This document shows positions 1-27,156 of a stretch of 27,156 nt of DNA, in pieces. Origin of the DNA: a virus; the IMG/VR virus record IMGVR_UViG_3300032157_000041, positions 1 through 27,156 of that record; one strand, written 5' to 3'. Below the pieces are notes generated by a model. The model had not been told where the DNA came from. It searched no databases and saw only the letters and a list, made by a program, of their open reading frames with translations. Every line of letters begins with the position of its first letter. Position 1 is the stretch's first letter. Both the position numbers and the translations under genes were made by a program.

Positions 1-116
1 TCGGGTGGTCGACCATCGAGACACCGCCGCTGTACCTGCTGGGTGTCTCGGCTGGTTGGCAGGCGTTCGGCGCCTATGCGGGGTTCCTCGCGAAGAACAA
101 CGTGAGCGGACTGTGA
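1..116 (+). CDS. C-terminus of a gene cut by the window edge
   Basis: The reading frame is open from the window edge (first full codon at base 3) to TGA at 114-116. It gives a tail of about 37 residues rich in Gly, Ala, Tyr and Leu (TPPLYLLGVSAGWQAFGAYA) that ends in KNNVSGL. The stretch is hydrophobic enough to be a membrane or buried helix. The stop overlaps the GTG of the next small gene by 4 bases, the same junction style as elsewhere, which supports the frame. I do not recognise the family. Its place before tail-fibre genes fits a tail or lysis protein, but that is inference. Confidence 0.5.
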   Translation, partial: GWSTIETPPLYLLGVSAGWQAFGAYAGFLAKNNVSGL

Positions 117-205
117 ACGGCTGCGAGGTGTGGTGCCCGTGCCGGTGCCAGAACAGCAACTGTGGCTGCCACGTCCCTGCGCCGGCCAGTTCGCGGCCGC
201 GGTGA
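113..205 (+). CDS. Cys-rich 30-residue microprotein
   Basis: It starts at GTG 113, overlapping the preceding stop (GTGA), and ends at TGA 203-205. The first 20 residues hold six cysteines (positions 4, 8, 10, 12, 17, 19) and a histidine at 20, followed by a Pro/Ala/Ser/Arg tail. This spacing suggests a metal-binding knuckle or a disulfide knot. There is no strong ribosome binding site, so translation would rely on coupling to the upstream gene. No family is recognised. The start overlap, the cysteine density and the next start only 6 bases downstream argue for a real gene; its shortness argues against certainty. Confidence 0.4.
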   Translation: MNGCEVWCPCRCQNSNCGCHVPAPASSRPR

Positions 206-211
206 TGACTG

Positions 212-358
212 ATGATCAGCAGCCTTGTGTCGGGGGTCGCGGCGCGGCAGGCAGTTCTGTCCAGTGATCTGTTGAACGGTCCAGGCAAGCCGTGCGTCTG
301 CGACGTGTGCCTTGGACTGGAAGAGCCGCGGGACCCGAGCCGGCGGCCCGGGACATGA
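212..358 (+). CDS. Small protein with a CxCxxC motif
   Basis: ATG 212 to TGA 356-358 gives 48 residues. The first 20 are mildly hydrophobic and helical in character; residues 28-33 form CVCDVC, and the tail is charged (EEPRDPSRRP). The stop overlaps the ATG of the DUF6527 gene by 4 bases, the usual linkage here. The CxCxxC motif suggests metal binding, possibly working with the neighbouring Cys-rich proteins. No known family is recognised. Confidence 0.5.
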   Translation: MISSLVSGVAARQAVLSSDLLNGPGKPCVCDVCLGLEEPRDPSRRPGT

Positions 359-699
359 ACCGTGCGGCGGAGGCTGAAGGCAACCGCGTGAACTTCTGGT
401 GCCCGGGGTGCGATGACGTCCACACCATCCGCCATGGCGACGAACAGTCCTGGACGTGGAACGGCGACCTCGAGCGACCCACCTTCAGTCCCTCGATCAA
501 GGTCGGGGGCGTCCAGTGGGATAGGACGTCGAGCTTCCACAAGAGCGCGCACCTCGTCGAACCTGGCCAGCCGACGTGCTGTCACTCCTTCGTCGCTGAC
601 GGCCGGATCCAGTTCCTCGGCGACTGCACCCACCAGCTCGCCGGCCAAACCGTTGACCTTCCCGAGTGGCCTTACTGCGACCAGGACGACGCCGCATGA
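355..699 (+). CDS. DUF6527 family protein
   Basis: This is a 114-residue protein. I chose ATG 355 because it overlaps the upstream stop as ATGA and removes a low-quality N-terminal extension. Visible signatures are FWCPGC near residue 14, a WTWNGDLERPTFSPSI stretch in the middle, then a Cys-Cys-His segment, a GRIQFLGDCTH motif and a closing LPEWP. This order matches DUF6527 proteins, which are common in actinophage genomes. The paired cysteines and histidines suggest a bound metal. The molecular role in phages is unknown to me. From memory, relatives also occur near bacterial ubiquitin-like conjugation genes, but nothing of that kind is seen here. Confidence 0.75.
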   Translation: MNRAAEAEGNRVNFWCPGCDDVHTIRHGDEQSWTWNGDLERPTFSPSIKVGGVQWDRTSSFHKSAHLVEPGQPTCCHSFVADGRIQFLGDCTHQLAGQTVDLPEWPYCDQDDAA

Positions 700-857
700 A
701 GATTCTGCGGTTCCTCGGAGCCATCGCCGCCGACGTCGTGTACTTCGCCGATGAGTTTCTGGTCGGGCCGCTGAAGGACAAGCTGACGGGCTTCGACGCG
801 GTCGTGAAGGACGCGAAGGCCAAGAACTCAATCATCAGACCAGGGGATGAACTGTGA
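696..857 (+). CDS. Hypothetical 53-residue protein
   Basis: ATG 696 overlaps the DUF6527 stop (ATGA), and the TGA at 855-857 overlaps the next GTG. The N-terminus (MKILRFLGAIAADVVYFADE) is amphipathic or weakly membrane-like. The remainder is a Lys/Asp-rich helix ending GDEL. No family is recognised. The tight overlaps on both sides make it a credible gene in the tail operon; a small baseplate- or lysis-associated peptide is possible but unsupported. Confidence 0.55.
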   Translation: MKILRFLGAIAADVVYFADEFLVGPLKDKLTGFDAVVKDAKAKNSIIRPGDEL

Positions 858-1168
858 CCGATATCGACCTCTCCGCAGCGGTCTACAACATCCACATGAC
901 CCGCAACGACGGCCTACGGATCCATGCCACTCTGCCTCTGGACCTGACCGGCCACACAGTGACCGCGCACTTCCGCACCACCCCCGACAGCACCGAATAC
1001 ACGGAGTTTACGGTCGATGTCATCGACGCACCGACGGGTGTCGTTGAGGCCACCCTGGCACGCGTACCTCGGGAAGGGTTCTACGACCTCCAGGTCACCA
1101 AGGATGGTGTCCCCCGTACCTACATGGCCGGTGCTATCACCCAAGCACCGGACGTGACGCGTCCGTGA
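854..1168 (+). CDS. Putative baseplate/tail Ig-like domain protein
   Basis: This is a 104-residue protein starting at GTG 854 (GTGA overlap). The pattern reads as a single beta-sandwich: a start with DGLRIHATLPLDLTGHTV, a central FTVDVIDAPTGVVEATL, and a strand pair GFYDLQVTKDGVPRTYM. This resembles the small N-terminal domains of phage upper-baseplate proteins (BppU-like), which join tail tip to fibre. It directly precedes and overlaps the tail fibre gene, as expected for a fibre adaptor. The protein at 5025-5345 has the same size and architecture, so they may be distant paralogues. The role is inferred from fold pattern and position. Confidence 0.55.
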   Translation: MTDIDLSAAVYNIHMTRNDGLRIHATLPLDLTGHTVTAHFRTTPDSTEYTEFTVDVIDAPTGVVEATLARVPREGFYDLQVTKDGVPRTYMAGAITQAPDVTRP

Positions 1169-2973
1169 CGACAGAGCTCGTGGTGCAGGTCCAGGCGCAG
1201 CCGCTCGAGCTCGTCGTTGACGCGCACGAAGCGGTCGTACCGGTCGATACCTCACCGCTTCAGGTCGTTGTGGAGGCGCAGGAGACGGTGGTCAAGCTTG
1301 ACCCCTCAGTCGGTGCCCTGCTTGAGGCGATCGCGATCGAGAAGGCCCGCGCCGAAGGCGCCGAAGCTGCGCTGCGAGCCCACCTCAACAGGGCTCGCAC
1401 CAAGTTCTACCTCGAAGACTACGAGGCCGTCGGCGATGGCGTCGCCGATGACTCCGACGCATGGGACGCCTGCCTCGCCGAGGCGATGCCAGTCAACGGC
1501 ATCATCGAACTGGGCTCCAAGACCTACGGCATCAGCCGTAAGCATCACCTCGTCGGCGAAGACGACATGATCGGCCACGCCGTCACAGTCGTCGGCCAGG
1601 GTGTCGCCACCGACATCTCCCTGCTCGGCGACCAAGGGTCGATCGTCCGGGCGCTGACAGCCGAGGCCATGCTGATCTGGGGTGATGTCCCCACCGGCCC
1701 CGGTCTCGCCGGCGTCACCCACTACGGCGGACGTCCCGGCATATCCCACGGTTTCACCTTCGATGGGAACCTGACCGGCAGCCTCGGCATCCAGATCGGC
1801 GTGAGTGTTGCCTACGGGACGTGGTTGAACATCCACACCACCCGCTGCGACGGCGACGGCTGGCTCATCACCTCCCAGAACTGCATCTTCATCGGCTGCT
1901 ACGGGGACCAGAACTCCGGCAACGGGTGGACGTTCGACTTCGGGGCCATGCAGAACACGTTCATCAACTGCCACGGCGTCCACAACGACGGCTGGAACAT
2001 GCAAGCCCGGCAGACCGGCGGCATGGACTGGTCGGTCGTGGACTACCCGCAGAACAACACGTTCATCAACTGCATCGTGGAGAACCCCGGCGCAGACGAC
2101 TTCGCCAACACCGGCCTCGGCGGATTCCACGTCCGCGAAGGCACCGGCTTCGTCTGGAACAACACGTTCATGACCACCGACCCCGGCGACGGGAAGCCGT
2201 CCCTGCTGCTGACCCCTTCGACGGCGAACGGGTATGTCGGACAAAACACCGTCCGCGACTGCCTGATCGAGAAGATCTACATCGACGCCAACGATGGCGC
2301 CGGTGTCGCCCAGCCGATGGGTGCCACCCGCGAGCCGCTGGTCCTCGCCGGCTGGAACAACATCAACGAGATCGTCAACGGGTCCACCGACTTCATCTAC
2401 GACGACGGCCAAGGCCCACCCGTGGACTACACCGCCGAGGGCACCGGTGCGGCTGCCGCCATGCGCCACGCCCACTTCGCCAAGTCCGCCGGCGCTGACC
2501 TGCTCGAACTGTTCAACTCCGCCGGCCACCTGCGCGCGATAGTGACCGAGGACGGCAGCGTGGGTGCCCGGTTGGGCTCAGCGCAACAGATGGTCATGGG
2601 CGAAGCGTTCGGGGTCGGCGGGATCTTCTTCGGAAACGACTTCACCCCATCCATCACGAACCCCGCCGGGAACACCCTCTACATCTTGGGCAAGTGGCTC
2701 GCCCAAGCGGACGCGGCAGGTACGACCCCCCTCGTCGCCAAGGGAACCACCTCACAGACCGCCGACCTGTTCGAAGCGCAGAACTCCGCCGGCGCAATCC
2801 TCCACTCCGTTGACAAAGACGGCATCCCCCGCTGGAACGCCGCCGCCACTCAGCAGACAACTGTTGGCGCCGCCGGCGGAGCCGCAGCCCCGCCAGCTGC
2901 CCCTGCCAAGTGGCTCAAGGTCAAAGACGCCGCCGGCACCACCTACGTCATACCGGCCTATCCGGCGACCTGA
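1165..2973 (+). CDS. Tail fibre/spike with pectate-lyase-like beta-helix
   Basis: 602 residues from GTG 1165. Residues 1-50 are Val-rich strands; about 50-75 form a helical coiled-coil-like linker (ALLEAIAIEKARAEGAEAAL). From about residue 75 a YEAVGDGVADDSDAWDACL segment matches the start of pectate-lyase-superfamily beta-helices. Regular Asn/Gly-rich rungs follow to about residue 390, including repeated NNTFINC-type turns. Two similar modules follow (ADLLELFNSAGHLRAIVTEDG and TADLFEAQNSAGAILHSVDKDG), then an Ala/Pro linker and a short C-terminal beta motif (WLKVKDAAGTTYVIPAY). This is the architecture of a trimeric receptor-binding or depolymerase spike. Whether it cleaves host surface glycan cannot be judged from the sequence. 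Confidence 0.8.
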   Translation: MTTELVVQVQAQPLELVVDAHEAVVPVDTSPLQVVVEAQETVVKLDPSVGALLEAIAIEKARAEGAEAALRAHLNRARTKFYLEDYEAVGDGVADDSDAWDACLAEAMPVNGIIELGSKTYGISRKHHLVGEDDMIGHAVTVVGQGVATDISLLGDQGSIVRALTAEAMLIWGDVPTGPGLAGVTHYGGRPGISHGFTFDGNLTGSLGIQIGVSVAYGTWLNIHTTRCDGDGWLITSQNCIFIGCYGDQNSGNGWTFDFGAMQNTFINCHGVHNDGWNMQARQTGGMDWSVVDYPQNNTFINCIVENPGADDFANTGLGGFHVREGTGFVWNNTFMTTDPGDGKPSLLLTPSTANGYVGQNTVRDCLIEKIYIDANDGAGVAQPMGATREPLVLAGWNNINEIVNGSTDFIYDDGQGPPVDYTAEGTGAAAAMRHAHFAKSAGADLLELFNSAGHLRAIVTEDGSVGARLGSAQQMVMGEAFGVGGIFFGNDFTPSITNPAGNTLYILGKWLAQADAAGTTPLVAKGTTSQTADLFEAQNSAGAILHSVDKDGIPRWNAAATQQTTVGAAGGAAAPPAAPAKWLKVKDAAGTTYVIPAYPAT

Positions 2974-3040
2974 TTCAGCAACCCGATCCACCCATGGCCT
3001 GTCGGCCTCCGCAACGTCCCACCACACAGAGGAGCTCACC

Positions 3041-3670
3041 ATGGCCGTGTCCATGACCCTGTACGGAAACTTCTTCAAAGCCCTGTTCAACAAGGAAGTC
3101 GACCTCGACAGCGACTCCCTCAAGGTGATGCTGTGCACGTCCAGCTACACCCCGGACAAGGACACCCACGACTACAAGAACGACGTCACCAACGAGGTCA
3201 CCGGCACCGGGTACTCCGCCGGCGGAGCCGCGATCGCGAACCCTGCCTTCTCCTACATCACGGCGAACTCGTGGGCGACTGCTCGAGCGAACTCCACCGC
3301 GTACACCGCGGGCCAGATCGTGCGTCCCGCATCCGGCAACGGCTACCTGTACCAAGCCGTCACCGCAGGCACGACCGCCGGCTCGATCCCGACCTACCCG
3401 ACCACGATCGGCGGCACCGTCGTCGACGGTGGCGTCACCTGGGTGTGCGTCGGCCGCGGTGCCCTGAAGTTCGACGGCGACGACGTCGCCTGGGCAGCCT
3501 CCACGATCGCGGCCGCCCGATACGGCATCGCCTACGACGACACCCCGGCCACAGCCGCGACCAAACCACTCATCGGCTACGTCGACTTCGGGGCCGACGT
3601 GTCAACGACCAACGGGACCTTCTCGATCCCGTGGTCCGCGGACGGCATCTTCGTCGTCGTCGTCGCCTAA
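3041..3670 (+). CDS. Virion/tail protein with inserted carbohydrate-binding-like domain
   Basis: 209 residues. ATG 3041 is chosen because AGAGGAG lies 7-13 bases upstream and a 67-base gap separates it from the fibre gene. Residues 1-76 and 140-209 form one fold common in phage virion proteins (LKVMLCTSSYTPD, GTGYSAGGAA, then WAASTIAAARYGIAYDD and LIGYVDFG). Between them, about residues 77-140, sits a module with AYTAGQIV, GYLYQAVTAGTT and GGTVVDGGVTWVCVG, the pattern of small carbohydrate-binding-like domains found on phage tails and chitinases. It probably decorates the virion and binds glycans; the exact location in the particle is unknown. Confidence 0.7.
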   Translation: MAVSMTLYGNFFKALFNKEVDLDSDSLKVMLCTSSYTPDKDTHDYKNDVTNEVTGTGYSAGGAAIANPAFSYITANSWATARANSTAYTAGQIVRPASGNGYLYQAVTAGTTAGSIPTYPTTIGGTVVDGGVTWVCVGRGALKFDGDDVAWAASTIAAARYGIAYDDTPATAATKPLIGYVDFGADVSTTNGTFSIPWSADGIFVVVVA

Positions 3671-3696
3671 CTGCCCATGTGAGTTAGGAGGCCGCG

Positions 3697-5028
3697 ATGG
3701 CGATCGCCCCGGTTAGCGTCTCGACCCCGCAGTGGAACAACTCGGGACAGTCCCTCAACGTCAACATGCCTTCGGGCATTGTGGCGGGCAATCTACTGGT
3801 CGTCATCATCCACGCCACCGGCACCATGAGCACGCCCGCCGGCTGGAACCTCAAGTTCCAAGCACTGGCACCGGGCACACAGTCGTCGGTGTTCTGGCGA
3901 TGGGCGACAGGTTCCGAAGCAGCCAGCTACACCTTCTCCACATCAGCCCTGAGCACGGTCTTCGCTGCAGTCGCGGTCCAACTGTCAGGAACCATTGGTA
4001 GCGGCGACCCGTTCGATGTGGTGGTCACCGCAAACCAAGGCGGCTCCCTCAACTCTGGGTCATGCACGCTCGTCACTACGGTCCCGAACTGCTACCTGTT
4101 GAACCGCGACTCCACAGGCATCGGTTCGATCACCTGGTCATCGGGCCCGTCCGGGATGACCCTGCTGTCGCCCAACAGCAGCGCGGTGCATGTGTTCGGC
4201 GGCATCCAAGCCGCCGCCGGCAACACCGGCGCGAAAGTGTCCACCTACACGGCTACGTCGAACCACCAGACCTGCATGGTGGCGATCAAGCCGGCAATCG
4301 ACGCTACGGTCGCCCCACCGGCAGCGATCGCCATGGCCAGCGGATCGACACCAGATGTGGCGGCCTCGTCAGCGCTAGCGGCTCCGTCTGCTGTGGCGCT
4401 GGCACAAGGCGTAGAACCCCAAGTCTCGCTCGGGTCCAGCCCGCAGCCACCAGCTGCTGTCGCGCGAGCGATCCCGCCGGAGCCCAGTGTCGCCGCCCAT
4501 GTCTTCGTGCCAGCACCTGCAGCTCGAGCCACGGTCGCACCGCTGCCACCTGAAGTCTCCCTGGGCGCGTCCATCGAGACGTCGCCCGGGCAAGCCACGG
4601 TCACGGCGGTCGGTCAGAGTCCAGGCGTCACAGCGGAGTCCACGATCGACGTCCTGCCCGGTGCCGCGCGAGCCAGCGCTCCGGCGCCAACGGTCACCGC
4701 TGAGGCGTCGCTGGTCTCACCACCGGCTGCCCTTGCCCGCGTCTACCCCGTGGCCCCAGACGTGTCAGCCGACGCTCTCTTGGACGTGCCGGCAGCGACT
4801 GCGCGTGCGTTCGCAGCCGACCCCCAAGTCACCGCCGGTGCGCTTGTCCAGGCTGCGGAAGCCGTCGCCTACGCGATGGCGTTCCCACCGATCTACATCG
4901 GCGCCCCACCGGCCATCCCCCAGCACGGCGAAGCCATCCTGGCCGACAACACAGCGGCCGCAACCCTGGCCGACAACACCGCGGCCGCCGAACTCAAAAC
5001 CAACACCGCGGAGGCCTATCTCGTATGA
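3697..5028 (+). CDS. Minor tail protein with nine degenerate 22-residue repeats
   Basis: 443 residues from ATG 3697, with AGGAGG 7-12 bases upstream. Residues 1-200 are a beta-rich jelly-roll-like domain (SGIVAGNLLVVIIHATG, WRWATGSEAASYTF, AIKPA at the end). Residues 206-405 are about nine tandem degenerate units of roughly 22 residues on the scheme PPAA-ARA-x5-P-x-V-x-A-x2-L. Residues 411-443 hold a shorter repeat (ADNTAA twice, then KTNTAEAYLV). The repeats probably build an extended fibrous stalk. The stop overlaps the ATG of the next gene. Family assignment as minor tail protein rests on position and composition. Confidence 0.7.
   Translation: MAIAPVSVSTPQWNNSGQSLNVNMPSGIVAGNLLVVIIHATGTMSTPAGWNLKFQALAPGTQSSVFWRWATGSEAASYTFSTSALSTVFAAVAVQLSGTIGSGDPFDVVVTANQGGSLNSGSCTLVTTVPNCYLLNRDSTGIGSITWSSGPSGMTLLSPNSSAVHVFGGIQAAAGNTGAKVSTYTATSNHQTCMVAIKPAIDATVAPPAAIAMASGSTPDVAASSALAAPSAVALAQGVEPQVSLGSSPQPPAAVARAIPPEPSVAAHVFVPAPAARATVAPLPPEVSLGASIETSPGQATVTAVGQSPGVTAESTIDVLPGAARASAPAPTVTAEASLVSPPAALARVYPVAPDVSADALLDVPAATARAFAADPQVTAGALVQAAEAVAYAMAFPPIYIGAPPAIPQHGEAILADNTAAATLADNTAAAELKTNTAEAYLV
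4312..4911 (+). repeat. Protein-coding tandem repeat, about nine units
   Basis: This DNA segment encodes residues 206-405 of the tail protein. It consists of nine in-frame units of about 63-72 bases. The units are conserved at the amino-acid level (Pro-Ala-Ala start, Ala-Arg-Ala core, Pro-x-Val-x-Ala end) but little at the DNA level, so they are old duplications kept by selection rather than a recent expansion. Confidence 0.7.
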
Positions 5029-5345
5029 AGATCTACACCGGCGACCTGCTCCCGCCCCTCAAGATCACCCTCAAGGACAGCGAAGTCGACGTCAACCTCG
5101 ACCAAGCCACCAGTGTCCGGGTCCTCGGCCGCCGTAACGGTGAACTGATCTTCGACCGCACCGGAGACGACATCAGCTGGGTTCACGACGGCGCGATCTC
5201 CGTTGTCACGATGCCGTGGCAAGCAGGTGACACCGACGAGGCCGGAATGATCGAGCCCGAGGTTGAGGTCACGTGGCCGGGTCCGAAGCCGCAAACGTTC
5301 CGACCGCCGACGGCGGTGCACGTGGCGGCAACGTTGGACGCCTGA
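5025..5345 (+). CDS. Putative baseplate Ig-like protein, second copy type
   Basis: 106 residues from ATG 5025, overlapping the tail-protein stop by 4 bases. The sequence opens with a strand pair (YTGDLLPPLKITLKDSE), then DLDQATSVRVLGRRNGELIFDR-like strands, a WVHDGAISVVTMPW segment, and a GMIEPEVEVTWPG strand ending in a short acidic/aliphatic tail. This is the same single beta-sandwich layout as the 104-residue protein at 854, consistent with a BppU-like N-domain acting as a connector in the tail tip. It is the last gene before the terminator at 5368-5400, so it closes the structural operon. Confidence 0.6.
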   Translation: MKIYTGDLLPPLKITLKDSEVDVNLDQATSVRVLGRRNGELIFDRTGDDISWVHDGAISVVTMPWQAGDTDEAGMIEPEVEVTWPGPKPQTFRPPTAVHVAATLDA

Positions 5346-5367
5346 CTCAGCAATTCAGCAAGTAAGC

Positions 5368-5400
5368 GCGCCCCATCCCTAACCCGGATGGGGCGCTTTT
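5368..5400 (+). terminator. Rho-independent terminator of the structural operon
   Basis: An 11-bp perfect stem (GCGCCCCATCC at 5368-5378 with GGATGGGGCGC at 5386-5396) closes a 7-base loop and is followed directly by TTTT. It sits 22 bases after the last tail gene stop and ends rightward transcription before the attachment region. Confidence 0.9.
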
Positions 5401-5416
5401 CGCGTACCCCAAGGGG

Positions 5417-5433
5417 TGTGACCGCCGGTCACA
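5417..5433. repeat. Inverted TGTGACC/GGTCACA pair, candidate integrase arm sites (left)
   Basis: TGTGACC at 5417-5423 and GGTCACA at 5427-5433 are perfect inverted copies separated by GCC. The same 7-mer recurs twice on the other side of the tRNA-like core, which makes a protein-binding role likely, most simply integrase arm binding. Confidence 0.5.
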
Positions 5434-5541
5434 AAACGGACCTTCAGACGATCACACAGCGATCAGATGTTCGCACGACGATCACCGGGATTGCAGCGGA
5501 ACATCGGTTTTCGCCCGATCTGTCAAGGGGTCGGAACCCGG

Positions 5542-5563
5542 TTCGAATCCCGTTGGGGGTGCC
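5542..5563 (+). other. tRNA 3'-end-like segment, candidate att core
   Basis: The segment begins TTCGAAT, as in a tRNA T-loop, continues with CCCGT as the 3' half of a T stem, then TGGGGGT and G as a 3' acceptor strand with discriminator, and CC. No matching 5' half, anticodon arm or complementary 5' T-stem (ACGGG expected, CCCGG present) occurs upstream. It is therefore a fragment that would restore a host tRNA gene on integration, not a tRNA gene. The amino-acid identity cannot be told. Confidence 0.6.
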
Positions 5564-5574
5564 CCTCAAGTACG

Positions 5575-5614
5575 GCTCCTGACCTGCATCGATGCAACAG
5601 CGCAGGTCAGGGGC
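5575..5614. other. Long inverted repeat next to att core
   Basis: CCTGACCTGC (5578-5587) pairs perfectly with GCAGGTCAGG (5602-5611), extended by GCT/GGC with one wobble to about 13 bp. The loop contains part of a 10-base palindrome GCATCGATGC (5586-5595). The sequence following is pyrimidine-rich. It resembles terminators that follow actinobacterial tRNA genes, so it may supply a terminator to the tRNA after integration, or be a recombination-protein site. Confidence 0.55.
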
Positions 5615-5622
5615 TGTTCTCT

Positions 5623-5642
5623 GTGGTCACACCGTGGTCACA
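5623..5642 (+). repeat. Direct GTGGTCACA pair, candidate integrase arm sites (right)
   Basis: GTGGTCACA occurs at 5623-5631 and 5634-5642, an 11-base period of about one helical turn, only 44 bases before the integrase ATG. It shares GGTCACA with the left pair. Binding here could serve both recombination and control of integrase expression. Confidence 0.5.
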
Positions 5643-5685
5643 ACGGCAGGCGAATCTGTCAGCGCACAGGCATACGATCCCCGCC

Positions 5686-6858
5686 ATGGCCCGCCCCGAA
5701 TATCGTCCAGCCAAGGACGGCACCGACGCCTGGCGCGTCCGCTACCGGATCGGCGGCCGCCAGTCTGGTGAGACGTTCTACACCCTCGGCGCCGCCCAGG
5801 AGTTCTGCGACTGGATTCGCGTCTTCGGCACCGAGCGGGCTGTGCAGCTGCTCGCCACCGAGACAGCACATCTCCAGCCGCCGGCGGTCCTGCCGACGCT
5901 CGACGAGTGGGCCGAGAGGTACATCGACGCGCTGCCGGGTGCGTCCGGCGACACGAAGGACGGCTACCGGTCGTCCTATCGGCATTCGTTCGGCACCCGG
6001 ATCGGGATGCTGCGCCTCGACCAGGTCGACCGCGAAGCAGTGTCCCGCGCCATCGTCGACATGCAACGCGCCGGCGGACCGCGCACCAAGGGCGGCTACT
6101 CCGACAAGTCGATCGCGAACCACCACGGGCTGCTCTTCGGGATGATGGCCACCGCCGTCCTCGACCGGGTCATCACCGCGAACCCGTGCGCCGGCGTCCG
6201 CCTGCCCCGTAACAGCGACCACGAGAAGCAACCGAAGCGGTTCCTGACGCCGGCGGAGTTCCAGCGCCTGTGGTCCAAGATCGGTGCCCACCATCGGCCC
6301 CTCATCGAGACGCTCGTCGGGACTGGGATCCGGTGGGGCGAAGCCGAAGCGCTCCTGGTCTCCGACGTCGACCTGGCTGCCCGGCTCCTGCACGTGACGA
6401 AGGCCGCGAAGCGGTCCGGCGACGGCCGGCGCATCATCGGGCCAACCAAGACCCGCCGGTCACGACGGACAGTCAGTCTGCCGCTCGAGCTCGTCGAGAC
6501 CCTTGAGGCCGTCGTGCGCGGCCGCGACGATCGCGAACGCCTGTTCGTCGCCCCCCGTGGTGGCCCGCTGGGGCACAAGGTGTTCTGGCAGGACGTGTGG
6601 TTGCCGGCGTGCGCGAAGGCCAAGCTGGCTGAGCCGCGGCCGCGTATTCACGACCTGCGTCACACCTACGCTTCCTGGATGATCGCCGAGGGCGTTTCGA
6701 TGAAGGCGCTGCAGGAATCGCTCGGCCATGAGTCGATCACCACCACGATGGACCTGTACGGCCACCTGATGCCCGGGGCAATGGAGGAGACCGCCGCAGC
6801 TGCGTCTCGAGCTCTGGCGCGGGCGTTGCCCGGCCGCGGGAAAATCCGGGCGGCTTAG
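5686..6858 (+). CDS. int: Tyrosine-family phage integrase
   Basis: 390 residues from ATG 5686. The frame is open further upstream into the att region, but that part is not protein-like and runs through the att hairpin, so the internal ATG is preferred although no clear ribosome site precedes it. Residues 1-55 resemble an arm-binding domain (WRVRYRIGGRQSGETF), 70-165 the SAM-like core-binding domain (TLDEWAERYIDAL), and 185-375 the catalytic domain. Catalytic residues are visible: R216 (GTGIRWGEAEAL), K255, H322 and R325 (HDLRHTYAS), H348 (LGHES) and nucleophile Y358 (MDLYGHL). It would integrate the phage at a tRNA-type site and excise it with the excisionase. It ends in a 4-base convergent overlap with the DUF3263 gene. 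Confidence 0.95.
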   Translation: MARPEYRPAKDGTDAWRVRYRIGGRQSGETFYTLGAAQEFCDWIRVFGTERAVQLLATETAHLQPPAVLPTLDEWAERYIDALPGASGDTKDGYRSSYRHSFGTRIGMLRLDQVDREAVSRAIVDMQRAGGPRTKGGYSDKSIANHHGLLFGMMATAVLDRVITANPCAGVRLPRNSDHEKQPKRFLTPAEFQRLWSKIGAHHRPLIETLVGTGIRWGEAEALLVSDVDLAARLLHVTKAAKRSGDGRRIIGPTKTRRSRRTVSLPLELVETLEAVVRGRDDRERLFVAPRGGPLGHKVFWQDVWLPACAKAKLAEPRPRIHDLRHTYASWMIAEGVSMKALQESLGHESITTTMDLYGHLMPGAMEETAAAASRALARALPGRGKIRAA

Positions 6859-7097
6859 GCCTGGCGCAAGGTCCGCGAGCGTTTACGTTCGGCCCGGATC
6901 CTGCGCAGTCGCTTGACCGTCAGCGGGTCGTGGGCGAGGGCGGCCTCGCTGTCGATCAGTCGGTTGAGCAGCTGGGTGTAACGGACCATCGAGATGTCGA
7001 GACGTGCCCGCACTGTCGCTTCTTTGGTACCTGGGTACTGCCACCACTGGCGCTCGATCGCGAGGATCTCGCGCGCGGTGTCGGTCAACTTCTGCAT
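6855..7097 (-). CDS. DUF3263 family protein
   Basis: 80 residues on the minus strand. The pattern IERQWWQYPGTKEATVRARL, then S-x2-RYTQLLNRLID, then ALAHDPLTVKRLRRIRAER matches DUF3263, a small helical family mostly seen in actinobacteria and their phages. The basic C-terminus suggests nucleic-acid contact. It is the last gene of a leftward cassette and its stop overlaps the integrase stop tail to tail. Its phage role is unknown; transcription through it runs against integrase transcription, which could lower integrase expression in the lysogen (inference). Confidence 0.8.
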   Translation of the reverse strand: MQKLTDTAREILAIERQWWQYPGTKEATVRARLDISMVRYTQLLNRLIDSEAALAHDPLTVKRLRRIRAERKRSRTLRQA

Positions 7098-7129
7098 GAC
7101 TCCGATGCTACGGACGGGGTCCGACAGAA

Positions 7130-7678
7130 TCAGCCGCCGTCCGCGACCTCCGCGCCTTCGGCAGAACCGGCAGAGTCGTCCCCCTTTGTGGAGAAGCGCG
7201 CGTCTCCGCGGCCAGTCCAGTTGCCTCCGCCCCGCATCAGGTTACGAATGACTGGCGCTGCTCCGATGGTGCCGAAGCCGACTGCAGGCCAGTACTCGCC
7301 GAGGGCGGCGAAAGCGATCGAACTCACGATCAGCAACACGACGATCAGCCAGGTGAGCCAGAGCGACGTGCTGGCGGTCCGAGCGAAGGTCTTGTCCATT
7401 GAGTAACGGTGGTGACGGTTCTCTCGGGCGCCGTCAACGACCTCGTCGACGAGGCGTCCGTCGATGTCCTTGTAGCCGGCGATCGTCCGTGGATCTGGCA
7501 GTGGCCCCGAATGGTGCTCGAACAACGCGACTAGGCGCGCCATGGTTTGGGGGTTGTCGCCACCCTCGATCAGTTCGCCTTCGAGTATCTCGCGCAGCTG
7601 GTCGGGGAGCTGAGTCGCTTCGATGTCGGACCGGCCAGCGTCACCCGAGGATTCAGGGATCGCTGGAGTGTCCGTCAA
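7130..7678 (-). CDS. DUF2335-like membrane protein, lysogenic cassette
   Basis: 182 residues. Residues 50-75 carry the signature HHSGPLPDPRTIAGYKDI, followed by an Arg/His-rich helix (ENRHHRY) and two hydrophobic membrane spans at about 105-125 and 128-146. A Gly/Ser/Asp-rich tail ends the protein. This is the layout of DUF2335 predicted membrane proteins. The start overlaps the upstream stop by 4 bases. Leftward prophage genes of this kind next to a repressor often act in lysogeny or block superinfection; that role is inferred from position, not shown. Confidence 0.65.
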   Translation of the reverse strand: MTDTPAIPESSGDAGRSDIEATQLPDQLREILEGELIEGGDNPQTMARLVALFEHHSGPLPDPRTIAGYKDIDGRLVDEVVDGARENRHHRYSMDKTFARTASTSLWLTWLIVVLLIVSSIAFAALGEYWPAVGFGTIGAAPVIRNLMRGGGNWTGRGDARFSTKGDDSAGSAEGAEVADGG

Positions 7679-8103
7679 GAACTGGTCTCCAGGACTCCAG
7701 ATTCCGACGCGTTGTTCTTGACCGAGTCCTCGAGGATCTGGACCATTTCATCGGCGATCTGCTTCCGACGCGGCAGCGGAATCGACGTGTCCTCGATCCA
7801 GGCAATCAGTATTTTCCTCAGCAGCTCCGGGTGCTGGTTGAGCAGCTCAAGGACTGACTCGCGCAGCTCCCTCGATGCCAGATCCCAGTCGTCAGATTCG
7901 ACGTACCGGAAAGCCGGAACCTCAGACCACAGGGTGCGCAACGTCTGGGTCGCGTCAAGCTCTCCTAGAGTCGTCGAGATCCTGGGAATCTTGAACCGAA
8001 GCTGAGAAGGGTGGCGGAATCGGCGTCCGAGCTCGGTGCCTGGGTGGACAACACTGAATGCGGTCATCTCACCTGAGCCCTTCCTCAACTTGCGCTTCTG
8101 CAT
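7675..8103 (-). CDS. Hypothetical protein, first gene of leftward cassette
   Basis: 142 residues from ATG 8103; a second in-frame ATG at 8067 (residue 13) could be the true start, since AGGTGAG lies immediately before it but is very close. The protein is soluble-looking, with an N-terminal beta-rich part (FSVVHPGTELGRRFRHP) and a helical C-terminal part (LRESVLELLNQHPELLRKIL, ADEMVQILED). No family is recognised. A good promoter lies upstream on the same strand (8142-8170). It overlaps the DUF2335 gene by 4 bases, so the two are probably made together. Confidence 0.6.
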   Translation of the reverse strand: MQKRKLRKGSGEMTAFSVVHPGTELGRRFRHPSQLRFKIPRISTTLGELDATQTLRTLWSEVPAFRYVESDDWDLASRELRESVLELLNQHPELLRKILIAWIEDTSIPLPRRKQIADEMVQILEDSVKNNASESGVLETSS

Positions 8104-8361
8104 ATCTAGATGAACGTGTCATCGTGAACTCGTGTTCCGGAATTATCTACCCGGGCGAGTGTGCATTCAATCACGGTTTCCATCAGGCCATACAGGGTTC
8201 CGGGGAGGGCGCCACATGCCCGATGGTGCCACGGCGATGGGCCGGGGAGAAACACATCCGTGTAAGTACCCGCACGCGTCGCGACCTGCATAGGAGCCCA
8301 TCAAGCACCTGCTCCCTCGTGGATGCTACTGGAGGATGTTCTCCAACAGCAGATCGTGGTC
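8104..8361. other. Intergenic stretch between leftward genes
   Basis: This 258-base stretch separates the ImmA-like gene from the leftward cassette. Its only clear content is the minus-strand promoter at 8142-8170 and a weak 5-bp hairpin at 8330-8345 just past the ImmA-like stop. It is visibly less GC-rich than its surroundings. Short open frames here lack family signals. Confidence 0.5.
8142..8170 (-). promoter_or_regulatory. Promoter of the lysogenic cassette
   Basis: On the minus strand TTGAAT (8170-8165) and GATAAT (8147-8142) are separated by exactly 17 bases, close to the sigma70-type consensus (TTGACA, TATAAT). Transcription would start near 8135, leaving a leader of about 30 bases before ATG 8103. 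It would run leftward through the three-gene cassette. Confidence 0.65.
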
Positions 8362-8772
8362 TCACGTGCTCAACCGCTGCCGCAAGTAGGCCCGCTCGGC
8401 TGGGTGCAGCGAATCGAGCCGGGCCTTCAGCATCGGTTCGTCGACCCAGAGTTCCTCGGCGACCTCGGCCGAGTCCGTCGACCAGGCCATCGCCTCGGCC
8501 AGGGCCTCGATCGAGATGAGCCGGCGTGCAGCCTCGCGCTCAACGACGAGCTCCTCACGTCCAACGTGACTTGGAGCGCAAGGCCCACGCTCCAAGTGAA
8601 CGAGCTCATGCGCGATCGTGCAGCGTCGCTCGGCTTGGGTTTGCCGGCGCGACAGGATGATCAGCCGGTGCGCATGTAGACAGTGTCCGAGGTCGCCGTT
8701 GGGTAGACGCTCACGCCAGAGGAGAGAGATGTGTGTGAGGTCGCGGAGCGCGCGCCAGGGGTGGTAGGACAC
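8362..8772 (-). CDS. ImmA/IrrE-type metallopeptidase
   Basis: 136 residues from GTG 8772. The zinc-protease signature TIAHELVHLE is at residues 53-61 (H55, E56, H59), and a downstream EREAARRLI helix (about 78-86) supplies the likely third ligand, as in ImmA/IrrE proteins. These proteases cleave XRE-type repressors; in ICEBs1, ImmA degrades the immunity repressor ImmR after activation. The gene lies directly downstream of the repressor on the same strand, so the repressor is the probable substrate (inference). This suggests induction by regulated proteolysis in addition to, or instead of, RecA-driven self-cleavage. Confidence 0.85.
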   Translation of the reverse strand: MSYHPWRALRDLTHISLLWRERLPNGDLGHCLHAHRLIILSRRQTQAERRCTIAHELVHLERGPCAPSHVGREELVVEREAARRLISIEALAEAMAWSTDSAEVAEELWVDEPMLKARLDSLHPAERAYLRQRLST

Positions 8773-8839
8773 GGGCCGACACTAAATGCCTGCGGTGACA
8801 GTCAGTCTTCGCTGCTGGACGCCGACCGGATCAGCGTCT

Positions 8840-9343
8840 TCATGAGGGCTGCTCTTGTTCGGTTTCGACCTGCTTCAGTCGACCTACAGCTTGCCGCATT
8901 CGACGCTGAGCCTCGAGCGTGACCTCCTGATAGAAGGCCTCGAATTCCTCTTCTGACATGGACGCAATGTTTGTCGGACTGGCCGAGGCGACCGCGGCTG
9001 GTGGAACATTGATCGTGACGCCACGGCTGATGATGTTGCCGTCCTCGTCGAGCTCGATCGTCGTCTGAACGCCGTCCGCCAGGAGCTGGAAAGCCGTGCC
9101 GGGTGGCCAGCCCAACGCTTTCTCTGCGGCTGCTAGCCGGTCCTCGCGGACACTCTGCCCGGCTTCGATCCGGAGCCATGTAGCTCGACTGACGTCGCTG
9201 GCTCGTAGCGCCTTCTGTACTGAGCCGAACCGGCGCCGGCGAGCCTTCTCAACGAGTTTCCCGAGCTCTTGGCGATGCTCGTCCGCGTCCTTGCTAGCCA
9301 CGACCTGATAGTGACAGAAACCTCTAGGAACATCTAGTGCCAC
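8840..9343 (-). CDS. Immunity repressor, XRE-type HTH
   Basis: 167 residues. ATG 9343 is preceded by AGGTGG with a 6-base spacer; GTG 9301 (residue 15) is an alternative start with poorer support. Residues about 24-87 form a Cro/CI-like helix-turn-helix (FGSVQKALRASDVSRATWLRIEAG followed by a WPPGTAF turn). Residues 95-112 are beta strands and 125-160 an acidic helix rich in Glu. There is no obvious S24 self-cleavage domain (no Ser-Lys protease layout), which fits control by the adjacent ImmA-like peptidase. It is expected to bind the mirrored sites at 9329-9463 and keep the early genes silent in the lysogen. Confidence 0.8.
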   Translation of the reverse strand: MALDVPRGFCHYQVVASKDADEHRQELGKLVEKARRRRFGSVQKALRASDVSRATWLRIEAGQSVREDRLAAAEKALGWPPGTAFQLLADGVQTTIELDEDGNIISRGVTINVPPAAVASASPTNIASMSEEEFEAFYQEVTLEAQRRMRQAVGRLKQVETEQEQPS

Positions 9344-9463
9344 CTAGTCACACCCGTGATGCGCTAGCGGCTCGGAAAACAGAGTTACATCGGTATCTTT
9401 CAGCAGATGGCGTCAGGTTTGATGTGTGACTGACGTTAGATGTTGACACCTGTTACTAGGTGT
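9329..9463. promoter_or_regulatory. Immunity operator region with mirrored words
   Basis: Between and within the two divergent start regions the same words occur in opposite orientation. CACCTAGT is at 9341-9348 and ACTAGGTG at 9455-9462. AACATCTA is at 9329-9336 and TAGATGTT at 9437-9444. AGTCACAC is at 9346-9353 and GTGTGACT at 9424-9431. The CACCTAGT copy covers the ribosome site of the repressor gene. This symmetry is what is expected where repressor and Cro bind both promoters. Confidence 0.6.
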
Positions 9464-9472
9464 GATTAGTAT
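9443..9472 (+). promoter_or_regulatory. Rightward early promoter with embedded operator, leaderless
   Basis: A perfect -35 TTGACA (9443-9448) is followed after 18 bases by TAGTAT (9467-9472). The predicted transcript start, about 7 bases further, falls on or next to the ATG at 9479, so the mRNA would be leaderless. An 18-base partial palindrome ACACCTGTTACTAGGTGT (9446-9463) lies between -35 and -10, a position where a bound repressor blocks RNA polymerase. Confidence 0.7.
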
Positions 9473-9478
9473 CGGCTC

Positions 9479-9727
9479 ATGGCTCTCAACCCCACGGCAA
9501 TCGAGATCAATGGGTATGCGCTGCGACAAATTCGCGTACTCAGCGGCGTCGGCGTGGCAGAGCTGGCACAGCAGGTAGGCAAGACGCGGTCCTACATCGC
9601 CAAACTCGAACTCGGCCACAACCGGCGCGTCTCCCCGGCCGTCTATAACGCGCTGCTCGAGGCGCTGCAGATCCAAGACCGCCGCACACTCCTCGCGACA
9701 CCCAATGCGGAGTCGGTGGCGTCATGA
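9479..9727 (+). CDS. Cro-like XRE DNA-binding protein
   Basis: 82 residues from ATG 9479. Residues 10-65 are a canonical XRE helix-turn-helix: YALRQIRVLSGVGVAELAQQ, then VGKTRSYIAKLELG as turn and recognition helix, then a third helix (AVYNALLEALQI). It is the first gene rightward from the divergent operator region, opposite the repressor, the classic position of Cro. No ribosome binding site precedes the ATG, in line with leaderless translation. The stop overlaps the next ATG by 4 bases, coupling it to the excisionase-like gene. Confidence 0.8.
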   Translation: MALNPTAIEINGYALRQIRVLSGVGVAELAQQVGKTRSYIAKLELGHNRRVSPAVYNALLEALQIQDRRTLLATPNAESVAS

Positions 9728-9984
9728 AGGCGCTCGAGGAGAACTACCTCAAAACCACCGAGGTAGCACCGAAACTGCGCCGGACGGCGGCCGAGATCTC
9801 CCGCATGTGCAAGCGCGGCCAGATCCGCGCCGTCCAAGTCGGCCGCACCTGGCTGATCCCGGAGTCAGCGCTCGAGGAACTCCTGACCCCCAACCCGAAG
9901 ACCGTTCCGGCTCTCAAGCCGGAGCTCGACGAGCCTGTCCGGTTCGTCACCGCAAGTCAGAAACGTCGCGCCAAGGCGTCCTGA
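9724..9984 (+). CDS. Excisionase-like HTH protein
   Basis: 86 residues, ATGA overlap with the Cro-like gene. Residues 6-52 form a winged-helix/MerR-like excisionase fold: YLKTTEVAPKLRRTAAEISRM, CKRGQIRAVQVGRTWLIP and ESALEELL. The basic tail is SQKRRAKAS. Proteins of this kind bend att DNA and direct the integrase to excision, and can also act as regulators. Placement early in the rightward operon means it would be made on induction, when excision is needed. A generic regulator is the alternative. Confidence 0.7.
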   Translation: MKALEENYLKTTEVAPKLRRTAAEISRMCKRGQIRAVQVGRTWLIPESALEELLTPNPKTVPALKPELDEPVRFVTASQKRRAKAS

Positions 9985-9992
9985 AAAGAACC

Positions 9993-10031
9993 GGAGCCCG
10001 GGCTCCCTCCGCAAGAAGAAACCCGGGCTCC
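9993..10031 (+). promoter_or_regulatory. Strong RNA hairpin in leader of the early operon
   Basis: GGAGCCCGGG (9993-10002) pairs perfectly with CCCGGGCTCC (10022-10031) across a 19-base purine-rich loop. The left arm is also the start of a 14-base perfect palindrome GGAGCCCGGGCTCC (9993-10006), so two exclusive folds are possible. No U-run follows; the next gene has AAGGAG at 10038-10043. Candidate roles are mRNA processing or stability, attenuation, or an antitermination signal. Confidence 0.55.
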
Positions 10032-10051
10032 ACGAACAAGGAGATTCTCTC

Positions 10052-10264
10052 ATGGAGAACACCGCCACAACCAGCACCGCCGCTGACATCAAGCTCGCGC
10101 AACTCCACGCCGTGCAATGCGCCGTCGCCCACGTCTTCACCGAAGCCGCCAGGGACAACGACATCGTCATCATCGACGACCGGCTCCGCGAATTCGTCGA
10201 ACGCCACGACAGGGCCTACGCCGAGTACCAAGCGGCCGTTCGCGCGATCGAGGTGGCGTCATGA
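10052..10264 (+). CDS. Hypothetical early protein
   Basis: 70 residues from ATG 10052, with AAGGAG 9 bases upstream, one of the few strong ribosome sites in the early region. The protein is mainly helical (AADIKLAQLHAVQCAVAHVF, LREFVERHDRAYAEYQAAVR) with a short acidic strand DNDIVIIDD. No family is recognised. It opens the long early operon after the hairpin and overlaps the next gene by 4 bases. Confidence 0.65.
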   Translation: MENTATTSTAADIKLAQLHAVQCAVAHVFTEAARDNDIVIIDDRLREFVERHDRAYAEYQAAVRAIEVAS

Positions 10265-10404
10265 GTTACGAAGCCCTCGCCATCGGCATCGGCGTCCTCG
10301 TCGTCGTCGGTTCAATCGTCGTCACATGGCTCGACACCAGGTCGATCCGCAAGTTCGAGGCCGAGACGAACCAGTCGATCGACCTGACAGGCGGCCTCCG
10401 ATGA
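10261..10404 (+). CDS. Small single-span membrane protein
   Basis: 47 residues from ATG 10261 (ATGA overlap on both sides). Residues 4-24 are one hydrophobic segment (ALAIGIGVLVVVGSIVVTW), followed by a basic turn and an acidic tail. The topology is likely N-out with the tail in the cytoplasm. No family is recognised; a host-membrane modulator is one possibility. Confidence 0.6.
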   Translation: MSYEALAIGIGVLVVVGSIVVTWLDTRSIRKFEAETNQSIDLTGGLR

Positions 10405-10574
10405 GCGCCCGCACCGACGATGCCGCCGCGCTTCTCGAGAAGTCCAACGTGGTCGACATGGAGGACGGCTGGGCCCAGCTCGTCGCCCTTCAGGCCATCG
10501 GCCACGCGCTGCTCGCGGTCGTCGAGTCGATCGACTACCTGACCAGCACGATCGAACGCGAGGCCCTCCGATGA
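10401..10574 (+). CDS. Hypothetical 57-residue helical protein
   Basis: ATG 10401 to TGA 10574 with 4-base overlaps on both sides. The sequence has an acidic start (DDAAALLEKSNVVDMEDGW) and one long helix (QLVALQAIGHALLAVVESID) ending in charged residues. It may form a coiled coil. No family is recognised. Confidence 0.6.
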   Translation: MSARTDDAAALLEKSNVVDMEDGWAQLVALQAIGHALLAVVESIDYLTSTIEREALR

Positions 10575-10783
10575 GCGTCCTCAATGTCGACGTCGTCGAC
10601 TGCACCTACTGCGAAGAGCTCATCGAGCCAGCCGTCGACGACGGAGTCAACGCCTTCGACTGCCAAGCCTGCGGCAACGGATGGCACCACTACGACAACT
10701 GCGCTTCGAGCTGCTCGGCGTACCTAGACGAACTCAACGCGGACGACGCGCTGTCGGCCGCTCTTGATGAGAGGGACCTCTGA
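10571..10783 (+). CDS. Zinc-ribbon-like small protein
   Basis: 70 residues. CTYC at 11-14, CQAC at 31-34, a WHHYDNC stretch and a further CxxxC around 44-48 suggest one or two zinc sites. The C-terminal part is acidic (LDELNADDALSAALDERDL). It overlaps the upstream stop (ATGA) and shares one base with the following exonuclease gene. A role as a nucleic-acid- or protein-binding early regulator is possible but unproven. Confidence 0.65.
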   Translation: MSVLNVDVVDCTYCEELIEPAVDDGVNAFDCQACGNGWHHYDNCASSCSAYLDELNADDALSAALDERDL

Positions 10784-11787
10784 TGACTGCCACCATCCAG
10801 GCGATCGGCCACGTCTCGCCCACCGGCCGCATCGTCACCGACGCCGATGCCGGCACCCCGCCATGGTTCGCTGCACGCCGCGCCGGCATCACCGGCACCG
10901 ACCTGCCCAAGATCCTCGGCGACTCCCCGTACGGCAACGCTCTCTCGGTCTGGCACGACAAGCGTGGCGACATCCTCGATGATCTCGTCTCCGAAGCCGG
11001 CGAATGGGGACACATTCTCGAGGACCCGATCGCCCAGGAATGGGCACGCCGAAACAAGGTCCAGGTCGTCCGCGTCGGCGTCGTCGCCAACACGAAACAT
11101 GACTGGCAGCGGGCCTCCCTCGACCGCCTCGTCCACGGATGCCCTGACGCCGAGATCTGTGGCCTCGAGGTCAAGACCCGGTCCGCGTTCAAGGCCGGCA
11201 TGTTCCGTGACGACATCCCCGACGACGTCCTCGCCCAGGTCGCCTGGGGACGTCTCGTCACCGGCTTGCCGCACATGCACGTCGCGGTCCTCATCGGTGG
11301 CCAGCAGATGCTCGAGTTCACCTACGAGCCCGACGTCCAGCTCGAGACCTTCCTGATCGAGAAGGCGTCCGCGCTTTGGCAGGCCGTCGAGGACAACAAC
11401 CCGCCCGACGTCGAACCGGATTCGGACGGCGTCCTCATCGGGCTGCTGAACAAGCTGTACGAATCCCGTGCCGGCACCCGTGAACTCCCGCCCAAGGACG
11501 TCGAGAAGTGGGTCGCCCAATACCGCGCGGCACACGTCGACGAGAAGGCCGCGGCCGCACTGAAGGAAAAAGCCAAGGCCGCGCTCATCGCGCTGCTCGA
11601 CGACGGCGAGATCGGTGTCGTCAACGAGGAACCGGTCTTCACCTACCGGCGGCCGTCTGCGTCGTACTCAGTGCCGACGAAGGCGCTGGCCGAGCTCAAG
11701 TCCGAAGACCCCGAGCTGTACGAGCAGCTGCTCGCCGGCGAGTGGATCACCGAATCTTCCCCGTCTCCCCGATTCCTCTTGAAGTGA
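10783..11787 (+). CDS. YqaJ-family viral recombinase exonuclease (RecE/lambda Exo type)
   Basis: 334 residues, TGATG junction. Residues 28-60 carry the YqaJ signature (WFAARRAGITGTDLPKILG, then SPYG and VWHDK). The PD-(D/E)xK nuclease residues are visible: E80 (GHILEDPIAQEW), D114 (ASLDRL), E129 and K131 (GLEVKTRS), and Q152 (VLAQVAWG). Family members degrade one strand of double-stranded DNA 5' to 3', leaving a 3' overhang for a RecT-type annealase. The recT gene follows 11 bases later, so the two form a recombination pair for phage replication or repair. Confidence 0.9.
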   Translation: MTATIQAIGHVSPTGRIVTDADAGTPPWFAARRAGITGTDLPKILGDSPYGNALSVWHDKRGDILDDLVSEAGEWGHILEDPIAQEWARRNKVQVVRVGVVANTKHDWQRASLDRLVHGCPDAEICGLEVKTRSAFKAGMFRDDIPDDVLAQVAWGRLVTGLPHMHVAVLIGGQQMLEFTYEPDVQLETFLIEKASALWQAVEDNNPPDVEPDSDGVLIGLLNKLYESRAGTRELPPKDVEKWVAQYRAAHVDEKAAAALKEKAKAALIALLDDGEIGVVNEEPVFTYRRPSASYSVPTKALAELKSEDPELYEQLLAGEWITESSPSPRFLLK

Positions 11788-11798
11788 AAGGCCCGACC

Positions 11799-12794
11799 AT
11801 GACCAACACCCTCCGCGACCGTGCCGCTGGCCAAGAAGTCGCCAAAGTCGAACAAGCGCAACCCCTGGCTAAGCAGATCGAGGCCATGGAGTCCCAGTTC
11901 CAGATGGCCATGCCGCGCGGCGTCGAAGCCAAGCAGCTCGTCCGCGACGCCCTCACCGCACTGAGGATGACGCCGAAGCTGGCAGAGGCGGACCCCCGCA
12001 CGGTTCTCGGTGCGCTGATGACCTGCTCCCAGCTCGGCCTGCGCCCGGGGGTGCTCGGCCACGCTTGGGTCCTGCCGTTCTGGGACTCGCGCTCGAGGGC
12101 TCAGAAGGCGCAACTCGTGATCGGCTACCAAGGTCTTGTCGAGCTTGCGTGGCGGTCCGGGAAGATCGAATCGCTGATCGCTCGCACGGTCTACGAACAC
12201 GACGAGTTCGACGTCGCCTACGGGCTCGAGGACCGACTCGACCACAAGCCGCACCTCGGTGGCGATCGCGGCAACCCGATCGCCTACTACGCGGTCGTGA
12301 AGGTCAAGGGTGGCGGCCGCGCGTTCGTGGTGATGACCCAATCCGACGTCGAAGCGCATCGTGACGCGCACGCCATGGCCAAGACCAAGGAAGGCCGGAT
12401 CGTCGGCCCGTGGCGCGACAACTTCGAGGCCATGGCCCACAAGACCTGCGTGTTGAAGCTCGCGAAGTGGATGCCGAAGGGCACCGACCTGGCCGTGGCG
12501 ATCGCCGCGGACGAATCGGTGCGTATCAATCTGGCGCCCGACGTCGGTGCCGAGTCCGTCTCGCATCACTACAACGACGACGAGCCGGTCGAAGGTGAAG
12601 TCGTCGACGACGACCGCGAGCAACTGCTCAAGGAGGTCTACGAGACCGGCACAGCCAAGGGCATGACGGGCTGGGATCTCGAAGCCAAGTACGCCGAGAT
12701 CAAGGAAGGCGAGCTGCTCTCCGACGCCACGACTGAGGACCTGACCGGCTACCTGACGTGGATCAAGGCGCAGAAGAAGACGGCCGCGAAGTGA
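11799..12794 (+). CDS. recT: RecT single-strand annealing protein
   Basis: 331 residues. ATG 11799 has GAAAGG about 8 bases upstream and starts 11 bases after the exonuclease stop; the longer open frame upstream is antisense-like Arg-rich shadow. Hallmarks of RecT are visible: DPRTVLGALMTCSQLGLRPG (residues about 65-85), GHAWVLPFW, LVIGYQGLVELAWRSG (about 107-122), YYAVVKVKGGGRAFVVM, and FEAMAHKTCVLKLAKWMPKG with the conserved K-x3-R/K cluster. The C-terminal about 70 residues are acidic and helical. It pairs complementary single strands produced by the neighbouring exonuclease. Confidence 0.92.
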   Translation: MTNTLRDRAAGQEVAKVEQAQPLAKQIEAMESQFQMAMPRGVEAKQLVRDALTALRMTPKLAEADPRTVLGALMTCSQLGLRPGVLGHAWVLPFWDSRSRAQKAQLVIGYQGLVELAWRSGKIESLIARTVYEHDEFDVAYGLEDRLDHKPHLGGDRGNPIAYYAVVKVKGGGRAFVVMTQSDVEAHRDAHAMAKTKEGRIVGPWRDNFEAMAHKTCVLKLAKWMPKGTDLAVAIAADESVRINLAPDVGAESVSHHYNDDEPVEGEVVDDDREQLLKEVYETGTAKGMTGWDLEAKYAEIKEGELLSDATTEDLTGYLTWIKAQKKTAAK

Positions 12795-12988
12795 TCGTCG
12801 ACTCGAGTTACAACAAGCCGCGGTTTCCCGGTTACGTCGTGGTCGACGCGCACACCGACAAGGTCATTAGCGTCCACCTCACCCGCCGCGAAGCGAACGC
12901 CTGCAAGACCAAGTACTCGCACCGCGTGCGGGGCACCGCCGACGTCCAGGTGCTGAAACGCCTCTTCAAGAAGAAGGCGAAGCGATGA
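12791..12988 (+). CDS. Hypothetical basic protein
   Basis: 65 residues from GTG 12791, overlapping the recT stop as GTGA. The sequence alternates strands (PGYVVVDAHTDKVISVHLT) with a helix (RREANACKTKYSHRV) and ends in a strongly basic RLFKKKAKR, suggesting DNA or RNA binding. No family is recognised. Linkage to recT suggests a role near recombination. Confidence 0.65.
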   Translation: MIVDSSYNKPRFPGYVVVDAHTDKVISVHLTRREANACKTKYSHRVRGTADVQVLKRLFKKKAKR

Positions 12989-13641
12989 CCGTAGAGATCA
13001 GCGGCTGGGCTGAAGGGATGAGTCCGCTTGAGCGGAAGCTGCGGGTCAAGAGTTCGATCGATGATCTGGTTGCTGAGGTGCGATCGACATTGGTCGATCC
13101 GGCGGAGGCCAAGCGTGTGCGCGAAGAGCTGGGTATCAGTCTGCGCCGCCTGGCTGAAGCCCTGGGAGTGGATCCTTCAGCTTTGTTTCGCTGGGAGAAC
13201 GGGACCGCACGGCCGCGAAGAGGACACGCACGGGCTTGGGGCGAAGCCATCCGTCGTCTTTCCGAATTGCTCGACGGTCCGGTCCCGTCGCTGAATGCTG
13301 ATTCAACGGTCGAGGATGCCTTCGCGGGTAACCAACGCATCAGCAATGCCTTGCGCCGGCAAGGCATCCAGACTCTCGCGGAGCTCGCCAAATACTCAGA
13401 GGCTGAGTTGCGCGCCCTTCGAAATTTCGGAGCGCTGTCGCTGGATGAGGTGCGCCGGGTAATTCGAGACGCCGGGCTCCAATTTGCTCCGGACATAGAC
13501 CTCGAGTACCCGCCAGCGGTCGGTTGGTGTAGCGCCAAAACTGGGCCGAATGGCAGGCACGGCTGCGACCTTCCAGCTCTTCGTGGCAGCGAATTCTGCC
13601 GGTTGCACGGACGCCCGCCCGAGATTGGGGCCGGCGCATGA
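12985..13641 (+). CDS. Putative HTH / RNA-polymerase alpha-CTD-like / zinc-knuckle fusion protein
   Basis: 218 residues from ATG 12985 (ATGA overlap). Residues about 40-95 form an XRE-like helix-turn-helix (AKRVREELGISLRRLAEALG, VDPSALFRWENGTARP). Residues 118-168 align without gaps to the RpoA C-terminal domain: R118, N121, N147, G149 and S152 match E. coli alpha R265, N268, N294, G296 and S299, while K298 is Leu151. The region includes GIQTLAELAKYSEAELRALR. Residues 182-208 hold C182, C194, C205 and H208, a possible zinc knuckle ending CRLHG. Codon use is more T-ending and less GC-rich than the neighbours, suggesting separate acquisition. It may contact promoter DNA and transcription machinery; no such function is shown, and the domain could simply be a helix-hairpin-helix DNA binder. 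Confidence 0.7.
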   Translation: MTVEISGWAEGMSPLERKLRVKSSIDDLVAEVRSTLVDPAEAKRVREELGISLRRLAEALGVDPSALFRWENGTARPRRGHARAWGEAIRRLSELLDGPVPSLNADSTVEDAFAGNQRISNALRRQGIQTLAELAKYSEAELRALRNFGALSLDEVRRVIRDAGLQFAPDIDLEYPPAVGWCSAKTGPNGRHGCDLPALRGSEFCRLHGRPPEIGAGA

Positions 13642-13856
13642 CCGAATTGATCCAGCGCACGTTCCCCGACCTCAGCGACGACGACCTGCACCCATACCGG
13701 TGGACCGCCGTCCCCGTTTCCGAACGGCAACACCCGTCGTGCGGCACACCGGGCTCCGGCCGGAACCGCCACAAGCGGCTCGGTGAACCGATCTGTGATG
13801 TCTGCAATCGCTGCGAAGCCGAGTACTCGCGCGCCAAGCGGGAGCGCATCGCATGA
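13638..13856 (+). CDS. Small CxxC protein
   Basis: 72 residues, ATGA overlap on both sides. An N-terminal acidic part (FPDLSDDDLHPYRW) is followed by PSCGTPGSGRNRHKRL and a CDVCNRCEAEYSRAKRER motif with three cysteines in seven residues. This looks like a zinc finger with a basic helix. The family is not recognised; the position between a regulator and an exonuclease gives no firm role. Confidence 0.65.
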   Translation: MTELIQRTFPDLSDDDLHPYRWTAVPVSERQHPSCGTPGSGRNRHKRLGEPICDVCNRCEAEYSRAKRERIA

Positions 13857-14617
13857 GCACTCCATGGTCCCCGAGTTGGTATGCCTTCGATTGCGAAACA
13901 TCGGGCGTCGACGTCTTCAACGACCGCATCGTCACCGCCACCGTCGTCAAGGTCGAAGACGGCGAGATCTCCGACAAACGCGCCTGGCTGATCGACCCCG
14001 GCATCCCCATCCCCGCCGGCGCAACCGCCGTCCACGGCATCACCACCGAGAAGGCACGCGACCTCGGCCGCGACCCCAAGGACGCCGTCAGCGAGATCGC
14101 CGGCACCGTCACCGGGATCCTGCGGGCCCGCAAACCACTCGTCGTGTTCAACGCCTCCTACGACCTCTCGCTCCTGCAGTGCGAGACCGAACGCCACGGC
14201 TACAGCTTCCTCGAGCTGCTCCACAGCGAAGCGGACCTCCACACCGTCGTCGACCCGATCGTCCTGGCGCGCGGCATCGACAAGAACGTCACCCGCAGCT
14301 TCAGGGACCCGGCCACCGGCAAGGGCTGGGTCTACAAGCTGCCCGCCCTCTGCGCACGCTTCGGTGTCCCGTTCACCGAGTCGCACGACGCAACCGCTGA
14401 CGCGTTCGGCGCAGCACTATTGGCGTTGGCGCTCTGCGAGACCAACCCACAGATCACGACGTACACGCCGGCGCACATGTACTCGCTGCAACGCAGCTGG
14501 CATCGCGCCAACCAGGACAGCCTGCGCGCCTACTTCGACAAGCAAGGCACCGAGCATGACGGCGTCGACGCTGGTTGGCCGCTTCACACCGGGCTGATCG
14601 CGAAGGCGGTCGTCTGA
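13853..14617 (+). CDS. DnaQ-like 3'-5' exonuclease
   Basis: 254 residues from ATG 13853. DEDDh motifs are visible: ExoI with D13 and E15 (AFDCETSG), ExoII with D104 (VVFNASYDLSLL), and ExoIII with H178 and D183 (SHDATADA). The spacing and the VHGITTE segment (about 60-66) are typical of polymerase III epsilon-type exonucleases. The C-terminal about 50 residues (TPAHMYSLQRSWHRANQDSL) are an added helical region seen in actinophage homologues. It would remove 3' nucleotides during phage DNA synthesis or recombination. It starts by overlapping the upstream gene and ends on the A of the next TGATG. Confidence 0.88.
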   Translation: MSTPWSPSWYAFDCETSGVDVFNDRIVTATVVKVEDGEISDKRAWLIDPGIPIPAGATAVHGITTEKARDLGRDPKDAVSEIAGTVTGILRARKPLVVFNASYDLSLLQCETERHGYSFLELLHSEADLHTVVDPIVLARGIDKNVTRSFRDPATGKGWVYKLPALCARFGVPFTESHDATADAFGAALLALALCETNPQITTYTPAHMYSLQRSWHRANQDSLRAYFDKQGTEHDGVDAGWPLHTGLIAKAVV

Positions 14618-14838
14618 TGCCCCGACCAACGCCAGCACCCACCTTGTTCGACGAGCAGGCCGCCGCCGACCTGTGGGAACGCGCCCTGGCGTTCTGGTCG
14701 GTCGGCTACACGATCGGTGATCCGGAGCGTGCCCTGCGTGTCGAGTTGCGGCGTCGCACTGGCCGGGTGCCTGAGACCGCGTCACCTGAGCAGTTGGCGA
14801 AGTTCCTCGTCGACGTCGAGCAAGGAGCCATCCGATGA
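14617..14838 (+). CDS. Hypothetical 73-residue protein
   Basis: ATG 14617 at a TGATG junction; the longer upstream frame is shadow of the exonuclease. Helical composition (TLFDEQAAADLWERALAFWS, PEQLAKFLVDVEQG) with a conserved-looking VELRRRTGRVPE loop. No cysteines, no membrane segment and no recognised family. It overlaps the next gene by 4 bases. Confidence 0.6.
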   Translation: MPRPTPAPTLFDEQAAADLWERALAFWSVGYTIGDPERALRVELRRRTGRVPETASPEQLAKFLVDVEQGAIR

Positions 14839-15026
14839 ACCCGTACTCACGTCGCCGTCCGCGCGCCGTCTGGAACAACCTGCGACCGCACCGGCCCCGG
14901 CACTGCGCCTGCGTGCGTTGCGACCCGCCCAAGGTGAGGTCAACGGACGGCCAATGGCTGTTCATCATCACCACCGAACGCGAAGCCAAAGGCCCACACA
15001 TCGTCGAGACAGCGGCCGCCGCATGA
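14835..15026 (+). CDS. Hypothetical basic protein with CxCxxC
   Basis: 63 residues, ATGA overlap at both ends. The first 25 residues are very Arg/His/Pro-rich, followed by CACVRC, which may bind metal, then a strand WLFIITTERE. The basic, metal-binding character suggests nucleic-acid contact. No family is recognised, and the Arg-rich start makes the exact beginning less certain. Confidence 0.5.
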   Translation: MNPYSRRRPRAVWNNLRPHRPRHCACVRCDPPKVRSTDGQWLFIITTEREAKGPHIVETAAAA

Positions 15027-15202
15027 ACGAGATCATCCTCGGCGCGCTCCTGGTCTACGGGATCCCGGGCCTCCTCGCCGCCATGTTCTGGCTCCTGGTC
15101 CGCACCTGGCACCGCGCACTCACCGCCCGCGACGTCATGGCCCGCTTCAGGCCCAGCCGCCAAGCCGTCGCCCGCGCCGAGCACCAGCTGGGTGTCTCAT
15201 GA
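15023..15202 (+). CDS. Small membrane protein
   Basis: 59 residues from ATG 15023, ATGA overlaps at both ends. Residues 4-27 (IILGALLVYGIPGLLAAMFW) form one membrane span; the rest is a basic amphipathic helix (RTWHRALTARDVMARFRPSR) expected on the cytoplasmic side. No family is recognised. It is followed directly by a second small membrane protein. Confidence 0.6.
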   Translation: MNEIILGALLVYGIPGLLAAMFWLLVRTWHRALTARDVMARFRPSRQAVARAEHQLGVS

Positions 15203-15366
15203 TCGAGATCCTCTGGCGTACGACCGTCCTAGGCCTCGCCGTTCTCGGCGGCCTGTCCGTGGTCATTACCTTCTGTCTCCTAGTGATGGCGATCGCCGAC
15301 GACCGAGCCAACCGGAGCGCCCGCCGACGTGAAGCCCGACGCCTCGAGCAAGGCCACCTGTCATGA
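15199..15366 (+). CDS. Small membrane protein, second of a pair
   Basis: 55 residues, ATG 15199 to TGA 15364-15366. Residues 5-32 (LWRTTVLGLAVLGGLSVVIT) are a single membrane span followed by a highly basic tail (RANRSARRREARRLEQ). Overlaps of 4 bases on both sides support it. Two consecutive one-span basic proteins may form a hetero-oligomer (inference). Confidence 0.6.
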   Translation: MIEILWRTTVLGLAVLGGLSVVITFCLLVMAIADDRANRSARRREARRLEQGHLS

Positions 15367-15806
15367 CGTCCCTTGCGTTCCGGGTCTACGGCATACCTGC
15401 CGCGCAGGGCTCCAAACGCCACGTCGGCAACGGCGTCATGATCGAGTCCTCCAAGAAGGTCAAGCCCTGGCGCCAAGACGTCGTCGCCGCCGCCATCGAG
15501 GCCATCGACCGGTTCGGGGTCCAGCAGTTCATGGGCCCGGTCAAGGTGCACATCACGTTCTTCTTCCCTCGACCGAAGGGCCACTACCGCACGGGCAAGT
15601 TCGCGCACGAGCTCAAGCCGTCCGCACCAGTGTTCGTGGCCACGAAGCCCGATGTCGATAAGACCGTCAGGTCGACTCTCGATGCTCTCGGCACGGCTGG
15701 CGTCTATCGCGACGACTCGCTCGTGGTCTCTCTGGCCGCGTCGAAGGTCTACGACTCCAATCCGGGCGCCCAGATCGCCATCTACCCGGCCCAGGAGACC
15801 GAATGA
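15363..15806 (+). CDS. rusA: RusA-type Holliday junction resolvase
   Basis: 147 residues. The N-terminus VYGIPAAQGSKRHV is typical of RusA proteins, the middle has VHITFFFPRPKGHY, and the active-site region PDVDKTVRSTLDAL (D97, D99, K100, D107) is followed by GVYRDDSLVV (D117, D118), which together give the conserved acidic cluster. RusA dimers cut four-way junctions; with the upstream exonuclease and RecT this completes a phage recombination set that resolves branched DNA before packaging. Confidence 0.9.
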   Translation: MTSLAFRVYGIPAAQGSKRHVGNGVMIESSKKVKPWRQDVVAAAIEAIDRFGVQQFMGPVKVHITFFFPRPKGHYRTGKFAHELKPSAPVFVATKPDVDKTVRSTLDALGTAGVYRDDSLVVSLAASKVYDSNPGAQIAIYPAQETE

Positions 15807-16549
15807 ATCAGCCACGCCAGTCCGCCGCCATGATCCCCATCGACCGCCTCACCCCCCACCCCGCCAACGTCCGCGAAGAACTCGGCGACCTCACAGACCT
15901 CGCCGCGTCCATCGAAGCCAACGGCATCGTCCAACCCATCGTCGTCACCGAACACCCCACCAAGGACGACCACTTCCTGATCCTCGCCGGCCACCGCCGC
16001 TACGAAGCCGCATTCCAACTCGGCCTGCCCCGCGTGCCCGTCGTGATCCGGCACGGCGACCAAGAAACCCTCGACCAGGTAGTGCTGATGCTCGTCGAGA
16101 ACATGCAGCGCTCCGACCTCAACCCTGTCGAGAAGGCTGAAGCCCTCGGCCACCTCAAGAACCGCGGCATGACCCAGCGTGAGATCGCCCGCCAGGTCGG
16201 CATCTCCGACTCGAACGTCTCCTACTACCTGCAGCTCCTCGACCTCGACGACGACTCCCTAGAGCGTCTCCGTCGCGGCCAAGCCCGGATGGGTGATGCC
16301 ATCGACATGGTCGTTCACCGCCGCAAGATGGATCGAGCCGAGAACGGCCAGGCCGAGCGCGGCCGCCCCGTCCAGGTCGAAGCCCCTTGGCTGTCTCTGG
16401 CGCATCCGCTCGCCGAGAAGGTCAAAGCCGAGTGCACCCACACGACCAGACCCAAGGTCGGCCGCGTCGGATGCGGCCAATGCTTCGAATCTGCGATCCG
16501 CGAAGACGAACGCCGGCGCCAGCGCATCGACCAAGGAGTGCCACGATGA
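15803..16549 (+). CDS. ParB/Spo0J-like nuclease-fold and HTH protein
   Basis: 248 residues from ATG 15803. ParB hallmarks: IPIDRLTPHPANVRE at the start, LAGHRRYEAA (GHRR 63-66), ENMQRSDLNPVEKA (99-112), then an HTH (MTQREIARQVGISDSNVSYY, about 123-142). The C-terminus differs from chromosomal ParB: a Cys/His cluster (C211, H213, C224, C227) replaces the usual dimerisation domain. GHRR is the CTP-binding box in ParB clamps. No parA is present, so plasmid-style partition is unlikely; transcription control or DNA loading is more plausible. Confidence 0.8.
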   Translation: MNQPRQSAAMIPIDRLTPHPANVREELGDLTDLAASIEANGIVQPIVVTEHPTKDDHFLILAGHRRYEAAFQLGLPRVPVVIRHGDQETLDQVVLMLVENMQRSDLNPVEKAEALGHLKNRGMTQREIARQVGISDSNVSYYLQLLDLDDDSLERLRRGQARMGDAIDMVVHRRKMDRAENGQAERGRPVQVEAPWLSLAHPLAEKVKAECTHTTRPKVGRVGCGQCFESAIREDERRRQRIDQGVPR

Positions 16550-16851
16550 CCGCGCTGACCAGCATCTGTGACCAGGTGGGCATCACCTACAGGCAAGCCG
16601 ACTACTGGATCCGCCAGGGCTACGTCTCAGTCGACACCGGGTGGGAAGGACCGGGCAACCGCCGCGACATCACCCCTGACGAGGCCGCGCACTTCGACGC
16701 CATGGCCCAACTCGTCGCCCACGGCATAGCCCCCGAAGTCGCAGCCCGACACACCGACCGGCTCATCGCCCAAGGATTCCGCCGCGGCGACAAGATCACC
16801 GTCGACGTCGCCTACCGCCGCGCGGCTGACGCGCTCGAGGTGGCCTCATGA
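16546..16851 (+). CDS. MerR-like HTH DNA-binding protein
   Basis: 101 residues; ATG 16546 overlaps the ParB-like stop. Residues 3-45 form a MerR-type winged helix (ICDQVGITYRQADYWIRQGY, then GPGNRRDITPDEAAHF). A helical C-terminal half follows (MAQLVAHGIAPEVAARHTDR). Such phage proteins act as local transcription regulators or excision factors. It precedes and overlaps a WhiB gene, so a linked regulatory role is likely. No effector domain is evident. Confidence 0.75.
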   Translation: MTALTSICDQVGITYRQADYWIRQGYVSVDTGWEGPGNRRDITPDEAAHFDAMAQLVAHGIAPEVAARHTDRLIAQGFRRGDKITVDVAYRRAADALEVAS

Positions 16852-17105
16852 CCGCCGCCGACCACATCGAGGACTGGCTCACCCCACCCGAATGGCACAA
16901 CCAGGCCGCCTGCACCTTCATCGGTGGCGACGAATGGTTCCCCGAAAAAGGAGGAACCACCCGCGAAGCCAAGAAAGTCTGCGCCACCTGCCCCGTCCAG
17001 AACGAGTGCCTGCAGTACGCCCTCGACCACGACGAACGCTATGGCGTCTGGGGCGGACTCTCCGAACGCGACCGCCGCAAGCTCCAAAGAAGTGCCGCCC
17101 GATGA
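16848..17105 (+). CDS. WhiB-family iron-sulfur regulator
   Basis: 85 residues. The four cluster-binding cysteines are C22, C45, C48 and C54 (CATCPVQNEC), and the GVWGG turn is at 66-70, followed by a basic helix RDRRKLQRSAAR. This is the complete Wbl layout, nearly restricted to actinobacteria and their phages. Wbl proteins bind sigma factor region 4 and change promoter choice; the phage protein TM4 WhiB acts against host WhiB2. This copy probably adjusts host or phage transcription. It overlaps both neighbouring genes by 4 bases. Confidence 0.93.
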   Translation: MTAADHIEDWLTPPEWHNQAACTFIGGDEWFPEKGGTTREAKKVCATCPVQNECLQYALDHDERYGVWGGLSERDRRKLQRSAAR

Positions 17106-17296
17106 CCGGCCGCGCCGCCCGCACCGTCTACGTCTGCCCCAGCTGCGGCCACACCCACCGCACAGTCCAACCCACCACCTGCACGCTGCTGCGCCGCTAC
17201 GAACACGCCCAACCCACCGAACTCGACGCCCTACCCCCAGGCCACTGGGCCGGCGGACTGACCAAACGCTTCATCCCGGACGGAGAGACCGCATGA
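17102..17296 (+). CDS. Zinc-ribbon microprotein
   Basis: 64 residues from ATG 17102, ATGA overlap with whiB. TVYVCPSCGHTHRTVQPTTC contains a CxxCxxxH arrangement and a further cysteine, a single zinc ribbon or knuckle. The remainder (TELDALPPGHWAGGLTKRF) has no known motif. No family is recognised; the location directly after whiB hints at regulation. Confidence 0.65.
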   Translation: MTGRAARTVYVCPSCGHTHRTVQPTTCTLLRRYEHAQPTELDALPPGHWAGGLTKRFIPDGETA

Positions 17297-17562
17297 CCGA
17301 TACAGACCTCGACATGACCTGCCCCCACTGCTCCCACCACATGGACTGCGCGACCTGCGTCGCCGCGGACATGCCCGTCTTCCCCGGCGCCATCAGCCTC
17401 TGCGTCCGCTGCGCCAACGCCTCCATCGTCACCGACGAAATGACGCTCCGAGCCCCGACTCCGCTCGAGCTCGTCGGCCTCAACTCGCTACCCGAAGTAC
17501 GACTCGCCCAAGCCATGCTCCGCGACATCTCACTCAACAACAACCCCGGAAGGAACAACTGA
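17293..17562 (+). CDS. Multi-CxxC small protein
   Basis: 89 residues from ATG 17293. Three CxxC pairs, CPHC (10-13), CATC (19-22) and CVRC (37-40), suggest two zinc sites in the N-terminal half. The C-terminal half is helical (PLELVGLNSLPEVRLAQAML) with an Asn-rich end. Overlaps upstream by 4 bases; 2 bases separate it from the next start. No family is recognised. Confidence 0.65.
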   Translation: MTDTDLDMTCPHCSHHMDCATCVAADMPVFPGAISLCVRCANASIVTDEMTLRAPTPLELVGLNSLPEVRLAQAMLRDISLNNNPGRNN

Positions 17563-17564
17563 TC

Positions 17565-18089
17565 ATGTCCGCAACCACCGCCAAGGTCGCCGCACGATCC
17601 AAGACCGACAACACCGGCATCACACCCGAGCTCTCGACCAAGATGTACAAGAACCTCGGATCGAACTACATGGCCATCGTCGAACTCCGCGTCGCCGAAC
17701 GCATCGAAGGCGACGACCAGTCCCACGCCGTCAAGCTCGAGGTCAACCGCATCGAACCCGCGGCCGACAAGGACATCGAGGACCACATGCGTGCCCTCGA
17801 ACGCGCCCTGTACTTCAAGCGGAACCCGCAACCGACCCTGACCCAGAAGGACCCCCTCGAGGCCAACGTCACCAAGGTGATGGACAAGACCGGCCAGACC
17901 GTCCTGAACTGCGCGCTGTGCGAACACAAGTACGCCGACACGAAGATCTCGCACGCCCGCGGCGCCGGCCCCGAATGGCCGCCGTGCGTCTGGTCCTCAT
18001 GCGGGCACGTCGTCGACTTCACCGAGCCCAAGGTCTGCACCAAGTCCCACACGCCGGTCGACGACGACGAGAAGGCGAAGAAGTCATGA
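17565..18089 (+). CDS. Hypothetical actinophage protein with C-terminal Cys cluster
   Basis: 174 residues from ATG 17565, with GGAAGGAA about 12 bases upstream inside the previous gene. Residues 35-90 alternate strands and helices (MAIVELRVAERIEGDDQSHA, IEDHMRALERALYFKRN). C116, C119, C141, C146 and C158 in the last third suggest a metal site. The tail is acidic then Lys-rich. No function recognised. Its stop overlaps the second ParB-like gene, so the two may be linked. Confidence 0.65.
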   Translation: MSATTAKVAARSKTDNTGITPELSTKMYKNLGSNYMAIVELRVAERIEGDDQSHAVKLEVNRIEPAADKDIEDHMRALERALYFKRNPQPTLTQKDPLEANVTKVMDKTGQTVLNCALCEHKYADTKISHARGAGPEWPPCVWSSCGHVVDFTEPKVCTKSHTPVDDDEKAKKS

Positions 18090-19438
18090 GCACCCTTACC
18101 ACCGTCGACGTCAAGCTGATCGACGCTCATCCTGACAACGTCCGCCGTGACGCAACCCCCGACCCTGAGTTGATTGCCTCAGTCAAGGCCCAGGGGATCC
18201 TGCAGCCGATCGGCGTCATCGAGACCACCTATCCGAAAAGGAACGGCAGCCGGGCGACGCTCGGCTACCTCCTCATCGCCGGCCATCGTCGTCTCGCGGC
18301 CGCGAAGAAGGCCGGGCTGGCCGAGATCCCGGTCATCGTCTACGACCACCTCCTGACGCGCGCCCAGCAGATCGAGGCGATGCTCGTCGAGAACGGCCGC
18401 CGCGCCGACCTGTCCGCGGTCGAGGAGGCAGCCGCCTACGAGCAACTGACCCTCGAGGGCGTCACGCCGGCGGCAATCGCCAAGGCCACCGGCAGGTCCC
18501 CAGCCACAGTCAAGGCCCGACTCAAGCTGACCAGGCTGCCCGCGGCCGCCACCGAAGCGCTCCACGGCCATCAGATGACCCTGGCCACCGCCGAGCACAT
18601 CCTCGAGTTCGCCGACTATCCGCAGCTGCTCGAGGAAGCCGAAAAGTTCCTCGCCGACGGCAAGCTCGACGAGTACGAAGCCCGACGCCTGGCCAAGCGG
18701 ATCAACGTCATCAACGAACACCGGGCACTGCGCGCCAAGTACGAGAAGTCGGGCCTCCCTGTCGTCGACACGATGCCCCAGCACGGCTGGTACGCGTCCA
18801 AGGAATGGAACCGGGTCAACAGCGAGAATCCGAAGCAGGCAGCGGCGTACTACCCCGGTGATGACGCCGGCTGGTGGAACTCCGAGCCGGTCCTCCTCAA
18901 CCCCCTCAAGGGTGGTGCCGATGAGACACCCGAGCAGGTCGCCAAACGCAAGGAACGCGAGAAGCTGGAACGGGCCAAGTTCAAGGCCGACCAGGAGGCC
19001 CTCGAGCTGCGGCACCAAATGCGCCTCGAGCACGTCGTCGAGCTCGGCCGCGGACTGAAGGTCGACTCACCACTCCTCGCGCACCTGCGGGTCGCAACCG
19101 GCAAACTCATCAACAGCTACGGCCCCGCCGTCATCGAGCGGATCACCAAAGCCGCCGGCGTCGACGACCTCGTCATCCGCGAGAAGAACGACTACGCCGG
19201 TGAGGCGCTCGCCGAAGCTGTCCGGGCCAACCTGAGCGATACCCAGGTCATGCAACTGCTGCTGGCCTGCCTCGCGCAGACCGCAGACAACGGCTACACC
19301 AACACCAGGCACCGAGCCGACGAACGCGCCGACGCCAACGAAGCAGCGTTCTGGCACGCCTTCATCGACTCCGGTTACGACCTGCCCACCGAAGACCAGA
19401 AACAGGCCGACAAAACCATCAGCAAAACCCCGGAGTGA
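18086..19438 (+). CDS. Large ParB-like protein
   Basis: 450 residues; ATG 18086 is chosen for the ATGA overlap, since the longer frame is shadow. The ParB core is residues 5-160: VKLIDAHPDNVRRDATPDPE, LIAGHRRLAAAKKAG (GHRR 66-69), VENGRRADLSAVEEA, and an HTH (VTPAAIAKATGRSPATVKAR). The remaining 290 residues are helical and Lys/Glu-rich (about 295-335, KRKEREKLERAKFKADQEAL), then a C-terminal domain ending with a DERADANEAAFWHAF helix. Size and extra domain distinguish it from the first ParB-like protein. No parA or obvious parS is seen. A role in DNA organisation, replication or transcription is possible. Confidence 0.8.
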   Translation: MSTLTTVDVKLIDAHPDNVRRDATPDPELIASVKAQGILQPIGVIETTYPKRNGSRATLGYLLIAGHRRLAAAKKAGLAEIPVIVYDHLLTRAQQIEAMLVENGRRADLSAVEEAAAYEQLTLEGVTPAAIAKATGRSPATVKARLKLTRLPAAATEALHGHQMTLATAEHILEFADYPQLLEEAEKFLADGKLDEYEARRLAKRINVINEHRALRAKYEKSGLPVVDTMPQHGWYASKEWNRVNSENPKQAAAYYPGDDAGWWNSEPVLLNPLKGGADETPEQVAKRKEREKLERAKFKADQEALELRHQMRLEHVVELGRGLKVDSPLLAHLRVATGKLINSYGPAVIERITKAAGVDDLVIREKNDYAGEALAEAVRANLSDTQVMQLLLACLAQTADNGYTNTRHRADERADANEAAFWHAFIDSGYDLPTEDQKQADKTISKTPE

Positions 19439-19443
19439 CACCC

Positions 19444-19545
19444 ATGAACCGGTGCGTCGCCACGTGTGGGTCTTTGGTCCTTTCCCCCACAGGCGCCCCC
19501 AACCGGCCTAGCCCCACCGGCGCACCACAACGGGGCACCCCATGA
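19444..19545 (+). CDS. Possible 33-residue leader peptide of the helicase gene
   Basis: ATG 19444 to TGA 19543-19545, with the stop overlapping the helicase ATG. The peptide is Pro/Thr/Gly-rich (SPTGAPNRPSPTGAPQ). The RNA can form TGTGGG (19465-19470) with CCCACA (19486-19491). Just before the helicase ATG lies GGGGCACCCC, a short palindrome that could hide the start. The overlap suggests translational coupling, but coding is not proven. Confidence 0.3.
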   Translation: MNRCVATCGSLVLSPTGAPNRPSPTGAPQRGTP

Positions 19546-21023
19546 CCTCAGACCCCGCAGAAAGCAGCCCCGTGGCCGACGACGAACAGCCGCCATACAG
19601 CGACGACGACGCCCCACCAGCCGACAACGTCCGCCCACTCACCGGACGCACCGAACCCGCGCACCTCGCAGCCGAACGCGCCCTCCTCGGCTCCCTCATC
19701 TACGACCCCGACCAATTCGACGCAGCAGCCGCCATCCTCGGCCCAGCCGACTTCGACGAACCCAAACACCAGACCATCTGGGACGCCATGACCGCCGTCG
19801 CGGACCGCGAAGGCCACCCACCTGTCCACACCCTCGTCCTCGCCGAACTCAAACGCGCCGGCCACCTCGCCAAAGTCGCATCGATCCTCCCCCAGCTGCC
19901 AGGGGACTACCCGGACCTCGCCGTCCAGTACGCCGCCATCGTCCACGAAGAAGCCGACGGCCGATTCGTCGCCAACGAGCTCCGCCACGGCCTCGCCGAA
20001 ATCACCAACCGCGGCACCGGCAACCTCGTCGACGTCTCCGGCCGCGTCATGGACGCCCTCGACCAAGCCTTCAAATTCGTCGGCCCCACAGCCGCATCCA
20101 ACATCCCCACCATCGACGAACTCCTCGCCGGCGACGAAGACCCCTACCACTGGGTCATCCCCGGCCTCATCGAACACCAAGAACGCATCATCCTCACCGC
20201 CGAACCCGGCGCCGGCAAAACCACCCTGCTGCGCCAGATCGCGCTCACCGCCGCCTCCGGCATCCACCCCTTCACCCTCGACCCCATCGAACCCATCACC
20301 GTCCTGCACGTCGACGTCGAAAACTCACGCCGCCAGAACCGGCGCCTCTACGGAGCCATGCGCACCAAAGCCGGCAAGGACCTCAAACCCGAGAACCTCC
20401 GCATCGAAATCAGGATCGAAGGCCTCGACCTCACCACCGGCGAAGACCAAGCCTGGCTCAACCACCGCGTCAAGACCGTCAAACCCGACCTCCTCCTCAT
20501 CGGCCCCATCTACAAGCTCGCCAACGGCGACCCGATCGAGGAGAAGTCCTCCAAGCCCGTCGCGATGTTCCTCGACCGTCTCCGCGCCGACCACGATTGC
20601 GCCATCATCCTCGAAGGCCACTCCGCCAAAGCCCCCGTCACCGACGCCAAGAACCGCAAACCACCCCAAGAACCCTATGGCTGGTCCGGGTGGATGCGCT
20701 GGCCCGAGATCGGCATCTGGCTCGCCAAAGAGGGCGACCTCAAACACTGGCGCGGAGCCCGCGAAGAACGCTCCTGGCCCACCCACCTCCGACGCGGCGG
20801 CCACTGGCCCTGGACCCCCGAACTCGACGGCTCCGACCAGGTCTACAAAGACGCCCGCCAAGCCCGAATCAAAGCCGGCCACCGCATCACCATCCGCGAA
20901 GTCGCCGACGCCCTCAACACCCCCACCACCAGCATCCAACGCGTCCTCGGAACCGGCTCCAGACACGCCCTCGCCTGGACCGCATTCAACGAATCCACCC
21001 TCCAAGGAGACGCCACCAAATGA
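19542..21023 (+). CDS. Replicative helicase: DnaB-N domain with RecA-type ATPase
   Basis: 493 residues. After an acidic start, residues 38-135 match the DnaB N-terminal domain (HLAAERALLGSLIYDPDQFD, FDEPKHQTIWDAM). Residues 200-400 are a RecA/RepA-type ATPase: Walker A AEPGAGKTT (220-228), then VLHVDVENSRRQNRRL, a Walker B-like PDLLLIGPIYKL (about 314-325), and EGHSAKAP. The C-terminal part has an HTH (ITIREVADALNTPTTSIQRV). It would unwind DNA at the phage origin; its position directly before the TGTTCC repeat cluster supports that. The base composition is strongly C-biased on this strand. Confidence 0.85.
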   Translation: MTSDPAESSPVADDEQPPYSDDDAPPADNVRPLTGRTEPAHLAAERALLGSLIYDPDQFDAAAAILGPADFDEPKHQTIWDAMTAVADREGHPPVHTLVLAELKRAGHLAKVASILPQLPGDYPDLAVQYAAIVHEEADGRFVANELRHGLAEITNRGTGNLVDVSGRVMDALDQAFKFVGPTAASNIPTIDELLAGDEDPYHWVIPGLIEHQERIILTAEPGAGKTTLLRQIALTAASGIHPFTLDPIEPITVLHVDVENSRRQNRRLYGAMRTKAGKDLKPENLRIEIRIEGLDLTTGEDQAWLNHRVKTVKPDLLLIGPIYKLANGDPIEEKSSKPVAMFLDRLRADHDCAIILEGHSAKAPVTDAKNRKPPQEPYGWSGWMRWPEIGIWLAKEGDLKHWRGAREERSWPTHLRRGGHWPWTPELDGSDQVYKDARQARIKAGHRITIREVADALNTPTTSIQRVLGTGSRHALAWTAFNESTLQGDATK

Positions 21024-21298
21024 CCAATTCACAAACGCACTCCTGTTCCAACACCCCCTGTGGAAAACCCCTGTTCCAGCCTGTTCCAAGCACCACCGGA
21101 ACACCCACTGACCAGCACAAACACCAAAAACCAGCCTCTGTTCCACCCACCCCCCATGGAACAGGCGAAAACCCCCACAAAACCGCAGGTCAAAGCCTGT
21201 TCCACTGTTCCGCCTCCTACGGAGGTGGTGCCGGAGCGGAACACCGCCACCTCCGCAGCAGGACACCGACACCCCAGAACGGAGGACTGAACCCATGA
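21020..21298 (+). CDS. Low-complexity frame overlying the repeat cluster
   Basis: ATG 21020 overlaps the helicase stop and TGA 21296-21298 overlaps the next ATG, so it would fit the operon as a 92-residue protein. However, composition is Pro/Thr/His/Gln-rich without hydrophobic core (STTGTPTDQHKHQKP), as expected when a frame passes through iteron DNA. It may be translated only to couple the helicase and the downstream gene. Function unknown. Confidence 0.35.
   Translation: MTNSQTHSCSNTPCGKPLFQPVPSTTGTPTDQHKHQKPASVPPTPHGTGENPHKTAGQSLFHCSASYGGGAGAEHRHLRSRTPTPQNGGLNP
21042..21243. repeat. TGTTCC iteron cluster, candidate replication origin
   Basis: Six direct TGTTCC copies start at 21044, 21072, 21082, 21139, 21198 and 21206 (five extend to TGTTCCA), and three inverted GGAACA copies start at 21098, 21158 and 21238. 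This gives nine in about 200 bases, interleaved with A-rich patches (CAAACACCAAAAACCAG near 21117-21133, CGAAAACCCCCACAAAACC near 21165-21183). The cluster sits immediately after the helicase gene, and a CCTCC-TAC-GGAGG hairpin is at 21213-21225. Directly repeated boxes, AT-richer spacers and helicase adjacency are typical of phage origins. Confidence 0.6.
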
Positions 21299-21909
21299 AC
21301 TCCCCCTCAAGCTCCGGACCCATGGAGTGCCTTCAATGCGGCAAGCCTCATCCTCGGTGCTCTGGTCACAGGAGCTCTGATCCGAGCCAGCCGTGCATGA
21401 AGTATCCGAAGAAGGACTTCACGGTGTGCCAGGCCCATGGTGGTGAGGCTCCGCAGGTGAAGGCTGCGGTCGAGCGCCGGCAGCAGGAACGCTCTGCGTT
21501 GCTGGCTCTGGAGTCGTTCGGGATCCCGGTCGTGGTGGATCCGCATACGGCGCTGCTGCAGGAGCTGCATCGCAGTGCCGGGCATGTGGAGTGGTTGGGC
21601 GCGGTCGTCGCGGATACGGAGCGCGGTGGCTTGGCGGAACGGTCTTCGGTGTCGGGACTTAATGAGCCTTCGGTGTGGGTGCGGCTGTATCAGGGCGAGC
21701 GGAAGCACTACCTGGATGTCGCGAAGGCGTGTCACGCGGCCGGCATTGAGGACCACCGCATCGAACTCGAGCAGCGGGACGCCCGGATGGTCGTTGCGAA
21801 GTTCGAACGTGCGTTGACCCGAATGCGGTTGACGGACGAACAGAAGCATGAGTTCAAGGTGATCGCTGCGGAGGAGTTCCTGGCGATCGAAGGAGGAGGA
21901 GTGGGATGA
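21295..21909 (+). CDS. Putative small terminase subunit with zinc knuckle
   Basis: 204 residues from ATG 21295. Residues 12-50 hold a Cys/His cluster (CLQCGKPHPRCSGH, then C34, and C-x2-HGGEAP around 45-52). Residues 60-200 are helical (DPHTALLQELHRSAGHVEWL, VWVRLYQGERKHYLDVAKA, MRLTDEQKHEFKVIAAEEF). This arrangement resembles actinophage proteins usually annotated as small terminase subunits. Base use switches here to G-rich on this strand, unlike the C-rich helicase. It lies more than 2.8 kb before the large subunit, unusual for a terminase pair, so the assignment is moderate. Confidence 0.5.
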   Translation: MNSPSSSGPMECLQCGKPHPRCSGHRSSDPSQPCMKYPKKDFTVCQAHGGEAPQVKAAVERRQQERSALLALESFGIPVVVDPHTALLQELHRSAGHVEWLGAVVADTERGGLAERSSVSGLNEPSVWVRLYQGERKHYLDVAKACHAAGIEDHRIELEQRDARMVVAKFERALTRMRLTDEQKHEFKVIAAEEFLAIEGGGVG

Positions 21910-22100
21910 CACCGATAACGGTGATGGATGCGTTGAAGGCGTACGACGAGCAGGAGTTGGGTGCGGTCGAGTTGCTGGTCGCTGCCTTGCGGAACGTGCA
22001 GCGGGTCTTGTCTGAGGTGGTTGAGGAGGAGTCGGTGGCCGGCACATATCTGGGTCGCACGTTGCGTGGCGTGCTCGGTGGAGAGGAGGACGGGTCATGA
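21906..22100 (+). CDS. Hypothetical 64-residue helical protein
   Basis: ATG 21906 overlaps the previous stop. The upstream GGAGGAGGAG gives an excellent ribosome site. The sequence is one acidic amphipathic helix set (VMDALKAYDEQELGAVELLV, NVQRVLSEVVEEES) with a Gly-rich end. It may form a coiled coil. No family is recognised. Confidence 0.6.
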   Translation: MTPITVMDALKAYDEQELGAVELLVAALRNVQRVLSEVVEEESVAGTYLGRTLRGVLGGEEDGS

Positions 22101-22303
22101 GTGAGGCGAAGCCGGCGAAGAAGGCACCGCGGGCGCATCACGTGGTGGCGCGGATGAACCAAGAGCCAGGTGAAGGCGGATACGACGAGATCGTGGTGTT
22201 CGGGACGGAACTAGAGGCGTTGCGTCACATCGTCGGCAAGGCCGACTGGGTGTACGCGCAGCTCGCCAACGGCCAACAGTTCAGCGAAGCGGATGGACGA
22301 TGA
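22097..22303 (+). CDS. Hypothetical 68-residue protein
   Basis: ATG 22097 with GAGGAGG 9-15 bases upstream and a 4-base overlap. A basic start (SEAKPAKKAPRAHH) is followed by an alternating strand-helix fold (HVVARMNQEP, YDEIVVFGTELEALRHIVGK, WVYAQLANGQQ). Phages carry many small proteins of this pattern, with no known function. Confidence 0.6.
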   Translation: MSEAKPAKKAPRAHHVVARMNQEPGEGGYDEIVVFGTELEALRHIVGKADWVYAQLANGQQFSEADGR

Positions 22304-22428
22304 GCGACCTGGGCCACACGGTTGGTGACGCCAGGAAGCGTGCCTCACAGTCCATGCAGTCGATTGCTAGGGCGATGACGTCATCCAGTTCGTCGGACCC
22401 GGCTGCGCCGGGGAGAACACATGAGTGA
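22300..22428 (+). CDS. Small Ser-rich protein
   Basis: 42 residues, ATG 22300 (ATGA overlap) to TGA 22426-22428, overlapping the next gene by 8 bases. Content is a basic helix (ARKRASQSMQSIARAM) and a Ser-rich stretch (TSSSSSDPAAPG). It is weakly protein-like but fills an otherwise empty 117-base gap in a packed operon, which supports coding. Confidence 0.4.
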   Translation: MSDLGHTVGDARKRASQSMQSIARAMTSSSSSDPAAPGRTHE

Positions 22429-22666
22429 CCTCTACACGATCAGCGAGTTCCACCAAGAGGAAGGCTGCTGGCTAGACGACGACGGCCAACACATCTGGTT
22501 CGCGCACCGATGCAAGACCGATGGGAACCGCGACGAGAAGGCGACCGTGACAATGCTGCCTTGGCCGAACTGGCAGACCCTCGATGGCACGTCGGTCTAT
22601 CCGTCCATCTCCTGCGAGGGCTGCGGGTTCCATCACATCGCCAACATCGGCAGGCGAGTCCCGTGA
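22421..22666 (+). CDS. Small zinc-binding protein
   Basis: 81 residues from ATG 22421, with GGGGAGA upstream. Motifs: GCWLDDDGQHIWFAHRCK in the first third, LPWPNWQTLDG in the middle, and SCEGCGFHH near the end, where CxxCxxHH looks like a zinc site. A family name is not assignable with confidence. The stop overlaps the following GTG. Confidence 0.6.
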   Translation: MSDLYTISEFHQEEGCWLDDDGQHIWFAHRCKTDGNRDEKATVTMLPWPNWQTLDGTSVYPSISCEGCGFHHIANIGRRVP

Positions 22667-23031
22667 GCGGCATCAGCGACGAGATGGTCGAAGCCGCAGC
22701 CCGAGCGTGGGCCGAAGCAACCGGCGAAGTCGTCACCTACCACCCCGACTCGGTGGACGATCACAACCGCTGGTCCTGGCAAGGCATCGGTGACGACACC
22801 GGCCACAGCGAGGAATGGAAAGACGTCAACTTCCGCCGCCCGGCCCGTGCCGCGCTTGCCGCCGTCGAACCACTGATCGCGGAACGCGAGAAGCAAGCCC
22901 AAGCCGAAGTGGCCGATGCGTTCCAGCAATGGGGAATGACGAACGAGATAGGCCCTATGGACTGGCCGTGGTTCGGGGAAATCTGCCGCCGTTACGCCTC
23001 GGTCTACGAGGGACGAGAGGACAAATCATGA
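22663..23031 (+). CDS. Hypothetical phage protein
   Basis: 122 residues from GTG 22663 (GTGA overlap). The first 50 residues (ISDEMVEAAARAWAEATGE, then WSWQG) and the segment RPARAALAAVEPLIAEREKQ are common in small actinophage proteins; the C-terminus (MDWPWFGEICRRYASVYE) is aromatic. Likely soluble and helical. No function assigned. Confidence 0.65.
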   Translation: MSGISDEMVEAAARAWAEATGEVVTYHPDSVDDHNRWSWQGIGDDTGHSEEWKDVNFRRPARAALAAVEPLIAEREKQAQAEVADAFQQWGMTNEIGPMDWPWFGEICRRYASVYEGREDKS

Positions 23032-23462
23032 CCACCACCTACTGGATCATCGGCGCAACCATCGCCCTGGCGTGCACCGCCACCTTCATCGCGGCGTGGC
23101 GAGCTCGTCGACGCCGAACCGCGACCGCCGACGTCATCGTCACCATCACGCCCGATGCCTCCCAGTTCATCGAAGCCGTGAAGAGAGTCGCCGGTCGAGC
23201 GCCCACGCCGGCTGGTGCCGACCTGCTTCGGCAGCTGCTCCAGCACGAAGCGCAGAGGATCCAAGACCAAGCCCGAAGCATGAAGATCCGGCAATGCAAC
23301 CCGTCGATCCGCACGCTCCGTGACCCCTGCCCGAAATGTGGCGTCCTCGAGCTCGGCGTCGAACACATATGCCCAAGGCTCCGCACCGCACCGCCCCAGA
23401 TAACCGTCAACCCTGGCAACCCGTACGACGACGGTCGAGAAGAGATCGGGCCACGACGATGA
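23028..23462 (+). CDS. Membrane-anchored protein with zinc motif
   Basis: 144 residues from ATG 23028. Residues 4-24 are a membrane span (TYWIIGATIALACTATFIAA), followed by a basic stop-transfer patch (RARRRR). A helical middle (ASQFIEAVKRVAG, ADLLRQLLQHEAQRIQDQAR) leads to PCPKCGVLELGVEHICP, a CxxC-HxxC zinc site. The layout suggests a cytoplasmic zinc domain tethered to the membrane. No family is recognised. Confidence 0.6.
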   Translation: MTTTYWIIGATIALACTATFIAAWRARRRRTATADVIVTITPDASQFIEAVKRVAGRAPTPAGADLLRQLLQHEAQRIQDQARSMKIRQCNPSIRTLRDPCPKCGVLELGVEHICPRLRTAPPQITVNPGNPYDDGREEIGPRR

Positions 23463-24256
23463 CCGAAGACCGCTGCCCCTGGTCCGACCTCCCACCCCTC
23501 ATGTGCGACCACTGCACACCAGGACCCCGCGCACACACTCGCGACTTCCCACGCGAGAACGTACCCCTCACCATCGTGACCCGCGCCCACATCGAGACCA
23601 TCTCACCGACCGGCCGCTCCCTCCCCGAAGAGTTCAGCCAATGGGAGCTGTCGGACTACATCGCCGCGCTCTGCGAACACACCAAGCACGCCGAACCCCG
23701 CACCATCCTCAACCACAACCGCGACGGCTCCATCACGCCCGTCACCAGCCGGCACATCACCGTCAACCCGCCGCTGATCCTGCAGCTGCAGTGGGCAGTT
23801 GAGACATCCCAAGCCGTCGAGGAAGGCAAACGCCAGTTCACGTCCAAGCCCTCCGGACGGTTGGAAGCGATCGAACTGGTGATGCGGATCGAACACGAGA
23901 CGCACCGGATGCTGATTCACGACCATGGGGAACGAAGCTCGCATGACGACTACCCGCAGATGATCGCCGCTGTCCGCCACCTTGGATCGTTGACAGCATC
24001 AGGTGACAGCAACGCTCGGACCATCCGTGGCTGGTGGGCAGCGGCTCGGGTCGTCACCGGTTGGGACCTGCCGGCGTTCAAGCCGAACAACACCTGCCCC
24101 CTGTGCGGTGTGCGTGGAAGCCTGCGGATCAAGTACCCGACCGCGACGTGCGTGGAGTGCCACGAGACGTGGGATGGGGAAACGATCGGGCTGTTGGCCG
24201 AACACATCAAGATCGAGAATCACGAGGAACCCGACGACATTAGGTCAGCTGGATGA
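23459..24256 (+). CDS. Actinophage protein with N- and C-terminal zinc motifs
   Basis: 265 residues from ATG 23459; the longer frame upstream is shadow. The N-terminus has CPWSDLPPLMCDHC. The central 130 residues are helical (FSQWELSDYIAALCEH, RLEAIELVMRIEHETHRMLI, MIAAVRHLGSL). The C-terminal ribbon CPLCGVRGSLRIKYPTATC continues to VECHETW, a CxxC...CxxC zinc ribbon. Similar proteins precede terminase genes in actinophages; a DNA-binding or packaging-linked role is plausible but inferred. It ends the rightward early block. Confidence 0.65.
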   Translation: MTEDRCPWSDLPPLMCDHCTPGPRAHTRDFPRENVPLTIVTRAHIETISPTGRSLPEEFSQWELSDYIAALCEHTKHAEPRTILNHNRDGSITPVTSRHITVNPPLILQLQWAVETSQAVEEGKRQFTSKPSGRLEAIELVMRIEHETHRMLIHDHGERSSHDDYPQMIAAVRHLGSLTASGDSNARTIRGWWAAARVVTGWDLPAFKPNNTCPLCGVRGSLRIKYPTATCVECHETWDGETIGLLAEHIKIENHEEPDDIRSAG

Positions 24257-24349
24257 CGTTTCGCGACACGCCGGTCAACACGACATGTTGCAGACACGGC
24301 CGTCGATGACTGATGATGTCGTTCGGGACCAGAAGTGTGTCCATAGCCA

Positions 24350-24377
24350 GAAGCCCCGCGAGTCTCTCCGGGGCTTC
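24350..24377. terminator. Bidirectional terminator between convergent genes
   Basis: GAAGCCCCG (24350-24358) pairs perfectly with CGGGGCTTC (24369-24377) across a 10-base loop. No T-run follows on either strand, as often in GC-rich actinobacteria. It lies between the + strand gene ending at 24256 and the - strand gene ending at 24393, so it can serve both. Confidence 0.7.
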
Positions 24378-24392
24378 CGTCGTTCCCGGGCT

Positions 24393-24542
24393 CTATGCCT
24401 GAACGTTGTAGTGCCGGGGGTCAGCGCTGCAGATGCGGTACGTGATCGTGCGCAGATTCGGGCTCTGCAGGGTGCCCTTCGTGACACGCCGTGTCCTGAT
24501 CCGCGCACCGCAGACAGGGCACTCGCTGATCTCGTCAGTCAT
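24393..24542 (-). CDS. Reverse-strand zinc-ribbon microprotein
   Basis: 49 residues, ATG at 24542-24540 and TAG ending at 24393. CPVCGARI at 8-15 and a single downstream cysteine C38 (TYRICSADPRHY) with H44 give a CxxC...C...H zinc site separated by a basic loop (RTRRVTKGTL). The gene is isolated on the minus strand between early and packaging genes and has a perfect hairpin 15 bases after its stop. Its start is only 34 bases from the divergent gene at 24577. TAGATT lies 6 bases before the ATG, a possible -10 for a leaderless mRNA. A regulatory role is inferred. Confidence 0.65.
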   Translation of the reverse strand: MTDEISECPVCGARIRTRRVTKGTLQSPNLRTITYRICSADPRHYNVQA

Positions 24543-24576
24543 GAAACCAATCTAGGTCCTCGAGGCAGGTGAGCCC

Positions 24577-24765
24577 ATGGCCACCACCGTCGTGTTCCGC
24601 CTCATCCATGGCACCGTGCGCACCGGGATCTGGTGCAACGCCTGCATGACCTCCGGCGGCTTCGAAGTCCCGCTGTACCGGCTCTGCGATGAGCACGCCG
24701 CGCACCTCGTGACCATCGGGTTCGGGTGTCTCACCTGCCAAGGCCCCGGAGATCTCGAACGATGA
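24577..24765 (+). CDS. Small zinc protein preceding terminase
   Basis: 62 residues from ATG 24577, with AGGTGAG 5-11 bases upstream. CNAC at 20-23, a CDEH at 37-40 and CLTC at 51-54 suggest two zinc sites. The stop overlaps the terminase start (ATGA). Its position suggests it belongs to the late packaging operon; the role is unknown. Confidence 0.65.
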   Translation: MATTVVFRLIHGTVRTGIWCNACMTSGGFEVPLYRLCDEHAAHLVTIGFGCLTCQGPGDLER

Positions 24766-26255
24766 CGCTCGCGACCGAGATCGCCCGCGGCCTGGTCGGC
24801 GCGAAACGCGAATGGCCCACCCCGGGCGCCATGGCCGTCGAGCTCACCAAGAACTGGGTGAAGCCCACCGTCCAGACACCTGCCCTCGAGCTCATCGACC
24901 AGGCGCTCGTCGAACTGCTCGACCAGCCCGACGGCCGACTGATCATCACGATGCCTCCACAGGAAGGCAAGTCGACCCGGGCCGCGAAAGACTTCCCGAT
25001 CTGGGTCCTGAAACAGCGACCCGACCTGCGGGTCGTGACCGCGTCGTACAGCCAGTCGCTGGCCAACCGCAACGGCCGCGCCATCCGCAACACGATCGCC
25101 GCGAACCCGCAACTGGGGCTCACGATCGCACCGGACAACGGCGCCGCACACGAATGGCAGCTCGCCGGCCACGAAGGCGGAGTCCTGTCCGTCGGTATCG
25201 GCGCCGGCGTCACCGGCCGCCCCGCGGACATCCTGATCATCGACGACCCGATCAAGGACCGCAAAGAGGCCGACTCCGAGGTCTACCGCGACAACGTGTG
25301 GGACTGGTGGACCGACTCAGCGTCCACCCGCCTGGCACCGGGCGCCCCCGTCGTCGTGATCCTGACCCGCTGGCATGAGGACGACCTCGCTGGCCGGCTG
25401 ATCGAGGCCGAAGATGGCCACCTGTGGCGGGTCTTGAACATCCCGGCCGAAGCGGACCACGACCCGAACAAGGGCGAGACCGACCTGCTCGGCCGTGAGC
25501 CTGGCGAGTTCATGCAGTCCGCGCGCGGCCGCACCACACGGCAGTGGGAAGCGATCAAGGTCAGCAAGGGGTCCCGCACCTGGGCCAGCCTGTACCAAGG
25601 TCGCCCGGCACCGCAGTCCGGTGACACGCTGAAGCGTGAATGGTGGCGGCGGTATGACCTGCCGCTGTGGATCGAACGGCCCGACGGGTCGCGGATCGTC
25701 ACGAACTTTGACGACATGCTGCAGTCGTGGGACATGACGTTCAAGGACACCAAGGGCTCGGACTGGGTTGTCGGCCAGGTGTGGATGCGGCGTGGTGCTG
25801 ATGCGTTCCTCCTCGCCCAGGTTCGTGGCCGGTGGGATTTCGTGGAGACACGACGCCAGTTCCTGGCCCTGTCAGCTCAGTGGCCGCAGGCGTTGCTGAA
25901 GGTCGTCGAGGACAAGGCCAACGGCCCGGCGGTCATCGCGTCGCTGCGGAACAAGATCCCCGGGATCGTGCCGGAGGAACCGCAAGGGTCGAAGTTGGCG
26001 CGCGCTTCTGCTGTCGCGCCGCTGGTCGAGGCCCGCAACGTGTGGATCCCTGCCGCGTCCCTCGCGCCGTGGTCTGACGGTCTGATCGAGGAAGCCGCGG
26101 CGTTCCCGCACGGCACCCACGACGACCAAGTCGACGCGACCAGCCAAGGCCTGAACCGGATCCTGCTGCAGCCGCTGCTGGCCGGTGATGACGACGTGGT
26201 CACCGAAGACGACCTGGACGACGAGATCGCCAGCTACCAGATCTCGCCCTACTGA
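24762..26255 (+). CDS. terL: Terminase large subunit
   Basis: 497 residues; ATG 24762 is preferred for the ATGA overlap. ATPase: adenine-side Q near 38, Walker A-like PPQEGKST (65-72), Walker B ILIIDDP (157-163), coupling motif LTRWHEDDLAGRL (201-213). Nuclease (RNase H fold) acidic residues: D324 (QSWDMTFKDT), E383/D384 (VVEDKANG) and D454/D455/D458 (GTHDDQVDATSQG). It cuts concatemeric phage DNA and drives it into the prohead through the portal encoded next. The packaging type (cos or headful) cannot be decided from the sequence. Confidence 0.95.
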   Translation: MTLATEIARGLVGAKREWPTPGAMAVELTKNWVKPTVQTPALELIDQALVELLDQPDGRLIITMPPQEGKSTRAAKDFPIWVLKQRPDLRVVTASYSQSLANRNGRAIRNTIAANPQLGLTIAPDNGAAHEWQLAGHEGGVLSVGIGAGVTGRPADILIIDDPIKDRKEADSEVYRDNVWDWWTDSASTRLAPGAPVVVILTRWHEDDLAGRLIEAEDGHLWRVLNIPAEADHDPNKGETDLLGREPGEFMQSARGRTTRQWEAIKVSKGSRTWASLYQGRPAPQSGDTLKREWWRRYDLPLWIERPDGSRIVTNFDDMLQSWDMTFKDTKGSDWVVGQVWMRRGADAFLLAQVRGRWDFVETRRQFLALSAQWPQALLKVVEDKANGPAVIASLRNKIPGIVPEEPQGSKLARASAVAPLVEARNVWIPAASLAPWSDGLIEEAAAFPHGTHDDQVDATSQGLNRILLQPLLAGDDDVVTEDDLDDEIASYQISPY

Positions 26256-26275
26256 CACCGCTGAGGAGGCCTGCG

Positions 26276-27156
26276 ATGACCGGACCGGCCTCGTCCCTGT
26301 CGGAGATGGAACGTGTCGAGATCGAACGCGACGCCTACCAGGCCGAGGTCGAACTCCTCCAAGAGTCCCTCGCCGACATCGAGCTCGCCCTCGAGGACCG
26401 CGGCTGGGTCACCCTCAGCCAGCAGGCTGCGCAGGAGTTCACCCGCGAAGGCCGCCGGCGTGCCGCCGGGTTGTGCCGGATCCTGTCGATCCAGAACCCG
26501 CTGATCAAGCGCGGCATCTCTGTGCGGGTCGGGTACATCTGGGGCAGCGGCGTTCAGGTCGACGCCGGCGACGCTGACGTCAACACCGTCATCCAGGACT
26601 TCCTTGACGCCAACCAGGGGTCGTACTCGAGTACCCAAGCCCGCGAGGAAGCCGAACGGACCCTCGCGACGGACGGTGACCTGTTCCGCGCGCTGTTCAC
26701 GAACCCGCGTACCGGATCGGTCACCGTCCGCTCCATCGACCCGACCGAGGTCGACGAGATCCTCACCAACCCTGAGGACCGCGACGAGCCGTGGTTCTAC
26801 ATCCGGTCCTACACCACCACGGTGATCGAGGCCGGGTACTCCGGGCTCACCCGACGTCGGGTCGAACGCCGGCGGGTCATCTACCCCGCGCTCGGCTACC
26901 GGCCGTCCTCGAGGCCGAAGATCATCGACGGGATCCCTGTCGCGTGGGAGACACCGGTCCAGCATGTTGCGGTCAACCGGATCGATGGCTGGTCGTTCGG
27001 TATCGGTGACGCCTATGCGGCGATCTTCTTCGCCCGGGCGTACAACGAGTTCCTGACCGACTGGGCCAAGCTGATGAAGTCCCTGTCGCGGTTCGCGTGG
27101 CGGCTGACCGCGAGACGCAATGGCAGCGCCCAACGGGCTGCTGTCGAAGCGCGACG
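26276..27156 (+). CDS. Portal protein, N-terminal part (cut by window edge)
   Basis: ATG 26276, with GAGGAGG 6-12 bases upstream, is open to the window end (293 complete codons). Features fit actinophage portal proteins: an N-terminal acidic helix (RVEIERDAYQAEVELLQESL), LCRILSIQNPLIKRGISVRV (about 66-85), GDLFRALFTNPRTGSVTVRS (about 142-161), a IDPTEVDEIL segment and a WSFGIGDAYAAIFFARAYNE helix (about 242-261). The portal forms the dodecameric DNA channel docked by the terminase. The gene follows terL by 20 bases, the standard order. Confidence 0.85.
   Translation, partial: MTGPASSLSEMERVEIERDAYQAEVELLQESLADIELALEDRGWVTLSQQAAQEFTREGRRRAAGLCRILSIQNPLIKRGISVRVGYIWGSGVQVDAGDADVNTVIQDFLDANQGSYSSTQAREEAERTLATDGDLFRALFTNPRTGSVTVRSIDPTEVDEILTNPEDRDEPWFYIRSYTTTVIEAGYSGLTRRRVERRRVIYPALGYRPSSRPKIIDGIPVAWETPVQHVAVNRIDGWSFGIGDAYAAIFFARAYNEFLTDWAKLMKSLSRFAWRLTARRNGSAQRAAVEAR

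Follow-up and report, generated by a model that had tools for sequence, protein, structure and literature searches.

The segment at positions 5401–5685 of an IMG/VR virus record of 27,156 bases, analysed here in its entirety and referred to as the window, is very probably the attP by which a phage with a lambda-type tyrosine integrase inserts into the 3′ end of a tRNA-Glu gene. The phage is most likely an environmental, temperate, actinobacterial tailed phage that inserts into the end of the glutamate tRNA gene of its host. The attP itself is new and belongs to a known class, that of lambda-type tyrosine-integrase attP sites in tRNA 3′ ends. It lies in an intergenic stretch (5346–5685), with probable tail genes to its left and RecE-like and RecT-like recombination genes, ParB-like proteins and a large terminase to the right of the integrase. 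The features on which the argument draws are the following:

5368–5396, plus strand: 11-bp inverted repeat without mismatch, with a T-run behind it (repeat search and sequence), which probably terminates the genes on the left side of attP
5417–5423, minus strand: arm box 1, GGTCACA, left half of the diverging pair; kept in the relative L139
5427–5433, plus strand: arm box 2, GGTCACA, right half of the diverging pair; kept in L139
5450–5486, plus strand: three GATCA repeats (5450, 5461, 5480) in the left arm; poorly kept in L139
5520–5539, plus strand: degenerate tRNA-like left half of the core (comparison with tRNA-Glu by eye)
5540–5563, plus strand: attP core GGTTCGAATCCCGTTGGGGGTGCC, identical to the tRNA-Glu 3′ end
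5578–5611, plus strand: CCTGACCTGC...GCAGGTCAGG, a hairpin separating the core from the right arm (folded as RNA, −31.7 kcal/mol with a z-score of −4.83)
5625–5631, plus strand: arm box 3, GGTCACA; kept in L139
5636–5642, plus strand: arm box 4, GGTCACA, 11 bp past box 3; kept in L139
5686–6858, plus strand: tyrosine integrase P0001, 390 aa (PF00589, phrog_1 integrase, AlphaFold2, fold matches)
6855–7097, minus strand: DUF3263 protein, 80 aa, tail-to-tail with int (Pfam PF11662, phrog_5316)

The first-pass annotation had described four copies of one 7-mer around a tRNA-like core, inverted on the left (5417–5433) and direct on the right (5623–5642). GGTCACA is indeed present in four exact copies, the diverging left pair forming a 17-bp palindrome; the right pair and its spacing of one helical turn (11 bp from start to start) are likewise borne out, its start being at 5625 and not 5623. 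When considered by number alone, these copies are poor evidence for a site, because 7-mers occurring at least four times are common in real 285-base segments of this GC-rich window (172 of 1075, mostly coding repeats; 1.1% in shuffles of the 285-base region). The window holds seven GGTCACA in all, the other three being scattered (853, 16567 and 21364), and this total is ordinary (expected 4.84, sd 2.39; seven or more in 23 of 100 shuffles). The arrangement, in which one 7-mer forms both a direct pair 9–13 apart and a close inverted pair, was found in 6 of 3000 dinucleotide shuffles. The decisive support for the boxes is comparative, since L139 has the same boxes in the same places.

This closest relative was obtained from IMG/VR with an alignment of Nocardioidaceae relatives as the query, and its integrase is 69% identical to P0001 over 390 residues. 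Six identity runs, each of 8 nt or longer, are shared by window and L139: GGGTGTGACC and CGGTCACA, which are the left boxes; CTGTCAAG; GGTTCGAATCCCGTTGGGGGTGC, the core; CCTGACCTGC; and TGGTCACACCGTGGTCACAA, the right pair (20 nt). Outside the listed features, 97 of 200 positions (49%) agree. Thus, the restriction of the runs to features amid such a background indicates that selection has maintained the four boxes and the core. The hairpin at 5578–5611 is conserved in its left half and not in its right half. As for the GATCA repeats, they could at a guess be accessory sites for a directionality factor or for weak Int binding.

AGGTCAG or CTGACCT (window 5578–5587 and 5602–5611) recurs 24–38 bases past the T-loop core: of 38 non-redundant relatives, whose tRNA targets differ, 13 have it, where shuffles expect 0.18; on the left side the count is 4 of 38. 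The hairpin does not account for this recurrence, because L139 retains one half only.

The identity of the target rests on the 22-mer at 5542–5563, which the first-pass annotation expected at the 3′ ends of actinobacterial tRNA genes. A search of genome contigs returned at least 120 loci, with 126 occurrences among the matches listed, and 114 of these 126 places lie within tRNA genes called by ARAGORN (97 Glu-UUC, 16 Glu-CUC and one called Asp), all 114 with ACGGG directly before the 22-mer. Among the matches listed, 113 of 126 are therefore in tRNA-Glu, in genomes that are mostly Actinomycetota by title, and the 12 places outside tRNA genes are ends of contigs, a stretch containing N, incomplete copies and unrelated sites. 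Thus, the attP core, which stands beside int, matches the 3′ end of a host tRNA gene exactly. Rfam matches at the site all fell under the gathering score and were rejected. Within IMG/VR, the 22-mer was found in two other viruses; it lies directly upstream of the integrase in L002, and the contig of L003/L004 carries one copy in tRNA-Glu(CUC), the other being partial and beginning at the anticodon loop. A point against the attP reading is that the 22-mer is widespread, so that any phage with a captured tRNA-Glu end would carry a match.

Strand exchange is predicted to occur in or beside the T-loop sequence TTCGAAT (5542–5548), because of the outcome of in silico joins of eight host tRNA-Glu 5′ parts with the phage halves of the window and L139 (16 combinations). 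Joins at the T-loop were called tRNA-Glu in 8/8 cases for the window and 8/8 for L139, so that integration rebuilds the tRNA in silico in 16/16 cases, as against 2/8 and 0/8 (2/16) for joins at the anticodon loop. An attP with exchange in the anticodon loop (CTGTCAAG against CTYTCAAG), the tRNA 3′ half being carried along, is a rather unlikely alternative. The stretch at 5520–5539 does resemble tRNA-Glu from anticodon loop to T-stem, and this residual similarity begins at CTGTCAAG in both the window and L139, whose conservation covers these first eight bases; moreover, the L003/L004 contig duplicates tRNA-Glu from the anticodon loop onward, and that loop is described as a common place of exchange for mycobacteriophages in PMC10865867. 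However, only 6 bases match there, compared with 24 at the T-loop, uninterrupted identity with tRNA-Glu starts at 5540 rather than in the anticodon loop, and ARAGORN found no complete tRNA, hence no compensating gene, in the window, a record that may be incomplete. That CTGTCAAG (5520–5527) is anticodon-loop-like and kept in L139 counts against exchange at the T-loop, which assigns it no role; CTGTCAAG may be what is left of a formerly longer core.

Integration with exchange at the T-loop would proceed as follows. The N-terminal β-sheet domain of P0001 would bind the four GGTCACA boxes, and its core-binding and catalytic domains would bind and cut the core. The diverging left and direct right pairs would allow integrase bound to arm and core to bridge bent DNA. 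Upon exchange in or next to TTCGAAT, the phage-borne tRNA 3′ end would replace that of the host, and a working tRNA-Glu would be rebuilt at attL, directly upstream of the hairpin, which would then follow immediately behind the tRNA, and of int.

The properties of P0001 are consistent with this role. Its gene starts at 5686, 122 bases past the core, and the protein matches PF00589 with an E-value of 1.7e-24. The AlphaFold2 model (pLDDT 90.5) matches the folds of Tn1549 Int and lambda Int, with predicted N-terminal arm-binding, core-binding and catalytic domains; it aligns with full-length lambda Int (1z1b), likewise a two-site integrase, over 370 columns. The predicted N-domain comprises strands 4–8, 14–22 and 25–31 and helix 34–47, and the model points to a separate N-terminal arm-binding domain. 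Judging by the alignment, the catalytic set R, K, H, R, H, Y of tyrosine recombinases is present: R216, H322, R325, H348 and Y358 are invariant and K242 nearly invariant in 40 aligned relatives, the lysine being K242 or K255. The lambda attP differs from the window in that its target is not a tRNA, and in its arm and helper sites.

The layout of inverted left and direct right boxes recurs in L139, L002, the attP of Nocardioides sp. R-C-SC26 and many relatives. Taking the T-loop as zero, the boxes stand at −125/−115 and +83/+94 in the window, at −102/−94 and +82/+93 in L002, and at −102/−93 and +81/+92 in R-C-SC26; in the latter two, the diverging pair thus falls at −102 to −93, and the direct pair, with its 11-bp spacing, at +81 to +93. 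A survey of direct repeats of at least 6 bases in the 130 bases before int, covering 86 integrases less than 85% identical, gave spacing peaks at 11 (22 cases), 12 (16) and 21 (11), with 0 to 5 cases for each spacing outside 10–13 and 21. In 26 loci there was a right pair and the sequence reached far enough upstream; a diverging left pair of the same box was found in 15 (14 loci and the window), compared with 0 converging, 2 direct plus-strand and 1 direct minus-strand arrangements; when boxes of other loci were used as control, the rates were 5.2%, 0.6%, 1.5% and 1.4%, respectively. At that place, an intact tRNA is present in five of the 26 loci (attL, where a left arm is not expected), none of which has a diverging pair. 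One of the 14, the CCGCCCC pair of L179, looks like a GC-rich chance match.

The same is seen in 14 named phages (12 fetched, plus MooMoo and Donkeykong), where four boxes with at most 2 mismatches occur in 10 of 14, as against 1 of 280 shuffles; four boxes were not shown for Mcklovin, Footloose, Getalong and Spartoi. Arthrobacter phages Persistence and Seahorse had been considered as further cases of attP upstream of int and were rejected, since a gene overlaps the int start and no attP lies upstream. The layout is a trait of the integrase family, recurring across different phages and tRNA sites. Neither a family-wide layout nor a residue-to-base rule was found in open-licence papers, where paired arm sites of mycobacteriophages appear.

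The box sequence itself varies among relatives. The right pair fits G-N3-ACA in 40 of the 86 integrases, the other 46 being outside the comparison that follows, in which the fourth base of the box is set against residue 19 (P0001 numbering). Arginine goes with C in six cases and G in two; glutamine with T in seven and A in one; serine, asparagine and alanine together with A in six; lysine with A in nine, always as GGGA; leucine with G in four and A in two; valine and tyrosine with A, and methionine with G. Joint switches of residue and base are seen between closely related integrases: L191 and L165 (S, N; GCCAACA) versus L192 (Q; GCCTACA) at 77–79% core identity, L180 (R; GTGGACA) versus L155 and L182 (L; GTTGAC) at 80–83%, and L179 (R; GGCC) versus L183, L205 and L212 (K; GGGA) at 67–73%. 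Simulations on an integrase tree, which is assumed, reached the association in 0 of 1000 cases, both in the 40-row test and in the 37-row test, from which the three doubtful boxes (L164, L168, L206) were dropped. With one integrase per 60% cluster the association is significant (0 of 300 shuffles), and with one per 50% cluster or per 40% cluster (5 clusters) it is not, the value being reached in 12.7% and 47.7% of shuffles. Named phages that fit the rule are Angelica (L, ATCAAC), Anaya, Validus and Mufasa (R, NTCCAC), and MooMoo and Donkeykong (S, GACA); Nymphadora (R, GGGA/GGGT) goes against it, and for Squirty, Wee and Phrappuccino the boxes allow no register.

That residue 19 tracks the variable box bases suggests an arm-recognition code. 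Residues 17, 19 and 21 of P0001 alternate along strand 14–22 and therefore should share one face in the model, and residues 17 and 19 were already singled out in the comparison of CrimD with Anaya in PMC3203893, where the question of arm-site choice was raised for one phage group. The chances seem to us about even that there is a common attP grammar (diverging on the left; direct on the right, at one or two turns; G-N3-ACA) with variable bases read by the second β-strand of the N-domain, chiefly residue 19 (arginine for C, glutamine for T, small residues for A), such that arm specificity is predictable. Whole N-domain swaps between integrases would yield the same association without residue 19 acting as the reader.

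These data also bear on whether the GGTCACA boxes might instead be operators of another DNA-binding protein, such as a repressor or an excisionase. A 17-bp palindrome would suit a dimer, and according to PMC7498355, recombination directionality factors work on directly repeated sites spaced by one helical turn; such a function is nonetheless very unlikely, given that one word is used in both layouts and on both sides of the core, that the box sequence tracks N-domain residues of the integrase among relatives, and that the layout goes with the integrase family even where phage and tRNA site differ. A guess at the excisionase or recombination directionality factor would be the DUF3263 protein: tblastn gave 19 rows (two being the same place) in loci L125–L373 together with L002, L003, L004, L050 and L090, and several homologues come right after int or adjoin the left arm.

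Prophage evidence comes from Nocardioides sp. R-C-SC26, where two copies of the 22-mer (131722–131743 and 182005–182026) lie 50.3 kb apart on one contig. The copy at 182005–182026 belongs to an intact tRNA-Glu, behind which an integrase stands, and that at 131722–131743 is partial, with identity from the T-loop onward only; searches with 10 ORFs between them identified a large terminase, portal, head protease and minor tail proteins. A prophage bounded by the core, as the first-pass annotation anticipated, is thus present; its integrase belongs to another branch and shares 56% identity with the integrase of L002, which in turn is 28% identical to P0001. The rejoined attP of this prophage has the same four-box layout with a different box, GTCAACA.

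Neither the host of this phage nor a prophage of it, of L139 or of the closest relatives was found in IMG/VR or the genome contigs. Relatives were obtained by alignment queries, single-sequence peptide patterns being insufficient: P0001 patterns alone gave no relative in IMG/VR, and 18 stretches but no confirmed relative in genome contigs. INPHARED blastn with 5350–5700 gave no match. Integrase searches were positive in 4 of 245 Nocardioidaceae genomes at E 1e-60, the relatives standing just behind tRNA genes in L125, L131, L132 and L133 and not in L134, and the search in Acidimicrobiia was empty (0 of 296 genomes at E 1e-50). That the core is a relic, the phage being lytic or using another site and the repeats being due to chance, would agree with the lack of a lysogen and with the ordinary 7-mer count, and is scarcely credible in view of the rarity of the layout in shuffles, its retention with the core in L139 and an integrase intact in its catalytic residues.

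Among known systems, the attP sites of cluster K1 mycobacteriophages (CrimD, Angelica, Anaya), as described in PMC3203893, resemble the window: the core measures about 24 bp and corresponds to the T-loop end of a tRNA-like gene, arm sites are paired to its left and right, and int follows immediately downstream. CrimD also has a stem-loop between core and right arm, and the window shares the T-loop core and a terminator-like hairpin before the right pair. In contrast, the cluster K1 target is tmRNA instead of tRNA-Glu, its box is ATCAAC or ATCCAC instead of GGTCACA, and Angelica and Anaya have three left boxes (two minus-strand 11 bp apart and one plus-strand), whereas the window has one on each strand. 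In these two phages (L358, L359; 341–375), the third, plus-strand box forms a diverging pair with the inner minus-strand box; the left-side sites named in the attP description of PMC3203893 are P1 and P2 only.

The mycobacteriophages MooMoo and Donkeykong share with the window the diverging left pair, a direct right pair (12 bp) and a T-loop-like core upstream of int, and their integrase is 38% identical to P0001, but their core ends in a different tRNA sequence (GGGGTTCGAATCCCCTTAGCTCCAC), and their box, GACAACA/GACAGCA, has mismatches between copies where those of GGTCACA are exact. In cluster J (Omega, BAKA) and in L5/Giles, paired arm sites also flank the core, and the cluster J target is also a tRNA; unlike the diverging left pair of the window, however, the arm pairs are direct in orientation, and the left end of attB in cluster J is in the anticodon loop, following the account of these sites in PMC3706429. 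Compared with this anticodon-loop class of tRNA attP (cluster J, Boilgate), the core identity of the window starts later, at 5540.

The site would provide a new tRNA-Glu integration module for little-studied actinobacteria, useful for integration vectors. Since box and integrase N-domain co-vary in dozens of phages, arm-site choice by two-site integrases may become predictable and testable.

Elsewhere in the window, ORF 19466–21298 has no PHROG match, and CTGTTCC/TGGAACA occurs up to seven times per 285 bases at 20876–21400, in or overlapping this ORF. A WhiB-type transcription factor is encoded at 16848–17105, and two different ParB-like proteins are found in this one phage record, at 15803–16549 and 17918–19438.

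Follow-up and report, generated by a model that had tools for sequence, protein, structure and literature searches.

What is the function of the dense cluster of TGTTCC words that follows the replicative helicase gene in this viral genome? The stretch analysed (the window) is a virus record of 27,156 bases, in which TGTTCC or its complement GGAACA was found 25 times against 11.5 expected, a count reached by none of 100 shuffled sequences. Nine of these 25 words fall at positions 21044–21243, six on the plus strand (6-mers starting at 21044, 21072, 21082, 21139, 21198 and 21206) and three on the minus strand (21098, 21158 and 21238). Under a first-order Markov model fitted to this segment, the mean was 0.26 words and the maximum four in 20,000 draws, and GGAACA was the most frequent 6-mer in the segment. 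The original prediction of six direct and three inverted copies after the helicase gene was confirmed by these counts, and the genome-wide enrichment that it had asked about is present. The array segment begins directly after the helicase stop codon (21021–21023), and the next gene starts at 21295.

When extended to seven bases, the nine iterons read TGTTCCA in six cases and TGTTCCG in three. Iterons 1 (21044–21050), 2 (21072–21078), 3 (21082–21088), 5 (21139–21145) and 7 (21198–21204) are TGTTCCA on the plus strand, and iteron 6 (21157–21163, minus strand) is an inverted TGTTCCA. Iteron 3 starts 10 bp after iteron 2, a spacing also seen in relatives. The TGTTCCG copies are iteron 8 (21206–21212, plus strand), which has a hairpin directly 3', and the inverted iterons 4 (21097–21103, minus strand) and 9 (21237–21243, minus strand), the last of which lies 3' of the hairpin.

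Four of the six reading frames are open across the segment in the window, as might be expected if the segment encoded a small protein and its repeats were incidental. In the relatives other frames are open, and some loci have none; what they retain is the spacing of the words, the boxes and the hairpin, and not a protein. A tblastn search for a protein from the segment returned short, weak matches only (best E 0.001), at places where the repeated words coincide. The array had been described as lying in a reading frame of poor protein quality; the long frames carry no protein evidence, and it is the boxes rather than the encoded 92-residue protein that the relatives conserve. The small-protein reading was rejected on these grounds, and we give it almost no credence.

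The gene directly 5' of the array (19542–21023, plus strand) encodes a replicative helicase of 493 aa, made up of a DnaB N-terminal domain, a RecA-fold ATPase resembling RepA of RSF1010 and a C-terminal helix–turn–helix (HTH) tail. It matched DnaB (2.2e-14) and AAA_25 (2.8e-24) in Pfam, DnaB-like helicase in PHROG (2.9e-20) and, among PDB profiles, DnaB (1.8e-33) and weakly RSF1010 RepA (1g8y, E 0.0014). Its AlphaFold2 model had a mean pLDDT of 88.7, and the Foldseek list was headed by DnaB at about 1e-15. A longer frame (19466–21298) considered as the helicase had no family or phage match and was set aside, the correct frame being 19542–21023.

The tail, residues 425–493 (69 residues; 20814–21020, plus strand), is predicted to form a four-helix HTH domain and is the proposed reader of the iterons. 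Modelled alone with AlphaFold2, it had a pLDDT of 86 and helices at residues 6–21, 27–34, 38–45 and 52–60, corresponding to 430–445, 451–458, 462–469 and 476–484 of the full protein. The predicted recognition helix is T462–L469 (20925–20948, plus strand), with limits taken from the AlphaFold2 model. Weak structural matches of the tail included many HTH DNA-binding domains (VIA Z 5–6). No single HTH family was indicated, as Foldseek gave no match under E 0.001 and the VIA matches at Z 5–6 were spread over many HTH families.

Searches of viral contigs, bacterial genomes, plasmids and phages yielded 160 distinct loci with relatives of the helicase, and array position was counted for 26 tail-bearing and 121 tail-less loci using a significance threshold of log10 p −7. 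Of the 26 tail-bearing loci, 24 had an array downstream of the helicase and one an upstream array; the corresponding counts for the 121 tail-less loci were five and 52. In neither class did the helicase core contain an array. Two tail-bearing loci (L111 and L114) had no clear array in the DNA examined, and in three loci (L003, L004 and L109) the array lies 1.2–1.8 kb from the helicase. The upstream arrays of the tail-less loci are located about 1.4–2.7 kb before the helicase end and, in the cases sampled, fall within a separate initiator-like gene, whose product has an HTH-like N-terminal region and a middle encoded by the repeats. These upstream genes had no blastp match in the approximately 4 kb upstream of the tail-bearing helicases, and the helicase was the sole gene found beside all arrays. 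The upstream arrays of the tail-less relatives suggest that an array and the domain reading it have moved together during evolution. In the tail-less locus L308, ATGGCA is repeated 16 times within 350 bp, about 1.95 kb 5' of the helicase end; this extreme array probably lies inside an upstream initiator-like gene.

The arrays have a common spacing, in which two iterons about 10 bp apart are followed by an inverted one about 16 bp further on and then by a box. Boxes of the form GCAGGTCAG, which are independent of the word, are common to the arrays. The GCAGGTCA box was found in 44 exact copies over the arrays, and exact or one-mismatch copies are present in 22 of 23. In the window this box is found within AAAACCGCAGGTCA (21185–21192, plus strand), and GCTGGTCA, which differs from it at one position, is found 11 bp after the start of iteron 4 (21109–21116, minus strand). 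A DnaA-box-like sequence, TTTTCCACA, with one mismatch to TTATCCACA, is located at 21059–21067 on the minus strand, and the exact DnaA box TTATCCACA is in or near the arrays of four other loci (L002, L003, L004 and L005).

The hairpin near the end of the array, CCTCC-TAC-GGAGG, is at 21213–21225 (plus strand). A hairpin like it follows the iterons near the array end in 20 loci, and in some of them both arms have changed (for example CCTAC/GTAGG and GGCCC/GGGCC); the hairpins were located by eye, and the pair counts therefore lean towards structure. A second arm able to pair with 21213–21228, at 21247–21262 (plus strand), would form a competing stem, though the evidence for it is weaker, as it is strong in some loci only and not significant in every locus. 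Scanning viral contigs for the GCAGGTCA box together with a CTACGG hairpin produced mostly chance matches. GC skew flips at the array (around 21000), from about −0.33 before to +0.24 after, a change that could reflect gene content. Position, conserved architecture, the changing word described below, the skew flip and the DnaA-type boxes lend support to the original prediction of a candidate phage origin, and the TGTTCC words very probably mark the start site of viral DNA copying.

The words were compared over 23 tail-bearing loci, namely the window and 22 relatives. At least 10 different words were found, mostly of the form TGNNNCA, and nearly all copies within one array agree. Words present in multiple loci were TGGTCCA (6), TGTCCCA (5), TGATTCA (3), TGGCCCA (2) and TGTTTCA (2), and the others were TGTTCCA (the window), TGATCCA, TGACTCA, TGTCACA and TGTCTTG; words were oriented and assigned manually on the basis of the array tables, a word having the same label on both strands. 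When the arrays of the window and of L005 are compared the flanks align, and TGTTCC is replaced by TGTCCC at site after site. Such coordinated replacement at many sites implies that the sites have a reader in common.

An unbiased scan of the mutual information between the word and each of 394 aligned helicase columns, with a permutation null, ranked two adjacent residues at the top, T462 (z 7.0) and T463 (z 4.8), numbered 472 and 473 in the scan, which counts ten upstream in-frame codons. The value for T462 was reached in none of 200,000 permutations (p about 5e-6). The predicted recognition helix begins with these two residues, and the best column matches were of word base 4 with T462 and word base 5 with T463. 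That the word and two tail residues change together suggests that the helicase tail reads the words directly. Arginine 439 (20856–20858), in the helix before the HTH, showed the best covariation with word base 3 (z 5.9) and is a possible third contact.

Residue 462 is R in six loci with TGTCCCA or TGGCCCA, K in six with TGGTCCA and Q in three with TGATTCA. The exceptions are L005, which has K with TGTCCCA, and L008, which has K with TGTCTTG; L204 is counted with them among the exceptions or special cases. Since L005 and L008 break the pairing of K with TGGTCCA, the word is not set by a single residue. Searching about 1,900 whole genomes yielded few further tail-bearing members, and nothing more came from a single-protein search with L106. 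Two additional loci (L192 and L362) obey the residue–word rule, yet are closely related to loci in the comparison.

In a tree of the helicase core, built with the tail left out, 14 changes are needed for the word and 14 for the residue, whose classes cluster no more than shuffled labels do. Both traits depart from the helicase tree, so common ancestry does not account for the match between word and residue. Residue and word both differ in the well-supported sister pairs L288/L103 and L207/L204, and only the residue differs in the pair L002/L005. Independent pairs were never in the opposite direction, and the sign tests, underpowered on their own, gave p 0.125–0.25. The covariation could also have arisen if the reader of the origin is a different protein, of phage or host, and the tail is exchanged with the array as a linked cassette; the tail adjoins the array in most loci, and recombination could move both. 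Under such linkage the signal should extend along the entire tail, but it peaks at two adjacent residues at the start of the recognition helix. In addition, no other gene was found in common among the loci, and the arrays of L003, L004 and L109 are more than 1 kb away. We regard this explanation as quite improbable.

A further candidate is a parS-like centromere, to which one of the two ParB-like proteins of the window would bind. Both proteins, which have ParB_N and HTH domains, are encoded upstream of the helicase (15803–16549 and 17918–19438). ParB-like neighbours were not common to the other array-bearing loci examined, bar a partial match in L003, and the words track the helicase tail instead, leaving a centromere with very little probability. 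The original prediction had named both the helicase C-terminus and the ParB/HTH proteins as potential binders; the first is favoured by the covariation with the recognition helix and by its being the shared neighbour, and the second is unlikely. Since the word covaries with the recognition helix and the helicase is the only gene found beside all arrays, the tail is strongly favoured as the reader.

The array might instead be a regulatory site, at which the tail or a repressor controls its own operon or the downstream gene, with replication starting elsewhere. The array does sit between two genes of one operon, and binding to iterons in plasmids is often autoregulatory too. No intrinsic terminator, sigma-70 promoter or Rfam family was matched in the region, in searches that may miss actinobacterial signals. 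Against a regulatory role, the array is 3' and not 5' of the gene for its reader. The DnaA-type boxes, the hairpin, the skew flip and the location of the tail-less relatives' arrays in initiator-like genes point to replication, and we consider a purely regulatory site unlikely. An origin of replication recognised by the HTH tail of the helicase itself is, in our assessment, highly likely.

From these patterns we infer how such an origin would operate. The HTH tail (residues 425–493) would bind the nine TGTTCC iterons and so gather helicase subunits on the array just 3' of their own gene, where they would open or mark the DNA. A ring of the DnaB/RepA type would then assemble and load near the terminal hairpin, starting theta replication. 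The hairpin is perhaps a priming or loading signal, and DnaA perhaps helps in some of the phages.

DnaB-family helicases are normally brought to the origin by other proteins. RSF1010 (IncQ) resembles the window in the ATPase fold of RepA, to which the 1g8y profile belongs, and in having an iteron origin, but its iterons are bound by a separate protein, RepC. No gene besides the helicase was found beside all of the arrays here. The alpha protein of phage P4 is both a helicase and, through its C-terminus, a binder of short iterons at the origin, and it also carries a TOPRIM primase and an SF3 helicase. The fused TOPRIM primase domain distinguishes P4 alpha from the window helicase, in which no such Pfam domain was found. 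P4 alpha has been compared with pRN1, whose ORF904 is a helicase with a C-terminal winged helix and an origin just 3' of the gene (PMC4234260). It parallels the window helicase, with its predicted HTH tail and the probable origin just 3' of its gene, and differs in being an archaeal prim-pol with an SF3 helicase and in its origin, a large stem-loop without iterons.

Central, phage-like origins with iterons and a helicase were reportedly described in Streptomyces linear plasmids by Chang, Kim and Cohen in 1996. In pSLA2 and pSCL1 an upstream gene encodes an HTH protein and reportedly contains the iterons. This linear plasmid replicon (rep1-rep2) combines iterons with a helicase (PMC13152386). 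The pSCL1 helicase is homologous to those studied here (tblastn, 36.8% identity over 73% of the L104 helicase) and has the same profile. It differs in lacking the tail and in having a separate upstream gene for the HTH protein, whereas in the tail-bearing loci no rep1-type initiator gene was found in the approximately 4 kb upstream and the array is 3' of the helicase. By its helicase pSCL1 (L199) belongs to the tail-less class, but it has arrays downstream too and thereby breaks the two-class rule; CCGTCA is found 11 times and ATGTCG nine times, at 47 and 593 bases past the end of its helicase gene.

In SaPI Rep and SCCmec Cch2, the C-terminal domain recognises short iterons directly 3' of its own helicase gene, as described in PMC7581432 with reference to Ubeda et al. 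2007. The likeness to SaPI Rep/ori lies in the array 3' of the helicase gene, found here in 24 of 26 tail-bearing loci; a C-terminal DNA-binding domain that selects the iteron would have its counterpart here in the predicted HTH tail with its covarying word. SaPI Rep and Cch2 belong to the families DUF927 or D5_N/Primase_Cterm, none of which was detected here by Pfam; the proteins described here combine a DnaB N-terminal domain, a RepA-like RecA fold and a small HTH tail, and are from actinobacterial phages and prophages. The best reading is that the helicase-tail origin works like SaPI Rep/ori on an engine of the DnaB/RepA type. Mycobacteriophage RepA origins are of a different type (PMC7157519). 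The open-access literature searched contained no account of a DnaB/RepA-type helicase with an origin-reading tail.

A broader proposal is that a RecA-fold helicase of the DnaB/RepA type finds and loads at its own origin via the fused HTH, with no separate initiator or loader, and that its two key recognition residues and the origin words have switched together many times to give a natural set of mutually distinct origin–reader pairs with a partly readable residue-to-base code. We give this about even chances. In the loci studied, engine and address reader seem to be joined in one protein, in a pair that has diverged into at least 10 words. The loading of a RecA-fold ring without a separate initiator could then be tested directly, the origins of many actinobacterial phages and prophages that are still uncharacterised could be located, and mutually distinct replicons would be available as natural pairs.

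Features elsewhere in the window include genes for a RecE-like exonuclease and a RecT-like annealing protein (10783–12794). A tRNA 3'-end-like sequence, GGTTCGAATCCCGTTGGGGGTGCC, which is probably an attachment core, is found in the region 5541–5610, where it is followed by an inverted pair of the array's box, CTGACCTGC-N14-GCAGGTCAG, overlapping the start of an integrase frame (5467–6858). The box also adjoins a tRNA-like end in the phages of L104 (L366) and L003 (L368). In the viral contigs (L376 onward and L044), 96 stretches with CTGACCTGC...GCAGGTCAG pairs were found, sometimes in tandem, and 16 of the stretches are at most 1 kb from an integrase-like frame. A putative protein binding CTGACCTGC/GCAGGTCAG may link integration sites and origins. 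The pair lengths are often near 24, 34 or 44 bp, a pattern of helical phasing.
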